Virus record (IMG/VR): IMGVR_UViG_3300014839_001411
Span: 1-64,000 of that record
Source: a virus
Strand: one strand, 5' to 3'
Length of the DNA: 64,000 bases
Made by a program: the position numbers and the translations under genes. Positions 1 to 64,000 of the stretch are shown here, piece by piece. Under the pieces are notes generated by a model, which saw nothing but the letters and a program-made list of their open reading frames with translations, was not told the DNA's origin and did no database searches. The first letter of the stretch is position 1, and each line of letters begins with the position of its first letter.

Positions 1-255
1 CTAATTTGAAATTTGCCGTTTAAAGTATAAAGCTTCTTCGTATGTAAGGGTTAGAGAATAGAAGCGGCCTTCGGGATGAGTTGATCCGATAAAAGTTGAA
101 ACCCCAACGAGTTCCCACCCTTCCGCGCCTAACTCATTTAGTACATGAGCAATTTCGCTATAAGACCTATGTGTTCCGCCCATATTAATACTCCACTTGA
201 AATCTGATTTCTCGTCTCTAGTTGCACTTAACCGAAGGTATTCCCATTTCTGCAT
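1..255 (-). CDS. DUF4177-like small protein
   Basis: 84 residues. It opens MQKWEYLRL and carries an LNELGAEGWELVGV segment, which is the signature of DUF4177 proteins (small, single-domain, function unknown). The ATG at 255 is preferred to the upstream in-frame ATG at 270 because AAGGAGATAACT directly precedes it. The stop TAG is complete at the left edge. It lies on the same strand as the membrane protein at 303-1118. No phage link is visible, so it could be host DNA or cargo. Confidence 0.7.
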   Translation of the reverse strand: MQKWEYLRLSATRDEKSDFKWSINMGGTHRSYSEIAHVLNELGAEGWELVGVSTFIGSTHPEGRFYSLTLTYEEALYFKRQISN

Positions 256-302
256 AGTTATCTCCTTCACATAAAGCCAAACCTAATCGCTGGGTTTAAT
301 TT

Positions 303-1118
303 TCATGTGGACATCACTTCAAAAATAGGTTCTCCATTTTCAATTGTCAACTGCACTGAATAATCCTTATGCCATCCATGTTTGTCTTGCAATTCAATTT
401 TGATAAGATAGTTGTCCCCAACTAATTTCAAATTGCCTTTTAGTGGCTCAAAAATATTCTGAGTATAACTATCATCACTGAAAATATAGAAAACTCTACT
501 TCCTAGCTCTCTAATAACAAGATATAAACCTTCAGCTTTTCCATTAGCCTTGATAATAATTTCTTCTTGATGCAAATCGGGGGTTGGTTTACCTACCCAG
601 CGCGATTTTTCATGTAATATGGTTTTCCCGTTAGTAAATATTAATCTCGCATGTATATCCTCTGCGTCCCTAGTGCCTTTTCCATTCAATACCTTATTTC
701 TAAATTCCACATAATACACCTCAAATCTCGTCCCCTGACTTCTATATCTAATGTCAGGATTTATAATCCTTGTTATTGGATCTGTAGTTAACCCCGTCGT
801 ACCAGATGCCATACCATTTAGTTCTAACCACTCAAATCCAATCAATGTAGTTGGCATATATCCCTTGCAAACATGTTCAGCAACTACATTTGGTTGAATG
901 TTGTGGATTTCATCTAAGGCGGATTGTAAGTCCATGAAGTGCCATAACACACCAATCAAAACAAATATAACAGCAAGAGAAGTACCTACAGTTTTCCATG
1001 TTCCTAAAGTAGGAGGATTACTAGTTAAGCCAATGGCTTGTGGAATGGCCCACCAAAGGACACCCATGACCATCATAAGTGCCTTTCTGAGGTTCTTCCA
1101 TCCAAACTTTGTACCCAT
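303..1118 (-). CDS. Hypothetical protein with two N-terminal membrane segments
   Basis: 271 residues, not recognised. Residues about 12-32 and 45-62 are hydrophobic and look like two transmembrane helices. The remaining ~200 residues are a soluble, beta-rich-looking domain (for example GTRFEVYYVEFRN and LKLVGDNYLIKIELQD), probably extracytoplasmic or cytoplasmic sensory in nature. A G-rich tract precedes the chosen ATG, so the start is uncertain. Codon use is AT-richer than in the phage core. It lies in the segment that lacks the phage palindrome. Confidence 0.6.
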   Translation of the reverse strand: MGTKFGWKNLRKALMMVMGVLWWAIPQAIGLTSNPPTLGTWKTVGTSLAVIFVLIGVLWHFMDLQSALDEIHNIQPNVVAEHVCKGYMPTTLIGFEWLELNGMASGTTGLTTDPITRIINPDIRYRSQGTRFEVYYVEFRNKVLNGKGTRDAEDIHARLIFTNGKTILHEKSRWVGKPTPDLHQEEIIIKANGKAEGLYLVIRELGSRVFYIFSDDSYTQNIFEPLKGNLKLVGDNYLIKIELQDKHGWHKDYSVQLTIENGEPIFEVMST

Positions 1119-1300
1119 ACCCCCATTTTACCCCTCTGTGCGTCAAATGTACGGCACCACCGCCACCGGCGGCCAGTACGCCTAAAAAAGGGCGGATTCT
1201 CTTCGTTTTTTTTGTATTTTTTCCCAAAGATTGTCTATGCCGATTATAGCGGAATGTAGCTATAATACATATTAATCTTTGACCGTCTATAAGTAATTAA

Positions 1301-1336
1301 GCCGCCAAATGCCGGATAAACACCTAGTTGGGCGGC
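1301..1336 (+). repeat. attC-like inverted element, copy A
   Basis: A 36-nt element that begins GCCGCCA, has an internal CCGG and ends GTTGGGCGGC. GTTGGGC fits the GTTRRRY core of integron attC sites, and the ends pair (GCCGCC with GGCGGC). A second copy on the opposite strand lies at 2000-2041, so the pair brackets the gene at 1379-2071. The R'' box expected of a true attC is poor, so this is a resemblance only. Confidence 0.35.
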
Positions 1337-1378
1337 AATAGTTCTCAACAATCTGATAATTAGAAAGGTTATTTGATT

Positions 1379-2071
1379 ATGATATATCAATGTAACTCTC
1401 AAGATTATCTATGCATGGTAAATCAATATTCCACTCTTATACTTGTCATTGTTACAATGGCATATGTATTATTTACAAGAAGAATGGTTGTTGAAATGCG
1501 AAAAGCTCGTGAACAAGAAATGGAACCGGTAATACTTACTACAATAATAGCGATTGGTGCAAAGGAGTGTAAGCTAAGGATACAAAATGTTGGATTTGGG
1601 CCTGCGATAAATATGAAAGCAGAAATAACTAATAAAGCGGATCGGGGTGACACTCAAATTTGGAATTATCCTGCAATGATATCTAATGGATATGAAGATT
1701 TCTTTCTCCCAATTAATATTACAAGTAATATTCCTAAAAATAACCAAAATTCAGAAAATATTGAAAAAATAATTATTGTATTATCTTGGTCAAACATTTT
1801 TGAAAAAGGACATTCTGAGAAAAGAGAATTATTTCTTAATTATCAAAATAATGATTGGTATAAAACGCATCAAATAATTCAACCAAAAGATTTACTTAAT
1901 CAACTTAATGATATTAGGATTGAGTTAAAAGGTATAAAAGAAGAATTTGAAAATAGTAAAAGATTTGAAAAAGAAGAAATAATTAACTTATTAGAAAAAG
2001 CCGCCCAACCTGCGCGTGCACCGGATGCTCCAACTGGCGGCAAAAAATCACGCCGCAGAAAAGCTGCATAA
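1379..2071 (+). CDS. Hypothetical N-terminally membrane-anchored protein
   Basis: 230 residues with one N-terminal membrane helix (STLILVIVTMAYVLF), a soluble beta-rich middle and a predicted coiled-coil stretch (ELKGIKEEFENSKRFEKEEIINL, given here in parts: ELKGIKEEFE, NSKRFEKEE). The body is very AT-rich, but the last 25 codons are GC-rich and encode a basic Ala/Pro/Arg/Lys tail. That tail overlaps the attC-like copy B at 2000-2041, so the original C terminus may have been replaced by element sequence. The start is ATG at 1379 rather than the TTG at 1373. Not recognised. Confidence 0.6.
   Translation: MIYQCNSQDYLCMVNQYSTLILVIVTMAYVLFTRRMVVEMRKAREQEMEPVILTTIIAIGAKECKLRIQNVGFGPAINMKAEITNKADRGDTQIWNYPAMISNGYEDFFLPINITSNIPKNNQNSENIEKIIIVLSWSNIFEKGHSEKRELFLNYQNNDWYKTHQIIQPKDLLNQLNDIRIELKGIKEEFENSKRFEKEEIINLLEKAAQPARAPDAPTGGKKSRRRKAA
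2000..2041 (-). repeat. attC-like inverted element, copy B
   Basis: On the minus strand this 42-nt element begins GCCGCCA, contains CCGG and ends GTTGGGCGGC, the same architecture as copy A at 1301-1336 but in opposite orientation. It lies inside the 3' end of the gene at 1379-2071 and supplies its GC-rich C-terminal codons. Confidence 0.35.
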
Positions 2072-2282
2072 TTTCAAAGCAATTTGCGGCGGCTTCGCTC
2101 GGCGCCGGTAACGCGCTTTCGTTAGCGATCTGTAAATAACTCCATTTGTTCTTGGTTTAGGTAGTACTTTCTAGATTTGAAAATAGTATTTCGATAGAAT
2201 AAGGAATCTGACGTGTTGATTCCGACCCACTTTCGGAAGTCCTTTATTTACATCTATGCGGTGTTTCTTTCTCCAAATATTC

Positions 2283-4631
2283 TTATGGTAGAGAATACGT
2301 GATGATCAATTGCGGCTGACTTCCCGCAGTCGCATTTCCGCTGAAGAACAGCATATAGTCTGCTTTGTTGTTATTGTTGGTCGGCAGTGCGAAGTACAGG
2401 CGCAGTTGCGTCAGGTTGGTTTTGTTGACGTCGTTTCTTCCAGTCACATTCAAGGTTGCACTGTACCAACCGCTGACAGGCGTTGCTCCAAAACTGCCGA
2501 TCTCGTTCGCTGTAGCCGTAGCATTGAAATCCGCCAACTCCAAGGCCGGACTTATGCCGAAGTAACCTGTGCGGATATCAGCGTACAAGGTGCTTAGGAT
2601 GGAAAACGGATTGGTTCCAACCGGTGAGCCGCTTGGCTTGATCTTGAGTACAGCGGACTGGATGACAACCGTATCGGGTAGTGAAACCGTGTTGAAGGAT
2701 AGGATGGCGCGGTACTGGCGATTGAGATTGTCATCACCGAGTTTATACGTAGTGGCGGTCGAGTTCAGCGAGCCACCCTTGCTAGTGCCTTTGGCGGATT
2801 CGAGGATCCAACCGTCATAGGAAGCGCTGGATATGAAACTGACGATGTCTACATAGTTCTGGTTGAGTTGATCGGTGGTGAGGATGCTGGAGTAGGTACG
2901 GCACAAAGGATTGAATGTTATACCGGATTTATTCGGAGTGACTGTGCCAGACCAGTCATAGGGAACCGTAATCGCGTAGCGGCCATTGCTGGCAGAGGTA
3001 ACGGTTTTGGCTAAGCCATTGATGTAGAAATGCAGCACCACGCCTGCATCTCCGGCGCTACCAGAAATGAGAAGAGGACAAAGTTGGGGCACCGAGGCAC
3101 AGTTCGTTGCAGCATAGTCTTGGTTGATTTGATTTGCCGCCACCTTGCTATAGGTGCGGCTGGCTGGTGTAAAGACGAAGCGGGCCTTAGATGGCTTAAC
3201 GGCACCAGACCAGTTATAGGGTACGGTAATTGTATAGTGGCCGCTGCTATTGGCAGAGGTCGAGCCACCGGTATAGGCGAGAGTGGCATTTGCGCCGCCT
3301 GCACCCAAACTGCCTGAAATAGTGTAAGTGTTCAGCGTCGCCGTGAAGTTCTGTCCGGTTAAGTCGGCGGTGACAGGGGTTGTGCTGTAATCATAGTCAA
3401 CAGGTGAGAAAGTAGTGCCCGTCAGCGAAGGCGTGATAATACCGGACCACCCATAGGGCACGGTAATTATATAGTGGCCGCTGCTATTGGCAGAGGTCGA
3501 ACCACCGGTATAGGTGAGAGTGGCATTTGCGCCACCCGCGCCCAAACTGCCGGAGATGGTAACGGTACAAACATGGGTTCCCTGCATACTGGGAATACTG
3601 TTCAGCCAAGACTGAAAAGGCGCATCGCTTGGTTCGCACAGATTGGTGTCGGCGAACTCAAAGTATTGTAAGTAGGTTAGGTTTTCAAAAGAAACAGGCA
3701 AGCTGCCGCTCAGTTGATTAGAAGAGAGTCCAAGTTGTATTAGTTGGGTCAGGTTGCCTAGTTCAGAAGGGACGCTTCCGCTCAGTTGGTTGTTAAAAAG
3801 GACAAGGTAAGAAAGGTTCCGCATGTTGCCCAGTTCGGGCGGGATGTTGCCACTCAGTTGGTTACTTTGGAGCCAAAGGGTACCTAGATTGGTCAGGTTG
3901 CCCAGTTCGGGCGGAATGTTGCCACTCAGTTGGTTGCTATCAAGGAAAAAGTACTCCAATTGGCTCAGGTTGCCCAGTTGAGGCGGGATGCTGCCACTCA
4001 GTTGGTTGTCACCGAGGCTAAGTTTTGTTAGTAGGGTCAGGTTGCCCAATTCAGCCGGGATGCTGCCACTCAGTTGGTTAAAACCGAGGTTAAGGTTTGT
4101 TAGTTGGGTCAGGTTGCCCAGTTCAGGCGGGATGCTGCCACTCAGTTGGTTACCACCGAGGCTAAGGTTTGTTAGTTGGGTCAGGTTGCCCAATTCAGCC
4201 GGGATGCTGCCACTCAGTTGGTTGTAATGGAGGCTAAGGTTTGTTAGTTGGGTCAGGTTGCCCAGTTGAGATGGAATGCTGCCGCTAAGTTGGTCGAATC
4301 CGAGAAGAAGCTCACCTACATACCCACTAACACAATTCACCGCATACCACGAGCAGGGGGTGTTCGTCTGCAGCCAGTTTGTATTGTTTGTCCAACTTGC
4401 GCCGTTCGTGCTGTTATAAAGCGCTACCAAGGCTTCGCATTCGCTCTGCGGGATTTCTGTCACCAATGAACAATCTGTTGTGACGCCGGGTGCGGTGAAA
4501 TTCTGATTGGTCAGCGACGATCCAACTAAGCCGGGCGCAGAGTTAAACGAGTGCGCTGAGGCGTTGCCGCTCGATATCGCCGCTATTAGCAAAACAGAGA
4601 AGATTATCGAAATTGGTTTTTTTGTGAACAT
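2283..4631 (-). CDS. Secreted leucine-rich-repeat protein with DNRLRE-type C terminus
   Basis: 782 residues. A Sec signal peptide (MFTKKPISIIFSVLLIAAISS, cleavage probably after NASA) is followed by an LRR N-cap (LVALYNSTNGASW) and about ten 24-residue LRRs of plant-like type (LSGSIPxELGNLTQLTNL). Then come three related beta-sandwich repeats (ISGSLGAGGANATLTYTGG type) and a C-terminal DNRLRE-like domain (YRAILSFNTVSLPDTVVIQSA). It is probably a cell-surface or secreted adhesion protein. The RBS GGGAGGG lies just upstream of the ATG. Such proteins are typical of bacterial chromosomes, which suggests host sequence. Confidence 0.85.
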   Translation of the reverse strand: MFTKKPISIIFSVLLIAAISSGNASAHSFNSAPGLVGSSLTNQNFTAPGVTTDCSLVTEIPQSECEALVALYNSTNGASWTNNTNWLQTNTPCSWYAVNCVSGYVGELLLGFDQLSGSIPSQLGNLTQLTNLSLHYNQLSGSIPAELGNLTQLTNLSLGGNQLSGSIPPELGNLTQLTNLNLGFNQLSGSIPAELGNLTLLTKLSLGDNQLSGSIPPQLGNLSQLEYFFLDSNQLSGNIPPELGNLTNLGTLWLQSNQLSGNIPPELGNMRNLSYLVLFNNQLSGSVPSELGNLTQLIQLGLSSNQLSGSLPVSFENLTYLQYFEFADTNLCEPSDAPFQSWLNSIPSMQGTHVCTVTISGSLGAGGANATLTYTGGSTSANSSGHYIITVPYGWSGIITPSLTGTTFSPVDYDYSTTPVTADLTGQNFTATLNTYTISGSLGAGGANATLAYTGGSTSANSSGHYTITVPYNWSGAVKPSKARFVFTPASRTYSKVAANQINQDYAATNCASVPQLCPLLISGSAGDAGVVLHFYINGLAKTVTSASNGRYAITVPYDWSGTVTPNKSGITFNPLCRTYSSILTTDQLNQNYVDIVSFISSASYDGWILESAKGTSKGGSLNSTATTYKLGDDNLNRQYRAILSFNTVSLPDTVVIQSAVLKIKPSGSPVGTNPFSILSTLYADIRTGYFGISPALELADFNATATANEIGSFGATPVSGWYSATLNVTGRNDVNKTNLTQLRLYFALPTNNNNKADYMLFFSGNATAGSQPQLIITYSLP

Positions 4632-4947
4632 GGCAACCCTCCCGGGTGCGATGAATGGCTAATAACAATCCGCATCAACTTCAACGTAAAATATAATATT
4701 ACTTTACACCGTTTTACGATGCATTCAAAGTGATGTTTGTCACTTTCATCGCCCTTCGCCACTTCACTTGCTTTAGACAGCTTTTCCTGGCTGTTCCCTT
4801 CGGGGTCGCGGTCGCAAGCTCTCGATAAAAACCCCAACGGTTTGCGTTATTGGCAGGTGGGCTACACGACTAAACGGGAATTAAGATCGTAAGGTGCTAA
4901 TTAGAACAAGTGTGCTATAATTATTCATCTTACCAGTAGGAGTACAA
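4632..4947. other. Intergenic region between LRR gene and phage-like genes
   Basis: 316 bases without a convincing gene. The first ~100 bases should hold the minus-strand promoter of the LRR gene (AT-rich, around 4680-4720, no clear consensus pair). The last 50 hold the plus-strand promoter of the 4948 gene. This is a natural place to look for an attachment site, but I see no direct repeat that proves one. Confidence 0.4.
4904..4921 (+). promoter_or_regulatory. Promoter with GAACA spacer element
   Basis: A consensus -10 TATAAT (4916-4921) is preceded by GAACAAGTGTGC (4904-4915). The -35 is poor (GGTGCT). The same GAACA-to-GC-to-TATAAT arrangement is seen at 15453, 25840, 31418 and 58036, so activation or repression through the GAACA element is likely. 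Confidence 0.6.
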
Positions 4948-5319
4948 ATGGCCCCAACAAAACTATCCATTGCAACGTTGATCGCAACCCTCACCGGACG
5001 CTCCGTGGCGTCCCTGATGAACGGCCCGTCTGCCATTCAGGACACAGATATTCCCGGCCTGGTTGCCAACATCACTTCCGCTCTTGCGCCTGGAGATGTG
5101 TTCCCGACGACCGTTTTGTCGAAGTACGTTTCCGGTGACACCGCAGATGTTATCGCCGATGCTGCCGGAATGCTGCCCGCTGATGTGTTTACTGGTGCAC
5201 CCGGAGTGGCGAAACTCGTCGCCTGGGCAGTTGCCAACATGACGGCAATTGCTGCGGGGACTGGCGGCACAACGGCCTTAGCTGCTTGGGCCACTGCGCA
5301 CGGATACACCCATTCCTAG
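4948..5319 (+). CDS. Hypothetical protein, first of a paralogous pair
   Basis: 123 residues, not recognised. The segment LMNGPSAIQDTDIPGLVANITSALAPGDVFPTTVL (quoted in parts: MNGPSAIQDTDI, LVANITSALAP, DVFPTTVL) is mirrored in the next gene (FTDGPMALTSSDI, LMANLSLLVWP, ELFSATAL), so the two are tandem paralogues. It is rich in Ala, Thr and Gly and lacks a signal peptide. The RBS AGGAG is nine bases before the ATG. It is driven by the TATAAT promoter at 4916 and shares a terminator with the following gene. Confidence 0.7.
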   Translation: MAPTKLSIATLIATLTGRSVASLMNGPSAIQDTDIPGLVANITSALAPGDVFPTTVLSKYVSGDTADVIADAAGMLPADVFTGAPGVAKLVAWAVANMTAIAAGTGGTTALAAWATAHGYTHS

Positions 5320-5329
5320 GAGATAACGC

Positions 5330-5548
5330 ATGACAATTCCTTTACGAGTACCTACCGCCGCGGGCATCGGAAATGCCCTTTCTGTTCTTCAAGGCCACGC
5401 TGAACCACAGTTTACTGATGGCCCGATGGCACTGACGAGCAGTGACATCGCCGCTTTGATGGCGAACCTTTCATTACTGGTTTGGCCGGAGGAACTGTTC
5501 TCCGCCACAGCACTGCGAGCTTGGTATACCCGGGCTGGTCCATCCTAG
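5330..5548 (+). CDS. Hypothetical protein, shorter paralogue of the upstream gene
   Basis: 72 residues. It aligns to the first half of the 4948 product (DGPMALTSSDIAALMANL against NGPSAIQDTDIPGLVANI) and then stops, so it is a short duplicate. It starts ten bases after the upstream stop, with RBS AGGAGATAACGC. Function unknown. The conserved core suggests a small assembly or binding module. Confidence 0.65.
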   Translation: MTIPLRVPTAAGIGNALSVLQGHAEPQFTDGPMALTSSDIAALMANLSLLVWPEELFSATALRAWYTRAGPS

Positions 5549-5556
5549 TTCTAACA

Positions 5557-5584
5557 AAAGAGCGTCCGCAAGGACGCTCTTTTT
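5557..5584. terminator. Bidirectional intrinsic terminator
   Basis: The stem GAGCGTCC with GCAA loop and GGACGCTC is followed by TTTTT on + and by TTTT on -. It separates the plus-strand pair (4948-5548) from the converging minus-strand gene ending at 5583. Confidence 0.9.
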
Positions 5585-5750
5585 AGTTACCACCAAAGAA
5601 TATGGCTCTAAACAATATTCCCGAAGCTATAAGCGCAGCGCCTCCACAAAAGACCACCATCAAAAGCAGGATCATCGTGCGGGTCATTTTTGCGACTTGC
5701 GATTTACTTAGAGAGGGCGTTGGCGTGGGTTGAGTAGGCATGCCTGTCAT
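5583..5750 (-). CDS. Small single-span membrane protein
   Basis: 55 residues: a Thr/Pro-rich N terminus (MTGMPTQPTPTPSLSKSQ), a basic patch, then one hydrophobic helix (MILLLMVVFCGGAALIASGI) and a short tail. No family recognised. It could be a small holin-like or accessory membrane protein, but nothing in the sequence proves that. The stop codon lies in the U-run of the shared terminator. The RBS is weak, and a second ATG at codon 22 is possible. Confidence 0.5.
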   Translation of the reverse strand: MTGMPTQPTPTPSLSKSQVAKMTRTMILLLMVVFCGGAALIASGILFRAIFFGGN

Positions 5751-5810
5751 TGTAGCACTTCATTGGTTCGTAACGCCTCTTTGTGATACAATGCGCTTAT
5801 GAGACGCAAG

Positions 5811-6056
5811 TTACTTGCGAATTCTTGTCTCCAGCATCGAGATGAAGGCTGGAGAAGGGCTTTTATCAAGAGTTTGGATGGCGGCAAAATAGTTTGAGCG
5901 AATGCGACCAAAGTTATTTGCCGGGACAAAGACGTACGTTCTGTCTTTGATCCGAACACGAAGGTACGCCGGGTGAGGTATAGCCTCACCCTTTTTTGTT
6001 TTTACCCAGATGTCGAAAGCAGTCCGATCCTTTGCGACAACGGCGATGTCATTCAT
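5811..6056 (-). CDS. Hypothetical protein downstream of the ligase
   Basis: 81 residues, not recognised: basic, no membrane segment. The start at 6056 (MNDIAVVAKDR) overlaps the stop of the ligase gene by eight bases (ATGAATGA), so translation is probably coupled to the ligase. It is the last gene of the 5.8-13.8 kb minus-strand block. Confidence 0.6.
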   Translation of the reverse strand: MNDIAVVAKDRTAFDIWVKTKKGEAIPHPAYLRVRIKDRTYVFVPANNFGRIRSNYFAAIQTLDKSPSPAFISMLETRIRK

Positions 6057-7272
6057 TGATGATCTCAATGAAGCGTGCATGCCAGGCGCAACCACCTTCG
6101 GTGAAGCCCTGTGAACAGATCTTGACCTTCAGTGGGCCTTGAGAGAAGCGGTGCTTGATCTCGCGTTTGTCTTCCATGGTGAAACCCGTCCCGACTGAAC
6201 CCAATGGTTTCCCGTCCAGACTGGTGATTGTCATAGCACCAAAAGCGTGTCCCTGCCCCGTAGTTGTAGTAAGCGCGGTGACCATCGCATCGAATTCGTT
6301 CAGGTACTTGGTACGAACATACCCATCATCCGCGCGCTTGCCGGCGTACAAAGGCAGACCAACCCTGAACCAAACTTCCCCTTCGTGCTCCAGTTCCTTC
6401 TGGGTTGCGCAAAGGTGAGCTTTCTCTTCAGTGGTACGCGCAGTCGGAAGATAGGCGATCTTGTAACCAGAAGGTTTTGCAATGCGCTGGGCAATGATCC
6501 TGCCCCGCTCAATACGCTCCTTCTGCGTAGGAAGATTGGTTCCTGTGTGCCACAAGCAGGAGAACACATAATACATCTGCTGCGGCGGGGCAGAGTTTCC
6601 GGCGTCGGAATTAGCCGTAAGCGCCTGTGGTCCAGTGCGATGTTCCTTACCCTTCAAGTCCAGATAAGTAAGCTCACCTTCGAGAACGAATGGACCAAAG
6701 CCTTCTGCTTCCTCTCTCAAGGCAGCATCGATCTCTGCGCAAGGCGCGCCGTTCAGTTTCATCTGGCGAGACTGATAATAGACTTCGTTCGGCGTCGCGA
6801 AAACGATCAACTTGTTCCCGTCGATCTTGGGCTGACCCCAGTAACCCAAATTGTTGATGTAGTACTCGCGGGTCTTCAATCCGTCAACCGGCTGCATGGG
6901 AGAAAACTTCCCGGGCTGCATGTCAGTAGGAAACTCCGCAATCATTCTGCATTCTTCGGCCACTGCTTGAGCAACCAGCGGTCCAACTTTAATTTCTATT
7001 CCGCCTTCCAAGACCACGCCCTCGAGACTGGCTGCCTTCATATAGAAACCGGCTGCCATTTCCGGGTAGCCGCAATTCATGGCTTGTTGAGCAAGAGCCA
7101 GGCATTTGGGTGCGGCAATGGACGTGCCGTAAAGCCCCAGGTAACTTGTTGCCCCCGCCCTACCCGGCATGTTCTGGAGATTGCCTACGATCACGCGTTC
7201 TTGCCAACGTTTGATGATCTCAGCCGGCACCTTCTTCACTTTCTTGGTATCAATATATTCTTGCAGGTTCAC
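6049..7272 (-). CDS. ATP-dependent DNA ligase
   Basis: 407 residues. The nucleotidyltransferase motif I KxDG is present as K149-I-D-G. YYVFSCLW fits motif III, and EGEVWFRV followed by YVRTKYLNEFDA fits motifs IV/V. A C-terminal OB-like region follows (GSVGTGFTMEDKREI). The length suits a compact phage ATP-dependent ligase. It would seal nicks during phage replication or repair. It starts at GTG (7270-7272), with ACGGAGG upstream, inside the end of the preceding gene. RNA ligase of the Rnl type is the main alternative. Confidence 0.8.
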   Translation of the reverse strand: MNLQEYIDTKKVKKVPAEIIKRWQERVIVGNLQNMPGRAGATSYLGLYGTSIAAPKCLALAQQAMNCGYPEMAAGFYMKAASLEGVVLEGGIEIKVGPLVAQAVAEECRMIAEFPTDMQPGKFSPMQPVDGLKTREYYINNLGYWGQPKIDGNKLIVFATPNEVYYQSRQMKLNGAPCAEIDAALREEAEGFGPFVLEGELTYLDLKGKEHRTGPQALTANSDAGNSAPPQQMYYVFSCLWHTGTNLPTQKERIERGRIIAQRIAKPSGYKIAYLPTARTTEEKAHLCATQKELEHEGEVWFRVGLPLYAGKRADDGYVRTKYLNEFDAMVTALTTTTGQGHAFGAMTITSLDGKPLGSVGTGFTMEDKREIKHRFSQGPLKVKICSQGFTEGGCAWHARFIEIINE

Positions 7273-7597
7273 GTTTGCCTCCGTTGAAACGACTTTCCTC
7301 TATGCGCTGCTTTTCCACTACGTCTTCGGTTTGGATGAGCGACACCACCCTTCTGACTGCTTCGTTGTAGGTTGGGGAAGGATGTTGATGAAGTCCATCC
7401 GCGAAACCTCTCAGAATAAGCTGGGTTTTTGCCAGCGAACGGTAACAGTCATAGAACCTGTTGAACCAGGTGGCATCCCAACTCGTGGCCGATGCGCTCT
7501 CGCGGTATTCCACTTCCGGAAGATACCCTTTACGCAGAAGCTCCACGAAACCTCTTCGCAAAAGAGCATCCGATGCCCTGACTTGTTTAGTTGCCAT
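7250..7597 (-). CDS. Hypothetical protein
   Basis: 115 residues, starting MATKQVRASDALLRRGF. It is predicted mainly helical, basic, without membrane segments or cysteine motifs. Not recognised. It overlaps the upstream gene by 11 bases and the ligase start by 23, so it belongs to the same coupled operon. The long upstream extension of the reading frame is a shadow of the neighbouring gene. Confidence 0.6.
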   Translation of the reverse strand: MATKQVRASDALLRRGFVELLRKGYLPEVEYRESASATSWDATWFNRFYDCYRSLAKTQLILRGFADGLHQHPSPTYNEAVRRVVSLIQTEDVVEKQRIEESRFNGGKREPARIY

Positions 7598-7829
7598 CAG
7601 GGAAGATATCCTCCAGAGCTTCGTAAGCCTCTTCGGCGGTGACCTTATCGGCGTCACCGAAGTCTGCGAAAACTTCGGAGACTTCGTATTCATCAATGTT
7701 TCCGAGTTTTTCGGAAATACTGCTGACCACTTTGGCCTGCAAGGCGCGCGCTTCCTTGAATTGTTTCCAAAGAGCATCAAACACTGCTTTCGACTTTTCG
7801 TTGAGCTGGGTGTACGGAGTAAGTTTCAT
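7587..7829 (-). CDS. Hypothetical acidic helical protein
   Basis: 80 residues, strongly acidic in the second half (VSEVFADFGDADKVTAEEAYEALE, here in parts: EVFADFGDAD, TAEEAYEALEDIF). Helical throughout by eye. RBS GAAAGGAATTC before the ATG. Not recognised. It overlaps both neighbours by a few bases. Confidence 0.6.
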   Translation of the reverse strand: MKLTPYTQLNEKSKAVFDALWKQFKEARALQAKVVSSISEKLGNIDEYEVSEVFADFGDADKVTAEEAYEALEDIFPDGN

Positions 7830-8155
7830 GAATTCCTTTCGTCGATCTCTTTTTGGATTTGTTCCGGCGTGATAAGCGCCGCAATAATTCTGAGCATGTT
7901 CTTGTATTTCACGCCTCTGGCTACCTGACAGATGCCGTCCGGAAATCCATTTTCTTTCAGCGCAGCATCCATAAGATTTCGGTACGCAATACGAATGTCC
8001 CTTGTTTTAGTCGGGTCGTACTTTGGGTTTTGTGTTTGTGTGCCAACAAAGCAATATGCAGTTTCCATGAAGTGACCTTGTTCGTGTTGCGCCATAAGGA
8101 TTGCATTTATTTCATCGCTCACAAGTGGATTTGATCTGTAAGAATATCTCGACAT
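7826..8155 (-). CDS. Hypothetical protein
   Basis: 109 residues. It contains AQHEQGHFMETAYCFVG, where a His-Glu-x2-His-like cluster (HEQGH) occurs, but there is no convincing metallopeptidase context. ATG at 8155 is chosen over GTG at 8161 because of spacing from GAGAGCGG. Unknown function; overlaps both neighbours by four bases or lies next to them. Confidence 0.55.
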   Translation of the reverse strand: MSRYSYRSNPLVSDEINAILMAQHEQGHFMETAYCFVGTQTQNPKYDPTKTRDIRIAYRNLMDAALKENGFPDGICQVARGVKYKNMLRIIAALITPEQIQKEIDERNS

Positions 8156-8157
8156 GA

Positions 8158-8547
8158 TCACCGCTCTCTAGGCAACATCATGATGAAGCCGCCACTTTCT
8201 GCGTCGGCGTATCCTACTTCAACGTAGATCTTTATTTCCGGCAACGGAAAGTCGGTGTACGGAATTCTTTGCTGGGCTAATATTCGGCCATCGCCATCAT
8301 CACCCACCAGGGTCGCGGTCTTGTCAGGGTTTTCTTTGAGCCTCCAGACCTGAAACTCTTCTTTCTGCACAATTGCATTGGTTTTGATGTGCGAAAAAAT
8401 GGCGTCGAGCAACCATGCTGCACCGTTGTCAGCAAGGAACTTTATCCCGTCTGTGTAAAAGAACCGACGATCTATCCAGTGGCGATACCAGGTATTGGTA
8501 CCGTTGACGAACCCAGCCAAGCCCTGAGAGAAGTCGGCAGCATTCAT
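8158..8547 (-). CDS. DUF6876-like protein
   Basis: 129 residues. TNTWYRHWIDRRFFYTDGIKFLADNGAAWLLDAI (read as TNTWYRHW, RRFFYTDGIKFLADNG, WLLDAI) matches the DUF6876 family found in phage, plasmid and cyanobacterial contexts; its function is unknown. The true start is the ATG at 8547 in a 4-base ATGA overlap with the upstream stop. The much longer frame upstream is an antisense/overlap artefact. One imperfect copy of the phage palindrome (8234-8251) lies inside the gene. Confidence 0.7.
   Translation of the reverse strand: MNAADFSQGLAGFVNGTNTWYRHWIDRRFFYTDGIKFLADNGAAWLLDAIFSHIKTNAIVQKEEFQVWRLKENPDKTATLVGDDGDGRILAQQRIPYTDFPLPEIKIYVEVGYADAESGGFIMMLPRER
8234..8251. repeat. Dispersed 18-bp palindrome, imperfect copy
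   Basis: ATTTCCGGCAACGGAAAG, inside the DUF6876-like gene. Confidence 0.5.
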
Positions 8548-8780
8548 CGCGACCCCAATGCTTTTGCGATCTTCCTGCATTTGAGCCACTCGGTAGCAAT
8601 AAGATCCATATCTTTTACGGTAACTCCAATTCCACCGCGCAAGAGTTTGCCAGACTTGCCAATGCCGCTCAAGAGCACCACTGTGTTGGTGTACGAAATA
8701 ACCACCTTGCGAATGTCTCGTAGTCCATTGCGGTTTTCCATCCACGAATAGTCTGTAACTGATATATCCAAGTCTTCCAT
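8544..8780 (-). CDS. Hypothetical protein
   Basis: 78 residues, RBS GGAGGCACT before ATG. A glycine-rich stretch (LLSGIGKSGKLLRGGIGVTVKDMD) resembles a P-loop only superficially (no GKT/S at the right spacing). Unknown function. Coupled to the DUF6876 gene by an ATGA overlap. Confidence 0.6.
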   Translation of the reverse strand: MEDLDISVTDYSWMENRNGLRDIRKVVISYTNTVVLLSGIGKSGKLLRGGIGVTVKDMDLIATEWLKCRKIAKALGSR

Positions 8781-8789
8781 AGTGCCTCC

Positions 8790-9161
8790 TTACATATTTG
8801 CGGTTTGAGCCAAAAGCGTCCAATCGTCCTGGCGGGTTTTGGTTTCCGTTGTCGGAAACTGAAGCTGCACCGTTCCAGCGCGTACCACCCACTCAGGAAG
8901 TTTTGCCGGATAAAAAGCCACGACACACGGCCATTCCGGATCGGCGGGAAAGCGGTTGAAGACAATGATCCACACCCCTTCCTTCATTCTCAGCGTTCCC
9001 ATGGAACCCATCGGCACCAGACCAGCTAACTTCTTGTCTTTCCCTTTTAGCTGCCGACCATCCTTTATCTTCGCTACCCCCGGCCAGGTCTGATCGCGCG
9101 TGATCATTACTTGATCGCCGATCTTGAGTTCGGTTTCTGTTTCGACGGTTTTGGTTTTCAT
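8790..9161 (-). CDS. Hypothetical beta-rich protein
   Basis: 123 residues. LKIGDQVMITRDQTWPGVAKIKDG followed by GTLRMKEGVWIIVF suggests an SH3-like beta barrel, such as is common in small phage-encoded binding proteins; this is inference. The C terminus reads FPTTETKTRQDD, with FPTTE encoded by a perfect copy of the 18-bp palindrome (8842-8859). It overlaps the upstream gene by ATGA. Confidence 0.6.
   Translation of the reverse strand: MKTKTVETETELKIGDQVMITRDQTWPGVAKIKDGRQLKGKDKKLAGLVPMGSMGTLRMKEGVWIIVFNRFPADPEWPCVVAFYPAKLPEWVVRAGTVQLQFPTTETKTRQDDWTLLAQTANM
8842..8859. repeat. Dispersed 18-bp palindrome
   Basis: GTTTCCGTTGTCGGAAAC, both arms perfect; near the 3' end of the 8790 gene. Confidence 0.8.
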
Positions 9162-9469
9162 TCGTCCTCAAAAAGAACGAGTTTGCCGTCCGCCATGTAC
9201 AAAATGTCGCTGTCGTAGTTCCATGGGAGTTCGTGCTTGACTGCATACTCCAACCAGGGCTGAATAAATTTATCCAGTTTTTCAGGAGTGCATTCTTCGA
9301 GGTCAAAATCGGACGCTGCCAAAACTCCTTCTACCGAACCATTCAAGTTCAGTTTCCGAATGTCGTCCGTGTCATGCGGAAGGACAGCGAATACGCCAAT
9401 GTGAGCCGGTTCAAAACTGTCGTCATTGGGGTACCAAGTCCCGATCCAAATTGCAGGTTTTTCTATCAT
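9158..9469 (-). CDS. Hypothetical acidic protein
   Basis: 103 residues, acidic, single domain, no signal peptide. Not recognised. Four-base overlaps with both neighbours place it in the middle of the coupled minus-strand operon. Confidence 0.6.
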   Translation of the reverse strand: MIEKPAIWIGTWYPNDDSFEPAHIGVFAVLPHDTDDIRKLNLNGSVEGVLAASDFDLEECTPEKLDKFIQPWLEYAVKHELPWNYDSDILYMADGKLVLFEDE

Positions 9470-9807
9470 GGAACGTCCCAGTCCTTTCCATTACGATGCG
9501 CCCAGAGAGAAGTGATCGGCTCGGCGTTTTCGTTGTTGAGTTCGTACACTTCTACGTTGACACCACTACCTTCGTCCGAGGCGATGTGAATGGACAGGTC
9601 GCCTACGGTTATCCAACATTCCTTGCCGGCCAGCTTGTAGTCGCTGGTTTCACCACCTTCGTGTTGTAACGGTTCACACTCCCAGCAGCAGTCAGGACAG
9701 GTCGTGTTATCGCAAGAGCAGCCCTCGTGATTTTCACAATCCAGATCATGAGGATTGTGAACATCGTCGTCTTTTACATGGCATCGGCATACCTGACATC
9801 TAGCCAT
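9466..9807 (-). CDS. Cysteine-rich putative zinc-binding protein
   Basis: 113 residues. The first half holds a dense set of cysteines (CQVCRC, then CENHEGCSCDNTTCPDCCWEC), enough for two or three zinc sites. The second half is a beta-rich acidic domain. Start MARCQVC at 9807 overlaps the upstream stop by eight bases. Unknown function; a nucleic-acid or protein adaptor role is a guess from the zinc cluster. Confidence 0.6.
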   Translation of the reverse strand: MARCQVCRCHVKDDDVHNPHDLDCENHEGCSCDNTTCPDCCWECEPLQHEGGETSDYKLAGKECWITVGDLSIHIASDEGSGVNVEVYELNNENAEPITSLWAHRNGKDWDVP

Positions 9808-10231
9808 AACTTGTCCATCCCTTCTCTTCGGGCATGATGCCGCTGTTCGCGAGCGCCTTGGCGAAATTCGAGGGCTCAAACAAATCTTCGTGACTGAAAC
9901 TGAAGTAATACTTCCCATCATCCAGTTGATCGTATATATCGCCATCGGAATATCGAAATAGCCATACCGAGTTGCAAATCTCATTTGCACAAATTGCGAT
10001 GGCAGGTTCTTCGGAACGTTCAGCAATGAAATCCAGCAACTCCAGATAGGTCTCTGGATCTTGTTCGACTTCAAGGCGAAGCTTCTCGACCATATCCTCG
10101 CTTGCTTCCTGTCCGTCCGATGTGAGCCAGTTTCCCAACTGTTCACTGGAGAAGCTTCCGTGCAGCTTTAGAAAATTCTCGTGCGTGGCTTCGAGAACCC
10201 ATCCCCAGTTTGGTGCAGTTCCTGAACTCAT
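9800..10231 (-). CDS. Hypothetical acidic protein
   Basis: 143 residues, acidic, mostly helical at the N terminus, with a beta-rich DGDIYDQLDDGKYYFSF section. Not recognised. RBS GAGGCGTT. Confidence 0.6.
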   Translation of the reverse strand: MSSGTAPNWGWVLEATHENFLKLHGSFSSEQLGNWLTSDGQEASEDMVEKLRLEVEQDPETYLELLDFIAERSEEPAIAICANEICNSVWLFRYSDGDIYDQLDDGKYYFSFSHEDLFEPSNFAKALANSGIMPEEKGWTSYG

Positions 10232-10237
10232 AACGCC

Positions 10238-10504
10238 TCACTTTCCGTTGTCGGAATGTTTTCGCTTGATCTTCCTTGTAGTCTGGTCCTGCCCCATGTC
10301 GGACCCGAAGATCCTCATGGCTGCGCCGTTACCGTAACCCGTCAAGCGACAAGAGCCGGCATCGCCTTCCACCCAACTTCTGGCTCGAAAGACGGCGAAT
10401 ATTTCGACTGGCACAAATGAATTCAAGCTTTTGCGTGCGCTTTGAACCAGATGTGCCAACCATTTTTTCTGTGTATCATTGATGTCGTCGATTATTAGAC
10501 CCAT
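10238..10504 (-). CDS. Hypothetical protein between RtcB and the small-gene operon
   Basis: 88 residues, not recognised. The central segment SWVEGDAGSCRLTGYGNGAAMRIFG looks like a compact beta-hairpin region. The last codons (HSDNGK) are encoded by a palindrome copy (10242-10259). Upstream lies a copy of the GCCGNNAGGCATCT hairpin element (10515-10530), which also overlaps the rtcB stop codon. Confidence 0.55.
   Translation of the reverse strand: MGLIIDDINDTQKKWLAHLVQSARKSLNSFVPVEIFAVFRARSWVEGDAGSCRLTGYGNGAAMRIFGSDMGQDQTTRKIKRKHSDNGK
10242..10259. repeat. Dispersed 18-bp palindrome, variant
   Basis: CTTTCCGTTGTCGGAATG, at the last codons of the 10238 gene. Confidence 0.6.
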
Positions 10505-10514
10505 GCTTCACCCG

Positions 10515-10530
10515 ACGCCGCAAGGCATCT
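10515..10530 (+). repeat. Mini-hairpin element GCCGNNAGGCATCT
   Basis: ACGCCGCAAGGCATCT. The minus (transcribed) orientation begins AGATGCC and can form a short GCC/GGC stem. It overlaps the last codon of rtcB and precedes the next gene. Seven more copies lie between 20.2 and 30.5 kb. Confidence 0.6.
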
Positions 10531-11716
10531 AGTCTTTGTACGGGTCCTGGATTTCTCCGGGAGCCATCAACACAACGATGGGCTTCAGCGTGTGAAGTAC
10601 TTTGATGGTGTCTTCCTGTGCCTTGAGAACGCTGCCCAACGGCCGGTAGACCTGCGGGGCTTCGTCGGTGTCTCCACCCAGCAAAAGTACGTGCTGATCG
10701 TGCAAAATATCGTTCATCATCTGGTGCGAGATCGCGCCTGCTCCAGTACGGATCATCTTTCCTTGAACCCACTTCTTCTTTCCAGCAGCCTGGGTGCGCG
10801 ACATTACACGTCCTGCGCCATGAACCGTCGAGAACAAAGCAGCCCGGGAAGTAGGAGTATCCACACCTTCCACGATTGCAGAGATGTCGCCCATCGACCC
10901 GCCGATAAATCCTTGTTGACCAGGGAATGCCGGCGTAGCACCTTTTCTCACCACCCAGAATTCCTGCCCTTCATGGACTTCTCTCCAGGCAAAGTTGTGA
11001 TGGTTGTGAACGCGCTCCGTGGATCGAGCGCCCATGATGCTCAGAACTCTAATGACCACCCAGCTACGCCCAGCCATTGCGTAATCGCCAGCCAATTGCA
11101 TGGCAGCAATGTACTCTTTGCCAAGTTCCGAATTGGCGTCCAAGATCGTGGGCGCCTGCATGATGCCGTCTTTCCCGCCACCGGCTTTGATGTAGTGCGT
11201 GGCAATTCCGTGGCCTAGACCGCGTGAGCCGAAGTGGACACCCACCCACAGCCAACCGGCCTCATCCTCCAGGATGTCCACGAAATGGTTGCCCGCACCC
11301 ACCGTGCCCAATTGAGCCTGAGCCTTTTGTTTCAAAGCCTGAAGAACAGGGTTGTTCCAGATATCCGCAATAAACATTGGATGATCCGCCTGGTCATCAT
11401 TGTTGGTTCGCCCAATGCCAAACGAAATCGAGTTATAAATCTCGTGCGCGAGGTCTTCCCAATAAGCAACATTGGCTCTGCGGAAATCGGTTTTGACTGC
11501 AAGATTTCCGCAGCCAATATCGTACCCAACCCCGGAAGGCGAAACTACGCCTTGATATGCAGCCACTCCGCCAATCGGCATGGAATATCCTAGGTGTCCG
11601 TCGGCAGCCAGGATCGCTCGATGCACACGAGGGTCCGCAGCGACCATCTTGATCTGTTCGATGGTGTTTTCGTCATGTTCCCCGAACTCAAAGATTTTGT
11701 CAGCGATCTGTTTCAT
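10529..11716 (-). CDS. rtcB: RNA-splicing ligase RtcB
   Basis: 395 residues. All hallmark segments are present: D66-I-G-C69-G-N (metal-binding Cys), GAGNHF (140-144, with the GMP/metal histidine), HFGSRGLGH (160-168), HNHHNF, and the C-terminal RPLGSVLKAQ...LMAPGE block. RtcB joins 2',3'-cyclic-phosphate or 3'-phosphate RNA ends to 5'-OH ends using GTP and manganese. In a phage it would most plausibly repair tRNAs cut by host anticodon nucleases. It is slightly shorter than many cellular RtcB proteins. A palindrome copy sits just upstream (11723-11740). Confidence 0.9.
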   Translation of the reverse strand: MKQIADKIFEFGEHDENTIEQIKMVAADPRVHRAILAADGHLGYSMPIGGVAAYQGVVSPSGVGYDIGCGNLAVKTDFRRANVAYWEDLAHEIYNSISFGIGRTNNDDQADHPMFIADIWNNPVLQALKQKAQAQLGTVGAGNHFVDILEDEAGWLWVGVHFGSRGLGHGIATHYIKAGGGKDGIMQAPTILDANSELGKEYIAAMQLAGDYAMAGRSWVVIRVLSIMGARSTERVHNHHNFAWREVHEGQEFWVVRKGATPAFPGQQGFIGGSMGDISAIVEGVDTPTSRAALFSTVHGAGRVMSRTQAAGKKKWVQGKMIRTGAGAISHQMMNDILHDQHVLLLGGDTDEAPQVYRPLGSVLKAQEDTIKVLHTLKPIVVLMAPGEIQDPYKD

Positions 11717-11722
11717 GAAGTC

Positions 11723-11740
11723 CTTTCCGTTGTCGGAAAC
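11723..11740. repeat. Dispersed 18-bp palindrome
   Basis: CTTTCCGTTGTCGGAAAC, between rtcB start and the nucleotidase stop. Confidence 0.75.
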
Positions 11741-11744
11741 AATG

Positions 11745-12296
11745 TTAGCTATCCTGGGATTTCCATGGCGTCATCGTACTGATGATTTGATCCCAATTCG
11801 TCGCCCTTAGAAGCGTACGGTTGCGCCTGTTCCAGGGTTGATCGAACAGAATGTTTGGAGCATATCCAAATTTCTCAGTAAGATTGGCAACGCAATCGTC
11901 GATCAGGAAGTCGCCACGAACCAGTTGTTTATTGTGGCAAATAACGATGTCTTCCGCAAAATGCCAGTCTTTGGCAAGGGAAAAACCGTGCTCCCGCAAC
12001 CAAACTATTTTCGCCATGAAGAAACCGGAAGTCAAAAAAACGATCTCGTGACCCATCGAGCGCAAGGTCTGCACCCCTCTCAAGGCTCCCATGATTTCTG
12101 GGGCATCTTTATAGAGACTTTCGTCACTGAGATAGTCGTAGATTTTGGTTCCACAGTCGAGCTTGACGAACTTATGAATATTCCAGTCCGTGATCTGGTC
12201 TACCGTAAGGTTGTCGCTCCAGTCACGGTTGTACCTTGCCAGCCAGGGAACATGCGTGTTGGCGCATACACCGTCTACATCAACAAGAATTCTCAT
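11745..12296 (-). CDS. 5'(3')-deoxyribonucleotidase-like HAD phosphatase (NT5C type)
   Basis: 183 residues. HAD motif I DVDGV (6-10), motif II FLTSG, and the DDCVANL plus ILFDQPWNR ending are typical of the NT5C/5'-nucleotidase family. It would dephosphorylate deoxynucleoside monophosphates and so balance nucleotide pools during replication. The start ATG lies in a TGATG overlap with the helicase stop. Confidence 0.8.
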   Translation of the reverse strand: MRILVDVDGVCANTHVPWLARYNRDWSDNLTVDQITDWNIHKFVKLDCGTKIYDYLSDESLYKDAPEIMGALRGVQTLRSMGHEIVFLTSGFFMAKIVWLREHGFSLAKDWHFAEDIVICHNKQLVRGDFLIDDCVANLTEKFGYAPNILFDQPWNRRNRTLLRATNWDQIISTMTPWKSQDS

Positions 12297-13780
12297 CAGG
12301 CTCCTTGTACTTTCACGTCGAAGTTCAGCGCATAAAGTGCGCTCAACCTTCTTGAACTGTCCTTGTACTCACGCTTCGTCATCAAGATGTGGAACTCGCC
12401 CTTCTCCCTGGCGTGTTGTCCACGCAAACCGCGCTGACCCAGTTCGGCCCTTCCGCCCAGCCAGTCCACTTCAATGATCCGACTGACGTCGACAGACACG
12501 CCGGCGTCCCCTACTTTCGAGATCACGAAAGTTTTGGCGTCCTGAATGGCTTTGTATTGCTTAGAGGTTCCCCCACTGATGAAAGGCACCTTTAGGCGCT
12601 TCGCGAGTTTCTCTCCAATTACCAACCGATACACGAATAGCATGGTCTTGGCCCGGGTAGGTGTCTTGACCAACTGCTCGGCGAGATCGAGCTTCTCCAG
12701 TTCGGCATCCACCAACCAGATGATTGTTTCGGGCGGTTGCTGAGAAGGCCAGTCCATTCCTACAGGAATGCCACACAGAGCGGGTATGATGTCTTCTTTG
12801 CCGTCTTCACGCCAGGGAGTGGCAGATAAGCCAATACGTGCACTGGAGCGTATCTGAGAGGCACGCATTCCCATATCCGCCGGCATGTGCTGGATTTCAT
12901 CGTAAATTACGAGGGAATAATCCCCTGTCAAGGGTTTGCTTTTCAGGGATTGGTAGGTATGGAATTCCATCTCGGAGAGAGCGTGTGGACAGAAACTTCG
13001 GATACGGGCTTCCCATTGTTCAAGAATGGAGCGGCGCGGAGCAAGCACGATTTTGCGATAAGGGAATACGTCGATGGCATATAAACCAAAGAACGTCTTT
13101 CCCGATCCACCTGTGGCAAACACGGATACCGCCGAATACTTGAGGAATGTTTGGAAATCCCGTTCCTGCTCAGGGCGAAGAATAACCTTCCCACTGGATG
13201 CCCGGAGAAGAGATGCGTGGATGGCCTGCGGTGTGTACGGAAGAATGCCCATCCGGACCAGGTTTCGCAGAACGTCAAATCGACTGCGAGCGGTTAGATG
13301 CAAACGTTCTCCGCGGCGCTGAACGAAAGAATGACTTCCGCCCAATGCTTGAAAAGCCTCTTCGGGATTACCGTGATCAACCACCAACCACTCCCCGTCC
13401 AGATGAGCACCGAATGCAGGCGGCGTGTACCCCAGTTCCCCGCGCAACCAGGCAGGCAAGGGCGTGATCAGGTCGATGAAACGGGAAACCTGATAGATCA
13501 CGTACTCGCCTTCGGTGCGCACCGGCCAGCCGGCACGAAAGTCTATGAACCGTGGAATAATCAGCTCAAACACATCTGCGTTTCCGCGTACATGGGCCGG
13601 GCGCAGTATGTAAGGCTTATGAGTGAATAATTCCAAAGCTTCCGGATCGATCCCGGATAAATCGAAGCTGCGCTGAAGTTCCATGAACTCACGCTGTCGT
13701 TCCTCCACGACACCCCGCATGTTTTGCAGGGTGTCGCTTATTTCTTGCAGTTGGTTGTTCGCAATATCGAATATGGTCAT
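12296..13780 (-). CDS. SF2 DExH helicase, XPB/SSL2-like
   Basis: 494 residues. Walker A is ATGGSGKT (222-229), motif II is DEIQH (294-298), motif III GLSATPWREDG, and motif VI GRAELGQRGLRGQ, in the order of XPB/SSL2-type superfamily 2 helicases. The ~200 residues before the ATPase core are unassigned. It probably remodels DNA in phage replication, repair or recombination. It stands at the head of a tight block with the nucleotidase. Confidence 0.85.
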   Translation of the reverse strand: MTIFDIANNQLQEISDTLQNMRGVVEERQREFMELQRSFDLSGIDPEALELFTHKPYILRPAHVRGNADVFELIIPRFIDFRAGWPVRTEGEYVIYQVSRFIDLITPLPAWLRGELGYTPPAFGAHLDGEWLVVDHGNPEEAFQALGGSHSFVQRRGERLHLTARSRFDVLRNLVRMGILPYTPQAIHASLLRASSGKVILRPEQERDFQTFLKYSAVSVFATGGSGKTFFGLYAIDVFPYRKIVLAPRRSILEQWEARIRSFCPHALSEMEFHTYQSLKSKPLTGDYSLVIYDEIQHMPADMGMRASQIRSSARIGLSATPWREDGKEDIIPALCGIPVGMDWPSQQPPETIIWLVDAELEKLDLAEQLVKTPTRAKTMLFVYRLVIGEKLAKRLKVPFISGGTSKQYKAIQDAKTFVISKVGDAGVSVDVSRIIEVDWLGGRAELGQRGLRGQHAREKGEFHILMTKREYKDSSRRLSALYALNFDVKVQGA

Positions 13781-13829
13781 GCGTCTCCGTTGGAAGTATT
13801 GTAATCCATTTGGACATTAATTGCAACAC

Positions 13830-14045
13830 TTAACGAATGCGTCTCCGAGTTCTTCGTTCATCCGACCGAACTCTTCGGATGTAGGGATACCGGCGGCGCT
13901 GCTGCAACAATCTCACGGCATGGATTTGACCCGGAATGTCTGCGACCGGAAACCCCAATGCTGCCAGATGCGCAAATGCAATCCAATCCGCACCGCGCGA
14001 CAAAGAACCACCTACTTCTTCAAGAACTCTTTTCATCGCCGACAT
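13830..14045 (-). CDS. Small basic hypothetical protein
   Basis: 71 residues starting MSAMKRVLEEVGG. The last third is extremely Arg-rich (QQRRRYPYIRRVRSDERRTRRR), suggesting nucleic-acid binding. A palindrome copy (14051-14068) overlaps the ribosome-binding region (GACGGAAGG), so a factor bound there could control translation or transcription of this gene. Confidence 0.5.
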   Translation of the reverse strand: MSAMKRVLEEVGGSLSRGADWIAFAHLAALGFPVADIPGQIHAVRLLQQRRRYPYIRRVRSDERRTRRRIR

Positions 14046-14328
14046 GGGAACCTTCCGTCGTCGGAAACTTGTGCCAGGTGGCCTCGAGAGAAGAAGTTTC
14101 CTTGTTGAATACCAACGTTGTGCCCTTGTACAGTTTGGCCTTTGCAAGTTCGGGCATTTTTTGCCACAGCCGCGACCAAAGCATATTGAGCACGACTTCC
14201 CTCAAATGACGCTTGAGAACATGAATACGCTTGCTGTCCTTGGCGTCCAGCATCACTGGTCCAGCCAACAAGTCCAGGATGCCTAAGCTGACTGTAATTC
14301 GGTCTGGGTAGTCTCTAATAAAGCCCAT
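14020..14328 (-). CDS. Hypothetical protein
   Basis: 102 residues, not recognised, basic and partly helical. The residues FPTTEG near the C terminus are encoded by a palindrome copy. It overlaps both neighbours (26 and 46 bases), which is a large overlap even for this operon. Confidence 0.5.
   Translation of the reverse strand: MGFIRDYPDRITVSLGILDLLAGPVMLDAKDSKRIHVLKRHLREVVLNMLWSRLWQKMPELAKAKLYKGTTLVFNKETSSLEATWHKFPTTEGSHVGDEKSS
14051..14068. repeat. Dispersed 18-bp palindrome, variant
   Basis: CCTTCCGTCGTCGGAAAC, next to the RBS of the 13830 gene. Confidence 0.6.
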
Positions 14329-14666
14329 TGAATTTCTGCTCCATAGGTCATAAGTAATCTCATGTAAGCCTGCACAGCACGCCGACCACGTTCGGTCAGC
14401 CTTGCTTCATACACATTGAGTGCCGGCTTACCGTTATCCAGTGTGGCTCCGTACAAATATCCAGGGAAAGTGATGCCACATACATCGAGGTTCAAATAAT
14501 CCTTGCCATCCTCGCATACGATTGTGGAAACTTCCGTAGCGTGAAGGCGCGCCAAGGTTTGCCTGGCTTCCTCGACGAACTTGCCGGCGTCTTCCTTGGC
14601 GAATTCTTTCGGCAGATCCCAGCTAAGTTCAACCGGTTTCTTTGGAATAACAAAACTATGTCTCAT
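14283..14666 (-). CDS. Hypothetical protein
   Basis: 127 residues starting MRHSFVIPKKPVELSW. This ATG is chosen because GGAGGAAGAAA precedes it. Helical, with a beta segment TIVCEDGKDYLNLDVCGITF. Not recognised. Confidence 0.6.
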   Translation of the reverse strand: MRHSFVIPKKPVELSWDLPKEFAKEDAGKFVEEARQTLARLHATEVSTIVCEDGKDYLNLDVCGITFPGYLYGATLDNGKPALNVYEARLTERGRRAVQAYMRLLMTYGAEIQWALLETTQTELQSA

Positions 14667-15405
14667 TTTCTTCCTCCTCCAACTCATCCTCAGACAGATC
14701 GTCGAAGTCTTCGTCAGTGGTTTCGTCCACGTGGTATTGAAGCGCGGGGTCGTATGGTTCTGAAGTAATGAAATAGCCCAGGCGGTTGACGTAATGCCAG
14801 CCTTCAGTGATCTCGTCGGCTTCTCCGCTAATCAACGTCCAGACGCGATTGGGATATTCCAAGTCCGCCTGCGCGCGCACAACTGCCTCGTACTCGGGAC
14901 CGTAAGTCTCAAACATGAAGCCGTCGTATGGGGCGTTCGGGTTCAAGGTGTTCTTGATGGGCTGAAACATTCTGACCCATTGTTCCCAGCCCAGCCGCAG
15001 CACCCCGTTCTTAGGCCGCGGAGTACACTCGCTGCACCGGGTAATGTCCACGCCGGCATCTTCGTCGGCTCTGGCGCGAATAGCATTGTGCCCGTGCCAT
15101 AAACACGTTGAGCACTCAGTAGAGTGGTCATGAGTTTTCAGCGTGCACTTGCCGCATTTCGGACAAACAGTATCTTCGTCACCGCACTCCCCCCAAGTGA
15201 TCAACCATTCGGGTTCCTTCTCGAACGTTATCATTCCGATGGCGGAAACATCTTTCGTGGGGTTCTTTCGTCTCCACTCGTCTTCTGCTCGGTCGGCAAT
15301 TTCGCATTCAACACAGGGGTCTTCATCGTCGACTTCAAACGAGATAAGTTCTTTCCGCCAAGTATGGTTCAAATAGCAGATCGCCAGTTCAACATCAATA
15401 TTCAT
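14656..15405 (-). CDS. Hypothetical zinc-ribbon protein with acidic tail
   Basis: 249 residues, RBS GGAGGACGC. A zinc ribbon CPKCGKC...ECSTC is found around residues 80-100, with further cysteines before and after it. The C terminus is strongly acidic (DDLSEDELEEEENET). Unknown function. First gene of the 5.8-15.4 kb minus block, divergent from the recombinase. Confidence 0.6.
   Translation of the reverse strand: MNIDVELAICYLNHTWRKELISFEVDDEDPCVECEIADRAEDEWRRKNPTKDVSAIGMITFEKEPEWLITWGECGDEDTVCPKCGKCTLKTHDHSTECSTCLWHGHNAIRARADEDAGVDITRCSECTPRPKNGVLRLGWEQWVRMFQPIKNTLNPNAPYDGFMFETYGPEYEAVVRAQADLEYPNRVWTLISGEADEITEGWHYVNRLGYFITSEPYDPALQYHVDETTDEDFDDLSEDELEEEENET
15232..15249. repeat. Dispersed 18-bp palindrome, weak copy
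   Basis: CATTCCGATGGCGGAAAC, inside the zinc-ribbon gene. Confidence 0.4.
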
Positions 15406-15452
15406 GCGTCCTCCAGTTTCCAAATGGAACACATACTGAACATTTGTTTCAG

Positions 15453-15470
15453 GAACATCCGTGCTATACT
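15453..15470 (+). promoter_or_regulatory. Recombinase promoter with GAACA spacer element
   Basis: GAACATCCGTGC followed by the -10 TATACT (15465-15470), 17 bases before the ATG at 15488. A further GAAC-ATTT-GTTT half-palindrome lies at about 15438-15449. It matches the shared phage promoter pattern. Confidence 0.55.
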
Positions 15471-15487
15471 GCAAAACAGAGGTTCTC

Positions 15488-16420
15488 ATGAAAACTACAA
15501 ACGACATCACCTTGAGAGTGGCACTTCAGAATTACGAACGAGACCTAAAGGCGACCAACAAAGCCCCTAAAACCCTGCGCGCTTACATGGACGGCCTGAA
15601 AGAATGGGGCCTGGAAATAGGTCTTGACCGGCAGGTATCCACCCTGTCCATTACCGACGTCCAGGATCACATCATTTCTCTCAAAACTCATTCGGGTTCA
15701 AGGACCGGTTCCTTGCTATCCACCCACACCATCGCAAAACGCTATGCGGTTATTAGAACGTTCGTTCGCTGGCTACACACACACGGGTGGCTCTCTTCAT
15801 TGATATTGGATGGTTACCAGGCGCCCAGAATTACAAACGAGCTTCCGGACCCCCTCAGCCCAGAAGAAATCGTGCGCTTATTCGCGGTCTTGAAAAACGG
15901 CCATACCTTCCGGGACAAAGTAATCATCGAGTTCTTTCTAGATACCGGTGTTCGCCTGGAGGAGTTGGCCGGATTGACCATGGGCAAAATCGATATGGAC
16001 GAGGGTTGGGCCACCATCATGGGCAAGGGACGCAAGGTGCGCCGCGTTCCCCTGGGCCCAATCCTGGTCCGGGATCTGTACGAGTACATTTCTGTGTACC
16101 GCAAGCCATTACATTCCAGTGAGGACGCAGTCTTCCTGGACGAACATGGTGAGTTGAATGGCAGCCGCATGAAGTATGAAGCAATGCGCGTCATGGTCAC
16201 CAGACTTCTGGGCAGCATCCGTGCGACCGGCAAGCATGGGCCGCATACCCTGCGTCATACCTTCGCCACCATGTACCTCAGAAACGGCGGTTCCCTAGAA
16301 GGACTGCGCATTATCATGGGGCACACGGATATCAAGGTCACTCAGCGATATATTCATCTTCTAGGATCGGATGTTCATAACGAGCATCTGCGGGTATCCC
16401 CGCTGGAGAGCTTGAGATGA
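15488..16420 (+). CDS. Tyrosine recombinase/integrase
   Basis: 310 residues. It has an N-terminal SAM-like core-binding domain (about 8-105) and a C-terminal catalytic domain with the full set R156, K180, H253-x2-R256, H279 and nucleophile Y288. It cuts and rejoins DNA through a 3'-phosphotyrosine, as in phage integration or XerC/D-type resolution. The start at 15488 (MKTTNDITL, RBS AGAGG) is preferred to GTG at 15461, which falls in the promoter. It is one of only two plus-strand genes within the minus-strand block. No adjacent attP core was found. Confidence 0.9.
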   Translation: MKTTNDITLRVALQNYERDLKATNKAPKTLRAYMDGLKEWGLEIGLDRQVSTLSITDVQDHIISLKTHSGSRTGSLLSTHTIAKRYAVIRTFVRWLHTHGWLSSLILDGYQAPRITNELPDPLSPEEIVRLFAVLKNGHTFRDKVIIEFFLDTGVRLEELAGLTMGKIDMDEGWATIMGKGRKVRRVPLGPILVRDLYEYISVYRKPLHSSEDAVFLDEHGELNGSRMKYEAMRVMVTRLLGSIRATGKHGPHTLRHTFATMYLRNGGSLEGLRIIMGHTDIKVTQRYIHLLGSDVHNEHLRVSPLESLR

Positions 16421-16463
16421 CATGCACAAGCGCAAGACCTTGATTTGTACTTTGTTCACCTTG

Positions 16464-16498
16464 CTCCGCCTGTTGAATAAGCAGGCGGAGTTTCTTTC
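16464..16498. terminator. Intrinsic terminator after the recombinase
   Basis: Stem CTCCGCCTG / CAGGCGGAG with a 9-base loop followed by TTTCTTTCT on +. It lies between the converging recombinase and primase genes. Confidence 0.85.
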
Positions 16499-16507
16499 TC
16501 TGCTCCG

Positions 16508-17461
16508 CTATTTCAGCCATCCTTCAATTTCGAGCAACGCCTTCTTGGGTTCACCCAAGATCCAATCATCAATATCCTTGTATTCCTCGGGCGGACGCTT
16601 GAGTTCTGCTCGCAACGCTTTTGCGCGTCGGACCGCGTACTGATCCATCTTGTAACGGACGTCTGGGTCGGGATCGTTGTCTGCCACAAGAATTCTTTTA
16701 CTCGTCCAGATCATGAACGGCAGCAATTCTTCACACGACAAAGCTTCTCCACCGGTGGGCGCACAAGCCAGGAAGCCGTGCTGCTCTAGAAGCATCGCGG
16801 CGATCTCGCCTTTGACGATCAGGATCGGATCGGTTTTGTAGTAAATATCGTTCAAGTGAAACAAGCCGTTGATCGAGCCTTCCAATGCGCCGTATCGATC
16901 ACGGTGAGAGATGGAGTGAATGTTGCGCATCTTGATGCCCTGAAGCCTGCCGAAATGAAAGGTTGGCATGGTCATCCAGGTTCTACCAAACATCTCTGAC
17001 TGACCGACCATGTTGTTTTCCAGGGTCTTTTTGGTCAAGCCGCGCAGTTTGGCGTACTTTATCGCCTCGTCTCCAGGTGGAGTAAATACTTCCCACGCAT
17101 CATTTGGAAGCAGAGGAGATTTACGAACCTTCTCCGGCGGAGACATCTTGTAACCACTGGTAAGAAGGGTCAGGGCGCGTTTGACGTGCTCCCCGTTCTG
17201 ACTGTCGTAACCCGATATTTGAAGATAACCCACCAAATCGATCACGTCCCCGGATGCTCCGCAAGCGCCAAAACAATGAAAACGTTGATGTCCATCCTTG
17301 AGAGAAATGCTGAAGGACGGCGTATTGTTGTGATGAGGGTGATTGGGCATCGGACAAACGATCACCTTCTTGTTACTGGGGATGCCTAGTATTGCGAACA
17401 TATCGTAGAGCTGTCTGGCATCGTGAACACGGGAGTGCCGTATGCCTTTACGGGTTACCAT
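16508..17461 (-). CDS. DnaG-type primase with CHC2 zinc finger and Toprim domain
   Basis: 317 residues. The CHC2-type zinc finger is formed by C36PMPNH and FHC63FGAC67G. The Toprim part has ILIVKGEIAAMLLEQHG (the acidic GE) and ILVADNDPD. It lacks a helicase domain, so it resembles phage and plasmid primases that start RNA primers on ssDNA and work with a separate helicase. ATG at 17461 has AGGAGTGCT upstream; the longer frame is not used. Confidence 0.88.
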   Translation of the reverse strand: MVTRKGIRHSRVHDARQLYDMFAILGIPSNKKVIVCPMPNHPHHNNTPSFSISLKDGHQRFHCFGACGASGDVIDLVGYLQISGYDSQNGEHVKRALTLLTSGYKMSPPEKVRKSPLLPNDAWEVFTPPGDEAIKYAKLRGLTKKTLENNMVGQSEMFGRTWMTMPTFHFGRLQGIKMRNIHSISHRDRYGALEGSINGLFHLNDIYYKTDPILIVKGEIAAMLLEQHGFLACAPTGGEALSCEELLPFMIWTSKRILVADNDPDPDVRYKMDQYAVRRAKALRAELKRPPEEYKDIDDWILGEPKKALLEIEGWLK

Positions 17462-17706
17462 AGCACTCCTTGCGTCAGCTTGATCTCGCCTGCTGACGGC
17501 TGACGAATGTCCTCCGTGGCCGCAAAAACCCAGTCGATGTAGGCGTATTTCTGGGCATTGATGACGGTCCATTCTTGTCGAACCCAGTCGTACGCGCGAT
17601 CTTTGGATGCAATGGCAGTCTTGAAACGAGACACGCTATCTTGAAACCCCGGCTGCACGATCTTTACCTTCAAAGTATTTTCGTTGATTGCGTGAATAGA
17701 TAACAT
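17455..17706 (-). CDS. Hypothetical protein at the end of the ubiquitin-like operon
   Basis: 83 residues, MLSIHAINENTLKVKIVQPG, RBS GGAGGCAGCT. Alternating hydrophobic residues suggest a small alpha/beta domain. Not recognised. It follows the E1-like gene after a GNRA-type hairpin (17722-17745) and overlaps the primase start by seven bases, so it links the two functional blocks. Confidence 0.55.
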   Translation of the reverse strand: MLSIHAINENTLKVKIVQPGFQDSVSRFKTAIASKDRAYDWVRQEWTVINAQKYAYIDWVFAATEDIRQPSAGEIKLTQGVLW

Positions 17707-17721
17707 AGCTGCCTCCAATGA

Positions 17722-17745
17722 CCCAAGTGCCGTGAGGCACCTGGG
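17722..17745. repeat. Intergenic hairpin, mini-hairpin variant
   Basis: A 24-nt hairpin with a 10-bp stem (one A-C mismatch) and a GTGA loop on +. Its centre GTGCCGTGAGGCACCT resembles the GCCGNNAGGCATCT elements. There is no U-run, so RNA processing or stability is as likely as termination. Confidence 0.5.
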
Positions 17746-17750
17746 ACTAC

Positions 17751-18413
17751 TTACAGCGAAAATGTTTGCAGCCAGTTGTTGGGAATGTTGTGAACAAGCC
17801 GATGGGGGATTGCGTCTCCCTGAACGATCTTGCAAACCGCATTACCAATATGACCAGCGGCTATGGCAGCCGTAAAAAAAGTCGCTTTCTCTGTGCAGGG
17901 AACGTCCGGAATATCTTCCTCATGCGTGCTCATAAGCCTGGGGCCGTAGCTGTCTGCACATCCCACGTTATTCAGCACCAGGAAATGCTGGTACTCCAAA
18001 GCACCCATTCTTGCGTCCAAATAATAGGACCAGCGGCTCGTGGAATTGCATAGCGCCAGCCAGATTTGCTGACGAGCCAGGATGCTATCCACTGCGGAAA
18101 TCACGAGCGTGGCGCGCAGCGTTGCGTCCGGGCCAATGCGCTCCGGGCTGACCATCAAGCTAATATCGTCGGAGTATTCCTGAAGAGCGAAGCCGAGTGC
18201 TTCCACTTTCAGCTTTCCTACGTCGGAAACCTTGTGGAGCTGAGTGGCGATATTCTCTTCACCCACGATGTCGTCATCGAACAGAACCATGTTCTGTACA
18301 CCCATCTTCGCCAGGGTCAAAGCAGTGATCGCTCCAATACCGCCGGCGCCAATGATTGCTACACTAAAGCCGGTGGGAATGTTGTAAATATTTTGGTGTC
18401 TGGTGTGATCCAT
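17751..18413 (-). CDS. ThiF/E1-like adenylating enzyme
   Basis: 220 residues. A Rossmann nucleotide-binding start GAGGIGA (22-28), the FDDDIVGEENIATQ block (45-58) that matches the D and ENxxR/Q positions of E1/ThiF/MoeB enzymes, K69 region GKLKVEAL, and SAVDS (106-110). It should adenylate the C-terminal glycine of a ubiquitin-like protein. C173 (VPCTEK) is the best candidate for the thioester cysteine; the family is known to vary here. It is compact (adenylation domain only). It is translationally coupled to the JAB gene (stop/start overlap at 18413) and follows the E2-like and Ub-like genes, which strongly supports a conjugation role. Confidence 0.85.
   Translation of the reverse strand: MDHTRHQNIYNIPTGFSVAIIGAGGIGAITALTLAKMGVQNMVLFDDDIVGEENIATQLHKVSDVGKLKVEALGFALQEYSDDISLMVSPERIGPDATLRATLVISAVDSILARQQIWLALCNSTSRWSYYLDARMGALEYQHFLVLNNVGCADSYGPRLMSTHEEDIPDVPCTEKATFFTAAIAAGHIGNAVCKIVQGDAIPHRLVHNIPNNWLQTFSL
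18213..18230. repeat. Dispersed 18-bp palindrome
   Basis: CTTTCCTACGTCGGAAAC, inside the E1-like gene. Confidence 0.7.
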
Positions 18414-19057
18414 TACACGCCTCCAAACAGACTGTGACCGAAGAACTTGGGGCCACCAACGTTTTCTTCTTCATCATCGTCTTCAAGCCCGTCCCAGAGT
18501 TCGTCTTCTTCCAGCCAATCGCTTTCAGCATCAAACGCTTCTGATTGAAAGCGTTCCCGGCGCGGCTTCTCTTCCTTAATCTTCTCGATATTCAACGCGG
18601 CCTCGAGAGCGAAGCAGGGCTCCACGGGGATATGCACCGTTGCGCCGTTTGGTCCGTAGGTATCGTAACGACCCACCCAGCCATACGGAGTGCGTACCAT
18701 TGAAATCGACCACTTCACCATATCCGGCACACCGCCAAATGGCTTGTTCCGGCAGGTATCGTCGTCGATGCTGGACCAGTTGTCCGGACCAGGAATGCCC
18801 CTGCCGAGTGGATGGCGATGGAACCACAGCTTCATTTGCCTGGCGTCGGGCCGCTGCATAAGGCCCAGAATTTTCCTGGACGGAATTTCAGTCAACCCCT
18901 CGGAGCCTACGTCTAAAACCACCGCGTCGTACACGTGAAAGGCTTGATGCCCCGGGTCGAGTTCAACGAACCCAAAACCCGAAAACTCCTTGCCATGAGT
19001 TTGATTGACGTAATTCTCCAACTTGACCATAACCAGTGGATCTACAACGATTTTCAT
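18413..19057 (-). CDS. JAMM/JAB-domain metalloprotease (Mov34/MPN-like)
   Basis: 214 residues. The JAMM zinc motif is visible: E24 in KEFSGFGF, H80-R-H82-P, then S95-S-I-D98. The spacing between H82 and D98 is somewhat longer than in typical JAMM sites. Family members remove ubiquitin-like modifiers or trim their precursors. An acidic, disordered C-terminal third (ESDWLEEDELWDGLEDDDEE) follows. It sits between the E2-like gene (ATGA overlap at 19054-19057) and the E1-like gene, so the three are co-translated. A role as deconjugase or processing enzyme for the Gly-Gly protein is inferred. Confidence 0.82.
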   Translation of the reverse strand: MKIVVDPLVMVKLENYVNQTHGKEFSGFGFVELDPGHQAFHVYDAVVLDVGSEGLTEIPSRKILGLMQRPDARQMKLWFHRHPLGRGIPGPDNWSSIDDDTCRNKPFGGVPDMVKWSISMVRTPYGWVGRYDTYGPNGATVHIPVEPCFALEAALNIEKIKEEKPRRERFQSEAFDAESDWLEEDELWDGLEDDDEEENVGGPKFFGHSLFGGV

Positions 19058-19743
19058 GCTGGCTCCTTGATTTCATTTGTGTCAAAATCCAAGTTCTTGA
19101 TCCCCCCGTGCACCAACGGAGAGCTTGGGTTGTACCTGCTCAGGTACAAATACAGAAGTCGGAACAATTCCGGAATGTCCGGGATGTCCAACAACAAACG
19201 AACAGGATTTCCAAATCCGCCCCAGCAAGTACGGGGTTCTTTATCCAGCGGGTGAACCGTACTGTCCATTTCGTAGTCCACCTTATGGTGTGGGTGGCGT
19301 GCATGGGAATACGGCTGCTTGAGTGGAATGAATTGGAAATCATCCGGACAGCAATTCGCAATTGCATCCAGGGACAAATAGACCGCGTAAGACCCCAGGT
19401 AATATTTGCGATCACACCCATCTCCTTCGATCACAATGGGCTTGGTGACGCCCACCAGATACTTTTTCCCCTTACGGATCGTGGTGGTGAATTCCTGATA
19501 CGGTAGGACCCGCAGGCGCGTCATTTCGTACTCAAGTCCAGATCGATTGTCCGAATGACCCACCCGCAATACTGACAAAATGTGCGCATGAGCAGAGGCG
19601 CGCATTTTCAAATACTTTGCAGCGCCAGACGGGTATTCTGCTGCGTGCTGCTTTTCCTGGTGTATGAATGTCTCGTAGACCTGCCTTAGATACTCCAGGA
19701 ACTCTACGGACACGCTGGCGCGTGAAATAGTTTTGATTGCCAT
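19054..19743 (-). CDS. E2-like protein of a ubiquitin-like pathway (putative)
   Basis: 229 residues. The C-terminal half reads like an E2/UBC fold: strands YYLGSYAVYLSLDA and FQFIPLKQPY, a HARHPHH segment where E2s have HPN, the candidate catalytic cysteine C173 in RTCWGGFG, then a helix region and YNPSSPL (204-210), matching the PNPxxPL of E2 enzymes. Compare PRTRC-system protein B, which is E2-like. The N-terminal ~90 residues are helical and unassigned. The assignment rests on these motifs and on operon context; sequence similarity to eukaryotic E2 is low. RBS TGGAGGC. Confidence 0.62.
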   Translation of the reverse strand: MAIKTISRASVSVEFLEYLRQVYETFIHQEKQHAAEYPSGAAKYLKMRASAHAHILSVLRVGHSDNRSGLEYEMTRLRVLPYQEFTTTIRKGKKYLVGVTKPIVIEGDGCDRKYYLGSYAVYLSLDAIANCCPDDFQFIPLKQPYSHARHPHHKVDYEMDSTVHPLDKEPRTCWGGFGNPVRLLLDIPDIPELFRLLYLYLSRYNPSSPLVHGGIKNLDFDTNEIKEPA

Positions 19744-19763
19744 AAAGCCTCCAATGAGAACGA

Positions 19764-19790
19764 AAACCCAGGCGTTAGCTGCCTGGGTTT
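19764..19790 (-). terminator. Attenuator-like hairpin between modifier and E2-like genes
   Basis: A perfect 10-bp stem AAACCCAGGC / GCCTGGGTTT with a 7-base loop, followed on the minus strand by TTTTCG. It should end part of the transcripts after the Ub-like gene, leaving more modifier than enzyme. Confidence 0.65.
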
Positions 19791-19804
19791 CTGACGTCAG
19801 AAAC
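19787..19804. repeat. Dispersed 18-bp palindrome, fully symmetric copy
   Basis: GTTTCTGACGTCAGAAAC, in the spacer between the Ub-like and E2-like genes, overlapping the attenuator hairpin. Confidence 0.75.
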
Positions 19805-19809
19805 TACGA

Positions 19810-20145
19810 CTATCCGCCCTTGACGTTGCCGATCAACGTCACGGTCTGCCCGCCTGAAACGAGAGCGGTCATGTCAATCGCTGCGCCATCGACGTAGCAA
19901 TCAACCTTGCCGCTGTAGGTCAGGTTGGCGCGCACAATAAGTTCATTGAGCGGAGTGGGCTCGAGCACAGGAACGTACTTGGGTGAGCCGCTGGGAACCA
20001 TGATCTTGACCAAGGTGGCCGGATCAATGTTGTTGTCCGAGAGGAAGTTCAAGTCCTCTTCGGGGGTGGCTTCCGGCATGGGGATGTTGGAAGGGGTCTC
20101 GGTATCATCGCTGCCGCCGAGGGTGGGATCAAACTGATCAGTCAT
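19810..20145 (-). CDS. Ubiquitin-like protein ending in Gly-Gly
   Basis: 111 residues. Residues 1-40 are acidic and disordered. Residues 41-111 can be laid over ubiquitin: TLVKIMVPSG (strand 1), KYVPVLEPTP (strand 2), PLNELIVRANL (helix), KVDCYVDGAAID (strand 3, like RLIFAGKQLED), and QTVTLIGNVKGG at the very C terminus (like STLHLVLRLRGG). The stop follows the diglycine directly, so no C-terminal trimming would be needed before activation. RBS GGAGGTACACA. It has its own consensus promoter (20170-20198). Operon context (E2-like, JAB, E1-like) makes a conjugated modifier the best reading. PRTRC protein C is a possible relative. Confidence 0.72.
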   Translation of the reverse strand: MTDQFDPTLGGSDDTETPSNIPMPEATPEEDLNFLSDNNIDPATLVKIMVPSGSPKYVPVLEPTPLNELIVRANLTYSGKVDCYVDGAAIDMTALVSGGQTVTLIGNVKGG

Positions 20146-20169
20146 TGTGTACCTCCATGGAATGTCCGC

Positions 20170-20198
20170 AGTATAAGCGGGACTGGAACAATTGTCAA
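20170..20198 (-). promoter_or_regulatory. Promoter of the ubiquitin-like operon
   Basis: TTGACA (20193-20198), 17-bp spacer, TATACT (20170-20175). The spacer contains ATTGTTCC, i.e. GGAACAAT on the other strand, the same element seen in other phage promoters. Confidence 0.8.
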
Positions 20199-20206
20199 GC
20201 AAATGG

Positions 20207-20235
20207 TAGACGATTGTTCCTTTTTGAATTACAAT
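20207..20235 (+). promoter_or_regulatory. Possible promoter of the HTH/TerS-like gene
   Basis: TAGACG, 17-bp spacer, TACAAT (20230-20235). The spacer begins ATTGTTCC. The -35 is weak. It diverges from the ubiquitin-like operon promoter, so the two share GGAACA/TGTTCC elements. Confidence 0.45.
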
Positions 20236-20242
20236 AGAAACA

Positions 20243-20258
20243 GTGCCGAAAGGCATCT
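20243..20258 (+). repeat. Mini-hairpin element in a 5' leader
   Basis: GTGCCGAAAGGCATCT, with a GAAA (GNRA) loop. Here it lies in the leader of a plus-strand gene, 11 bases before the ATG and overlapping the RBS region. Confidence 0.6.
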
Positions 20259-20269
20259 GGAAGGAATTT

Positions 20270-20848
20270 ATGGATACCCCCGCTGTACGACACATCAATC
20301 TTACGATTGCAGAAAGAGCCGACTTGGCCCAGCAGCAAAAGATCGAAGCCGCTGTCGCTATGTTCCTTGATCTTCAGCACGATCATACCTGGAAGGAAAT
20401 AGCCCAGTCGTTGGATATGAGCCTGGCTTCGCTCAAACGTCTGAGCCAGACCACTGAATTCAACGCAACCTATCAGAACGCCTTATCAGTAGTTGGACAC
20501 GACCCGCGCCTCGCCGCCATCACATCAAGCCTTGGGGACCTGCTGCCCATGGCGTACCGGCGATTGAAAACCATTTTAGGTAATCCCCAGGGAGATGACC
20601 GCGTTGCCATGCGCGCTATTGAGAAACTGTTCGAGTGGACGAAGCTGACTGAGAGCGACGCATCCGATGATCCTGCGGCTCTGACAGCTTTCTTCAAGAA
20701 CAACGGAGTTCAGGTGGAAGGTAATCTCCAACTTGTCAACATCAATGTTCCGAGCGAGTACCTGGAAGCCTTTGGAAAGTTCCTCTCTCCAGGCAAAGTA
20801 CCAGAAGTGATCGATCTGGTGGCCGAGCCCGCTGAACCTGCTGAATAA
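20270..20848 (+). CDS. HTH protein, possible small terminase subunit
   Basis: 192 residues. TWKEIAQSLDMSLASLKRLSQTTEF is a clear helix-turn-helix segment (about residues 41-65), followed by helices NATYQNALSVVG and AMRAIEKLFEWTKL, an arrangement like phage small terminase (TerS) proteins. The C terminus is low-complexity (EVIDLVAEPAEPAE). It lies 13 kb from the large terminase, so a transcriptional regulator is the alternative. It has an isolated transcription unit with its own promoter and a strong terminator. Confidence 0.55.
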   Translation: MDTPAVRHINLTIAERADLAQQQKIEAAVAMFLDLQHDHTWKEIAQSLDMSLASLKRLSQTTEFNATYQNALSVVGHDPRLAAITSSLGDLLPMAYRRLKTILGNPQGDDRVAMRAIEKLFEWTKLTESDASDDPAALTAFFKNNGVQVEGNLQLVNINVPSEYLEAFGKFLSPGKVPEVIDLVAEPAEPAE

Positions 20849-20851
20849 ACA

Positions 20852-20890
20852 AAAATCACCATACTTACGAATAAGTATGGTGATTTTGTT
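20852..20890. terminator. Strong bidirectional terminator
   Basis: A 16-bp stem (AAAATCACCATACTTA / TAAGTATGGTGATTTT) with a CGAA loop and U-tracts on both strands. It separates the converging 20270 and 20889 genes. Confidence 0.92.
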
Positions 20891-21296
20891 ATGCCAATTC
20901 GCCGCGCTGAAAGGCTTCCATCAACCCCAGAGCTTCGTTCCACAGTTGTCGGTAGCTCGGCGGATACGCCGGATCTTTCGCATCCGCGATCTCCTGGCGA
21001 AGCTCCTCGGTTGTTGCGGACACAATGGGGTGCCCTTCCCAATATACAATCAGAGTGTCGGCATTAGCTATTTCCCCAATGAATGCTTCGCCACAAAGAT
21101 AGTAATACATGCCTTTGTCTTCGTCTTGGTGCTTGAACGTTTGAGACCTGGGTATAAACAACATTCGGGAGATGATCGCAACCGCAACCACCGAACATAA
21201 AATGCCTTCCCATGTTAGATCACTGAAAATGAGCCCTATTCCCAGGGCTATCAAGATCAGAGCCGCAACTACGATTGTTTTTGTTTTGGTTTTCAT
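20889..21296 (-). CDS. Hypothetical membrane protein
   Basis: 135 residues with two N-terminal hydrophobic helices (IVVAALILIALGIGLIF, GILCSVVAVAIISRMLF) and a soluble C-terminal half rich in Glu and Ala. Not recognised. ATG at 21296 lies just after the upstream stop (21299). Confidence 0.6.
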   Translation of the reverse strand: MKTKTKTIVVAALILIALGIGLIFSDLTWEGILCSVVAVAIISRMLFIPRSQTFKHQDEDKGMYYYLCGEAFIGEIANADTLIVYWEGHPIVSATTEELRQEIADAKDPAYPPSYRQLWNEALGLMEAFQRGELA

Positions 21297-21298
21297 GG

Positions 21299-21682
21299 TC
21301 AATCCCACCAGAAACGGAACGAGAATTCCAGTTTGTCATTGACGATCACATCGTATTCATCGGCGCGATAAGACGCTGCAATTCTTTTTAGTGCGACTTC
21401 CATTTTTGCGTAATCCGGTACGCCGGCGTTCAGATAGTTATTCTTATAAACATGCAGGTAAAGCACCGTGCTGTTTTCTCGCCCCACCTCATAGTAATGA
21501 TGATACGCTTTATTGGGCACAGCAGGAACGGCATCGTCGATTTCCTGGATCATACCTGGAGATGCGACAGAGTAAGACTTTCGAGAATACTCCATCGCCT
21601 CTGCTGGTCTCAGGGTTACACGCCAAGTCGTAAAGCAGTCCAAGGAAAGCAGACAATCGATAACAGAAACCGCCGTGCTCAT
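21299..21682 (-). CDS. Hypothetical protein
   Basis: 127 residues, not recognised; alpha/beta by eye, with an aromatic end (FSFRFWWD). Four-base overlap with the upstream gene. Confidence 0.6.
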   Translation of the reverse strand: MSTAVSVIDCLLSLDCFTTWRVTLRPAEAMEYSRKSYSVASPGMIQEIDDAVPAVPNKAYHHYYEVGRENSTVLYLHVYKNNYLNAGVPDYAKMEVALKRIAASYRADEYDVIVNDKLEFSFRFWWD

Positions 21683-22032
21683 GCTTCTCCTTCATACTCC
21701 GGAACGTCATCTGGAACCGCAATCGGATCTTCCTCGGTCAGCGGCAAGCCCAGTTTCATGGCGACGTCGTTCCAGTTTTGGCCGCATCCAATGAACGTGG
21801 TACCGGGATATTCAAGAGTGGCAATTCTTTGGTAGCCGCATAAACCGTGGAAGCGAGCGGCCTGCATCAGGGCGACCTTGTGCGGCTTTTCCTTTGGGGC
21901 TTCGATGGTAATCGCGATGGAAGCCTCGCCTGTTGCCCGTTCAAGGTTCGTACCGTTGTTAAGCACGGGTTCTGGGGCAATCATCAAGAAGTGCTCGTCA
22001 ATCATTACTTTGTTGTAACGAATTCTTTGCAT
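21679..22032 (-). CDS. Hypothetical protein
   Basis: 117 residues starting MQRIRYNKVMIDEHF, RBS AGGAGACAAC. Not recognised. A palindrome copy (22043-22060) lies directly upstream of the RBS. Confidence 0.6.
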   Translation of the reverse strand: MQRIRYNKVMIDEHFLMIAPEPVLNNGTNLERATGEASIAITIEAPKEKPHKVALMQAARFHGLCGYQRIATLEYPGTTFIGCGQNWNDVAMKLGLPLTEEDPIAVPDDVPEYEGEA

Positions 22033-22042
22033 GTTGTCTCCT

Positions 22043-22060
22043 GTTTCCGATGACGGAAAC
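22043..22060. repeat. Dispersed 18-bp palindrome
   Basis: GTTTCCGATGACGGAAAC, upstream of the 21679 gene RBS. Confidence 0.75.
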
Positions 22061-22078
22061 CATCTGATTATGAAATAG

Positions 22079-22149
22079 CAGGCCAACAAGGAATTGAACC
22101 CTGATCGCCGAGTTTGGAGCTCGGCATTCTTCCGTTGAAATACTGGCCT
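22079..22149 (-). tRNA. tRNA-Trp (anticodon CCA)
   Basis: Acceptor AGGCCAG pairs with TTGGCCT (one G-U), anticodon stem CCGAG with loop CTCCAAA and CTCGG, T arm GGTTCAATTCC, discriminator G. The D arm is short and unusual. CCA is not encoded. The region downstream is protein-coding on the same strand. Confidence 0.72.
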
Positions 22150-22569
22150 ATAGCAGGAGCCTGCAAGTCTCACCACTGTGCCAGGTGACGGACGAGGAAG
22201 TAATCAGCGGGCTGCGTTATCACCTCAACAGGTATCCCTGTGTCTTTTGGTATCAGTCTCGAACTGAGATGGACCGCTGCTAACTCTCAACAGATTAGAG
22301 GCCGTAAGTCACTCTTTGATCCGTTGTTCAGAACAGTGGGCAACTATTCATGCACTCCCGGTTTCAAATCCGGGTAGCAGTGGCCTTCACTATTTGCGAC
22401 TTCGCCGCTGTTCCTTGATAACGAATTGGGAATGCTCCCAAAGCGTCTTCTGTCGGCTGCATGCAGTTTCTCGCCACTTGAGGGCCTACGTATGCCCACC
22501 AGGTAGGTGACACCTGGGTAACGTGTGGGGCAGAGACACGCGTGTCTCTTTCGATCCCACTCGCCGTTT
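22150..22569 (-). other. Structured non-coding region with tRNA-like pieces
   Basis: 420 bases with no credible gene. It holds a Cys-like anticodon segment (GAGACTTGCAGGCTC near 22155-22170), T-arm-like segments (TCAGTTCGAGACTGA near 22255; CCGGTTTCAAATCCGG near 22360 on +), and a perfect 18-nt palindrome AGAGACACGCGTGTCTCT around 22532-22549 enclosed by GTGGG/CCCAC. No other complete canonical tRNA could be folded by eye; several anticodon-like loops are 8-9 nt instead of 7. Confidence 0.45.
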
Positions 22570-23478
22570 CTACCTTATGACTGACTGTGCTTGCGGTACT
22601 CCGTTGATCGTTGTCGTGTAATTCACGGTCACGCTCGTGATCTGAACTCCAACCACGGGAATTGCCGGAGGAACCACGGGAGGAACCACGGGAGGAACCA
22701 CAGGAGGAGCCACTGGAACTTTATTGGCTCGCGCCTGAAGGACTATGAGATATTCGTCGCTCATGCTGTTGATGTCGTTCAGGAAGTATCCCTGACTTCT
22801 TCCGTCCTGTGCGTATTGCCAGATGTCAGAGCTTGTCGTCCCAGGGAAGTTGTATTTGGGAACGATGACTGGATAATTATCAACATACATGCTCTTGAGA
22901 TACCCAGCAGCCCAGTGACGATAGTCATTTAGCCATGCCGGCGGATTGCCTTGGGCGCTGTTGAGAACCGTCAGAATTTCAGCCGACGAGTAGATCATGG
23001 GCTTCATGCCGGTCACGCCTTCCACGATGTTCAACCAAACCTTGACTTGATAAGCCACGGTATCGCCAGTGGGGTAGGTGTTGTCGAATACCGACTGGGA
23101 CATTCCAAAAGGCTTTTTTGGAACGATGTACTCGAAGTCCAGGATTGGTTCCATCTCAGGCAGCCACGTGCCTTTGATGATCGCCCCGGTTCCGTCGTAA
23201 ACCACGTTTACCAACTCGCCAACGCTCACCATTTGCTGGAGATAGTTCTGAGCCTGGGGAGTGATGTCGTTCAAATGAAAGAAATGATATGCGCCGCGGA
23301 AAATGCCCGCAGCTTTGATTTTCGCCAGGAGAGAGACTGAGCTGTCCGTCCATTTTCCTTCACTGGCTTTCGTCACCATAAAGAATGGCGGGGGATTGGC
23401 TTTGGTCAGGTCGATTGGAAGTTCCTGACTGTATAAATCGAACCCAAGATTTTTCTTCAACTGATAAGCTGGTGCCAT
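22570..23478 (-). CDS. GH25 lysozyme-like endolysin
   Basis: 302 residues. GFDLYSQELPI at the N terminus, MVTKASEGKWTDSSV, GAYHFFHL and EPILDFEY follow the order of GH25 (Cpl-1/Chalaropsis-type) muramidases, which cut the beta-1,4 bond between MurNAc and GlcNAc. After residue ~265 comes a proline repeat linker (VVPPVVPPVVPPAIP) and a short C-terminal beta segment, perhaps a wall-binding or partner-binding tail. No signal peptide is present, so export should need a holin (the LL-H type gene at 31554). It is flanked on both sides by structured non-coding DNA. RBS TAGGAG. Confidence 0.85.
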   Translation of the reverse strand: MAPAYQLKKNLGFDLYSQELPIDLTKANPPPFFMVTKASEGKWTDSSVSLLAKIKAAGIFRGAYHFFHLNDITPQAQNYLQQMVSVGELVNVVYDGTGAIIKGTWLPEMEPILDFEYIVPKKPFGMSQSVFDNTYPTGDTVAYQVKVWLNIVEGVTGMKPMIYSSAEILTVLNSAQGNPPAWLNDYRHWAAGYLKSMYVDNYPVIVPKYNFPGTTSSDIWQYAQDGRSQGYFLNDINSMSDEYLIVLQARANKVPVAPPVVPPVVPPVVPPAIPVVGVQITSVTVNYTTTINGVPQAQSVIR

Positions 23479-23702
23479 ATTTCTCCTATAAGGTGAGTAA
23501 CTGGGTACGCACTATTGCAGCGAGTACCCAGTTACCGGCTGGAGCCGTTCTTCGCGGCCCGTTACTCCACCGCCTACCGTGGATCTCCTTCAGCTCGGCA
23601 CTTCCCGACTACGGGTTTTACGTCTGAAGGATGTGCGGCTCGCCCAGCACCCGGACCAAGTCTCGTAAGACTGCGTCACTTGGCGGCGATCATTCCGCAT
23701 TG
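23479..23702 (-). other. Structured non-coding region upstream of the endolysin
   Basis: 224 bases of non-coding sequence. Hairpins: AACTGGGTAC/GTACCCAGTT (23500-23533), CCAAG...CTTGG enclosing TCTCGTAAGA (23656-23682), and others. It may be a leader RNA for the endolysin mRNA or part of the wider RNA island. Confidence 0.45.
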
Positions 23703-23836
23703 GGGGATTGGCAGGGCTCGAACCTGCGCATCAGAGTGTCAAGTTCTGATTGGTGTAGCTCAAAGAGTTTGACTTTTCTCCTTGCCCACTCGCTCCGGCG
23801 TGATACACCGGCGTTCTTCCGCTGAACTACAATCCC
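23703..23836 (-). tRNA. tRNA-like element with a ~58-nt internal insertion
   Basis: The minus strand has acceptor GGGATTG pairing with CAATCCC 120 nt later, D arm GTTC/GAAC, an Asp-like arm CCGGT-GTATCAC-GCCGG, and a standard T arm GCAGG-TTCGAGC-CCTGC. Between the D and T arms lies extra sequence, including a block bounded by GGTGTA and TACACC. The anticodon cannot be fixed (AUC in the first arm; a second arm ATCAGA...TCTGAT follows). It could be an intron-bearing tRNA, two fused tRNAs or a decoy. Confidence 0.4.
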
Positions 23837-23840
23837 ATAC

Positions 23841-24068
23841 TTAATTCAGTTTCGATAATCGAGCCAGGGCCCTCGCCATTTTCTCCGCTCGCATGGCGAT
23901 CACTCTCAAGGCATGAAGATTGGCCGAGATTTTGTCGGACGCCAGGTTCTCGGAAATTACCCTTTGTTCATCTGGAGAGAATTTCAATCTTTCCATCTCA
24001 CCGTCGCCAACCGTCAACGTAATTATTGTTTGGAAATTGTCTTGATCGCGTGATTTGATGAGCTTCAT
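23841..24068 (-). CDS. Hypothetical small protein inside the RNA island
   Basis: 75 residues; RBS GAAAGG. The second half is helical with FSPDEQRVISENLASDK. Not recognised. A palindrome copy (24074-24091) lies directly upstream, so the RBS sits next to that site. Confidence 0.55.
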   Translation of the reverse strand: MKLIKSRDQDNFQTIITLTVGDGEMERLKFSPDEQRVISENLASDKISANLHALRVIAMRAEKMARALARLSKLN

Positions 24069-24073
24069 AATGC

Positions 24074-24091
24074 CTTTCTGATGTCGGAAAG
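24074..24091. repeat. Dispersed 18-bp palindrome, variant
   Basis: CTTTCTGATGTCGGAAAG, upstream of the 23841 gene, at the end of the candidate large RNA. Confidence 0.6.
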
Positions 24092-24511
24092 TATGACGGG
24101 GCTACCGAAGCAGCCCCGTCGAGAGCAGAGTGTCGCGACCATAAAGGATTTGTCTCTGAGAGAAAGCGACTTTGAGAACTCTGCTTATTTTCGTATTTGG
24201 TGCTGAGAGAGCTACTCCCAGCACCCCGGCGAGTACTCACCGGCAACGTCCACGCACAGCATCGTTTAGGCTACAGGACTGGTTCAGAAAACAAGAATAA
24301 GTGGCTGCGCGCGTTCTGCTACAGGTCGTACAACAAACATCAGTTTCGATGTAATGTCCAGTGGATCCGCCTTCGCCCAACCCGATGTCAAAGCGAAGGC
24401 GGCAACCCATACTCAAAAGGAGAAGAAAAGAAATCTGCTGCTCACCAGCAGAGAGATGAACAAAACCGATGTCCTGTTCATTTCTCTACAGTCGAGAGGC
24501 TCGCCGTTTAC
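24092..24511 (-). ncRNA. Candidate large structured RNA
   Basis: About 420 nt downstream of a consensus promoter, with no open frame of note. Hairpins in order: GATGAACA/TGTTCATC, CTGCTGGTGAGCAGCAG, CCGCCTTCGC/GCGAAGGCGG, GGTGCTG/CAGCACC, AGCAGAGT/ACTCTGCT, and the last GACGGGGCTGC-TTCG-GTAGCCCCGTC with a UUCG loop. Size, hairpin density and position next to phage tRNAs recall the GOLLD/ROOL class of large phage RNAs; membership is not shown. Confidence 0.5.
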
Positions 24512-24517
24512 AAACCA

Positions 24518-24546
24518 ACTGTAACGCATCTTTTCCAGAATGTCAA
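24518..24546 (-). promoter_or_regulatory. Promoter of the candidate structured RNA
   Basis: TTGACA (24541-24546), 17-bp spacer, TACAGT (24518-24523). The first gene downstream starts only at 24068, so the transcript has a ~440-nt non-coding head. Confidence 0.75.
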
Positions 24547-24556
24547 GAGACGACAG

Positions 24557-24979
24557 TCATCTGGTGTTCCGTACCAGATATGCTTCCGGTATTTCCTGCT
24601 CAATGATTGCCGAGACTTCTTCCCAGTTGCCGCCGCCCAGCCCGCAGCCAATGCGGTATGGAATGTATACAGTGCGTCCTCCGGCATAATGACGTACCTT
24701 CTGAAAGCATTCTCTCAAGGCGTTGTAGTCAGTGAATTGCTTATCCCGCCCGAAGCCATCCTGGGAGTACATATCCAGGATGGATAAGTCGCCGTCGACA
24801 ATGTGGATGCCAATCTGTCCAAGCTTTGCCGGGCGTTCCTGGAATTCCTTGTACCATTCCGGGTATTTTCGGCGAATTTGAAGCGCCACGCCGGCCCCGG
24901 CAACTTTGCGACAATTGACTTGGTGGCAGATGAGACCGCTATTCATCTTGACGATATCTGCGTTGACAAGATGGGTCAT
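24557..24979 (-). CDS. Macro-domain protein (ADP-ribose binding)
   Basis: 140 residues, a single macro domain of the Poa1/ALC1-like type: NADIVKMNSGLICHQVNC (ligand-binding start), GAGVALQIRRKYPEWY, and the IPYRIGCGLGGGNWEEV loop. Such domains bind or hydrolyse ADP-ribose derivatives, for example Appr-1''-p (made during tRNA splicing/ligation) or ADP-ribosylated bases and proteins. In a phage with RtcB and tRNAs, RNA-end metabolism or counter-defence against NAD-based signalling are both possible. Four-base overlap with the upstream small gene. Confidence 0.85.
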   Translation of the reverse strand: MTHLVNADIVKMNSGLICHQVNCRKVAGAGVALQIRRKYPEWYKEFQERPAKLGQIGIHIVDGDLSILDMYSQDGFGRDKQFTDYNALRECFQKVRHYAGGRTVYIPYRIGCGLGGGNWEEVSAIIEQEIPEAYLVRNTR

Positions 24980-25146
24980 AGTTTCACCACCAGATAAGCA
25001 TGGAAAACGCCAAAGATAGTGGCACCCGCGATGACAAACTCGCTATCCACCTTGCTCAATAGCATAATGTTGAGCAGGGGAAATACCCCTGGATCGATCC
25101 TGAACCCGATTTGAACGAGTAGTATCCATAGATCAAGATTTAGCAT
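24976..25146 (-). CDS. Small membrane protein
   Basis: 56 residues with two short hydrophobic helices (LNLDLWILLVQIGF; FVIAGATIFGVFHAYLVV). RBS GGAGACCTA, and ATGA overlap with the macro-domain gene supports reality. Not recognised. Confidence 0.6.
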   Translation of the reverse strand: MLNLDLWILLVQIGFRIDPGVFPLLNIMLLSKVDSEFVIAGATIFGVFHAYLVVKL

Positions 25147-25444
25147 TAGGTCTCCAGTAGTGCCAGCGCGTGCCGGCTAGTGTTTTGAAATGCTTTTCCC
25201 AAATCGTAGTATCCAATGGCGGACGCAATTTCGATCTTGGTTGCATCTCGCGAATGCGGTCAAATAGGTTTGCAGTGAATTCTCCTGAAACCATGAAACG
25301 CGGGTTCCTTTGCGGTATGGCGTTCCATACTCGAAATCTACCTGTCTCGTCCAGGATTTTGCATTTGATGACTTCGCCTACAACAGGAAACCTTTCCATT
25401 GGCTCGACAATGACGGCCTCGAAAGATATGCCGATTTCAGTCAT
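25133..25444 (-). CDS. Hypothetical protein
   Basis: 103 residues starting MTEIGISFEAVIVEP, mostly beta at the N terminus. Not recognised. Overlaps the upstream gene by eight bases. Confidence 0.55.
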   Translation of the reverse strand: MTEIGISFEAVIVEPMERFPVVGEVIKCKILDETGRFRVWNAIPQRNPRFMVSGEFTANLFDRIREMQPRSKLRPPLDTTIWEKHFKTLAGTRWHYWRPNAKS

Positions 25445-25823
25445 CGCTGGTTGCGCCAAATGCGTCTCTCGCGAAGTCTGTAAGGTTCATGTCTTCAGTA
25501 ATTTCGAGAGCCAGGTTGTAGTTCTGGCGCAGCATCGACATGATGACAGTTATGGATTGAGTTACATCATCTGGATCGTTTTGAGTAATGACGATCTGTC
25601 TTGCTTCGAGTGCAGGAGCATAACTGGCTAACGGAATTCCAATGGAGTGAAATATTCGCGGACAAACGGATGAGAGGGAACTTAATTGTGAGCAAAATGC
25701 GTCGCATTGACGGTAGGATGCTGATCGTGGATCGACTTGATACTCAAGTACAATCACAATTGTGAGTATCCTTCTTCCTAAATCTTCGCACAATGTTGCT
25801 TCTTTAATTTCCAATTTAAGCAT
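25437..25823 (-). CDS. Hypothetical protein with near-leaderless mRNA
   Basis: 128 residues, not recognised. The -10 of a consensus promoter lies only 16 bases upstream of the ATG, giving a leader of about 10 nt with only a weak GGAAA as RBS. Confidence 0.55.
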   Translation of the reverse strand: MLKLEIKEATLCEDLGRRILTIVIVLEYQVDPRSASYRQCDAFCSQLSSLSSVCPRIFHSIGIPLASYAPALEARQIVITQNDPDDVTQSITVIMSMLRQNYNLALEITEDMNLTDFARDAFGATSDD

Positions 25824-25839
25824 GGTTGTATCATTTCCA

Positions 25840-25868
25840 AATGTAGCGCAATTGTTCCGTTCTGTCAA
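25840..25868 (-). promoter_or_regulatory. Consensus promoter with GGAACA spacer element
   Basis: TTGACA (25863-25868), 17 bp, TACATT (25840-25845); the spacer reads GAACGGAACAATTGCGC. Drives the 25823-24557 block. Confidence 0.8.
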
Positions 25869-25900
25869 TGGAGCGGTGTTATTGAATTCTGCGTATGAAG

Positions 25901-25916
25901 GCGCCGAGAGGCATCT
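25901..25916 (+). repeat. Mini-hairpin element
   Basis: GCGCCGAGAGGCATCT, in the intergenic region upstream of the 25840 promoter. Confidence 0.55.
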
Positions 25917-25986
25917 GGGTGGTGGGGATGATTTTGCCGTATGGAGCGCCCGTAGCAGCATCGGCTTGGTTCGTTAAATAAAAAGA

Positions 25987-26002
25987 ATGCCGTCAGGCAT
26001 CT
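25987..26002 (+). repeat. Mini-hairpin element
   Basis: ATGCCGTCAGGCATCT. On the minus strand ATGCC-TGAC-GGCAT is followed by TCTTTTTATTT, so this copy also looks like a short terminator. Confidence 0.55.
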
Positions 26003-26017
26003 CAAATTATCTTTGGT

Positions 26018-26058
26018 TCAAAAAAAAAGGAGTAAGTGCTTGCGCACCTACTCCTTTT
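26018..26058 (-). terminator. Terminator of the 26-kb early gene
   Basis: Stem AAGGAGTA(G)GTGC / GCAC(T)TACTCCTT with a GCAA loop and nine T residues on the minus strand. Confidence 0.9.
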
Positions 26059-26061
26059 GTC

Positions 26062-27744
26062 CTACAACGCAGCTACGAATTCCGCAGCCTGCGGAACATT
26101 CTCAAGAACGGTCTTGAGCCGGGTCTTGATGTCTTCGGTCAAAGCCAATTCGTGCTGCCTGGCCTTGATAGCGGCTATCCGCCAGTCGATGCGGCGCTCA
26201 TTTTCAACCAGTACCAAACCCATCTTGTTCCCCTGAATGGCTTTGATGTGCTCTTGAGGACGAGGTACGCTCAATGGGCAAACCCGCCAGAACGTGCGCA
26301 TTGCCTGTTTGCGGTCGTGATGCGCTGTGTAGGATTTGCTATATTCCGTTGCTGCTTCAGGCGACATTGCAACGCGCCAGCCGGCCCACGCACTTTCGTC
26401 AGCTTCCTGGAATGTAGCCCCATTTTCCAGTGCTTGCAGGTAGGCCATGTTCCATGACTGAGTTTGCATGGGGTTATCGTCGTAGATCGGCATCTTTTCT
26501 GTCAGCAGCTTGAGCGTCATTTCGTCAAACTGCTCGATGTCTCTTTCTGACGTCGGAAACACGCCGCTTGGGCTGGCATCGTTGATCACTTCGAGTAAAT
26601 CATCCCACCAGGCTTCGAGATACTGGCGGAGACCAGGACGAAGATCGGACGCAATCAACCCGTAACCGTCCCCGGCAATCACATCATTTTCTGTGTCATC
26701 CACGGAACCGACGATCACAAGAGGCAGAACCACGGCTGCTGCGGTGGTGATATCCAACGCTTCGATGCGGTCAATATCGTTCAGAAGATCGGCGTATTCG
26801 TCACTCACGGTGAGCAGGAGACGAAATTCCGTGTACCAATCCTGTTTCTTGGTGTTGGTCAGCCGCATACGGTCGAAAATCTCGCCGCGCCGCTTGTTGA
26901 ACGCCTGAACGAGCTTCATGGCTCCGTAATACTCAGAGCGGTCAATCTTCAACTCTCTGTCCTGTAAGGTTGCAGGAACAAAGCCGCGGTCTTCTTCCGG
27001 CTCGTACTCATCTTCGCCGCCGATGAATTGGACATTAGCTTTCAGGAAGTCCTGAACATTCTTTTCGCTCCACCCTTCGTGTTCCTGGAGATACGCAGCT
27101 TGATGCTCCAGTTCGGTGTTGCGGGAAGGAATGAGAGGAGCTACGCCGTCAAAGCCGTCTCCATCGTTTCGGTCCGGAGTAAAGATGGCTTCCAGAAGAG
27201 CAAGCCAACCTTCGTCGGCGCTTGCAATCTCGTGCTGTTCAGGAATGTCTGCAATAAGCTGCTCGAAGGTCATTTCCTTCTTGCGGGTGTACGGATCGAT
27301 ATAATCCGGGTTTTCCAGATCGTTTGTGGATAAGGTTTGCTCAAGAAACAACTCACGGAGCGTATCCTTAGCCAGGAACGAATTCATGACATCCAAATTC
27401 ATGGCTTTGCGTAAGGAAGCGGAGTATTTGCGGTACAAGTCAGCCGGCTTGGTCGCTTTTGTGTTGCCAGCCTTGCGCGCCGCCGCCGATGCACCCATCT
27501 CAAGGCTAGTGACATTGACAAGCTGCATTACAGCTTTGTTCAAGATGCGCTTGGCTGCGGAAGCCCAAATAGTTTTGGTGATGCTCGGATCGGTCAACGT
27601 AAGAGCAATTACATCGAAGTAAGTCAAGGGATTTTCAGTCCCCTTGACGAAGGTTTGAGCTTGAGTGATGCACATCGGGATTTCACCAGTATGCACATCG
27701 TCCACCAAAGTACCAGTTACAGCCATCGGGTTGGTTGATTTCAT
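26062..27744 (-). CDS. Large hypothetical early protein
   Basis: 560 residues, not recognised. Helical and acidic, no membrane segments. A Val/Ala-rich core (AAAVVLPLVIVGSVDDTEND) and an Ala-rich segment near residue 85 are the only striking parts. It has a strong RBS (AAGGAGACGCA) and its own terminator, and sits next to ssb, so a replication or host-takeover role is possible but unproven. It contains one palindrome copy (26543-26560). Confidence 0.7.
   Translation of the reverse strand: MKSTNPMAVTGTLVDDVHTGEIPMCITQAQTFVKGTENPLTYFDVIALTLTDPSITKTIWASAAKRILNKAVMQLVNVTSLEMGASAAARKAGNTKATKPADLYRKYSASLRKAMNLDVMNSFLAKDTLRELFLEQTLSTNDLENPDYIDPYTRKKEMTFEQLIADIPEQHEIASADEGWLALLEAIFTPDRNDGDGFDGVAPLIPSRNTELEHQAAYLQEHEGWSEKNVQDFLKANVQFIGGEDEYEPEEDRGFVPATLQDRELKIDRSEYYGAMKLVQAFNKRRGEIFDRMRLTNTKKQDWYTEFRLLLTVSDEYADLLNDIDRIEALDITTAAAVVLPLVIVGSVDDTENDVIAGDGYGLIASDLRPGLRQYLEAWWDDLLEVINDASPSGVFPTSERDIEQFDEMTLKLLTEKMPIYDDNPMQTQSWNMAYLQALENGATFQEADESAWAGWRVAMSPEAATEYSKSYTAHHDRKQAMRTFWRVCPLSVPRPQEHIKAIQGNKMGLVLVENERRIDWRIAAIKARQHELALTEDIKTRLKTVLENVPQAAEFVAAL
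26543..26560. repeat. Dispersed 18-bp palindrome
   Basis: CTTTCTGACGTCGGAAAC, inside the 26062 gene. Confidence 0.65.
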
Positions 27745-27763
27745 TGCGTCTCCTTGTCAAACG

Positions 27764-27795
27764 AAAAACCCCCGTGAGGTCATCACGAGGGCTTT
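27764..27795 (-). terminator. ssb terminator
   Basis: Stem CCCTCGTGA / TCACGGGGG followed by TTTTTCG on the minus strand, 20 bases after the ssb stop. Confidence 0.88.
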
Positions 27796-27814
27796 GTATT
27801 TGGATCTTCTTTTG

Positions 27815-28276
27815 TTAGATTGCGACTTCCGCCATTGGTTGCTCAACGGGGATGTCGTCAACTGCCGGCTGGCTATCGCCAACGTCGGGAGTGGCACGCT
27901 TGGTGCTCTTCTCGACCAGGACGATGTTCGCGGGACTGACCTGGATGGACGCCTTGCTGGTGCCATCATTGTCAGCGAACACGTGGGCTTCAACGTCTGA
28001 AGCGTGGAACGAAGCCTTGACGACATCGCCCACTTGGACGTTCTTGACTACATTGGAAGCGAAGTCCCAGCAGGTGAACTTGAACCAAGCCGTCTTGTGA
28101 TCAAAGACCTGCTTGCCGTCCTGCATCACGTTCTCGCCGTTTTCTTTCTTCGGCCAAGAACGATCAATGGCGACGGAAATGTTGGTGTACGATTTTCCGG
28201 TTTGGGTCGTTCCGGTGTGAATGCTGCCAACGCGGCCAGTCAGAACCATATTGTTATCGGAATTGTGAAGGATCAT
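27815..28276 (-). CDS. ssb: Single-stranded DNA-binding protein
   Basis: 153 residues: an OB fold with NNMVLTGRVGSIHTGTTQTGKSYTNISVAI, FKFTCWDFASNVVKNVQVGDVVKA and SIQVSPANIVLVEK, then a Pro/Ala-rich acidic tail. It lacks the classical DDDIPF tip (ends MAEVAI). It protects ssDNA during phage replication. The leader carries a GAGC/GCTC hairpin and GCATCCTA motif shared with two neighbouring genes. RBS CAGGAG. Confidence 0.8.
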   Translation of the reverse strand: MILHNSDNNMVLTGRVGSIHTGTTQTGKSYTNISVAIDRSWPKKENGENVMQDGKQVFDHKTAWFKFTCWDFASNVVKNVQVGDVVKASFHASDVEAHVFADNDGTSKASIQVSPANIVLVEKSTKRATPDVGDSQPAVDDIPVEQPMAEVAI

Positions 28277-28326
28277 TTTGTACTCCTGATATTAGGATGC
28301 GAGCTTCTTAGGGCTCAATAACCTAA

Positions 28327-28342
28327 ACGCCGTAAGGCATCT
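28327..28342 (+). repeat. Mini-hairpin element in the ssb leader
   Basis: ACGCCGTAAGGCATCT, ~50 bases upstream of the ssb start codon. Confidence 0.6.
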
Positions 28343-28367
28343 AGGTCAGTTTGTTTCCATATGGATT

Positions 28368-28396
28368 ATTATTATTCCAATCCCTCTATCTGTCAA
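28368..28396 (-). promoter_or_regulatory. Possible ssb promoter
   Basis: TTGACA (28391-28396), 17 bp, AATAAT (28368-28373). The -35 is perfect, the -10 weaker. It gives a leader of about 85 nt containing the mini-hairpin. Confidence 0.55.
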
Positions 28397-28405
28397 TCGG
28401 CATAT

Positions 28406-28534
28406 TTACCGGGTGATAACGGCTCGACCGGCAGATGTACTCTTGTTCCCTTGCGAGCCGGCGAATTGTCTCTTGGTGATGAGGTTCTCGCTAAATACGA
28501 CAACCTTGCGGGATGGAATGGGTCTGAGGATCAT
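28406..28534 (-). CDS. Small basic protein
   Basis: 42 residues (MILRPIPSRKVVVFSENL...), basic, with a strong RBS AAAAGGAGTTGAC. Too short for family assignment. It follows the RNase HI gene by 11 bases, so it is co-transcribed. Confidence 0.5.
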   Translation of the reverse strand: MILRPIPSRKVVVFSENLITKRQFAGSQGNKSTSAGRAVITR

Positions 28535-28545
28535 GTCAACTCCTT

Positions 28546-29013
28546 TTAGTGTCCAAGAATTTCTTTGATGTCTTTGTTGTCCACCCAGATAACGGCTACA
28601 ACGGCTGCTTCGTTCAGCTTTTCGAGTTCGGCCTTGAGAACAGGAGCCAACGCAACCATATTGGCGTTTTTCTTGTTTGGCTTCATTGTTCCTTCAGCAA
28701 ATCCGCACGCAAGCCGGCTGTCGGATACAACCGTGATAGGGCACGGCTGCGAACGACCGCGAAGCTCTCGAATATAACCAAAGACAGCCAGCATGGACTT
28801 GAGTTCGGCTTGGTTGTTGGTGTCATTGCCCCAGTTGAAAAAAGCTTGCGCGGTGGCATGATCGCCATCCAATCCCCCATAATGAAACTCACGCTTTACT
28901 CCGTCGACGAGTACGCACATGGAACCATACGCTTTGCGTTCAGAAGCGATTTGGTTGTTGTGACAACCCCCATCAACTACGATTACAATGCCGGATTGAA
29001 GAGCTTTATTCAT
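28546..29013 (-). CDS. RNase HI-like protein
   Basis: 155 residues. Catalytic features: D in VDGGCHNN, E in NNQAELKSM, D in VSDSRLACG, and a C-terminal VDNKDIKEILGH. It would cleave the RNA strand of RNA-DNA hybrids, for instance primers made by the phage primase. RBS AAGGAG. The leader has the GCTCGCAT motif seen at ssb and at 29489. Confidence 0.82.
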   Translation of the reverse strand: MNKALQSGIVIVVDGGCHNNQIASERKAYGSMCVLVDGVKREFHYGGLDGDHATAQAFFNWGNDTNNQAELKSMLAVFGYIRELRGRSQPCPITVVSDSRLACGFAEGTMKPNKKNANMVALAPVLKAELEKLNEAAVVAVIWVDNKDIKEILGH

Positions 29014-29132
29014 GCAATTCTCCTTGAGCCTGCTTTAGGTTGAATGCGAGCCAGATTTTGTGAATTTCAAGCTTGCCTAGAGAGAGAAGCCGAGACGTGG
29101 ATATGTCCTTTCTTCTCTCCCTTTCCGTAGAT

Positions 29133-29489
29133 TTAGAACGGATTATTTCCCCGAAACCCTTCGGAGTAGCAAATCCCGCTCTTTTCGTGCAGCCACTCGA
29201 ACACTTTCCGCAGGTCGGCTTCGGTATACATCGTCATGGACAGAGTTTCCAACGTCGGAACCTTGCACGGGACGGTGTTCTCGGTCATGGCGATTGTCAA
29301 ACTTCCTTGCGGCGTATACGCTATGTGCAGGACGCGCTTGTGCCTGTACTTCATACACGCATGTAGCGCGTTCAACAATATCTCTGCCACGTAATCACCG
29401 TACTCGCCTAGCGCACCGGCAAAGATAAATGCTTCTCCCTGCGTAGAGACGGGATCGGTATCAACAAACGGTTTCGAGAAGAAGTTCAT
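29133..29489 (-). CDS. Hypothetical protein
   Basis: 118 residues, not recognised. RBS CCAGGAGT. One palindrome copy within the gene (29245-29262). It is a single-gene unit bounded by mini-hairpin and leader elements. Confidence 0.6.
   Translation of the reverse strand: MNFFSKPFVDTDPVSTQGEAFIFAGALGEYGDYVAEILLNALHACMKYRHKRVLHIAYTPQGSLTIAMTENTVPCKVPTLETLSMTMYTEADLRKVFEWLHEKSGICYSEGFRGNNPF
29245..29262. repeat. Dispersed 18-bp palindrome, variant
   Basis: GTTTCCAACGTCGGAACC, inside the 29133 gene. Confidence 0.55.
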
Positions 29490-29535
29490 TGCAATACTCC
29501 TGGACTAGGATGCGAGCCTAAGCTCAACGAAACAA

Positions 29536-29551
29536 ACGCCGGTAGGCATCT
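29536..29551 (+). repeat. Mini-hairpin element
   Basis: ACGCCGGTAGGCATCT followed by GTCTCGT; identical flank to the copy at 30058. Confidence 0.6.
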
Positions 29552-29564
29552 GTCTCGTTACAAA

Positions 29565-29888
29565 TCACATCGGACAACCAGCATCCAGCCACGCCTTGAT
29601 TACATCCCCATGACAGGCTTGCGGCTTACAGAAGCACACAAGCCGCTTATTCTCCAGTTGACGTACACGACGCAGATATTCAGGATCGCTATGGATGCGC
29701 TTCCAGAACGTAACCTTGAACGCTGCTATACAATCAGCACGGTCGTGGTTCTTGTTGCAGATATTGCAATAGCCAATTTGGTGTGGATTGCCAAAGTACC
29801 CATCTTCCCCATGCCCAGCACGCCCAATGTACACATCTGTTGCAGTGTCCCCCTGCATACGATCACGCATGTGAATGACTTTACACAT
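29565..29888 (-). CDS. DUF4326 protein
   Basis: 107 residues. VYIGRAGHGEDGYFGNPHQIG, FWKRIHSDPEYLRRV and the ending LVCFCKPQACHGDVIKAWLD are the pattern of DUF4326 proteins, widespread in phages and bacteria and of unknown function. Four cysteines (CNICNK, CFCKPQAC) could bind metal. The start is ATG at 29888 (RBS AAAGGAG), not the longer frame. Confidence 0.8.
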   Translation of the reverse strand: MCKVIHMRDRMQGDTATDVYIGRAGHGEDGYFGNPHQIGYCNICNKNHDRADCIAAFKVTFWKRIHSDPEYLRRVRQLENKRLVCFCKPQACHGDVIKAWLDAGCPM

Positions 29889-29899
29889 ATCAATCTCCT

Positions 29900-30010
29900 T
29901 TACGGAAGTGTTAGTCCGGCAAACACTGCATGGATCAACGGACTGAATTCGATGAATATCGCAACTGCACCGACTGCGACAATCGTGAGCGTGAACAACG
30001 CTTTGAACAT
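29900..30010 (-). CDS. Small membrane protein
   Basis: 36 residues, MFKALFTLTIVAVGAVAIF... almost entirely hydrophobic. RBS CAGGAGATGATCC. Co-transcribed with the DUF4326 gene 11 bases downstream. Function unknown. Confidence 0.55.
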   Translation of the reverse strand: MFKALFTLTIVAVGAVAIFIEFSPLIHAVFAGLTLP

Positions 30011-30057
30011 GGATCATCTCCTGAGTGAGGTATGAGTATTGCTACTCAGCGAAACAA

Positions 30058-30073
30058 ACGCCGTTAGGCATCT
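30058..30073 (+). repeat. Mini-hairpin element
   Basis: ACGCCGTTAGGCATCT followed by GTCTCGT. Confidence 0.6.
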
Positions 30074-30095
30074 GTCTCGTACAGGAGATTGAGCG

Positions 30096-30464
30096 TTACC
30101 AGATTTCAGCAGGATCCACGATGCTCGGTATGGCATACACGCTATCTCTCTGAGTAGCCATCGCCAACGCTTCTTCAGTTCCAATGCCGAATGTTGCTAA
30201 AGCCTGCTCGAAAGCCTGCTTTTCGATGCGACTTACTTGAATGCAGCCGCCGCCAGCTTCGGATGCACAGTCTTCGCAGTAGCCATCCCACTGACGATGC
30301 CAACCATGCTCGACGCAATAGCCTTCGACATAGCACTCATGACCAGATGAACGCGACAATTCTTCAGCCATGAACTCGGCTTCTTCAAACGATGTATCCA
30401 GATCAACTACGTGATACTCAGGAACCAGACTTTCTTTAGCTTCGGTAATGCGATATTCAGTCAT
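30096..30464 (-). CDS. Hypothetical Cys/His-rich protein
   Basis: 122 residues. A cluster HECYVEGYCVEHGWH ... YCEDC ... GGGC suggests zinc binding in the middle. Helical C terminus. Not recognised. RBS GGAGAATTGCA. Confidence 0.55.
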   Translation of the reverse strand: MTEYRITEAKESLVPEYHVVDLDTSFEEAEFMAEELSRSSGHECYVEGYCVEHGWHRQWDGYCEDCASEAGGGCIQVSRIEKQAFEQALATFGIGTEEALAMATQRDSVYAIPSIVDPAEIW

Positions 30465-30768
30465 TGCAATTCTCCATCGGGTTGAGATACAGAGTTTTCT
30501 TATTCTCTGTTCAAAAAAACTAACGCCGGAGGCATCTAATTGTCTGTGTGAAAGATAACTACGGGTCGTGGCAACCGGGCACTTCGTCATTGCGGGCAAA
30601 CTGCTCAGTAGGGCGGGGCGTGGGGCCAGAGCTGCTGAGGGCGAAGCTCCAGAGCCACGCTAATCGAACACGATGGGTGGGGGGTTCACTGCCGAACTGC
30701 GTAAAACAATAAATAAAGCCCCTCACATGGCATCATCCAAAAAGTCGACCCAAAAATATCGGGAGGGT
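30465..30768. other. Intergenic region with hairpins
   Basis: About 300 bases without a credible gene. It contains the mini-hairpin copy at 30523-30537 and a GC-rich hairpin around 30620-30660 (GCGTGG/CCACGC). No clear promoter is seen. Confidence 0.45.
30523..30537 (+). repeat. Mini-hairpin element (one base shorter)
   Basis: ACGCCGGAGGCATCT, with the loop shortened by one base. Confidence 0.5.
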
Positions 30769-30798
30769 CAAAAAGTCAAGCCAGCGAAATGCTGGCTT
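30769..30798 (-). terminator. Terminator of the 30805 gene
   Basis: Stem AAGCCAGC-ATTTC-GCTGGCTT then GACTTTTTG on the minus strand. Confidence 0.85.
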
Positions 30799-30804
30799 GT
30801 TTGC

Positions 30805-31290
30805 TTAATATCGCTGTACCAGGTGGACTTTATTCCAGTCCTCTTGCCTGGAAGGAACAAATACACTGGGTACGGGAATACTCTGTCCTATTTCGCCCTT
30901 CTTGAACTGGATCCGAAATCCATGCCAGAATTCGATGGCGCAGTTCATTTCGATTGCCACAAACCCGTGACGCTGCATTCCGTCGATGATGTCGTATAAA
31001 TTGGCGTATGGTTGGGCCGCCATGGCCTCCAGAGGAACGCGCAGACACACTTCCGCATGATCGGTCACGTGCAGGAAGATTTGGTCTACAAGTGTTCCAG
31101 GAAGCGTATAGGGGTAATCCGCCACAATCTCCACTTTGTCGAAAGTGATGTACGGTAATTTCCATGGGGCCTCGAGAGCGGACTTTGGAGTGTGGGCCAT
31201 AGGACGTCCTGCGTGGTCATTCTCCACCAGGTTGAATTCGATAGAACCGTGATTGAGCGCCTCAAGCGCATGAATACAGAGCGTGGTCAT
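30805..31290 (-). CDS. Hypothetical protein, first minus-strand early gene
   Basis: 161 residues, not recognised: a beta-rich domain (KVEIVADYPYTLPGTLVDQIFLHV) and an alpha/beta C terminus. RBS TAGGAGACCT. It is the first gene leftward of the divergent control region at 31.3-31.45 kb, where GAAC operators and a palindrome copy cluster, so it is likely an immediate-early or regulated gene. Confidence 0.6.
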   Translation of the reverse strand: MTTLCIHALEALNHGSIEFNLVENDHAGRPMAHTPKSALEAPWKLPYITFDKVEIVADYPYTLPGTLVDQIFLHVTDHAEVCLRVPLEAMAAQPYANLYDIIDGMQRHGFVAIEMNCAIEFWHGFRIQFKKGEIGQSIPVPSVFVPSRQEDWNKVHLVQRY

Positions 31291-31301
31291 AGGTCTCCTA
31301 A

Positions 31302-31319
31302 GTTTCCGACAGCAGAAAC
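31302..31319. repeat. Dispersed 18-bp palindrome, variant
   Basis: GTTTCCGACAGCAGAAAC, leader of the 30805 gene in the divergent control region. Confidence 0.65.
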
Positions 31320-31326
31320 ATTGATT

Positions 31327-31342
31327 TAGAACACTTGTTCTA
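31327..31342. promoter_or_regulatory. GAAC-N4-GTTC operator (LexA/SOS-box-like)
   Basis: TAGAACACTTGTTCTA, a perfect 16-bp palindrome with the GAAC-N4-GTTC form of the DinR/LexA (Cheo) box of Gram-positive bacteria. It lies between the leftward promoter and the 31290 gene. Confidence 0.7.
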
Positions 31343-31373
31343 TTGTCTGGAGAGAGTGTGTTCCATGTGGTGC

Positions 31374-31403
31374 ATTATAGCATATGGAACAGTTTATTTC
31401 CAA
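31374..31403 (-). promoter_or_regulatory. Leftward early promoter
   Basis: TTGGAA (31398-31403), 18-bp spacer containing CTGTTCC, TATAAT (31374-31379). It transcribes toward the 31290 gene across the operator at 31327. Confidence 0.65.
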
Positions 31404-31417
31404 TCGGATTACGACCC

Positions 31418-31446
31418 TTGACAAGATGGAACAATAACGCTACAAT
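31418..31446 (+). promoter_or_regulatory. Rightward promoter of the holin/late region
   Basis: TTGACA (31418-31423), 17-bp spacer with GGAACAATAACGC, TACAAT (31441-31446). The strongest-looking promoter upstream of the plus-strand structural genes. Confidence 0.82.
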
Positions 31447-31471
31447 CCGATTGCAAACGAAGCAGAGAGTT

Positions 31472-31523
31472 TAATCTAATTAAGTCTAAGTAAGGACTTA
31501 TTACTTAATACTTAATTAGATTA
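31472..31523 (+). repeat. Long AT-rich leader hairpin
   Basis: A 13-bp inverted repeat TAATCTAATTAAG / CTTAATTAGATTA with an inner TAAGTC/GACTTA pair, in the 5' leader between promoter and holin gene. No U-run follows, so RNA control, RNase III processing or antitermination is more likely than termination. Confidence 0.6.
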
Positions 31524-31553
31524 CATACTCACGCAAATCAAAAAGGAGTTTTT

Positions 31554-31964
31554 GTGAACACTCAAGTTTCATTGGCCCTCTCCACCCTTCTCCAGGCAGT
31601 CTTACCGCTGTTGCTCGCTACCATTGTCGGAATTGGATCGTTCTACCTGCACAAGTTGAACACTTATCTGAGTGGCAAGGCTGGCGCAGATAACTGGAAC
31701 TTCCTCAAGTCATTGACCGGCACGGTCGTGTCTGCCTTGGAGCAAAGTCCTGCTTACCAGTCCTGGGATGGCACCAAGAAAAAGGAAGCCGCTATGATGC
31801 AGATTATTCAACTCGCCGCGAAATACGGCATCGTCATTACATCGGATGAAATCAGTAACCTGGTTGAGGAAGCTGTCCAGTTGATGAAAGTTGATCTCGG
31901 CGATCTCGCTCCGACCCTTCTGGCAAGTCCTATTGCCGCCACGCAATCCACTCTCAAGGCGTAA
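31554..31964 (+). CDS. Phage holin, LL-H family-like
   Basis: 136 residues: one N-terminal membrane helix (LSTLLQAVLPLLLATIVGIGSFY), then an amphipathic helical domain with QIIQLAAKYGIVITSDEISNLVEEAVQ, the arrangement of LL-H holins. It would open the membrane for the signal-less GH25 endolysin. GTG start with AAAGGAG upstream. It is unusual that the holin leads the plus-strand operon while the endolysin lies 8 kb away on the other strand. Confidence 0.75.
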   Translation: MNTQVSLALSTLLQAVLPLLLATIVGIGSFYLHKLNTYLSGKAGADNWNFLKSLTGTVVSALEQSPAYQSWDGTKKKEAAMMQIIQLAAKYGIVITSDEISNLVEEAVQLMKVDLGDLAPTLLASPIAATQSTLKA

Positions 31965-32470
31965 TGGATCTCAACGGCTCCTGGCCCGGCCTGGTAGCCA
32001 CTGCAACGCAGAGATTGAGGAATAACAAAACTTCGCACCATGTCTCTGAGTACGGTACGGATATTGAACTGATCGGGGCTGCCGGGGAACTGGCAGCCCG
32101 TCGGTTTCTCAACCTGGACGAATTCCTTCACACTCATTTCGACCATGGGGTGGACATCAGGATTGATAAGTACACCATCGATGTCAAGGCGACCGTCCTA
32201 ACGAAATTTGTTCAATACCGGTTCTTGCAGTGGCCCTATTGGAAGCCCATACGCGCAAAGATCATTCTTCTTACCGCGGTGTCGATCAAAGACCATTCGG
32301 CTATCGTAATTGGGTACGCACTCAAACAAGAGATCTTGAAAGCGCACATCAATCTCATGAGAGATTATCCCTGTCACGAGATACCGGTCAAAGACCTGCA
32401 TCCCGCAAGCGAGTTACTGACTTTACAACATGCCTCCCTGCCCAAAGCCAGCACGTATCGTACTGCATAA
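31964..32470 (+). CDS. PD-(D/E)xK-like nuclease (putative)
   Basis: 168 residues. GAAGELAARRFL (E of the core helix), then FDHGVDIRIDKYTIDVKAT gives the D-x(n)-D-x-K arrangement of the restriction-endonuclease fold. It could act in DNA packaging, repair or host DNA degradation. Overlaps the HNH gene by 41 bases, in the same operon as TerL. Confidence 0.6.
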   Translation: MDLNGSWPGLVATATQRLRNNKTSHHVSEYGTDIELIGAAGELAARRFLNLDEFLHTHFDHGVDIRIDKYTIDVKATVLTKFVQYRFLQWPYWKPIRAKIILLTAVSIKDHSAIVIGYALKQEILKAHINLMRDYPCHEIPVKDLHPASELLTLQHASLPKASTYRTA

Positions 32471-32744
32471 CATCACAGTCCTAGCACGGGCGCGTGACGG
32501 GTACTGTTTATACGGTTTGTGGCACAAGGACGGTTGTTTGGGAGGTTTGGACGGCCATCACATCATACCGGTGGGAGTAGGAGGACCGGATGTGTTGGAG
32601 AACATAATCAGTCTGTGTCGGAAACACCACACATACGCTGAGGCAAGATTGATCGAGCCCGATGAATTCAGAAGGCTCCTGGGTGTTTATCACGGTTATT
32701 TGTATGACCAGAACGGATATCCGATTTTGGAGGCCCACGAATGA
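32430..32744 (+). CDS. HNH endonuclease
   Basis: 104 residues with the HNH core DGHHIIPVGVGGPDVLENIISLCRKHH. HNH proteins next to the large terminase are often needed for packaging-related DNA cleavage (known for HK97-type phages). Start 32430 lies inside the nuclease gene; a later start is possible. Confidence 0.75.
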   Translation: MPPCPKPARIVLHNITVLARARDGYCLYGLWHKDGCLGGLDGHHIIPVGVGGPDVLENIISLCRKHHTYAEARLIEPDEFRRLLGVYHGYLYDQNGYPILEAHE

Positions 32745-33730
32745 ATGAAGACGGAATTGTCGACCTGCAAGAGCTTGACGAGAAGGAAATGCAGGCCATT
32801 CAGAGATTTGAAAGGCGGTATAAGTTCACCAATCCCGAGCCTATTGCTCCAAACGCCTTTTCCATCAAGAACCTGGGATTTGAATTCCCCTTGACGATTA
32901 TTACTGGCCTTGCAGCCATCGTCCAGGCTGCAATGAGAACCGGGTTCAAGTTCTTTGAATTGGCAAGTAGGAATGGGATGGGAATTGGAAGCTGGGTGGA
33001 CGGTGCGTCGGCCATGATCGGCGTTGAGGGATTTATTGCCGTGATCGGATTTACCCGGGCGCGCGCTAGCGGACAAGAATTGATCGATAACGGCACCTTG
33101 AAGATCAATGCCACAAAAGAGTGGATCGGACTAGGGATCGCCCTTGCTATTTCCGTAACGACAGGTTTGGCTCAGAGCATTACCGGGAGCGCCACCATTC
33201 CAATTGAGTTCCAGGGATTTGTGGACTGGTTGGTAGTGGTGTTCCTGGGTGTGGGCGCGTCCATCCTGGCTTATTTTGCCGGCGAGATCGCTGGCGTGAT
33301 GGCCGTGCGCGCTGAAATGATCTACCTTTCCGGCGTCAGAAAGTTTGACAAAGCCATGAAGGAATGGAAGACTAATCTCAAGGAAGCCTGGGAAGCATCG
33401 GATGAGAAGAAATTCCTGCATGTGGACATCAAAGGGATAACTGCCATCGCTCAAGGGAAGTACCGTGTGCAGAAGGGAAGTGTTCGTTCGTTCGTTCGCT
33501 CTGACAACGAACGAACGAACGGCCCTAGTGAGGTAGAAGCCAGGATCATCGCCTACCTAGACAAGAATTCTACGTCTGAGTTTATCCCCGGTCCTTCGCA
33601 GGTCTCGCGCGAGGAACACGTTTCCAAGGGGTACGCGTCCAAGGTAATCGGCGAATATCGCACAGCTCATCCTCTCCAGGCAATTGCGCAGGAGATCGAG
33701 GAAACACCTGATGTCGTTGCTGTCAACTAA
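32741..33730 (+). CDS. Membrane protein with C-terminal winged-helix-like domain
   Basis: 329 residues. Hydrophobic segments at about 50-70, 85-105, 128-150 and 160-185, then a helical region and a C-terminal part (EVEARIIAYLDKNS...PSQVSREEHVSKGYASKVI) that reads like a winged-helix module. It is odd to find such a membrane/DNA-binding combination directly before TerL. The codons at 33482-33521 form a GTTC/GAAC tetranucleotide inverted repeat. Confidence 0.6.
   Translation: MNEDGIVDLQELDEKEMQAIQRFERRYKFTNPEPIAPNAFSIKNLGFEFPLTIITGLAAIVQAAMRTGFKFFELASRNGMGIGSWVDGASAMIGVEGFIAVIGFTRARASGQELIDNGTLKINATKEWIGLGIALAISVTTGLAQSITGSATIPIEFQGFVDWLVVVFLGVGASILAYFAGEIAGVMAVRAEMIYLSGVRKFDKAMKEWKTNLKEAWEASDEKKFLHVDIKGITAIAQGKYRVQKGSVRSFVRSDNERTNGPSEVEARIIAYLDKNSTSEFIPGPSQVSREEHVSKGYASKVIGEYRTAHPLQAIAQEIEETPDVVAVN
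33485..33521 (+). repeat. Tetranucleotide inverted repeat upstream of terL
   Basis: CGTTCGTTCGTTCG, 9-base spacer, CGAACGAACGAACG: 14 bp perfect inverted repeat built of TTCG/CGAA units. It lies within coding sequence 190 bp before the terminase start. It could be a pac/cos recognition site, a protein-binding site, or slippage-prone repeat. Confidence 0.7.
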
Positions 33731-35207
33731 CGACCAGATCATACTGAAAGCCGCCCTTCGCGAGAAGGGCGGCTTTCACCTGGCTACCAAGTGGTTCATG
33801 GGTTGGGACCCGTTGTCATATCAATACGTTTGGCACCATGTTCCCATCCTGAATACGACCTGGTTGGCCGGAATTGGTTCAGGGAAAACCCAGGGGGTCT
33901 CGGCGTCAAATCTTATCGACTGTCTCTCCACTCCTTTCTTTCGTGCACTCAATGCGTCCGTAACCGCCAAGCAAGCCGAGCTGGCTTATGACATGGTGGA
34001 TGCTTGGAGCGAGAACAATCCCCGCTTGAAGCGCCTTATTGTTGACCGTACCCTTCGTCCTTATCCCACCCTGCAATTCTTCAATGGTTCCTTTTATGAG
34101 TTCCGAACCGCAGGATTGGGCGCGAAGTTTATCCGCGGGCATGAATACGACCGGATTGACTACGATGAAGGCGAGTTGGATGAGGATGGTGAGGCTATTC
34201 GGGTGCTGCGTGGCCGTTTGCGTGGAACCCGTCCCGATGGTACCACCCGCATGGCGCGTCTGGACGTGACTGGTACGCCAGCCCAGGTGGAATGGTTCCG
34301 AACGCGTTTCGAGATCGGTCTTCCTGGACACGAACGAGCCACTGCGGAAACACTGAAGCATTATTTCTCCATGCGTGTGCGCACACGCGACAATACCCGC
34401 TTGACAGAAGAACAGATTGAGCTCATGGAAGCGGAGTTCCCGGCTGAGTACGCCAAGATTGAGTTGGATGCCGAATTCCCTGACTATGGGATGAGCACGT
34501 TCCCGCACAACCACATCCGTGCATGTATGGATCCGAGCATGAATGACGAGATGACGGAAGCTTTGTTCGAGGGAACCCGCCCAAGGGCTGGATACAATCT
34601 GGAGGAATGGCCGCGTGTCGGGGCGATCCTGATGGAGTATCCCGTCAAACCCGGTCATGTTTATATTCAGGCAGGAGACCCGGGGACGGACAGTCCCCCC
34701 AAGCGTAATGCCGGCTGCGTCATGGTGTACGATGTGACGGAGGTTCCTTCCAGGCTGGCTTATTTCCACTGGGTTCCCGGAAAAGGTTCGTACAACCCGT
34801 TTTTGAACTCCTTCAAGTACGCCATGGAAAAGTATGTCCCTGAAGCAAAGGGTATGGACGTCACCGGCACACAAAAGGCTCTGGATGAGTTGGGGTTTGA
34901 AGCCTTCGGTTTGACGATTGACCCTCTTCACTTCGGCGGATTGAAGGATACCCTGATCAATTCCCTGGCGTTGGCGCTGGCCGGCCACACACTTCGTCAT
35001 CCCCGTATCGAAGGATTGAATAAACAGCTCGACGGTTATCACCGTGAGGATGACAAGAACGAAGAACAAGACCTGGTAATGACCCTGGCGATGATTGCCT
35101 ACCTGAAGCGTTTCGTCAATGCAGAGGTCGACGGTAAACCCCGAGGAACTGTCCCGCCTCCTCGAAATCGCCGGGCAAGAACCATACGAAGTGGAGTGCG
35201 TCGATAA
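33711..35207 (+). CDS. terL: Large terminase subunit
   Basis: 498 residues. Walker A AGIGSGKT (53-60), Walker B region YDRIDYDEGE (146-155), and a C-terminal RNase H-like nuclease with GDPGTD and later acidic residues (GMDVTGTQ, DPLHFGG). It is the ATP-driven motor and nuclease that packages DNA through the portal. ATG at 33711 (GAGGAAACACCTG upstream) is chosen over TTG at 33684. The small subunit is not adjacent; the HTH gene at 20270 is a candidate. Confidence 0.9.
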   Translation: MSLLSTNDQIILKAALREKGGFHLATKWFMGWDPLSYQYVWHHVPILNTTWLAGIGSGKTQGVSASNLIDCLSTPFFRALNASVTAKQAELAYDMVDAWSENNPRLKRLIVDRTLRPYPTLQFFNGSFYEFRTAGLGAKFIRGHEYDRIDYDEGELDEDGEAIRVLRGRLRGTRPDGTTRMARLDVTGTPAQVEWFRTRFEIGLPGHERATAETLKHYFSMRVRTRDNTRLTEEQIELMEAEFPAEYAKIELDAEFPDYGMSTFPHNHIRACMDPSMNDEMTEALFEGTRPRAGYNLEEWPRVGAILMEYPVKPGHVYIQAGDPGTDSPPKRNAGCVMVYDVTEVPSRLAYFHWVPGKGSYNPFLNSFKYAMEKYVPEAKGMDVTGTQKALDELGFEAFGLTIDPLHFGGLKDTLINSLALALAGHTLRHPRIEGLNKQLDGYHREDDKNEEQDLVMTLAMIAYLKRFVNAEVDGKPRGTVPPPRNRRARTIRSGVRR

Positions 35208-35857
35208 TGCCTGACGGCAAAACGCATACAGCAGCCACGATCCGGGGCGCTCTGGTTGCCATTCCCATTCTCCTCTCTCTAGGCCAACCAGCCAATCTGG
35301 TTCTGTATGGCGTTCTTGGAGCCTTGTCGAATATCCTGCTCAGTCCAGATCTTGACCTGGATGAAGGATATATCGGGATCCACGTTATTCGGATGTACTG
35401 TGGGGGTTTCCTGGCTAATGTTTGGCAGACAATCTGGAAACCTTACGCCAAGATCATGCCCCACCGGTCCATTCAGTCGCACTTTCCGGTCATCAGCACG
35501 ACTATTCGACTTGGGTATGTGTATTTTATTTATCAAGCCGTCTCCCTTCTGATCAATGTGGTTTTATTCTTTGTGCGGCACGGAGTTACGATCCCTGTTT
35601 ACCAAATCCCGTTTTGGGATATTTGGTTTTCACTGAAACATCTCAGTGGAGTATGGAGTGTGCAGAGTGTAAATGTCTTTTCGTACTTTTGTGGATTGTG
35701 CCTGGCGGATACCTTGCATGCGATTATGGACGCGGTGTCCACAAATCTAAAGCACGTTCGGAGGAACTTTGCGAACATACCGTTTCCGATGTCGGAAATG
35801 TGGGGTAGAGTTCGAGGTCGATCACGAAACGACCCAGCCGCACCCAAAGCGGCATAG
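35207..35857 (+). CDS. DUF2227-like membrane protein
   Basis: 216 residues. MPDGKTHTAATI and ILLSPDLDLDEG fit the metal-binding-like start of DUF2227/YdjM-type membrane proteins. There are several hydrophobic helices. The role in a phage late operon is unknown. The start codon lies in ATGCCTGACGGCA, a reverse copy of the mini-hairpin element, and overlaps the terL stop by one base. A palindrome copy is at 35782-35799. Confidence 0.6.
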   Translation: MPDGKTHTAATIRGALVAIPILLSLGQPANLVLYGVLGALSNILLSPDLDLDEGYIGIHVIRMYCGGFLANVWQTIWKPYAKIMPHRSIQSHFPVISTTIRLGYVYFIYQAVSLLINVVLFFVRHGVTIPVYQIPFWDIWFSLKHLSGVWSVQSVNVFSYFCGLCLADTLHAIMDAVSTNLKHVRRNFANIPFPMSEMWGRVRGRSRNDPAAPKAA

Positions 35858-35990
35858 TAAGGCGTATGGCGGTAAAAAATGCGGTGGTAAGTTGGTACAA
35901 GTTTACGTACCTCCTCAAGTCAGTTATAGAGGTGCCGGGTTTTATTCTACAGATAAGCGATTGACCGAGAGGACCGTTGACGATGAATAA
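35769..35990 (+). CDS. FmdB-like zinc-ribbon protein
   Basis: 73 residues. YRFRCRKCGVEFEV, KKCGGKLVQVYVPPQVSYRGAGFYSTD matches FmdB/CxxC-CxxC regulatory-type zinc ribbons (here the second pair is reduced to KKCGG). It starts at TTG with GGAGGAAC upstream and overlaps the previous gene by 89 bases in another frame. Confidence 0.65.
   Translation: MRTYRFRCRKCGVEFEVDHETTQPHPKRHSKAYGGKKCGGKLVQVYVPPQVSYRGAGFYSTDKRLTERTVDDE
35782..35799. repeat. Dispersed 18-bp palindrome
   Basis: GTTTCCGATGTCGGAAAT, in the overlap of the 35207 and 35769 genes. Confidence 0.7.
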
Positions 35991-36333
35991 CACCGTACTG
36001 AAACAATTGAATTCCAATCGTAAAACACTTGACGCAAATGTACTATCTGTGCTACAATACCTACATCTGACACCTGCAGAGACTTGCATCCTAAATGTGG
36101 CACATGAAATCGGGTTTGGTGAGCTTCAAAACGTTGAAATCGCGGCTGATGGCGCCAGTATTCGCAAGGAAATTAGTCAAACGCAGCTCGGGTTCATTCA
36201 TCTCATTCGGAACGAAGGAATTGCGTTCATATCCAGGATCACAGTTCACAATGGTGAACCAACCGTAATTGAGATTGACGGGACCAGTCAGGGGATCAAA
36301 TACACGAGAAAATTGAAAATACAAGCAGTGTAG
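35983..36333 (+). CDS. Hypothetical protein
   Basis: 116 residues starting MNNTVLKQLNSNRK. Alpha N terminus, beta C terminus (RITVHNGEPTVIEIDG). Not recognised. It is the last gene before a strong terminator, so it marks the end of the first plus-strand transcript. Confidence 0.6.
   Translation: MNNTVLKQLNSNRKTLDANVLSVLQYLHLTPAETCILNVAHEIGFGELQNVEIAADGASIRKEISQTQLGFIHLIRNEGIAFISRITVHNGEPTVIEIDGTSQGIKYTRKLKIQAV
36029..36058 (+). promoter_or_regulatory. Possible internal promoter before the portal operon
   Basis: TTGACG (36029-36034), 18-bp spacer ending CTGTGC, TACAAT (36053-36058), inside the preceding gene. It cannot bypass the terminator at 36351 without antitermination. Confidence 0.4.
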
Positions 36334-36350
36334 TCTGACCAAACATTTGG

Positions 36351-36379
36351 AAGGCTCCGGAAATTCCGGAGCCTTTTTG
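36351..36379 (+). terminator. Intrinsic terminator directly before the portal gene
   Basis: Stem GGCTCCGGA-AAT-TCCGGAGCC followed by TTTTTGTTTT, 16 bases upstream of the portal ATG. Confidence 0.88.
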
Positions 36380-36394
36380 TTTTCCGGAGAAGTG

Positions 36395-37942
36395 ATGGAT
36401 CCTTTTGCTTTAGTGCTTCGCCCCAATGAACTGGGTGACCTCGCGGATGTCAGTCCTTTTGTTCGCAACACCTGGGATAGTCTTCGCCTTCTGCGCTGGA
36501 AGGCTGTTCGCTATTATAGTGGGCAGATTTTCATGGAACCGGTTCAACAGGAAGTCGGCGAAGCCGGCGGCCCGCTGCTTTATCCGGTGGGGATCAACTT
36601 GATCAAAACAATCGTGCAGACCATGACAGACGCTACATTCGGGGAATGGGACGACGCTCGGTCTGTTTTGCTGTGGAAATCCCAGACCTCCAAAGAAATG
36701 ACGGACATCGAGAAGGCGGCGATTGAATACGTTACCCGTCTGATGGAAGACAGTAATGCAGCTTCCATGTTCTGGGAACTGGAATTTGACCGAAACCTTT
36801 TAGGTGCAGGTGTCCTTCGTATTATTCCCGATTTACACCGACGTTCTCATGTACGTTGGGTCAAGATCCCGTTGGATGGTTTCTACCCCATCTTCAACCC
36901 CAGTGACCCCGATGAAATCATCGAGTGCTGGCAGGTAACCAATATCCTTCCCGAGCAGGCACGTGCGCTGTACGGGATCGAAGTGGAAGACAACACCACC
37001 GTACTGATCAAGTGCGAGCACTGGACGGCCAAGGAATACACCACGACCGTTGATGGCAAGCGGATCGACCTCTATAGCGGCATCAATCCATGGGGAGTGA
37101 TCCCTTACATTTACGTTCCCCGTATTCGTACCATTGACTGGTGGGGCGAGGCGCTGGTTGATGACTTGTATGCTGTTCAAGACGAACTCAACATGCGTAT
37201 CGCCGATACCGGCGAGGCATTGAATTATCACTCGCATCCCGTTTACTGGGGCAGAAACCTGCCCTCCACATTCGACACCAAGAACTTCCCCCTGGACCCT
37301 TCTGCTCTGTGGGACCTGGGGCGAACCCGCGGCGCCAATGGCGACAAACCTGAAGTGGGTATGTTGAAAAACGACACTCCGGTTCCTCAAGAGATGTTCA
37401 AGTACATCGACTGGCTCTTTGACTGGGGACGAACTTCATCCTCCGCCCCTCCGATTGCATTCGGTGAAGATGATGGCGGCGGTCAGCGTTCCGGTGTCAC
37501 TCTGGAAATCCGCATGTGGCCTCTTCTCAAGGCCGTCCGTCGTTCACGTAGTTATCTGAACACCGGCCTAATGCAGGCACTCACGATTACAGGTCGCATT
37601 CTGGCTCAAAAGAAGTTCAGTGATGTTCCTGCCGGCGTGGCCGACCAGTTGATCAACCGGGCCGTACTGCCCATCTTCAACCAGGTCATGCCTCGAGACG
37701 AAGTGGCTTTGGTTGATGAGGTCGTGAAACTACTCTCCACCAATCCCCCGGCAATCAGTCTCGATACCGCCGAAGCCAAACTTGGGCATGGGATGGCGGA
37801 AGTCGAAAAGATCGTGAAGATGATGGACATGATCAAAGACTGGGCTCCGATTGAAAAGGCCATGAAGGCCATTCGGACGGCGTCCGTTCCTCAACCTGCG
37901 GCTGAAAAACCTGTTTCGCCTTCGGAGGCCAATGGATCTTAG
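36395..37942 (+). CDS. Portal protein
   Basis: 515 residues. Acidic and aromatic rich, with the portal-type stem and wing pattern: RLLRWKAVRYYSGQIFMEP, GVIPYIYVPRIRTIDWWGEALVDDLYAVQDELNMRI and the long C-terminal helices. It forms the dodecameric ring for DNA entry and exit. The position between TerL and the scaffold/capsid genes agrees. ATG at 36395, RBS CCGGAG. Confidence 0.8.
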   Translation: MDPFALVLRPNELGDLADVSPFVRNTWDSLRLLRWKAVRYYSGQIFMEPVQQEVGEAGGPLLYPVGINLIKTIVQTMTDATFGEWDDARSVLLWKSQTSKEMTDIEKAAIEYVTRLMEDSNAASMFWELEFDRNLLGAGVLRIIPDLHRRSHVRWVKIPLDGFYPIFNPSDPDEIIECWQVTNILPEQARALYGIEVEDNTTVLIKCEHWTAKEYTTTVDGKRIDLYSGINPWGVIPYIYVPRIRTIDWWGEALVDDLYAVQDELNMRIADTGEALNYHSHPVYWGRNLPSTFDTKNFPLDPSALWDLGRTRGANGDKPEVGMLKNDTPVPQEMFKYIDWLFDWGRTSSSAPPIAFGEDDGGGQRSGVTLEIRMWPLLKAVRRSRSYLNTGLMQALTITGRILAQKKFSDVPAGVADQLINRAVLPIFNQVMPRDEVALVDEVVKLLSTNPPAISLDTAEAKLGHGMAEVEKIVKMMDMIKDWAPIEKAMKAIRTASVPQPAAEKPVSPSEANGS

Positions 37943-38687
37943 GGTCGCATTTCCAACAGACGAGCACTTTCCGTTTCAGGACGAGAATGCCCGTTCGGTC
38001 GCTCTACAGATTACCCGTGATTTCGATCCCGATGTTCGAGTGACTTTATCGGATGGATTGGATTTTTACTCGGTGTCTCATTTCGACAAGGACCCGATTG
38101 TTCTGAAGGCCGGTGGTTTGCAGCGAGAGATTGATAGTTGGATCGCCGGGCAGCGTGAGTGGAAAGACGCCATGCCGCGTGCACGCACCTACGCCATTCT
38201 CGGTAATCACGAAGATCGTTTGCGCAAGTACCTTTGGAAACATCCCGAACTCCATGATTTAGAGGTACTGAAGCTTGAAAATCTTTTGAAGTTTAGTGAA
38301 CTTGGCATCGAGCCTGGAGTTCGGGATGAAGTGGAGTTTGGCGAGGCACACAAGTTGATCGTCAAACATGGATCGAGGATACGTCAGCACTCTGCCTACT
38401 CCGCGGCTGCGGAACTGCAAAAGGAATTTTATGCTGCCAACATTGTTACAGGACATACACATCGCGGCGGGACGCATTATGCAGCCACTCGCCATGGCGT
38501 GGTGGCGGCTCTTGAGGGTTTCTGTCTTTGCCGCCTGGATCCTGCCTACGATCCGTCTCCAAATTGGCAGCAAGGCATTGTTTTATCCACTGTCACAGAC
38601 CATGGCGTTTTCTTTGAGCCGGTCTTATTCACCCGTTATCTGGGAAAAGTTGTAGCCCAGTGGCGCGGAAAAGAATACAGCCAGTAA
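37932..38687 (+). CDS. Calcineurin-like metallophosphoesterase
   Basis: 251 residues. Motifs: LSDGLDFYSV (metal ligand D), ILGNHEDRLR (GNHE), KHGSR, and TGHTHRGG (GHTH). The first D-x-H motif is weak (TDEHF). Such phosphoesterases occur in several phage structural operons; the substrate is unknown. It overlaps the portal gene by 11 bases. Confidence 0.8.
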   Translation: MDLRVAFPTDEHFPFQDENARSVALQITRDFDPDVRVTLSDGLDFYSVSHFDKDPIVLKAGGLQREIDSWIAGQREWKDAMPRARTYAILGNHEDRLRKYLWKHPELHDLEVLKLENLLKFSELGIEPGVRDEVEFGEAHKLIVKHGSRIRQHSAYSAAAELQKEFYAANIVTGHTHRGGTHYAATRHGVVAALEGFCLCRLDPAYDPSPNWQQGIVLSTVTDHGVFFEPVLFTRYLGKVVAQWRGKEYSQ

Positions 38688-38688
38688 A

Positions 38689-38706
38689 GTTTCTGGCATC
38701 GGAAAC
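38689..38706. repeat. Dispersed 18-bp palindrome
   Basis: GTTTCTGGCATCGGAAAC, directly upstream of the scaffold RBS. Confidence 0.7.
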
Positions 38707-38726
38707 ATTTTGAGGAGACAAATATC

Positions 38727-38855
38727 ATGACTGAAGATTTGACACCCAAGCCCTTGATGGTTCTGCGCAAGCAAACCAGCAACAGACCATCGGTGGATCC
38801 CAGGTTGCGACACCTGCTGGGATACCCGGAGGATATGTACCGGAAGCACGTTTGA
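38727..38855 (+). CDS. Short frame, probable 5' part of the scaffold gene
   Basis: 42 codons with a strong RBS (TGAGGAGACA) right after the palindrome copy at 38689-38706. The next frame (38852) is open back to 38734 and reads naturally (QQQTIGGSQVATPAGIPGGY), but has no start codon there. A -1 shift near CCCAAGCCCTTG (38745-38756) would give a single protein MTEDLTPKPLDGSAQ... Either a programmed shift, a sequence error, or two separate genes. Confidence 0.5.
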   Translation: MTEDLTPKPLMVLRKQTSNRPSVDPRLRHLLGYPEDMYRKHV

Positions 38856-39406
38856 CCGGCGCCCTTCAAAAGATCGAACAACTCACGCTATCCAAGAAAG
38901 CCATCGAAGAGCTACTTGCAGCCGCGAACACTCGCATTGGCGAGCTTCAGGCTACCACCAGATCTTCCGAAACCGAATGGACAGCCAAGGTCGGTGAGAC
39001 AGCCAGCGCATTGACGGGCGTAACCACTGAACGCGACGCCCTGAAGACCGAGATCACCACTCTCAAGGCCGAACAAGCAAAGATCAGAATGATCGGCGAC
39101 TTGAAGCACTACAACCTCCTCGGTATCGCAGATCAAATCCCTGTTCTCGCGGACCCCGTGAAACAGAGGGAAGCGATTGAGCGCATGGCAGCTTTTGCGA
39201 ACTCCATTGCACAAAACCGCGAGCAGGAATTGACAGCAGGCACAACGACGGTGACTACCGAAACTGTGTCGCCGGCTGGAAATCTCCCGACGACAGATGC
39301 GGGTTGGTCCAAACTCATCGAAAGTCTTCCGTTCGCTACGCCGGAACGTGAAGCTGCCTTTGAAGCTTGGGGCAACTGGAGTATGAAAAAGCCAATCAAG
39401 GAATAG
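38852..39406 (+). CDS. Capsid scaffolding-like protein
   Basis: 184 residues from the TTG at 38852. Coiled-coil N-terminal part (ALQKIEQLTLSKKAIEELLAA in two halves) with many Glu/Lys/Thr, acidic helices, and a C-terminal EREAAFEAWGNWSMKKP. Position between portal/phosphoesterase and major capsid and the composition fit a scaffold. The real N terminus probably lies upstream in the 38727 frame. Confidence 0.6.
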   Translation: MTGALQKIEQLTLSKKAIEELLAAANTRIGELQATTRSSETEWTAKVGETASALTGVTTERDALKTEITTLKAEQAKIRMIGDLKHYNLLGIADQIPVLADPVKQREAIERMAAFANSIAQNREQELTAGTTTVTTETVSPAGNLPTTDAGWSKLIESLPFATPEREAAFEAWGNWSMKKPIKE

Positions 39407-39441
39407 CGTTCTCCATCTTATTTATTTTATTGGAGTAGAAA

Positions 39442-40713
39442 ATGGCTAACGATATCGATACTGGTTTATTGACCGCGAGTTCGCTTCCTGCTGGGCAGCG
39501 TGCCTATTATGAAGCGCGGTTGCTGGAAAACTTGCGCACGAAGTCCATCCTGGTTCCTTTTACCGTTATGAAGGAAGACTTCAAGGCGCGCGATACGGGT
39601 CAGGTGGTCTACACGGAAGTGTTGGATCCCGCCTCAAACTGGAACCCGTTCACTGAGGACGTGATTTGGCTGGGCGGCGCCCATCTGGACAGCCGGTCGG
39701 TCACGATCAACCTCGAAATCCATGGCAACGTAATCAAGTTGTCGGATTACAACGAACTGGTCAACTACTGGAATAACGGCGATCTGCGCGGTCTGGTGGA
39801 TGGCAAGCTCGGCTTCAACATGGTTGAACACATCGACATCCTGGCCCGCAATGCCTTCATGTCGCACCCGCACAAGCTCTACGCGGGTACCGCAACCAGT
39901 CGCGGCGCTCTCGCAAAGACTGACATCTTCAACCCCGACATGGCAGAACTTGCCCGTGTCCACCTGGAAGAGAACGAGGTTCCCGGCGTGAATGCTCCTG
40001 GCGATGGCGACGGCAAATGGATTGTGTGCGTGACAACTCCGCGCGTGGTTCATGATATTCGTACCGCTGCCGGTTCCGAATGGCTCGACACCACGAAATA
40101 CACGACCCAGCGCAAGTTCAATTCGGAAGCTGGTTCCTGGGGTGGCGTTCGTTTCGTCAAGACCAACCGCTGCCGTATGTTGAACTACGGTGCAGTGACC
40201 GCCCAGAACACCCTCGCATCCGCGACGGTTCCTGGTCAGGGTGCAGCTCAGACCGTTGATGGTGCTTACACCGTCGGTCAGGCCACTTCAGTCCGCACGA
40301 TCCCGCTGGTTTCCGCAATCGATGTCTCTTTTGCGGTGGGCGCGTACGTGACCTTCCACAGCCAGCTCTTGGGAGCCGGTGGAACGCCTCCGATTGAGAG
40401 CGATGGCACGCAGGAAACTTATCGCATTGTCGCAGTTGACAGTGTCGGCAAGACCATTTCCCTGAACAAGCCTTTGATGAAGGCCCACGCCATCGGTGAT
40501 TATGTCACCACCGGCGTTCCGATCCACGTGAGTATCTTCATGGGTGGCCCCGGCGTCGTTTACGGCGTTGGTGAACGTCCCCATCCCGTGATCCTGCCCG
40601 TGATCGACGACTTGGGCATGATCCGCCGGATTGCCTGGCGTGGTTTCGTCAAAATGCAGCTCTTCCGCCCCGAGATGTACGAAGTGGTGGAGAGTTCCGG
40701 CACTTCCAACTAG
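39442..40713 (+). CDS. Major capsid protein (N4-gp56-like)
   Basis: 423 residues. RAYYEARLLENLRTKSILVPF, VVYTEVLDPASNWNP, IKLSDYNELVNYWN and the C-terminal MIRRIAWRGFVKMQLFRPEMYEVVES follow the N4-gp56 major capsid family, which has the HK97 fold. An inserted domain with VGKTISLNKPLMKAHAIGDYV is present near residues 275-360. RBS TTGGAGTAG. Confidence 0.78.
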   Translation: MANDIDTGLLTASSLPAGQRAYYEARLLENLRTKSILVPFTVMKEDFKARDTGQVVYTEVLDPASNWNPFTEDVIWLGGAHLDSRSVTINLEIHGNVIKLSDYNELVNYWNNGDLRGLVDGKLGFNMVEHIDILARNAFMSHPHKLYAGTATSRGALAKTDIFNPDMAELARVHLEENEVPGVNAPGDGDGKWIVCVTTPRVVHDIRTAAGSEWLDTTKYTTQRKFNSEAGSWGGVRFVKTNRCRMLNYGAVTAQNTLASATVPGQGAAQTVDGAYTVGQATSVRTIPLVSAIDVSFAVGAYVTFHSQLLGAGGTPPIESDGTQETYRIVAVDSVGKTISLNKPLMKAHAIGDYVTTGVPIHVSIFMGGPGVVYGVGERPHPVILPVIDDLGMIRRIAWRGFVKMQLFRPEMYEVVESSGTSN

Positions 40714-40733
40714 CCGATTGAGGATGTGATGAT

Positions 40734-41459
40734 ATGAACTGGGGCGATCTTGTCTCAGCAGTACAGACGGACTTGGGCGACACCACAGGCGCGAAGTACA
40801 CCGCTTCGCGTCTGTATGGTGCCATGCGTTCGGCTGTCAATGATGTGTCCATGTACTATCCCTTGCGTTACGACCATATGACTTTAGAGGTATTCAAGGA
40901 TCCAGTGACGAAACTGGTCAGCGATCCGAAGAAGTTCGTTCTTCCTGATGACTTTATTCAAGAGATTACGGTCGAGTGCCCCGTGAACACATTTCTTTCC
41001 CTGAGACGGGATCGCCCTGGTTTCCGCCGTACCCCTCCGCAGCGTCCAATGCAGTATTACGTGGATGGTGTCTGTCTTTATCTGGATGCCGATCCCAACG
41101 GCGCTGTTGCCCTGGATGGAACCTCGAATATCCAGGTGCTTCTTACGTATTACGGCATTCATGGAATGCCGGACGATGCCGATGACACGGACTTCGACCT
41201 TACGGTCTCCGCACGTGACCTGGAACTGGTTGTTATTTACATAAAGGCAGAGATGCTGGAGAGCGACCGTTCCAAGCAATCCTCTCTGGATCGTTTCAAA
41301 CTCGGAACCGGTGAACGCACCGACAATCCCATTCGTCCGGAAGTTACTGACTACTGGGCTGAATATCATTTGAAGATCGCGGAACGTTCTGGAAAGACCG
41401 TTTTCCTGGAGAGACCCCGCAGGTATCGCGGTTCCAGAGACTTTGAAGGACTGCGATGA
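40734..41459 (+). CDS. Head-tail connector/adaptor protein
   Basis: 241 residues. The N-terminal helical part (WGDLVSAVQTDLGDTTGAKYTASRLYGAMRSAVNDV) is typical of phage head-completion adaptors (gp6/Ad1-type). The position directly after the capsid gene supports this. Overlaps the next gene by four bases. Confidence 0.65.
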   Translation: MNWGDLVSAVQTDLGDTTGAKYTASRLYGAMRSAVNDVSMYYPLRYDHMTLEVFKDPVTKLVSDPKKFVLPDDFIQEITVECPVNTFLSLRRDRPGFRRTPPQRPMQYYVDGVCLYLDADPNGAVALDGTSNIQVLLTYYGIHGMPDDADDTDFDLTVSARDLELVVIYIKAEMLESDRSKQSSLDRFKLGTGERTDNPIRPEVTDYWAEYHLKIAERSGKTVFLERPRRYRGSRDFEGLR

Positions 41460-42049
41460 GTGGTATCCACGATCTAATCCTGTTGCAGGTGCAGTCCACT
41501 CTCCAGGCAGCCTTGATCGACAATCCGAAAGCGGTATTGGCCGCAGCAATAGCGTTGTTGCATCATGGTGATCCAGTTCCGGTTGATCCGGCAATTGCCG
41601 GCATCGTTCAGATTGGACCTCTGCAAGGCGATCCTACTCCGGATATTGCGCGCATCTCGGCGACGATCCACGAGAACGATCCTGACACCATCATCGGTGG
41701 AGCAGTGACTGGCCTAAAAAGCGATTGGGCGGACGAGATATATGAGGTGGAAATCGGTAACAGCATTACGCATTACCGACGCTTCTCGGTCAAGATCCGC
41801 TGCTTGTTGGTGAATGGTCAGGAACCTTTGGATCAAGCGCGTTCGATTGCCTCCACGGTACGCGAACGTGCCGAAAAGGCATTACTGAATATGTCTGTTT
41901 CCGGCATCGGAAACAGTGATGAATACGCCTCACGCGGCATCCTGTCGGATGAGTTTGAAGGTGAAATGCTTCAAGCCGGTGGTCCGACAGCATACGACTA
42001 TCACATCAAAATCCGTTTCTCATTATTAACTACTCGGTTAGGAGCTTAG
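41456..42049 (+). CDS. Tail terminator/completion-like protein
   Basis: 197 residues, ATGA overlap upstream. The segment YRRFSVKIRCLLVNGQEPLDQARSIASTVRERAEKAL suits a tail-terminator type fold. Function inferred mainly from position between adaptor and tail tube. A palindrome copy at 41897-41914 lies within it. Confidence 0.5.
   Translation: MSGIHDLILLQVQSTLQAALIDNPKAVLAAAIALLHHGDPVPVDPAIAGIVQIGPLQGDPTPDIARISATIHENDPDTIIGGAVTGLKSDWADEIYEVEIGNSITHYRRFSVKIRCLLVNGQEPLDQARSIASTVRERAEKALLNMSVSGIGNSDEYASRGILSDEFEGEMLQAGGPTAYDYHIKIRFSLLTTRLGA
41897..41914. repeat. Dispersed 18-bp palindrome
   Basis: GTTTCCGGCATCGGAAAC, inside the tail-terminator-like gene. Confidence 0.75.
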
Positions 42050-42050
42050 T

Positions 42051-43118
42051 ATGGTTGCATCAGAAAAAACTTTTATTGGTATTGCACAGCAGGCCGCATT
42101 CGGTACTCCGAACGTCACCGATGCGAACTTTCAATACCTGCTTTTTACTCAGGGTGGACTGGCGGTTGCGCCAGTCAATGTGCCTCTTGACATGGAAGTA
42201 GGAGGCGGCGCCATCCTGCGCGACGTGATCAAAGGCGGTGTGGTCACCGGTGGGCAGTTGCAAGTTATCCCTCGTCCAGCGACATTGGGTTGGGTCATGA
42301 AAGCCATGACTGGCAATGTCTCGAGCGTTGCCGCGACCGGCGCTGATACCGGGGCGTTTACGCACACGTTTACCATCGGTACTGATCCTTTCCTGGCTCC
42401 GTACTTCACTGCCCGTGTTTCTCCGGGCGGAGTATGGGGAGAGACGTATCAAGATATGCGTTTCACCAGCCTTGCCCTTCAGTGGCGTGGCGGACGTTTT
42501 GTCACCGGTTCGTATGGATTGATCGGTGGATTGCCCACTCCCAGTGTAGCGATGACTACGTGGGCGGCTGCCACCAAAATCGACGGCGGTCCGCAGTTCC
42601 TGGCGCCCCTGGGAAGTATCGTCCTTCCTACCGGCACCAACCTGAACGTTCTGTCGGGTTCGTTCGTGGCTCAAGCCCAGATCCCGCTGGATGAACAGTG
42701 GATCGTTGGATCGTATGTACCGCAGAACCTCGATATTGTTCAGCGGGCGTACATGATCCAGATGGCCGTCAAGATCACTGACGCCACCTTGTACAACAAA
42801 ATATCCTACGATCCCGCCGCCGGTTCAGCTTGGCTGGCTGCCATGTTGAAAGACGGCACCATTGACCTGAAATTCAGTTCGGCCCCCAAGGTCATTTCCG
42901 GTGGAGCTCTTGCTAACTCATTTGAGATCCTTGCAAATGGTCAGGCTGCCACTGGCGCAGGCGTCACGCCGAACGTAGCATGGACTGCTTCCCCGATGAA
43001 TTTCCAAACCGGCAAGCAGGTCATCATGAATGTGGTTGGTACGTTCCTGGCAGATCCCTCTGGCGCCAATTCCCCGATCACAATGAAATTAGTAAATTCG
43101 ACGTCTACTTACGCATAA
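42051..43118 (+). CDS. Major tail tube protein
   Basis: 355 residues, beta-rich, with KTFIGIAQQAAFGTPNVTDANFQYLLFT at the start, characteristic of phage tail tube proteins, and a possible Ig-like C-terminal part. The order terminator, tube, chaperone frameshift and tape measure is standard. Confidence 0.75.
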   Translation: MVASEKTFIGIAQQAAFGTPNVTDANFQYLLFTQGGLAVAPVNVPLDMEVGGGAILRDVIKGGVVTGGQLQVIPRPATLGWVMKAMTGNVSSVAATGADTGAFTHTFTIGTDPFLAPYFTARVSPGGVWGETYQDMRFTSLALQWRGGRFVTGSYGLIGGLPTPSVAMTTWAAATKIDGGPQFLAPLGSIVLPTGTNLNVLSGSFVAQAQIPLDEQWIVGSYVPQNLDIVQRAYMIQMAVKITDATLYNKISYDPAAGSAWLAAMLKDGTIDLKFSSAPKVISGGALANSFEILANGQAATGAGVTPNVAWTASPMNFQTGKQVIMNVVGTFLADPSGANSPITMKLVNSTSTYA

Positions 43119-43120
43119 TA

Positions 43121-43138
43121 GTTTCCGGCCTCGGAAAC
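43121..43138. repeat. Dispersed 18-bp palindrome
   Basis: GTTTCCGGCCTCGGAAAC, between the tail tube and chaperone genes. Confidence 0.75.
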
Positions 43139-43165
43139 GAGACCGGAAGATTTTTGGAGGTTACT

Positions 43166-43555
43166 GTGAACTTTGGATCTTACGCTATCTTGCAATCCGT
43201 TGAACATCGCCTGGAGAAGGAACCTGATTGGTTCTGGAAGATCAAGCCGGTCACCACGAAGGAAGAACTTGCCCTTGCCCAGTTTCTCTCCACGGAACGG
43301 ATGCTCCTGCTCTCTGATGGAACCCGTATCGGCAGGCGTGTCACCAACATCGAAACGGCCATTCGCGAAATCGCATTGACCTTTGGGGGAACGAATATCG
43401 TTGACGGTGATGGCAAGTTGATCCTTGAAGCCAACGCCACGGTCGAGCAGATTGAAAAAGTTTTGCTCGATATGCCCAATGAACTGACGAACGAGTTGTG
43501 GATTGCCGTAGGCAGCGCCATTCCAACTTGGGGACCCGTTCAAACAAAAAACTAA
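43166..43555 (+). CDS. Tail assembly chaperone, short form (gpG-like)
   Basis: 129 residues from GTG at 43166 (RBS TTTTGGAGG). Single domain with RIGRRVTNIETAIREIALTFGGTNIV. It ends at TAA (43553-43555) immediately after the slippery heptamer. Confidence 0.75.
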   Translation: MNFGSYAILQSVEHRLEKEPDWFWKIKPVTTKEELALAQFLSTERMLLLSDGTRIGRRVTNIETAIREIALTFGGTNIVDGDGKLILEANATVEQIEKVLLDMPNELTNELWIAVGSAIPTWGPVQTKN

Positions 43556-43839
43556 GTGCCGAGGCGGACCTTCATAATCGCCTCGATGAACTGGAGACGG
43601 TCGTCAAGGAAGCGGTAGCGAATGGAACACAGGATGTGGCTCTGAGCCTGTTGCTCGAAATCACTCTGGCGTCCATTCATAGTAACCGGCCAGTCTTTCC
43701 GACAATTGCTGAAGAACCCTTGTTTTATCGCCGCTATATCGTGCGGTGGATACAAGAGGCATTGCACGACAACAAGGACCTACAAGATGCAGAACAATAT
43801 GGACTGGATGAGCTGGCGCGCCGGCTCTCCGGGACATAG
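43166..43839 (+). CDS. Tail assembly chaperone, frameshifted long form (gpGT-like)
   Basis: A -1 shift at A-AAA-AAC (43546-43552) joins the gpG-like frame to the frame that runs to 43839 (KKLSAEADLHNRLDELE...EYGLDELARRLSGT), adding about 96 residues. The overlap of frames, the perfect heptamer adjacent to the stop and the location between tube and tape measure match programmed frameshifting in siphoviruses. Confidence 0.8.
43546..43552 (+). promoter_or_regulatory. Programmed -1 ribosomal frameshift site
   Basis: A AAA AAC in the zero frame ...ACA AAA AAC TAA. It is a classical X XXY YYZ heptamer, with the stop codon next. Confidence 0.88.
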
Positions 43840-43891
43840 GAAGGAAGAGGACAGTGAGGCTACGCCTCCGGTCTCACTGCCCTCGACTTAA
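43787..43891 (+). CDS. Possible small protein before the tape measure
   Basis: 34 residues (MQNNMDWMSWRAGSPGHRKEEDS...). It overlaps the chaperone end and has no clear RBS. Such short Trp-rich frames occur after tail chaperones in some phages, so it is mentioned at low confidence. Confidence 0.3.
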   Translation: MQNNMDWMSWRAGSPGHRKEEDSEATPPVSLPST

Positions 43892-43893
43892 TA

Positions 43894-46800
43894 ATGAACC
43901 ACCTCAAACGTTTTATCCGTGAATTGCAAGACAACAGTACCAATGTTCCATTTCCGCTCCAGCAAAAGGCAGCGGAATTCATCGCGTCTGCATGGAACAC
44001 GCGTCCGGATGATGCGGCTACTCAGGCAATGCCGGCAAGTTTGGGGAAGGAATTATCCGTTTTTGGTCCTGCGTCAACCATTGGTGAAGCAGAGAATTTG
44101 ATCCTGGCTTCTCACTACGGCACCATGGGCGAGTTGGCCCAGGGTGTAATACATAATCCGCGCAGTAGTATGGAAGTCGGCGACGTTTTTGGCGTTACAA
44201 CGCAAGCAGGGTTGGAAAGTTTTCACAATTACGATCCAAGCAAAGGATCGTTTGGCACTCATTTAATTTATTCAATGCGCGATGCTCTAAAAACTTCTGG
44301 ACGCACCTCCGTTCCGAGCGGTAGTGATGCGCGCCTGGAGAGTATTTCCACGGACAGTTTCCGTGATCCATCAGAAGATCCGGCTGGCTATGTTTCTCCT
44401 TGGGGAGGAACAACTGCTCCTTATGGAACACCTGACGGAGAACAACCTTCCAACACAACTTGGTATCAGGAATTTCTTCAATCCCTGAATGGGGGTTCTA
44501 TCCCGACCGGATTGTATGCCCCCGCCGGTCAGGGGTTGATGTTGGGCGGACAACTCAATCCAAGACTTTCTATTCATCCATTTCAGGGTTCGCAACAAGT
44601 TACTGTCAACGACACCGATATTCGTGAATACGCTTCCGCCGTAGACAGTGGAGTACCTTTATCTGCCAAGCCCGGACTGGAAGATCGCGTGGCAACTTCC
44701 CTTCGCAAATTGGCCGGTGGATTGCAGGGCAACGATACGGTTGGCGGTAACGCGCTGGGTTACAACATGCAGCAGGCGGATCGCGAATTTTACGCACAGC
44801 CGTTTGGAATGCAGGAAGCTCGTGGTAGTACCTTCGGGGAAAGTATCGGTTCTTCGGAGAACTCAGTTTTGCAGGCGCAAGGTACTGATACCTCGATGCG
44901 TTCGAGAACGCCGGAACTCATGGAAGCTAATGCAGGCAATGGGCAAAACTTCTTCGATGTTTCTGGCGGACTTCGCTCTTTAGCTGCAACTCCATCTCAG
45001 ATGGTGTCCGCAAACATGGTACATGATATTCGCGTTACTGGAAAGATGTCGCGAAATCCCGACGGGAGTTTGCGGGCCGTCAGTCGCGTTAAGTACAATG
45101 AAAAATTTGGCGATCAGCTTACGCAGGAAAACCGTGCAGGCTATGCAGCCGCAAATCGTGTCAACCCATCCGATATCGATGCTTGGGTGGCTTCTCACGG
45201 CGACTTGACCTCTGGCGTTGCTGGTGTTCCTGAAGAATACGTTGGTCAATATCGTTCTTATATGGAAAATCCCGGAAAGTCTGGCTCAATGAGACCCTTC
45301 ACAGAAATGCCCGAACCGGTTCATGCGAGCGCCGGGATCTATGCTCCTGCTAAGAATGGCGGACAACCCCCTGTACCGCCTACTCCTCCCGTCGACCTTG
45401 CCACACCTGAACCTTCCGACGACGGAAACTTTCATGGTGGTTCCGCCAAGGAAGCCATGGCTTATATTCAAAATAACCACGGCGACTTTGTAAAGAACTT
45501 TTTGGGTACTGGCGAAACCAAGATGGAAGATTTTAAAACTTGGCGAGCTGGTTTATCTGAAGCCCAGGGTGCATCGTTTGATCGTGCTTGGGGAGTTGTG
45601 ATGCAAGAAAAGGGTATCGCAGATAAATTTGGAGCTCCATCTGAGTGGCATAGGGCCGTAGTTGCCAACGGTGGATGGAGAGGTTCTGCTCCCAAAAATA
45701 CTCCCGAACAGTTTACTCAACCCGTTCCCGAAACAACGAGTTCGCTGATTGATTACGCGGGACGCGATCATATCGCCGGAATTACAGACGATGGGATGCA
45801 GCGGGCAGCTCAGAACCACGTCGAACCTATTCAACCGGTTCAAGCTTCTGTACCCGAGCCCAACGTTCCGCTTCCCGTCGATTTCGATGTCGATCCCGTT
45901 AGCGGAAATAGGCATTCGGCTAATGATTATGCTCCGTGGGAACGTGCTGCGCAAAATCAGGGCGCAAGTGTATTCGGCGCCGGGCGTGGGCCTTCAGGCG
46001 CTCATACGCCTTCCTCGAACCGCGTCACCGCTGAATATCTTGCTGACTGGAAGGTTAATTCTGCGGATTTGTCCCTTCGGAATACCGCCGGTTTTCATGA
46101 TGAAAGACTTGGGTCTGCGGAAGTAATTGCATACGATAGAAACACAAAAGAACCATCAAGTGTTCATTTGACTTCTGATGGACAGGAAACTCTGTCTGCT
46201 CAAGGCGTCAGTACTGCTGTTTCGTGGGCGCAACAAGCTACCGGGCAGGCCCTAAATTCAGGTGCTCTCACTGATGGTATGGATGCCAATTCGGCTTCTG
46301 CTACGATGCAAAAAGCTGTTTGGAGAGCTCTTGACGGCATTGCTAAAAAATATGTTGATGCTTTAGGCGGAGACGATCCCGATCTGAAACTTGCAGCAGA
46401 ACGCCGGGCTGTATCCATCAAGACTGTTGCCGGAAAAATTGCCGGTTCCGTTACCGGTAATATGAGGGAAGACCTCGACCAGCAAGGTGATGACGGGCGC
46501 AATCGCGCTATTCGTTTAGGCAAGGATACTGATCTTGCTCAATCCGCAATGAACTCCAACCCGGAGTTTGCGAGTTGGGTTGACGGTCAACCCGGTGGAT
46601 TGAACGGTGTACTAAATGGTCCCCAGCGGATTATAAATGCCGGTGACGATGTATTCAGCGTAGGCGGGAGTAGTTTCGGTGGCCGCGGTGGCGGACCAGG
46701 TGGACCTTCTGGCGGTGCGGGTGGTCGTTCCATTTACCAAACTCCTGCTGGTCGTTTCATGATGGAAATGGCAATGGCTTCGTATGCTTGGAAAGATACG

Positions 46801-49362
46801 GGCGGAGCGGTTCTCACCGAAGCAGATGCCTATGGAATGTCGCAGGCTTATCAGCAATCCTTAGCGGCTTATGGTGGCGGGTCTGTAACAGGAGCTCCCG
46901 CGTATGCTGGTCAAAAGTCGGTCGCTGCAAGCGAAAGCGGTAGGCTGGCTTATCAGGCTTACGGCGGTTTCGGCAATATCGGTTTCGGTATTGGCGGCGG
47001 AGCCATAGGTAATGGGTTAATTCAATTAGGCAATGCCGGCAAAATTGCGGCTGGCGCCGGAATTATGGCCGGAGCTGCCGCTTATGGAACGACCTTCCTT
47101 GGAGAGGGAGCTTTAGCCGGAGGGATGATTGGCACTGAAGGCGCGATTGGGGCGGCGGCTCTTCCTATTGGCATTGGTGTAGCCGCCGCGGTAGGTGCGC
47201 CATTGCTTGGTATGGCTGCCTTCAATGCGTTCACGGGCAATACTCCTGATACGGGTTTATCTCTCATGAATGTTGCTCGCACCGAAGCCATGGCTGGCGG
47301 TGAGATGTGGCAAGGTTCAACTAATGGGAACGTTGGTGAGTGGGGAATGGGTGTTCTTCGCACCATCAATCCTCTTGCAACCACTGGATCGCAGATCCAG
47401 GAGAACTTGTCGAAAGAGTACCCCGGGTTATCCAAGATCGAACAGTATAAACAGGCTCTTGGCCCTGCACTCACAAAACAGTTCCCACAAGCCGCTGCGT
47501 GGTTGGCTGGTTCAACCCCTCAAGAAGATCAAATTCAGGCATTGACTACAAAGATTGCTGCTGACACAGGTCAATCTGAACAGGCAATATCTGCTCAACT
47601 TCAACCGATCCAGTCAATGCTCGGAGGATTGGGAACCGCAAAACAAACTACTCTTGCAACTCAACTAGTAGACCTTTCTCAGGCGACCGGCCAGAACGAA
47701 GCCGGGGTTGCGGCCCAGATGGCTTCCTTGCGCGGCCTCGCTCCGGGCACAACGGGATATGCTTCTCTCGTACAACAGTATGCTGATATTGGTACGGGAC
47801 CATCTACCAACCAAGAACGTTTGAGCGCGCAGCTTCAAGCCCAGAGTGACGCTCAGGGTTTCTCTGAGTTCGCGCCTTACTTGCATGGCACGACCACTGA
47901 TGCTGCTTCGCTTTATTACAGCACAAAGATGACCATGCCGCAGGCGCAGCAATTCGCGTCCATTGCTTCAGCCGCGGCTTTGTCGCAGGGAAGTCAACTC
48001 TCCTTGGGTCAAGCCCTAAGTCTCGGGGCAGAAAGTCAGAACCTCGGAAAGTATTCAACTTCCGTTGGTTCGATGGCTTCTCAGCTTGACATGATGGGAA
48101 TTGGAAACTTCTCGCAAAACTACTCGCAACTCGGTGGATTGGTATCCAATGGTGCCAACGTTCCTGAGATGCAGCAGATCATGTCGGGCAATGCTTATGC
48201 CTGGTCTGCGTACGGAAGACAAGCCGGGATCGGCGCTGTTCAGACTATGCAAGCTAATGGCCTTGCCGAAGGTACGACCGATATATCTGGGCTGCTTCAA
48301 TTTGCACGTCAGCAACCGAATGGTCAGGCCGGATGGACGAACACGCAAGCCTTGTCATCTGCCGGCATTACAAACCCTGGTATTCAGCAGTCCTTGATAA
48401 CAGGCGGAGCCTGGCTGGCACAGACCACGCAGGAACAGACGCAACAAGGTTACCAGATGCAGGGTTATGGGATCCAACAGTCCCAACTCTCAAGTAATCT
48501 GGCGTACACCAATCAGTCCTTCGGCTTCCAACAGGAGCAGACGGGTATCCAGTGGGGAGCCACTCAGTACGGGTTTGGTTCATCGCAAACTCAGTTGAAC
48601 CTAAGTAATGAGGCGTTCGCACAGAACCTGTCTCTCTCCAGGCAGCAGAACGCTACCAGTTATGCCTACCAGACCTCCAGCGCCGCCTTCCAGCAAGGCA
48701 CTATCAAGGAGCAGGAACAGTTTTCTCGTCAGGACTATAACTTCGGTGTACAGATGAACCAACTTCAGTATGGTTGGAACCTCTCTGATGCGAACCTCGC
48801 TATTTCCCGCTCCACTGGCTTCGAGCGCGCGCAACTTGTAAAACAGCGCGACCGCATGGTGGAAAGCAATACCCTGAACGTCAATCACGCCGCTCAGGAC
48901 GAAAGTAACCAGGAAGATCTGTGGAAACGCGAAGATGCTCAGTATCAAAAACAAGTTGAGTACAACACCAAGATGCAGGCTTTGGAACTGGAGGCTTTCA
49001 ATAACGAAGAGAGCCAACACAAGAAGATGTCTGATCTTGACCAGAAGAACCTGGACGAACAGATCAAGGTTCAAACCGAACTTCATAATCTGGAACTTCA
49101 GATGCAAGCGGCTGCACATGCTCACGACATCGAGAGCCTGACATTCTCTCAGGAACAACTTGATCTGCAAATCAAGATCAACCAATCTGCTTTCACGTAT
49201 CAGCAGAACATGGAAGCCTTCACGCGTTTGCAGGCTACGCAGTCCGCTACATGGCAACAGATAACGTCTTATGCGCCCGCATGGAAAGCAATGATGGATG
49301 GTTGGCTGCGCTTTATGCAAAGCGCCGAAAACATCAGAATACCCAGTGGAGTAGGTCAATAA
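43894..49362 (+). CDS. Tape measure protein
   Basis: 1822 residues. N-terminal ~600 residues are Gly/Ser/Pro-rich with a domain around FHNYDPSKGSFGTHLIYSMRDAL that resembles sigma-factor region 2. Around 930-950 a Gly-rich linker (FGGRGGGPGGPSGGAGG), 1030-1120 hydrophobic Ala/Gly helices (membrane-inserting part), then repeats of Gln/Ala and a long coiled coil (1560-1800; e.g. EDLWKREDAQYQKQVEYN, HKKMSDLDQKNLDEQIK). Length predicts a long tail. Sets tail length and is ejected with DNA. Confidence 0.85.
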   Translation: MNHLKRFIRELQDNSTNVPFPLQQKAAEFIASAWNTRPDDAATQAMPASLGKELSVFGPASTIGEAENLILASHYGTMGELAQGVIHNPRSSMEVGDVFGVTTQAGLESFHNYDPSKGSFGTHLIYSMRDALKTSGRTSVPSGSDARLESISTDSFRDPSEDPAGYVSPWGGTTAPYGTPDGEQPSNTTWYQEFLQSLNGGSIPTGLYAPAGQGLMLGGQLNPRLSIHPFQGSQQVTVNDTDIREYASAVDSGVPLSAKPGLEDRVATSLRKLAGGLQGNDTVGGNALGYNMQQADREFYAQPFGMQEARGSTFGESIGSSENSVLQAQGTDTSMRSRTPELMEANAGNGQNFFDVSGGLRSLAATPSQMVSANMVHDIRVTGKMSRNPDGSLRAVSRVKYNEKFGDQLTQENRAGYAAANRVNPSDIDAWVASHGDLTSGVAGVPEEYVGQYRSYMENPGKSGSMRPFTEMPEPVHASAGIYAPAKNGGQPPVPPTPPVDLATPEPSDDGNFHGGSAKEAMAYIQNNHGDFVKNFLGTGETKMEDFKTWRAGLSEAQGASFDRAWGVVMQEKGIADKFGAPSEWHRAVVANGGWRGSAPKNTPEQFTQPVPETTSSLIDYAGRDHIAGITDDGMQRAAQNHVEPIQPVQASVPEPNVPLPVDFDVDPVSGNRHSANDYAPWERAAQNQGASVFGAGRGPSGAHTPSSNRVTAEYLADWKVNSADLSLRNTAGFHDERLGSAEVIAYDRNTKEPSSVHLTSDGQETLSAQGVSTAVSWAQQATGQALNSGALTDGMDANSASATMQKAVWRALDGIAKKYVDALGGDDPDLKLAAERRAVSIKTVAGKIAGSVTGNMREDLDQQGDDGRNRAIRLGKDTDLAQSAMNSNPEFASWVDGQPGGLNGVLNGPQRIINAGDDVFSVGGSSFGGRGGGPGGPSGGAGGRSIYQTPAGRFMMEMAMASYAWKDTGGAVLTEADAYGMSQAYQQSLAAYGGGSVTGAPAYAGQKSVAASESGRLAYQAYGGFGNIGFGIGGGAIGNGLIQLGNAGKIAAGAGIMAGAAAYGTTFLGEGALAGGMIGTEGAIGAAALPIGIGVAAAVGAPLLGMAAFNAFTGNTPDTGLSLMNVARTEAMAGGEMWQGSTNGNVGEWGMGVLRTINPLATTGSQIQENLSKEYPGLSKIEQYKQALGPALTKQFPQAAAWLAGSTPQEDQIQALTTKIAADTGQSEQAISAQLQPIQSMLGGLGTAKQTTLATQLVDLSQATGQNEAGVAAQMASLRGLAPGTTGYASLVQQYADIGTGPSTNQERLSAQLQAQSDAQGFSEFAPYLHGTTTDAASLYYSTKMTMPQAQQFASIASAAALSQGSQLSLGQALSLGAESQNLGKYSTSVGSMASQLDMMGIGNFSQNYSQLGGLVSNGANVPEMQQIMSGNAYAWSAYGRQAGIGAVQTMQANGLAEGTTDISGLLQFARQQPNGQAGWTNTQALSSAGITNPGIQQSLITGGAWLAQTTQEQTQQGYQMQGYGIQQSQLSSNLAYTNQSFGFQQEQTGIQWGATQYGFGSSQTQLNLSNEAFAQNLSLSRQQNATSYAYQTSSAAFQQGTIKEQEQFSRQDYNFGVQMNQLQYGWNLSDANLAISRSTGFERAQLVKQRDRMVESNTLNVNHAAQDESNQEDLWKREDAQYQKQVEYNTKMQALELEAFNNEESQHKKMSDLDQKNLDEQIKVQTELHNLELQMQAAAHAHDIESLTFSQEQLDLQIKINQSAFTYQQNMEAFTRLQATQSATWQQITSYAPAWKAMMDGWLRFMQSAENIRIPSGVGQ
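45412..45429. repeat. Dispersed 18-bp palindrome, variant
   Basis: CCTTCCGACGACGGAAAC, inside the tape measure gene. Confidence 0.6.
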
Positions 49363-49730
49363 TGAATGCTTACATTACGCTTGACGGCAAGCAATACGCC
49401 ACGATCCACAAACAATGGACACCCACACAAGACCGTCCCGTTGTGGTCAAGAAACTTCTATCGGGGAACCGAAACGTGACCTTTGGCCCGTCTTTATCTC
49501 CTCAATGGGCAGGCACGCTTTCCGTGCCTGTCACTCCAGCCACCGGATACGGGTCGGTTGCCGACCTGCGCACTACTTATGCAAAACTCAGCACACTTAC
49601 CTTTATTGATCACTACGGTGTGACTTACACCGTAGTGATTGATCGCCATGTTGGAGAAGCCTCGCTTACTCCAATGTGGGATGCCAGCACAAATATGTTT
49701 CAGATCAACATCACGTTGGTGCAAATCTAA
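49362..49730 (+). CDS. Distal tail-like protein
   Basis: 122 residues beginning MNAYITLDGKQYATIHKQWTP, beta-rich, with TLSVPVTPATGYGSVADLRTTY. The position after the tape measure suggests a distal tail/baseplate hub piece. Overlaps the next start by one base. Confidence 0.5.
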   Translation: MNAYITLDGKQYATIHKQWTPTQDRPVVVKKLLSGNRNVTFGPSLSPQWAGTLSVPVTPATGYGSVADLRTTYAKLSTLTFIDHYGVTYTVVIDRHVGEASLTPMWDASTNMFQINITLVQI

Positions 49731-52700
49731 TGAAACCAGGAATGTCATCCCTTCTTTCTCTTATTCCCAAACCGAAAACCGTGGGGGCTCGGGTGACTTT
49801 TCGTTCCAAGAGACCGGCGTTCTCAAATGTTGCGCTGACGGACAGTCTTGGGATCACCGACCCGACCCTGATCGATAGTTGCGTTTATGGAACTGGAATT
49901 CTGCGCGTCGTAAACAACCCCGCCAACAACCATCTCTACACTCAGAACATCACGAGTATTTCCAGTGCGTGGCCGGCATGGGTAGACAGCGGGATCATCC
50001 TTTTGACTGGATCAAATCCCGGAGTAGAGGCTGGTTACGTGTGGTACCAGAAGTCCGACAACACCATCAATTATCGAAACTTTGCCGCCTTTACAATCGA
50101 GGTTTCTGCTTCCATCAGTTATGCCTATCCAGCCGTACTGGCTCCAGTGACTGTAACGACTTGCTACGCGTTCTATTACGCCACTCGATGGAATATCGCC
50201 TACATTGCCTCGGGCGTTTCGACTGTCTGGGCCGGCGGAGTTTTTGGGATAAAGTCGACTACTGACCAGTTCGACGCAGTTACCACCACTGACCAATTCG
50301 GAAATGCCGTCGACTATGTGTACTACCAGGACTTGGATGCGGGCCGCGTGATTGAACTCTCGTATCGGCCAACCACCTACACTTGGGGCCAACCCCGTTC
50401 GATCATTGCCATCGATGCCATCAATGCTCTATACGGCTTGAAGCTGTATGGCGCCAGTCTGATCAATGGTATGTCGGTTGTAACTGGCCGCCTTACCCGT
50501 ACCAGCGACGGAGACCCGGTTTCCATGGATGTCTACCTCATAGGCCCGGAGATATACACCCTGGGGCGGGATATGTTCATTTCGGCCACACAGGTCGGCG
50601 GGAAACTTCTCTTGGTTGGCACGCAACTCGTGACTGCTGGATGTGCCCAGTATGCTCTGGCGACAGCCACGAACTTGTTTGGCGTCGATACGGCAAGTCT
50701 CAAACTGGCGACGTCGGATATCGTGAACTTGAACCTGGTGGAAAGCGAGAACCGCAGTTCCACGCTTCAACTCACCATGTCGCCTGCACTTTACCCGCAC
50801 GCAGCCCTAGTCAGAGGAGCCGAAGTGATCCTCGAAGTTTCCTACAACGGAAACTATGGCGTCGCCTTGACTGGCGAGATCGACCGTATCCTTTTCTCTC
50901 GAGGCGAAGGACAAGACTTGGTCGTTTATATTACCTCCACGTCCACCAAACGTCTGGCCGGCTGGCAGCCCGACCAGGGGATTTATATCCCATCCCAAAC
51001 CACCGCCATTGGCGCTGCGTCTGACCTCACTCAATTCGTTGAGGACGATGGTGGCGTCATGCAAATCTGCGGGACATTCCAAACTGGCAAGGGTACGATT
51101 TATAACGATACAGACGCCGGCTGGACCTACACCGGCGCGTGGGGCACAGATGCTACTCAAGGATGGAACCCTGTTACTGGAGTATACGGTGCTTCCGTTC
51201 ATTACAACAATACTTATACTGGTACGCAGACCGCTGTGTTTGTTTTCACAGGAGTAGGTTTTATTTTCTACTACACCAAACTGAACAATCGCGACAAAAT
51301 TAAGGTCAAAGTTGATGGAGTAGCAGTCGCCACTGTAGATGCTAATAACGGTAGTTCAACTCCCGTGCAAGGATCTTATGTCAGTAGCGTTTTCGCGTAT
51401 GGTTCTCATACTGTGACGATTACTCATGGAAGTGTTTCTGGACAATACATCGATGTTGACGCCATCGAAATATTCACTTTACCAACCAACGCGGTGGCTC
51501 CTGGGAATTTCAATCAATGGAATATGATGTACACCGCTTGCAATTCATCGCGCGGTGGTGTTATGCGCGCGCGTTTTTACAACGAAGCCATTACAGACCT
51601 GACCACCCACAACCCGCGTTTCGGTGTCGGTCTTAACTACTATCGTGAATGCGCCTCAGATGCTGCCACTCGTCTTGGTGTGAACTATGACAAAGTTGGC
51701 CCAAACCAGCTTCAGTACAACGGCCTTGTGGCGATTTACAGCCGCAATGAAGCTGGCGGTTCCGAAGGTGTCGCTCTGTACGACTGGAAAGCCAACGTTA
51801 TGACTTCTTTGGCTACCAGGACCCTTACAGCCGCGAAGGGCGCCATGATCTGGTTCCAGATGTACTTTGTGGAAGGCGTCGTCAAGGTAGACTATCAAGT
51901 AGACGGCGCAACCACGTGGACAAATCTGATCTCTTATTCGTACAACAGTTCCAGTCCATGGGCTAATCAAAACCTTGGGCATGGTTTCATTGTGATGCAG
52001 CAACAATTAACCAAATCTGTTAATTCCTATGAATTTGGAAGTGCAGATATGGTAATGGGTTTGTCCAGTATCAGTTCTCTTCCATCCTCTGGCAGTTTGA
52101 TGGTGGATCAAGAAATATTGTCTTACACATCGAAAACTGCGTTTACAGACGCGTCTCTTGTGGCGTCTACGTACCCGATAGCAAACTGGCAGGCGTTTCG
52201 TTTGATCCCAGGAAATGGTGCAAGCACTGCTTATCCGTGGATCCCTGTATATGGATATCGATCCTATGGATCGAACGCCCTGCTCGGCGCAGCCATAATT
52301 TTTGTTGGATTGAGACGGTCAATTCAATGCCAACTTTTCGATCCGGTAAGTAACTACAACGCTCCCAATCTGACCCTTTGGTATCCGAACAGTTTTACTT
52401 ATTATCCTGGGTGGTTGATGGACATCAACGATACAACCAAAGGTTTTTGGGGTCCCTTGAACGGCTGGAGTGGATCATACGAATATTACCAGTTGTATTA
52501 CTTCAACGAAGACCCCACTTCGTTTATTCCGACCGATGGTGTCACTAACTATCAAGGTCTTTCTAATATACCCTACTTGCTAAAGCAGAGCGTTCGGATT
52601 GCACCCGGCGTCAATATTTCTGCGCGTGGAGTATCCGGTACGTCTGCTATCGAACACGATAACGGGAAAGCATATTTAGTTATTCCTACTCAGCTTTATT

Positions 52701-53812
52701 GCAACCAAATTGAGTATTTCACACAAGACGAAGATGTTTCGCTTGGAGATGCTCTCCAGCATGTGATTGGGCAGACTGGCGGAAAAGCAGAACAAAACTT
52801 TCTTATCGACCAGGATCAGATTGGCGCCGCAGGCACCTGGACGAATGTCCAAATTTCTGATACCAGCCTGATCAACTTTATCGCCGAGGCGTCAATCCCT
52901 ACTTTGGCGAACAACGTCGCAGTAGGGATGGCGTTTCGCTCGCCAACTCCTGTCCCAGTGAGTGCCTGTCCAGTGAATGGATACTGGCTGTCCTTGACTT
53001 ACAACGGAACAAGTTCTCTGATTTCTCTCTATTCTTATGTTTCGAGCGCGCAGACCCTGCTCAAGCAATACACCATTTCGTCTCTTGTTCAGGCCGGGAG
53101 ACTGAAGGTCTCGCTTCACGCAAATGTGATCTCCGTCTGGCTGGACCATAAGTTCCTGTTTTCTTTCAACGACAGCACCTATACCGCCGGAGCCTACAAG
53201 GCGTTCACGATCTACAATCCCGGCGGCTCACCCACAAGCGCCTGCCACTTCTTGTATTCGGAAATCAACGATCTTCTCGCGGACATTACAGTTGGGACGC
53301 GAGGAAATGGGATGCAATGCCTGGATGATATGACCAATAACCGCCGCGTATATTTCCGCTCAAACGCCGATGGCAGCATGTTCTTCTGGAAAATGCCAAT
53401 TGCTGGCGGGACGCTCCCCGACATCGTGGTTTCAGCCCAGCACGAGATCGACGATACACGTATAACCCGCATGCGCCTGGAGGGACTAGACGTGGTGGAG
53501 ACGGCTGACTTCGACGGACTTTCCGCCGTCGGAAACATCTTCGAGGACGATAGTTCTTACTACTCCAATTCCGTACTGGACGAAATGGGTGAGGCTGCCT
53601 ATTATCTCAACGCTTCGAGACAGCGTTCGGAGTTCTGGAACCTAGATACGGTTTTTCACCCGGCTCTTCAGCCAGGCGATCTGGTGAGTGTTCCCATCGC
53701 GTCCGAGCCCGGGACACCGATCAGTATGGGAATTATGAGTACCCAGTTAACTCTTGGTTTCAATGGCGATACGTTCGATATCTCATCTTTGGTTCAAGGA
53801 TTTACCGCATGA
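49730..53812 (+). CDS. Large tail tip/hub protein with carbohydrate-binding-like section
   Basis: 1360 residues, beta-rich. A segment near 500-600 (IFYYTKLNNRDKIKVKVDGVAVATVDANNG ... TVTITHGSVSG) resembles a CBM-like jelly roll. The C-terminal 150 residues (SRQRSEFWNLDTVFHPALQPGDLVSVPI) look like a hub domain. It probably forms the host-contacting tip. Two palindrome copies lie in it (50837-50854, 53519-53536). Confidence 0.6.
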   Translation: MKPGMSSLLSLIPKPKTVGARVTFRSKRPAFSNVALTDSLGITDPTLIDSCVYGTGILRVVNNPANNHLYTQNITSISSAWPAWVDSGIILLTGSNPGVEAGYVWYQKSDNTINYRNFAAFTIEVSASISYAYPAVLAPVTVTTCYAFYYATRWNIAYIASGVSTVWAGGVFGIKSTTDQFDAVTTTDQFGNAVDYVYYQDLDAGRVIELSYRPTTYTWGQPRSIIAIDAINALYGLKLYGASLINGMSVVTGRLTRTSDGDPVSMDVYLIGPEIYTLGRDMFISATQVGGKLLLVGTQLVTAGCAQYALATATNLFGVDTASLKLATSDIVNLNLVESENRSSTLQLTMSPALYPHAALVRGAEVILEVSYNGNYGVALTGEIDRILFSRGEGQDLVVYITSTSTKRLAGWQPDQGIYIPSQTTAIGAASDLTQFVEDDGGVMQICGTFQTGKGTIYNDTDAGWTYTGAWGTDATQGWNPVTGVYGASVHYNNTYTGTQTAVFVFTGVGFIFYYTKLNNRDKIKVKVDGVAVATVDANNGSSTPVQGSYVSSVFAYGSHTVTITHGSVSGQYIDVDAIEIFTLPTNAVAPGNFNQWNMMYTACNSSRGGVMRARFYNEAITDLTTHNPRFGVGLNYYRECASDAATRLGVNYDKVGPNQLQYNGLVAIYSRNEAGGSEGVALYDWKANVMTSLATRTLTAAKGAMIWFQMYFVEGVVKVDYQVDGATTWTNLISYSYNSSSPWANQNLGHGFIVMQQQLTKSVNSYEFGSADMVMGLSSISSLPSSGSLMVDQEILSYTSKTAFTDASLVASTYPIANWQAFRLIPGNGASTAYPWIPVYGYRSYGSNALLGAAIIFVGLRRSIQCQLFDPVSNYNAPNLTLWYPNSFTYYPGWLMDINDTTKGFWGPLNGWSGSYEYYQLYYFNEDPTSFIPTDGVTNYQGLSNIPYLLKQSVRIAPGVNISARGVSGTSAIEHDNGKAYLVIPTQLYCNQIEYFTQDEDVSLGDALQHVIGQTGGKAEQNFLIDQDQIGAAGTWTNVQISDTSLINFIAEASIPTLANNVAVGMAFRSPTPVPVSACPVNGYWLSLTYNGTSSLISLYSYVSSAQTLLKQYTISSLVQAGRLKVSLHANVISVWLDHKFLFSFNDSTYTAGAYKAFTIYNPGGSPTSACHFLYSEINDLLADITVGTRGNGMQCLDDMTNNRRVYFRSNADGSMFFWKMPIAGGTLPDIVVSAQHEIDDTRITRMRLEGLDVVETADFDGLSAVGNIFEDDSSYYSNSVLDEMGEAAYYLNASRQRSEFWNLDTVFHPALQPGDLVSVPIASEPGTPISMGIMSTQLTLGFNGDTFDISSLVQGFTA
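50837..50854. repeat. Dispersed 18-bp palindrome
   Basis: GTTTCCTACAACGGAAAC, inside the tail tip gene. Confidence 0.6.
53519..53536. repeat. Dispersed 18-bp palindrome
   Basis: CTTTCCGCCGTCGGAAAC, inside the tail tip gene. Confidence 0.7.
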
Positions 53813-54252
53813 GCGACTTATACGCAAACCTAAAGAAATTCGCAGATACTCAGGACAAGAACCGGCCCAGCAAGGGGACGGTCTTTGCTATTGACGGCAT
53901 CACGGTGGACGTCTTTATCATGGCGCATTCGACTGTTCTGCGCCATGTTCAAACGATTGGCGTGGCAACGGCTATAGGCCAACCCGTGACCCTTTCCTGG
54001 GACAACGGAGTACCAACCGCTCACATTGTCGGGGCAACCGCCCCTTCCCCAATCGTCCAGAACAACATCCTTACCAACCCTTCCTCTCAAGGCGCCCCAT
54101 CAACGGGTGATGTGGACATGGGCAACTACAAGATCGTCAATCTGGCTGCGCCAGTCAGTCCAAACGATGCGGTCAATAAACAATATACAGACAATTACGC
54201 CACCGGCATTCAACCGGCGATCAAGTGGATCATGTCTCAAACTTATATCTAA
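53809..54252 (+). CDS. Tail fibre connector-like protein
   Basis: 147 residues. The N-terminal part looks like an OB/baseplate domain; the ending DMGNYKIVNLAAPVSPNDAVNKQYTDN is the familiar tail-fibre motif ('MGNxKIxNLxxPxxxxDAVNKxYVD'). ATGA overlap upstream. Confidence 0.65.
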   Translation: MSDLYANLKKFADTQDKNRPSKGTVFAIDGITVDVFIMAHSTVLRHVQTIGVATAIGQPVTLSWDNGVPTAHIVGATAPSPIVQNNILTNPSSQGAPSTGDVDMGNYKIVNLAAPVSPNDAVNKQYTDNYATGIQPAIKWIMSQTYI

Positions 54253-54261
54253 GGATCAACT

Positions 54262-54657
54262 ATGGCCCCTAACATTACTCCTGTTTTTGTTCTAATGCCC
54301 GCTTTACATATTGGAACGTTTAATACAGCCAACACCGGACGCGATGGCACGGGCACTATTCAATCCATGGTGACTGGATCGGCAAATGGCAATCGCGTCA
54401 AAAAGATCACGGTTCGCGCTTTGGCTACTACAGCCGCCGGGATGATCCGGTACTGGGTAAACGATGGTTCTGGTTGGAAATTGTGGATGGAAATTCCAGT
54501 TACAGCTATTACCGCATCGGATCACGTGGCCGCCTGGGGCAACCAACTCCTTCTTCAAGGCGAGAATGCCCTTGTGCTGCCCACTAGTTACTCTCTGGGC
54601 GTTTCTACAGAGAAGGCTGTTGCATTCAGCTATGTCGTAGAAAGTGGTACTTACTAA
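54262..54657 (+). CDS. Hypothetical tail-region protein
   Basis: 131 residues, beta-rich (VKKITVRALATTAAGMIRYWVNDG). Probably a small fibre or baseplate protein by position. Not recognised. Confidence 0.5.
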   Translation: MAPNITPVFVLMPALHIGTFNTANTGRDGTGTIQSMVTGSANGNRVKKITVRALATTAAGMIRYWVNDGSGWKLWMEIPVTAITASDHVAAWGNQLLLQGENALVLPTSYSLGVSTEKAVAFSYVVESGTY

Positions 54658-55893
54658 ATGAACACAGGATTTCAATTCGCTCTAGGCCAAAACCAGGGCG
54701 CCTGGTACGGTACAGGCGACCCAATGGACGCCGTGAACACGCAAGCTTCCGGCGTCGGAATGTGTAATCCTGGAGTTATCACAAATTCTTCCGGGATGAT
54801 CTACAACAACTTCAACTTCCAAAACGGTCTCCAGACCATGGGGATCGACAATGTTACATCCACCTTCATGCTGGGTTCGGACATCAGTGCACCTGCTACA
54901 ACGTCTTTTCTGGTGACGGGTTCTCAGCTTATATACAACGGAGAGACCCTCTCCGGCGGAGATGTTCTCTTTGGCGACAATACTGCCGGAAAAGCCAACA
55001 TGCACTGGAATTCAATGGCGGGGCAATTGGAGTTTCGAGGCGGGACTACCGTCAATGCCTATGTAGATGTAGATGGGAGTATCAAGGCTGCCGGTGGTGC
55101 TTTGACACTGAATGCGACTGGCTTGACTATTCAGTCCGGTATAGGTTCTCATCATAATATCGCGTGGGTTGAAGCCGGAAGCGGGAACACACTACTGTAC
55201 ATCAATTCTCAGCAGTCTTCTTCGTACTCCGATGCCTATTTTATGGTGTCGGCAGACCCATCTGGGTTTATGGCAAACGCCTCCATGGTACTCCGTGCTT
55301 CTGCGCAAGACGCAAGAAACGCCAATATCAATATGATAGCAATCAACGGAACCAGCACATCGATTTCGTTAGATGCCGATTTTGTTGGCATAAACACATT
55401 GTCTCCTTCTAAAAACCTGGATGTTAACGGTACGATGGGCGTGTCGGGTACTGCTACTCATAGCGGAGACTTGGTTGCTAATGGCAAATTCCCGGTTCGC
55501 ATAATATTGTTTACAGGATGCGGCAACGCAACTGTTCCTAATGGGGCAACATATTCCGCTGGCCCTGGATCTGGAACTATATCCGCGACGATTACCAATA
55601 ATCTACTCAGCTCCTTTCCCGGAACCCTGATTGTGGATCGTGCTTATGTTCAAACCGCAACGTCACAGCCGTCAAGCGGATCTCTTGTTATTTCCGTTGC
55701 GCTCGCCGGCGTCACCTCTTCTATAAGCATTACTGTTCCTGCCGGCTCAGCAAGTGGAAATTACTACGATATTTCCCACACTGGAGGCTGGGCATCCGGT
55801 ACCGGTTTTTACTGGATACTTCAGAACAACGCAACTGCCGCGAGTTGCCAAATTCGCAGCATCTCGACGAGTGCATATTCTACAAGCATGTAA
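54658..55893 (+). CDS. Putative tail fibre
   Basis: 411 residues, rich in Gly, Ser, Asn and Thr, with repetitive beta-prism/fibre-like composition (KNLDVNGTMGVSGTATHSGDLVANGKFPVRI). The C-terminal 110 residues look like a receptor-binding head. A palindrome copy is at 54745-54762. Starts right at the stop of the upstream gene. Confidence 0.6.
   Translation: MNTGFQFALGQNQGAWYGTGDPMDAVNTQASGVGMCNPGVITNSSGMIYNNFNFQNGLQTMGIDNVTSTFMLGSDISAPATTSFLVTGSQLIYNGETLSGGDVLFGDNTAGKANMHWNSMAGQLEFRGGTTVNAYVDVDGSIKAAGGALTLNATGLTIQSGIGSHHNIAWVEAGSGNTLLYINSQQSSSYSDAYFMVSADPSGFMANASMVLRASAQDARNANINMIAINGTSTSISLDADFVGINTLSPSKNLDVNGTMGVSGTATHSGDLVANGKFPVRIILFTGCGNATVPNGATYSAGPGSGTISATITNNLLSSFPGTLIVDRAYVQTATSQPSSGSLVISVALAGVTSSISITVPAGSASGNYYDISHTGGWASGTGFYWILQNNATAASCQIRSISTSAYSTSM
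54745..54762. repeat. Dispersed 18-bp palindrome, variant
   Basis: GCTTCCGGCGTCGGAATG, inside the fibre gene. Confidence 0.5.
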
Positions 55894-55902
55894 GGAGACA
55901 AA

Positions 55903-56097
55903 ATGTCAGATCCAAATTTCTATCAAACCGTGAAAGTTGGCGACGAGGTTTATTGTGGAGACGCCCACTACGGTGGCGTTCCATTGGTGTACAAAGTCAT
56001 TGAAATCAACGGGAACGAATATCACTTGCTTGATACAGTGAACGGTCACACGGTCTTTATTCCGGATGACCCAACTCAAATCAAACCTATCAAATAA
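55903..56097 (+). CDS. Hypothetical small protein
   Basis: 64 residues, SH3-like by eye (VGDEVYCGDAHYGGVPLVYKVIEINGNEYHLLD). RBS AAGGAGACAAA. Unknown. Confidence 0.55.
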   Translation: MSDPNFYQTVKVGDEVYCGDAHYGGVPLVYKVIEINGNEYHLLDTVNGHTVFIPDDPTQIKPIK

Positions 56098-56108
56098 CGG
56101 AGACGCAC

Positions 56109-56423
56109 ATGAAAAAAAATCTGAACCAACCCATTGTAAATCTTGAAGACAAGCCGATTGTCGATCCCGAACGCGAGGGTTCGCCCTCGTTGACGCTGGC
56201 GCATGTTTGCATGAATGCTTTGCTTTCAAGGAAGCCCAATGAGACGATTTCAGGAGAAGAACAAGTCCGGCGCATGGGTTTCGCTCTTCGCATCAAAGCC
56301 GCCGAGAAAGATAATGTTTTGATCGACCTGACAAGCGAGGAAGTTGTGTTACTCAAAACTCAGATTGTCATCATTTACAACACGTTGATCACCGCTCGAT
56401 GCTTGGTTATGCTGGAAGAATAA
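56109..56423 (+). CDS. Hypothetical protein
   Basis: 104 residues, helical, with RIKAAEKDNVLIDLTSEEVVLLKTQIV, resembling small regulatory or scaffold-like phage proteins; the family is not recognised. RBS CGGAGACGC. Confidence 0.5.
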   Translation: MKKNLNQPIVNLEDKPIVDPEREGSPSLTLAHVCMNALLSRKPNETISGEEQVRRMGFALRIKAAEKDNVLIDLTSEEVVLLKTQIVIIYNTLITARCLVMLEE

Positions 56424-56447
56424 ATATCTTATTGGTAGGAGTATATT

Positions 56448-56906
56448 ATGCTGGAAGATCCATTGAAAGGAGATCCCCAGGGGAACGTTTTAGCTCAAAT
56501 CCTGACCGCGCTAGGCGGCTTCAATGCCCGCCTCATCGACATTAACGAGCATGTTCAGGATAGTCATCGCGCCCTGAGAGGGTACGATGCAGAGCCCGGC
56601 TTAGTGGCGATCACCGATGAGCTGCGCAAGGAAGTGGTGGAGTTGAGTCACAACACCTGTGCCGACCACGATACCCTCGCTGCATTGGTGAAGCGTATTG
56701 ACGCTCTTGAACAATACAACGTCGACTACCCTCCTCTTGTCTGGTTGATGCGCCACAAACTCAAGGTAGTCCTCTTCTGGGCCGCCGGCGGGCTGGCGCT
56801 CATGACCATCCTGCTTTCCCCCGTTCTCAACAAGGACTTTGTCGCGATGATCCTGCATCTGCTTAGGATCCCCCAGGAAGTGATCGACTTCTACGTTGGG
56901 AAGTAA
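56448..56906 (+). CDS. Coiled-coil protein with C-terminal membrane segment
   Basis: 152 residues. Helical N-terminal 100 residues, then LKVVLFWAAGGLALMTILLSPV as a membrane helix and an amphipathic end. Could be a second holin or spanin-like lysis protein. RBS TTGGTAGGAG. Last gene before a terminator. Confidence 0.55.
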   Translation: MLEDPLKGDPQGNVLAQILTALGGFNARLIDINEHVQDSHRALRGYDAEPGLVAITDELRKEVVELSHNTCADHDTLAALVKRIDALEQYNVDYPPLVWLMRHKLKVVLFWAAGGLALMTILLSPVLNKDFVAMILHLLRIPQEVIDFYVGK

Positions 56907-56941
56907 AATAAGAGGTGACTTTCTCTTTACATCAAGCCTTC

Positions 56942-56972
56942 AAGAAACCCTCCTTTATGAGGGTTTCTTCTT
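56942..56972 (+). terminator. Late operon terminator
   Basis: Stem AAGAAACCCTC-CTTTAT-GAGGGTTTCTT followed by CTTGTT. Marks the end of the structural module and the border to the AT-richer segment. Confidence 0.85.
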
Positions 56973-56995
56973 GTTCATCAACTTTTTATTCCTTT

Positions 56996-57148
56996 TCATC
57001 CTTCTACCTTTATCCTGTTGACAACAAACTCGCCGTTCTTATATTCTAAAAGAATTCCCACATCATAATAATCAAACCTACACCACATCTTTATCTCCGC
57101 CTTTAGGCCAACCGTGTAGTATCCAATGGGATAAAGTGAGCATCCCAT
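56996..57148 (-). CDS. Possible small remnant gene
   Basis: 50 residues (MGCSLYPIGYYTVGL...FDYYDVGILLEYKNGEFVVNRIKVEG). The second half reads like a real protein end. It faces the plus-strand gene at 57147. It could be a gene fragment at the edge of the cargo segment. Confidence 0.3.
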   Translation of the reverse strand: MGCSLYPIGYYTVGLKAEIKMWCRFDYYDVGILLEYKNGEFVVNRIKVEG

Positions 57149-57698
57149 GAAAACTAGTGTTTGGGATATTATTAAGAATACCATAGAAAGGATTGGTATC
57201 CACATGCCTACATTCAATAAGGGAACATTCAAGCATGGCGGAGAACTTATAGAATATGACGCAAGGCCAATCAAAGGGTTCAAGATTTCTAGTATTCGCA
57301 GATGGGATAAGCCTTATGCTCCCGGTGATGCAGTTGAATTTACTCTATCGTTGAAAGGAGTTGGAGGAACTTTTGCAGGAGTTCAAATACTTGCACGTCA
57401 AAATGGTGGACAGTTGCAATGGGTAGCAAATTTTTCCGTTAAAAAAACAAAAGAGACTTATCGCGTGCCAGCTACAATTTTAAGTGGTCAAGGTTCTATT
57501 GACTATTATATGAGGTCTCTCGGATTTCCCGATCCGACTATACTTTTAGCGAGTGTAGAGCCAACCCATAATGATACTTGGATGGTTTTAATTGCTGGTG
57601 GGATCATAACAGGAATAATATCTTTAGGTTGTGTCATCGTAGCGTGGTTATTAGGGTTGTTTCAAGTCACCCCATATTGGAGATTGTTTATAAAATGA
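57147..57698 (+). CDS. Hypothetical protein with C-terminal membrane anchor
   Basis: 183 residues, a soluble beta domain (DKPYAPGDAVEFTLSLKGVGGTFAGVQILARQ, parts only) and a C-terminal helix (MVLIAGGIITGIISLGCVIVAWLLGLF). The start is uncertain (57147 or 57204). AT-richer than the structural genes; not recognised. Confidence 0.55.
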   Translation: MKTSVWDIIKNTIERIGIHMPTFNKGTFKHGGELIEYDARPIKGFKISSIRRWDKPYAPGDAVEFTLSLKGVGGTFAGVQILARQNGGQLQWVANFSVKKTKETYRVPATILSGQGSIDYYMRSLGFPDPTILLASVEPTHNDTWMVLIAGGIITGIISLGCVIVAWLLGLFQVTPYWRLFIK

Positions 57699-57714
57699 TT
57701 AGGTAGTTATATCG

Positions 57715-57771
57715 TTGACAGACCATTGAAGAAATTGTAGTGATTTTGGCAGTTTTTTTGGGGTCTGTCAA
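57715..57771. repeat. 57-bp element with 10-bp inverted ends
   Basis: TTGACAGACC ... GGTCTGTCAA, perfect 10-bp inverted repeats at the ends of a 57-bp stretch with a T-run. No gene inside. It could be a terminator-like structure, a MITE-like remnant or a recombination site. Confidence 0.5.
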
Positions 57772-57901
57772 TCATATACCAAGATTGAGGCAATTTCGTG
57801 TCAGATGTGGTATTTGAGTTATAAAGGTAAGGGAATAATATACTTCGCAAACGCAAGGGTGAAATTAGAACAAAATTCTCAGAAACAACTGTGCTAACCT
57901 C

Positions 57902-57930
57902 TTGACGGCTCTAAGATTCGCGTATACAAT
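57902..57930 (+). promoter_or_regulatory. Rightward promoter
   Basis: TTGACG (57902-57907), 17 bp, TACAAT (57925-57930). It points into the candidate sRNA from the other side, so its transcript would be antisense to it. Confidence 0.6.
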
Positions 57931-57956
57931 TCCTTTAAACTTGCAGAAATGTAAGG

Positions 57957-58029
57957 AAAAAAAGAAACCCCGTGTTAGAAGCACGGGGCGATAATGAGAG
58001 TAGCAGACGGTTCATCTCCTCAGCTACTG
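57957..58029 (-). ncRNA. Candidate small RNA with intrinsic terminator
   Basis: About 73 nt. First hairpin AGTAGC...GCTACT with an 18-nt loop that includes GAGGAG; then a terminator CCCCGTG-CTTCTAA-CACGGGG followed by TTTCTTTTTTT. It is preceded by the consensus promoter at 58036-58064. There is no convincing open frame (a 26-codon frame runs through the terminator). Confidence 0.6.
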
Positions 58030-58035
58030 GCTTTT

Positions 58036-58064
58036 AATATAGTCCAACTGTTCTATTTTGTCAA
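58036..58064 (-). promoter_or_regulatory. Promoter of the candidate sRNA
   Basis: TTGACA (58059-58064), 17-bp spacer with GAACAGTTGGAC, TATATT (58036-58041): the same GAACA layout as in the phage promoters. Confidence 0.75.
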
Positions 58065-58123
58065 TACTTTTGTTCTATGTTAATAAGTGGGGAAAAGTAG
58101 CACGGCCTGCCAACTCTCTTAAT

Positions 58124-58146
58124 CTTGTAGAGTGAATAGGCAGACC
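58124..58146 (+). repeat. Left arm of inverted repeat around the 58166 gene
   Basis: Contains TAGAGTGAATAGGCAGACC. It pairs with the arm at 58413-58435 (19 perfect, 22 of 23 overall), and part of it (GGCAGACCGTGC) can instead pair with GCACGGCCTGCC at 58100-58111. Confidence 0.75.
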
Positions 58147-58165
58147 GTGCCAAAGGAAAACAACT

Positions 58166-58387
58166 ATGTACAACTATACTACCAAAAAAGCTAGAATTGG
58201 AGACACCTTCCATACTGGGCAAACATGTCCAGAGTCAGGTGTGTATGAGTTTGCATCTCATACCTCAGTTTCAAGTCATGTACCTACTGCGGGAGAAAGA
58301 ACCATCCCTCTAGTAGCAGGAAAAACATTTCCCCCATGTCGCGGTTGTACTAGCGGCGTGATCTGGAAACTTAAGGAATACGCGTAA
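58166..58387 (+). CDS. YjzC-like small protein
   Basis: 73 residues. RIGDTFHTGQTCPESGVYEF followed by PLVAGKTFPPCRGCTSGVIWKL has the C-P-x-S-G-V-Y and F-P-P-C pattern of small YjzC-type/treble-clef-like proteins. Three cysteines (C-P and C-R-G-C) could bind zinc. RBS CAAAGGAAAAC. Its transcript region is flanked by long inverted repeats. Confidence 0.6.
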   Translation: MYNYTTKKARIGDTFHTGQTCPESGVYEFASHTSVSSHVPTAGERTIPLVAGKTFPPCRGCTSGVIWKLKEYA

Positions 58388-58412
58388 GCGTATATAGATA
58401 AACAATAGGTAT

Positions 58413-58435
58413 GGTCTGCCTATTCACTCTATAAG
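58413..58435 (+). repeat. Right arm of inverted repeat around the 58166 gene
   Basis: GGTCTGCCTATTCACTCTA then TAAG; reverse complement of the 58124-58146 arm. Confidence 0.75.
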
Positions 58436-58441
58436 ACAAAG

Positions 58442-58465
58442 CGCCGCCCCATTGCTGGGGCGGCG
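58442..58465 (-). terminator. GC-rich hairpin
   Basis: CGCCGCCCC-ATTGCT-GGGGCGGCG, 9-bp stem. No strong U-run on either strand, so a weak terminator or stability element between the 58387 and 58478 gene ends. Confidence 0.5.
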
Positions 58466-58477
58466 TGCGTTAAATTC

Positions 58478-58621
58478 CTAATTTGCCTTGTTCTTCCTCT
58501 TTTTTGCTATCTTTTCTGCCTGCTTAAATGTTCCGTGTTCAGATGGAGGCATTGCAACTTCTCTATCATTCAAGAGGTCTTCGATTGTCGGGATTTGAAT
58601 ACTGGGTATTGTCGGCGCCAT
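58478..58621 (-). CDS. Small basic hypothetical protein
   Basis: 47 residues (MAPTIPSIQIPTIEDLLNDREVA... ending in KKRKNKAN). Pro-rich start, basic end. RBS weak. It is divergent from the 58678 gene and overlaps its promoter. Confidence 0.45.
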   Translation of the reverse strand: MAPTIPSIQIPTIEDLLNDREVAMPPSEHGTFKQAEKIAKKRKNKAN

Positions 58622-58637
58622 TCAGATGTTGTATAAT
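58609..58637 (+). promoter_or_regulatory. Promoter of the DUF1828 operon
   Basis: TTGTCG (58609-58614), 17 bp, TATAAT (58632-58637), about 40 bases before the ATG at 58678. Confidence 0.65.
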
Positions 58638-58677
58638 AGGATAGACACTAACCTTAAAGAAAGGGCGGTAGGTCTGT

Positions 58678-59112
58678 ATGACCCGGTTGACAAAAGAGCA
58701 GGCTGATAAATTAGTAAAAGCCAAGAAAACTATTACATCTTCTGTTTCTTGGAAATCGGCTGGTAAGAATATTTGGAGATTGGAGGCTAGAGCGCTAACA
58801 ACAAATACAAAGGAAATTTTAATCTTGAAAGGATATATTGGCAAAGTTAATTACAGCTTTGTATTATTGTATAATAATAATCCAATCCGAAAATTTACTA
58901 AACATTATAGGCATACTTGGAACGGAATTGTATATCTCAAGCCTCACAAACATGTTTGGAATGAAGTAACCGAAGATAAAGAAGTATATATTCCGGGAGA
59001 CATTGACCCCCAAAACGACATTAGCCATCAATTCTTAGCTTTTTGTACTGAATGTAATGTTGAAATAAAAGGCGGCTACCAGACCTTTTTGCTTGAAGAG
59101 ACAAGAATATGA
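58678..59112 (+). CDS. DUF6978-like protein
   Basis: 144 residues. KHYRHTWNGIVYLKPHKHVWNE and ISHQFLAFCTECNVEI resemble DUF6978 proteins, which are often found beside DUF1828 proteins; I hold this at moderate confidence. ATGA overlap with the next gene gives a tight two-gene operon typical of toxin-antitoxin-like or defence pairs; no activity is shown. Confidence 0.5.
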   Translation: MTRLTKEQADKLVKAKKTITSSVSWKSAGKNIWRLEARALTTNTKEILILKGYIGKVNYSFVLLYNNNPIRKFTKHYRHTWNGIVYLKPHKHVWNEVTEDKEVYIPGDIDPQNDISHQFLAFCTECNVEIKGGYQTFLLEETRI

Positions 59113-59894
59113 ATGAGTCTTTATGCGACACAACAATTGTGCAATTTATCAAGCATTTACAAGATGGTTTTACCGCGTATCAACTTGAAAATAGGTGTAT
59201 CGTCATCACACCATTTCTATACCCGGATTTTGCATCCATTGAATATTCAATTGAGCCCGTTGGTGATGGTTATTTATTAACTGACAACGCTGAAACGCTC
59301 AACATGCTTTATATAAATGGATTAACCGTTGAAACTAACCGAGATTTATATAAACAAATTTCGCAAATCGCAAAGAATTATGGTGCAGAGTTAAATGGAT
59401 CTGATATTTCGGTAATCGCGCAGTTCAATAATCTCGGAGAGGCGTCCTACCGGCTTCTAAACGCGTTGCAAGCAATTGGACATATTCTATATAAACGTAG
59501 AGCAATTTCTTTCAACGCTTTTGAAGATGAAGTAGAAAAAGTGTTTATTGCCAATGAAGTTAAGTATGATTACAACTATTTGATTCAAGGACATGCAAAC
59601 ACCCATAAAATCAAGTTTCATGTAAACACCAACCGCAATGTATTAATTGAGCCAATCACGGCTGCGTCTTTTTCAAGTGCAAGGAATAAAGCCAAATTAG
59701 TGGCTTATAAGTGGTTGGATATTAGACAAGTTAATCAAGTTTTGCGCTTTGTAGCCGTCATTGACGATAGAGATAAAAAATGGGACAATGTATGGAGTGA
59801 TGAAGAGGCGCGTCGTACTATTTTTACTCACTCGAATGATGTTATCCGATGGACAGAAGAACAAGCCAAATTAATTAATATTCTTACAAAGTGA
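59109..59894 (+). CDS. DUF1828/DUF1829 protein
   Basis: 261 residues. N-terminal DUF1828 (PFLYPDFASIEYSIEPVGDGYLLTDNAETLN, quoted in parts: DFASIEYSIEPVGDGYLLTD, NAETLN) and C-terminal DUF1829 (VEKVFIANEVKYDYNYLIQGHANTHKIKFHV). Functions unknown; frequent in accessory islands and prophages. Coupled to the preceding gene. Confidence 0.75.
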   Translation: MNESLCDTTIVQFIKHLQDGFTAYQLENRCIVITPFLYPDFASIEYSIEPVGDGYLLTDNAETLNMLYINGLTVETNRDLYKQISQIAKNYGAELNGSDISVIAQFNNLGEASYRLLNALQAIGHILYKRRAISFNAFEDEVEKVFIANEVKYDYNYLIQGHANTHKIKFHVNTNRNVLIEPITAASFSSARNKAKLVAYKWLDIRQVNQVLRFVAVIDDRDKKWDNVWSDEEARRTIFTHSNDVIRWTEEQAKLINILTK

Positions 59895-59919
59895 TGGATT
59901 ATATGACAACGGTAAATAA

Positions 59920-60063
59920 GAAAGATCAGAAAAGATAACAAACGAAAAACCAATATCACTCTACCCTTTTGATTTCAGAGAGATACTCGCGGCTACATTG
60001 AAAATAAAACCAAAATCAAAAACGCCCAAGAAGAAACAGAAGGGTCAAAAAAAGACTGGCTAG
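59920..60063 (+). pseudogene. Start-less remnant of a small gene
   Basis: An open stretch reads KPISLYPFDFREILAATLKIKP then a Lys-rich tail (KTPKKKQKGQKKTG), like small conserved proteins with an ISLxPLxFxEAL core, but it has no start codon. An ATG frame just upstream (MTTVNKKDQKR) ends in another frame, so a frameshift has probably broken it. Its stop lies in the loop of the next terminator. Confidence 0.35.
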
Positions 60064-60074
60064 TTGCCAGTCTT
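60045..60074 (-). terminator. Terminator of the methylase/HNH operon
   Basis: AAGACTGGC-AACTA-GCCAGTCTT followed by TTTTTGACC on the minus strand. Confidence 0.88.
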
Positions 60075-60100
60075 TAGTTTATAAGCTAAACCTTATAAGT

Positions 60101-61177
60101 TCATTTATCAGACTTTCTTCGGTTATCTTCTTTGCATCGCATCTTACAATTCTCAGAACTTGTTTTACCGCCTTCAATCCAGGGGGTTATATGGTCTGCC
60201 TCCATCTCTTCTATCTTCCATTTCTTTTTACAATCAGGACAAATACCTTTTTGTCTTTCATACGCTTCCCTTTTTTGTTTATCATCAAACAATCGAATAT
60301 TCAGGAACTTTTCTTTTCTTGTCAGGACATAAGAGTAAATACCTTTTTTGTTAGTTACATCTTCGTCCTCCATCAATTTGGCAATTTCCTTTTCCAACTT
60401 TTTTGCATCAAGTTTTTTGTCTTTATACTCATTGTATAAAAGCCCGAACGGAACTCCCTTCATTTCTTTACGATAGTTGATGAAGACTAATTTAACCCAA
60501 TTAATTACTGCTTGAAAATATTCCCACAAAACTTTTGCGTTTTTGTCGCTCTGATGCTTTGACATGTAGCCCTCAATTTTTCCCTCTGAAATCCAGTCAA
60601 TAGCAGTTTCTAAATATTCTTGTCGGTTAGCGGCTCCGCTTAAATAATCATCGCCTATTTTTGGACGGCTGTTTTTAGAAAAGTAGCGTTTGGCATCAGT
60701 AACCCATGAGCCTGAATAAACAGCATTTCGCAATTCTTGGCCTGTTAGTTCTTCTCCCGCAATGTTTATCGTTCTGAACCAATCTAACCTTTCGCTGTCA
60801 GTTCCTGAACAAAAATAAATCATCATGGGGTAGTTTAAAATCTGTTCTCGCTTATCTTTTAGGAGATTATGAAATGCTAATCCGTTAATTGAAAAATCAC
60901 CAGCTACATATTGGCATATTGAAATTGTTCTTTGTTGTCCGTCTATTATTTCAAAGTTGCCATCATCGCGCACAGCCCAATACATTGCATTGAGGGGAAA
61001 ATCATTTTTTACGGTATTGATTACAGCGTCACGTTGCTTGTCTTTGTAGATAAACTCCCTTTGATAGGGCGGACGAATATCTAATTTGCCGCCATAGCCA
61101 ACAACGCCATTTTCTTCGTTGTCTTGGTAGCCATTGGTTAATTCGCGGACTGTAATTTCTTTAAGTTCTATTTTCAT
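60101..61177 (-). CDS. DUF262-HNH nuclease (GmrS/D-like)
   Basis: 358 residues. DUF262 ParB-like NTPase/nuclease signature (PPYQREFIYKDKQRDAVIN, EIIDGQQRTISI) at 35-90, and a C-terminal HNH nuclease (CPDCKKKW...EADHITPWIEGGKTSSENC). Together with the adjacent adenine methylase this makes a restriction-modification-type pair. Overlaps the methylase gene by four bases. DUF262-HNH proteins without methylase (Type IV) attack modified DNA; the partner here suggests cognate self-protection. Confidence 0.8.
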   Translation of the reverse strand: MKIELKEITVRELTNGYQDNEENGVVGYGGKLDIRPPYQREFIYKDKQRDAVINTVKNDFPLNAMYWAVRDDGNFEIIDGQQRTISICQYVAGDFSINGLAFHNLLKDKREQILNYPMMIYFCSGTDSERLDWFRTINIAGEELTGQELRNAVYSGSWVTDAKRYFSKNSRPKIGDDYLSGAANRQEYLETAIDWISEGKIEGYMSKHQSDKNAKVLWEYFQAVINWVKLVFINYRKEMKGVPFGLLYNEYKDKKLDAKKLEKEIAKLMEDEDVTNKKGIYSYVLTRKEKFLNIRLFDDKQKREAYERQKGICPDCKKKWKIEEMEADHITPWIEGGKTSSENCKMRCKEDNRRKSDK

Positions 61178-62205
61178 AATGTCATTGGCTTTCTGTTTTT
61201 AATTACAATGCGAACATAAATAGGCTTCCCGTTTACTTGTGCCAAATATTTTCCTTGTGTATCTTCAGTAGGCCCTTCCAAAATACTATATCGGTTTAAC
61301 CCGTCAACGATTTCAAACTGGTCAGGATTGTATTTATCCATAAAGGTGATTGGAACGCCAATCGCGCCTTCATAACCCATAGGAATATCTTTTGTTTTAT
61401 CTACATTGATAGCGTCGTAGTGGTCAAAGGTGGGATATTCTTCTGGTGTAAATGGCTTGTAAAGGATTAAATCTTCATGTCTTTCTTTATAGTCCAGATT
61501 TGTAAACCAACGAACCCCTTTAACGCGAATAAATTTTTTTCCTTCGTGGTCAATTCTGTAACTAGCCGCGCTGAGTGGATAATCATCAGGGATGCCGAAT
61601 TCTCTGTCTCCACTATGAATACTCGCACCCAACCATAATTTATTTTCTTTTATCAATTTGAATATTTCTTTGTAGGTGATTGCATTCATATTACCAATTA
61701 TCAAAAACTTCTTGTCGTATTCTGTCAATTGAGCAACATATTCTCTGAATAAAGAAAACGGCGGATTGGTTACTACAACATCAGCCTGTTTCAGAAGTTC
61801 AATACATTCCTCGCTACGAAAATCTCCATCCCCTTTCAATGGTTTTACTCCAATTTCTTTCGGATCAGGTATGCTGTTCCCGTTTCTATCTCCAACGTAT
61901 TCTAAATAAATGGCTTGTTCGGAGTCGTTTTGGCTAAACAAATCCATGTTCTGATTTTTATAGCAGGCAGTAATTAATTTTTTCAGACCCAGTTTTTCAA
62001 AATTATACGAAAAATAATGGAAGAAATTGCTGGTGCGTGGATCATCACAATTGCAATAAACCACTTTTCCCTTAAAGTGGTTTTTATAATGCTTCATTTC
62101 TTTTTCAATATCAGATAATTGAGTGTAAAACTCGTCCTTCTTAGCCGTGCTTGCACTTCGTAAGTTTCTGTTTTGCGCTTTTGTAGCCATTGTTCGCTTA
62201 TCCAT
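61174..62205 (-). CDS. EcoRI-type adenine-specific DNA methyltransferase
   Basis: 343 residues. YCNCDDPRTSNFFHYFSYNF (the S-adenosylmethionine-binding start in this family), VVVTNPPFSLFREYVAQL (catalytic NPPF), and IIGNMNAITYKEIF identify the EcoRI methylase family. It would methylate N6-adenine. RBS GAGGAATAA. First gene of the two-gene minus-strand operon. Confidence 0.85.
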   Translation of the reverse strand: MDKRTMATKAQNRNLRSASTAKKDEFYTQLSDIEKEMKHYKNHFKGKVVYCNCDDPRTSNFFHYFSYNFEKLGLKKLITACYKNQNMDLFSQNDSEQAIYLEYVGDRNGNSIPDPKEIGVKPLKGDGDFRSEECIELLKQADVVVTNPPFSLFREYVAQLTEYDKKFLIIGNMNAITYKEIFKLIKENKLWLGASIHSGDREFGIPDDYPLSAASYRIDHEGKKFIRVKGVRWFTNLDYKERHEDLILYKPFTPEEYPTFDHYDAINVDKTKDIPMGYEGAIGVPITFMDKYNPDQFEIVDGLNRYSILEGPTEDTQGKYLAQVNGKPIYVRIVIKNRKPMTL

Positions 62206-62249
62206 TTATTCCTCTATCAAGTCCTTTTTTCACATCCCCTGATTATACA

Positions 62250-62278
62250 ATAAAGTCCGGTTATTCACCGGACTTTAT
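62250..62278. terminator. Hairpin upstream of the methylase gene
   Basis: ATAAAGTCCGG-TTATTCA-CCGGACTTTAT, an 11-bp perfect stem between the cargo operon and the phage-type genes. It may end transcripts coming from 62378; the U-run is short. Confidence 0.6.
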
Positions 62279-62358
62279 GATTGTTTCTTTGTATATCAAT
62301 CGCTTGCCTTCTATCTGCTTGATTGTTTTATTCGTTCTGCATCGGTCAAGTCACGGCT

Positions 62359-62376
62359 GTTTCCTACGTCGGAAAG
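62359..62376. repeat. Dispersed 18-bp palindrome
   Basis: GTTTCCTACGTCGGAAAG, one base after the 62378 gene end; first copy right of the cargo segment. Confidence 0.7.
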
Positions 62377-62377
62377 G

Positions 62378-62728
62378 TTATATCCCGATGCTCATAATCA
62401 TCGACGTGCTGGGTTCCGGGAAAGTAGTTTCCGATAAAATCCCGGCCATGGCGGCGACTGCCGGGTTCAGTATGTGGATGACAACCATGAAGTTGTAGAA
62501 CTCCATGCCGGTGACACTTCCGCGGGCATCCACCTTCGCCAATGCTTCAACCAAAGCTTTGCCGTTTTCGTCCTCCAGCCAGGGGAGAAGATCGCCCTTG
62601 ACTGCTTGGATCATCTCCGGGCTGACATCGGGAAAGTTTCTCTCCATCCATTCACTCGATGTCGATCTGGCCCGCTGCATTCCGAGCAGTAAAAGTCTTA
62701 CCATTTTCATTGCTTCAGTTTGGTTCAT
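62378..62728 (-). CDS. Hypothetical protein
   Basis: 116 residues, MNQTEAMKMVRLLLLG, helical with a hydrophobic C-terminal part (FMVVIHILNPAVAAMAGIL), possibly membrane-associated. RBS AAAGGAAACTC. ATGA overlap with the Lar-like gene. Palindrome copy immediately downstream (62359-62376). Confidence 0.55.
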   Translation of the reverse strand: MNQTEAMKMVRLLLLGMQRARSTSSEWMERNFPDVSPEMIQAVKGDLLPWLEDENGKALVEALAKVDARGSVTGMEFYNFMVVIHILNPAVAAMAGILSETTFPEPSTSMIMSIGI

Positions 62729-63162
62729 GAGTTTCCTTTGGAAAGTGGCAAGCCGCACCATCCGCAAATAGTTTCGCCAACAGGATTGGGGGCGCCGCAG
62801 TTTGAGCAATGGCTGTAATCCGGTACATTCTTCGGTGGATCCGTTGTATCAAGAGCGGTGGCTATGGCGTCAAATGCAAATCCCATTTCTCCACTTTCTT
62901 GTCCGTAATACCATTTGATTTCAAGCAGTTGCCGCGCCTTCTTCTCTATTCTCTCCAGGCGAAGAACCTTATGGGTGGAATATTCCGCCATCTCGTTCCA
63001 GATTTTGACGGCCATCTCGTCGTCTTCCGCCGCCATGCCTCGCAAGCCACACTCCAGGCACGTTACAGCGATGCTTTGAAGGAAGTTTCCACATTGGGTT
63101 TCTTCTAAAACAGTGTCGCCGTTCTCTTCGCAGTAGGGACAGGGTTTGATGAGGGTATTCAT
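62725..63162 (-). CDS. Lar-like restriction-alleviation zinc-finger protein
   Basis: 145 residues. The N terminus IKPCPYCEENGDTV...VTCLECGLRGMAAEDDEMAVKIWNEM has the PCPxC...CxxCG...A..WN pattern of the Lar family (Rac prophage Lar relieves type I restriction by modulating methylation). A second zinc ribbon CSNCGAPNPVGETICGWCG closes the protein. Only the pattern is shown; activity is not. Confidence 0.65.
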   Translation of the reverse strand: MNTLIKPCPYCEENGDTVLEETQCGNFLQSIAVTCLECGLRGMAAEDDEMAVKIWNEMAEYSTHKVLRLERIEKKARQLLEIKWYYGQESGEMGFAFDAIATALDTTDPPKNVPDYSHCSNCGAPNPVGETICGWCGLPLSKGNS

Positions 63163-63326
63163 TCTTCCGACAACCTTTCTCCGGGCCACAGGATAATGCA
63201 GCCATTGGTTTCCATGCTAACCGTGTCCAGGGTGTACTCTTCGTTTCCTTCTTCGTCAGACATCATGGTTACCCTGGCGGAAAGCGGAAGTCCTTCCAGT
63301 GCTTTTAGTAATTGCTCAACTGTCAT
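63159..63326 (-). CDS. Hypothetical small protein
   Basis: 55 residues (MTVEQLLKALEGLPLSARVTMMSDEEGNEEYTLD...). RBS AACAAGGAGATAGC and ATGA-type overlaps on both sides make it credible. A QLLKALEGLPxxA start is common in small phage proteins. Unknown function. Confidence 0.6.
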   Translation of the reverse strand: MTVEQLLKALEGLPLSARVTMMSDEEGNEEYTLDTVSMETNGCIILWPGERLSEE

Positions 63327-63742
63327 GCTATCTCCTTGTTTCCGTTGTCGGAAAGGTTTGTGACGGGATATCCTATTGCGGTGTTTGTGCTGCCGTTCTT
63401 GACTTTGTATAAGGTGGCGCAGTTCTTTCCATCATCATCAACATACAAATTTAAATCCCATTCATCGCCAATCCCGCGCCAGTCGTCTTCAGGGAAGTTT
63501 TGCGTATCTTGCTCGGCGACGATAGCACGTGCTTTTTGAATAACTTCATCGGGAACATGCGGCTTCAGATATTTTCCATCGCAATCGTACCAAGCGCCTT
63601 CTTTGGTGCGGACCGACATGAGGCCCTGAGAGTAAACGAAGCCCACCACTCCATCAATAATGTCCCAGTTGGGCCCGATCTCACTGTCGTAATCCACGTG
63701 GTCGCCGGCCTTGAATTTGTACTTTGGTAGAACGCCTTTCAT
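63323..63742 (-). CDS. Hypothetical protein
   Basis: 139 residues, N-terminal SH3-like region (YKFKAGDHVDYDSEIGPNWDIIDGVVGFV) and acidic middle. Ends NLSDNGNKEIA, where the palindrome copy (63338-63355) encodes LSDNGN. Unknown. Confidence 0.6.
   Translation of the reverse strand: MKGVLPKYKFKAGDHVDYDSEIGPNWDIIDGVVGFVYSQGLMSVRTKEGAWYDCDGKYLKPHVPDEVIQKARAIVAEQDTQNFPEDDWRGIGDEWDLNLYVDDDGKNCATLYKVKNGSTNTAIGYPVTNLSDNGNKEIA
63338..63355. repeat. Dispersed 18-bp palindrome
   Basis: GTTTCCGTTGTCGGAAAG, overlapping the end of the 63323 gene, 12 bases before the next ATG. Confidence 0.75.
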
Positions 63743-64000
63743 GACGCCCTTTCCCAGGCGATAGTAAGTTTCTCGCCGCGTCTGCCGGCGTCGTAAACTT
63801 CTTTCATGAAGCCAGTTACCTGCTCGCAAGATACAAGATCGCGTTCGATAATTGCATCCTCCGGATACTCACAAAGCAGAGCAACATGCAGTACCTTTGT
63901 TCCGTTGATTTTCATACCCTGTATCTCAAGGCCGTCGGAGTTGTTCCTTGACATGATTACGATATCGAAGGTCTTTGTTGGAGCGTCTTCACCGTTGAGT
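63739..64000 (-). CDS. Hypothetical protein, 5' end outside the window
   Basis: The frame is open from 63739 to the right edge and past an internal ATG at 63954 (upstream residues LNGEDAPTKTFDIVI), so the gene probably begins beyond the window. The visible part ends KLTIAWERAS. Not recognised. Confidence 0.5.
   Translation of the reverse strand, partial: LNGEDAPTKTFDIVIMSRNNSDGLEIQGMKINGTKVLHVALLCEYPEDAIIERDLVSCEQVTGFMKEVYDAGRRGEKLTIAWERAS

Follow-up and report, generated by a model that had tools for sequence, protein, structure and literature searches.

A predicted ubiquitin-like conjugation and deconjugation module of tailed phages, often encoded beside DNA-copying genes

The DNA of a tailed phage was found to carry a compact set of four genes which in all likelihood encodes a self-contained pathway for conjugation and deconjugation of a ubiquitin-like protein (Ubl). 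The window analysed here (64,000 nucleotides) is part of the 69,712-bp IMG/VR virus record IMGVR_UViG_3300014839_001411, in which genes for the terminase large subunit, portal and capsid protein are present. The module occupies positions 17751-20145 of the minus strand in the order Ubl (111 aa), E2-like protein (229 aa), JAMM metalloprotease (214 aa) and E1 (220 aa) (Table 1). A preliminary description had read it as four consecutive minus-strand genes, three of them translationally coupled, and had listed catalytic motifs for each enzyme; all the ORFs and motifs were recovered as described. As start and stop codons overlap in the sequences ATGA (E2/JAB) and TAATG (JAB/E1), these three genes are predicted to be coupled. 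That the set represents a conjugation pathway is very likely on the sequence evidence, as it is backed by the co-occurrence of the four genes, invariant active sites, the beta-grasp model of the Ubl, profile matches of the E2-like protein and JAMM, and the existence of tandem Ubls that end in GG. The four-gene set occurs in dozens of viruses and often adjoins the genes with which they copy DNA; use of protein tagging during infection may thus be common among phages.

Table 1. Positions of the module and of neighbouring features in the window
Feature	Position	Strand	Remarks
DNA primase gene after the module	16508..17572	-	phrog_47 DNA primase, 1.2e-21
83-aa ORF between E1 and primase	17455..17706	-	position and length only; no Pfam match
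E1-like (ThiF-fold) adenylating enzyme gene, 220 aa, single domain	17751..18413	-	predicted thioester Cys C173 (PCT motif)
JAMM/JAB metalloprotease gene, 214 aa	18413..19057	-	E24, H80, H82, S95, D98
E2-like gene, 229 aa	19054..19743	-	putative catalytic H150-P-H152...C173, then Y204-NPSSPL
Terminator- or attenuator-like hairpin in the gap from Ubl to E2 gene	19763..19791	-	11-bp stem and T-rich tail
Ubl gene, 111 aa	19810..20145	-	N-terminus of ~40 aa modelled at low confidence, then 71-aa beta-grasp ending KGG
Codons for C-terminal Lys-Gly-Gly	19813..19821	-	KGG invariant in three closest Ubls
Sigma-70-type promoter upstream of Ubl gene	20170..20198	-	TTGACA-17-TATACT, 11/12 consensus
36-bp interrupted palindrome across the -35 box, putative operator	20185..20220	-	GGAACAAT-N20-ATTGTTCC
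Divergent 201-aa gene, function unassigned	20243..20848	+	no PHROG or Pfam match

Viral contigs were scanned with a search seeded on the E1 alignment alone, which gave 203 relatives, and 80 loci were kept (these are loci and not independent lineages, some being near copies of one another). As the loci were selected on E1 alone, the genes found in its company are informative: a JAMM gene was present in 71 of the 80, an E2-like gene in 55 and all four genes in 35, many of the contigs being truncated. The usual order was Ubl>E2>JAMM>E1, with the Ubl sometimes placed after E1. The same genes with a second E2-like copy were present in the viral contig IMGVR 3300002702_000060 (L002), and sets at 55-74% identity in IMGVR 3300037049_000148 (L005) and in a contig from the bin of an Anaerolineae MAG (L006). 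This MAG was the sole match when 301 genomes of its phylum were searched for the JAMM, and the DNA patterns P0002 and P0004 by themselves retrieved no relatives. Chance similarity was ruled out by the co-occurrence of the genes and the invariance of residues in independent relatives.

E1 alone of the four proteins matched known families in single-sequence searches, and HMM searches with the single Ubl, E2 and JAB sequences gave no convincing family; unlike these, the family profiles resolved both the Ubl and the JAB. The E1 matched Pfam ThiF at 3.5e-20 and its profile matched UBA5 at 3.6e-14, besides ThiF, UBA3 and BubCD, while ThiF equivalog models stayed below their cutoffs (61.7 bits against 159 and 51.7 against 275). 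Apart from the motifs GAGGIG, FDDD, ENIATQ and SAVDS already noted in the preliminary description, it contains a PCT motif whose cysteine C173 is invariant, together with D109 and R114, in 81/81 distinct family members. The protein is predicted to form an adenylation domain in which a candidate thioester cysteine is conserved. The 214-aa protein carries a predicted JAMM deconjugase motif (E24, H80xH82, S95xxD98), of which E24 is invariant in 68/68 distinct family members and the other four residues in 72/72. The JAMM profile matched the ubiquitin-type deconjugases Rpn11 (2.8e-9), PfJAMM1, AMSH and CSN5, and Pfam Prok-JAB was matched by 31/39 members of the family.

The Ubl terminates precisely in KGG, and its AF2 model bears out the beta-grasp fold that had been expected for it, with a pLDDT of about 90 over most of residues 41-110 and the element order E-E-H-E-E-E. 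Foldseek matched the model to CsUb (Caldiarchaeum ubiquitin), TtuB, SUMO and NEDD8 (prob 1.00), and the family profile matched SAMP2 at 8e-10, the closest Ubl sequences being SAMP2, ThiS and TtuB. By its model, the protein is a beta-grasp modifier with a C-terminal glycine. The final glycine is conserved in 37/37 distinct members of the wider family, and two relatives encode tandem Ubls with GG closing each domain. Between one and four residues lie beyond the last glycine in 34/38 distinct Ubls and none in the window, L002, L026 and L032; the bare GG end of the window Ubl is an exception in the family. The earlier argument that the Ubl needs no trimming, and that the JAB is hence rather a deconjugase, does not hold generally, as even the Ubl of the nearest relative ends in KGG-SVA, the ending present in L005 and L006. 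As most Ubls carry residues past the last glycine, the JAMM enzyme probably matures the Ubl in this family besides deconjugating it.

The E2-like protein holds the motifs H150-P-H152-H153, R171-T-C173-W-G-G and Y204-NPSSPL, and the candidate catalytic cysteine C173, whose conservation had been anticipated along with that of the Ubl glycine, is present in 47/47 distinct family members, with HPH in about 44/46. The family motif HPH-(L/I)S-x-G-xPCxG (HPHLSNGVPCLGSF and variants) resembles the eukaryotic HPN...C arrangement; in the window protein an insertion parts HPHH from C173. When the family profile was aligned with UBE2D3 and UBE2I, the two sequences being assumed correct as entered, it scored 29.3, a value reached by 0/200 column shuffles (<=19.7); other families tested scored <=18.8, except the crAss gp78 candidate E2 at 28.2. 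The AF2 model is confident (pTM 0.86), yet Foldseek searches of the PDB and of viral models gave no UBC match, its best structural neighbours being uncharacterised phage proteins. The anticipated conservation of the cysteine was borne out, and none of the results named beforehand as speaking against the preliminary reading was obtained, although the expected UBC fold found no structural counterpart; the protein is assigned as E2-like from its motif and its profile. These structural results would also suit a protein with a conserved cysteine that acts as a Ubl-binding scaffold or as a substrate, accompanied by a Ubl/E1/JAMM set, but the order of HPH...CxG and the downstream YNxxSxL, together with a profile score well above the shuffle maximum, makes this very unlikely. 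The support for an E2-like identity is good but not final.

Versions of the module are also present in isolated phages, namely crAss001 (gp76-79), Flavobacterium phage Fpv1 and the 229-kb Xanthomonas phage PhiXhv-15. The crAss001 genes run primase, gp79, gp78, gp77 (JAMM) and gp76 (E1), with uracil-DNA glycosylase and Holliday junction resolvase genes beyond, and the JAMM profile matched at 4.7e-47. On position, look of the sequence and a moderate profile score, gp79 is presumed to be the Ubl and gp78 the E2. Like the window, crAss001 and Fpv1 have what is presumed to be the same gene order, in crAss001 near the primase; unlike it, their E2-like proteins are larger and the presumed Ubl gp79 bears a long C-terminal extension. 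PhiXhv-15 encodes, next to one another and beside topoisomerase genes, a 141-aa protein ending in ASGG, an 892-aa protein with a predicted E2 domain (E 7.9e-9) and an E1, the E2-domain and Ubl matches having been obtained with profiles built without this phage. The Ubl gave a weak local match (E 0.012, seven proteins searched), and as a Ubl profile search of the whole records of four phages including PhiXhv-15 returned nothing, the call rests on this match, the position and the GG end. Some phage sets are incomplete: the whole PhiXhv-15 record gave no JAMM match, and locus L003 has an E1 with none of the other three genes in the 4 kb upstream, where its contig ends.

The phage module would work like the plasmid PRTRC and bacterial Bil systems, yet it falls outside both by profile and by architecture. 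PRTRC A, B and C, which we take to be JAMM, E2 and Ubl, have with ThiF a counterpart each in the phage set, and the gene order Ubl-E2-JAB-E1 is matched; in 4/6 plasmids examined the order was C-(F)-B-A-ThiF, adjoining a ParB-family gene. The proposal of a phage-carried Ubl/E2/JAMM/E1 pathway adjoining primase and analogous to PRTRC and Bil is supported in this sense, whereas a match to PRTRC profiles was not obtained: the window E1 scored 48.2 bits with the PRTRC_ThiF model TIGR03736 (cutoff 144.75), the Ubl, E2 and JAB had no match in NCBIfam, and direct profile comparison with small PRTRC A/B/C alignments made here gave no match to the phage proteins. A lone KG stands near the end of PRTRC C where the phage Ubl has GG, PRTRC B lacks the HPH motif, and PRTRC has ParB-like and E genes upstream where the window has the divergent gene and no ParB gene of PRTRC type. 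In the E1 tree, which has few outgroups and long branches meeting, the 48 viral rows are separated from six PRTRC ThiF and from E. coli ThiF/MoeB in 97% of bootstraps; the E1s of the window phage, crAss001 and Fpv1 group with the viral ones.

Bil likewise spreads Ubl, E2, JAMM and E1 over four genes, and its tandem Ubl recurs in two phage relatives. By description, BilD has an inactive and an active adenylation domain plus a Cys domain, and BilB a CEHH motif with the cysteine upstream of the histidines (PMC11354881); the phage E1, in contrast, is a single ThiF domain of 220 aa, and in the E2-like protein H150/H152 precede C173. The E1 and JAMM profiles weakly match the chains of BubCD and CBASS Cap2, and PADLOC E1-E2 models match the window E1, but BubCD joins E1 and JAMM and Cap2 joins E1 and E2 in one chain, whereas the phage has separate proteins and its own Ubl. 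In the consulted passages of Iyer et al. 2006 (PMC1779556), bacterial E1-E2-JAB-Ubl operons were predicted, some on mobile elements, and the phage case given there is tail assembly TAPI/TAPK (Ubl with JAB/NlpC) without E1 or E2, unlike the window set in which both are present. In the open-access journal literature that was searched, no phage E1-E2-JAB-Ubl set is described.

As in the window, a primase-related ORF follows the module in L002, L003, L005/L006 and L017, ORFs of a size like that of the 83-aa ORF lie between E1 and primase in L002, L003 and L005, and a similar divergent gene stands opposite the module in L002, L005 and L006. Elsewhere in the family it is found alongside DnaB helicase, Sak4-like annealing protein, SbcC, Cas4-like exonuclease or other replication genes, and neighbours across the phages include uracil-DNA glycosylase, Holliday junction resolvase and topoisomerase. 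Early regions of phages are rich in replication genes anyway, which weakens the link to replication. The preliminary description had passed over two features: the near-consensus sigma-70 promoter upstream and the 66-bp gap between the Ubl and E2 genes with its terminator-like hairpin. The promoter hexamers and spacer are the same in L006 and L002, where the palindrome has an identical 36-bp span with differing letters; exact arms of this span were met in 0.13% of shuffled 100-nt stretches. The stem of the hairpin is identical in L005/L006 and absent from the other full-set loci examined.

In the proposed pathway, a host-type sigma-70 promoter would drive the operon, and the hairpin behind the Ubl gene would probably yield more Ubl than enzyme. 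The C-terminal glycine of the Ubl would be adenylated by E1, held as a thioester on E1 C173, handed to C173 of the E2-like protein and attached to lysines of its targets with no E3 of the phage's own, none having been recognised. The JAMM enzyme would strip the Ubl from targets and would also expose GG where the Ubl of relatives has a short tail. The repeated siting in replication and recombination regions of unrelated phages points to phage DNA metabolism at least as much as to host defence or virion tagging, and judging by this neighbourhood we tentatively propose the phage's own replication and recombination proteins as SUMO-like targets. Slightly more tentative is the wider proposal that an old SUMO-like pathway, apart from PRTRC and Bil, forms part of the shared core of tailed phages and reversibly tags these proteins, and that isolates such as crAss001 carry it under the mistaken label of thiamine biosynthesis.

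Accessory counter-defence genes usually occupy variable islands. As the core position of the module is conserved, its site beside replication genes being kept across very different phages, we rank a defence-island reading lower, and regard as unlikely a role in which the same pathway is aimed at the host and tags and inactivates defence proteins or takeover targets. The sigma-70 promoter would fit early expression in such a role, and bacterial Ubl systems do act in phage-host conflict, Bil being an anti-phage defence with the same four activities (PMC11354881). The latter could also mean that a temperate phage uses the pathway as a Bil-like defence by tagging incoming virion parts of other phages, which would agree with the tyrosine recombinase gene adjoining the primase and with an EcoRI-type methylase beside a GmrSD/HNH gene in the window phage. 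This appears quite unlikely, as the module is also present in crAss001, Fpv1 and the 229-kb PhiXhv-15, its core position is conserved and its E1 and E2 architecture differs from Bil. A sulfur-carrier relay of ThiS/TtuB/MoaD type, in which E1 would load sulfur onto the tail of the Ubl to serve tRNA or cofactor synthesis, with JAMM as the enzyme that trims the Ubl, is suggested by the closest Ubl sequences, some of them dual-function, and by the tRNAs and RtcB-like ligase which the phage encodes. We consider it highly improbable, since such relays do not need an E2-like protein with an invariant cysteine, and an unsystematic look noticed no sulfurtransferase, ThiG, MoaE or TtuA homologue adjoining the module.

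Bacteria, archaea and plasmids are the main known sources of complete prokaryotic Ubl pathways. A phage-owned pathway, present in dozens of viral contigs and recognisable in cultured phages, would mean that bacterial viruses run protein tagging of their own. The purpose of Ubl tagging of the bacterial type could then be studied in a system amenable to genetics, and the early history of ubiquitin signalling would gain E1 and E2-like enzymes that are minimal by nature. The genes of crAss001 and Fpv1 are annotated as thiamine biosynthesis, metalloprotease or hypothetical only, and E1 genes of cultured phages labelled as thiamine biosynthesis proteins would be re-annotated. A group I intron-like RNA carrying a LAGLIDADG ORF interrupts the JAMM gene of Fpv1.

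Further features of the module were seen in isolated phages and in related loci; the second ThiF-like E1 matches and tandem ubiquitin-like proteins (Ubls) of the latter are listed in the table. The JAMM gene of Flavobacterium phage Fpv1 (L008:1593-3885) is interrupted, immediately 5' of the codons for HSHN, by a group I intron-like RNA that matched Rfam RF00028 at 43.4 bits, slightly below the gathering score of 50, and a LAGLIDADG ORF on the opposite strand separates the two halves of the gene. The 892-aa E2-domain protein of Xanthomonas phage PhiXhv-15 (L096:5586-8264), for which a Pfam search returned no match, is cysteine-rich in its N- and C-terminal regions, which could be candidate zinc-binding regions.

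Additional features of the related loci and of the window
Feature	Locus	Position	Size	Details
Second ThiF-like E1 match	L023	9068-9646	192 aa	Near JAMM gene, besides main E1
Second ThiF-like E1 match	L041	10143-10721	192 aa	Near JAMM gene, besides main E1
Tandem Ubl	L044	6837-7247		Two domains, each closed by VKGG or VEGG
Tandem Ubl	L038	3501-3917		Two domains, each closed by VKGG or VEGG
Leucine-rich-repeat protein	Window	2283-4631	782 aa	
tRNA-like match	Window	23703-23836		Rfam, 45.3 bits
EcoRI-type adenine methylase adjoining GmrSD_N/HNH protein	Window	60101-62205		

Elsewhere in the window, the tRNA-like match, at which ARAGORN called no tRNA, has about 60 additional bases 3' of the anticodon arm, and a 560-aa protein (26062-27744) had neither a Pfam nor a PHROG match. 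The methylase and its GmrSD_N/HNH neighbor possibly form a restriction-modification-like pair.
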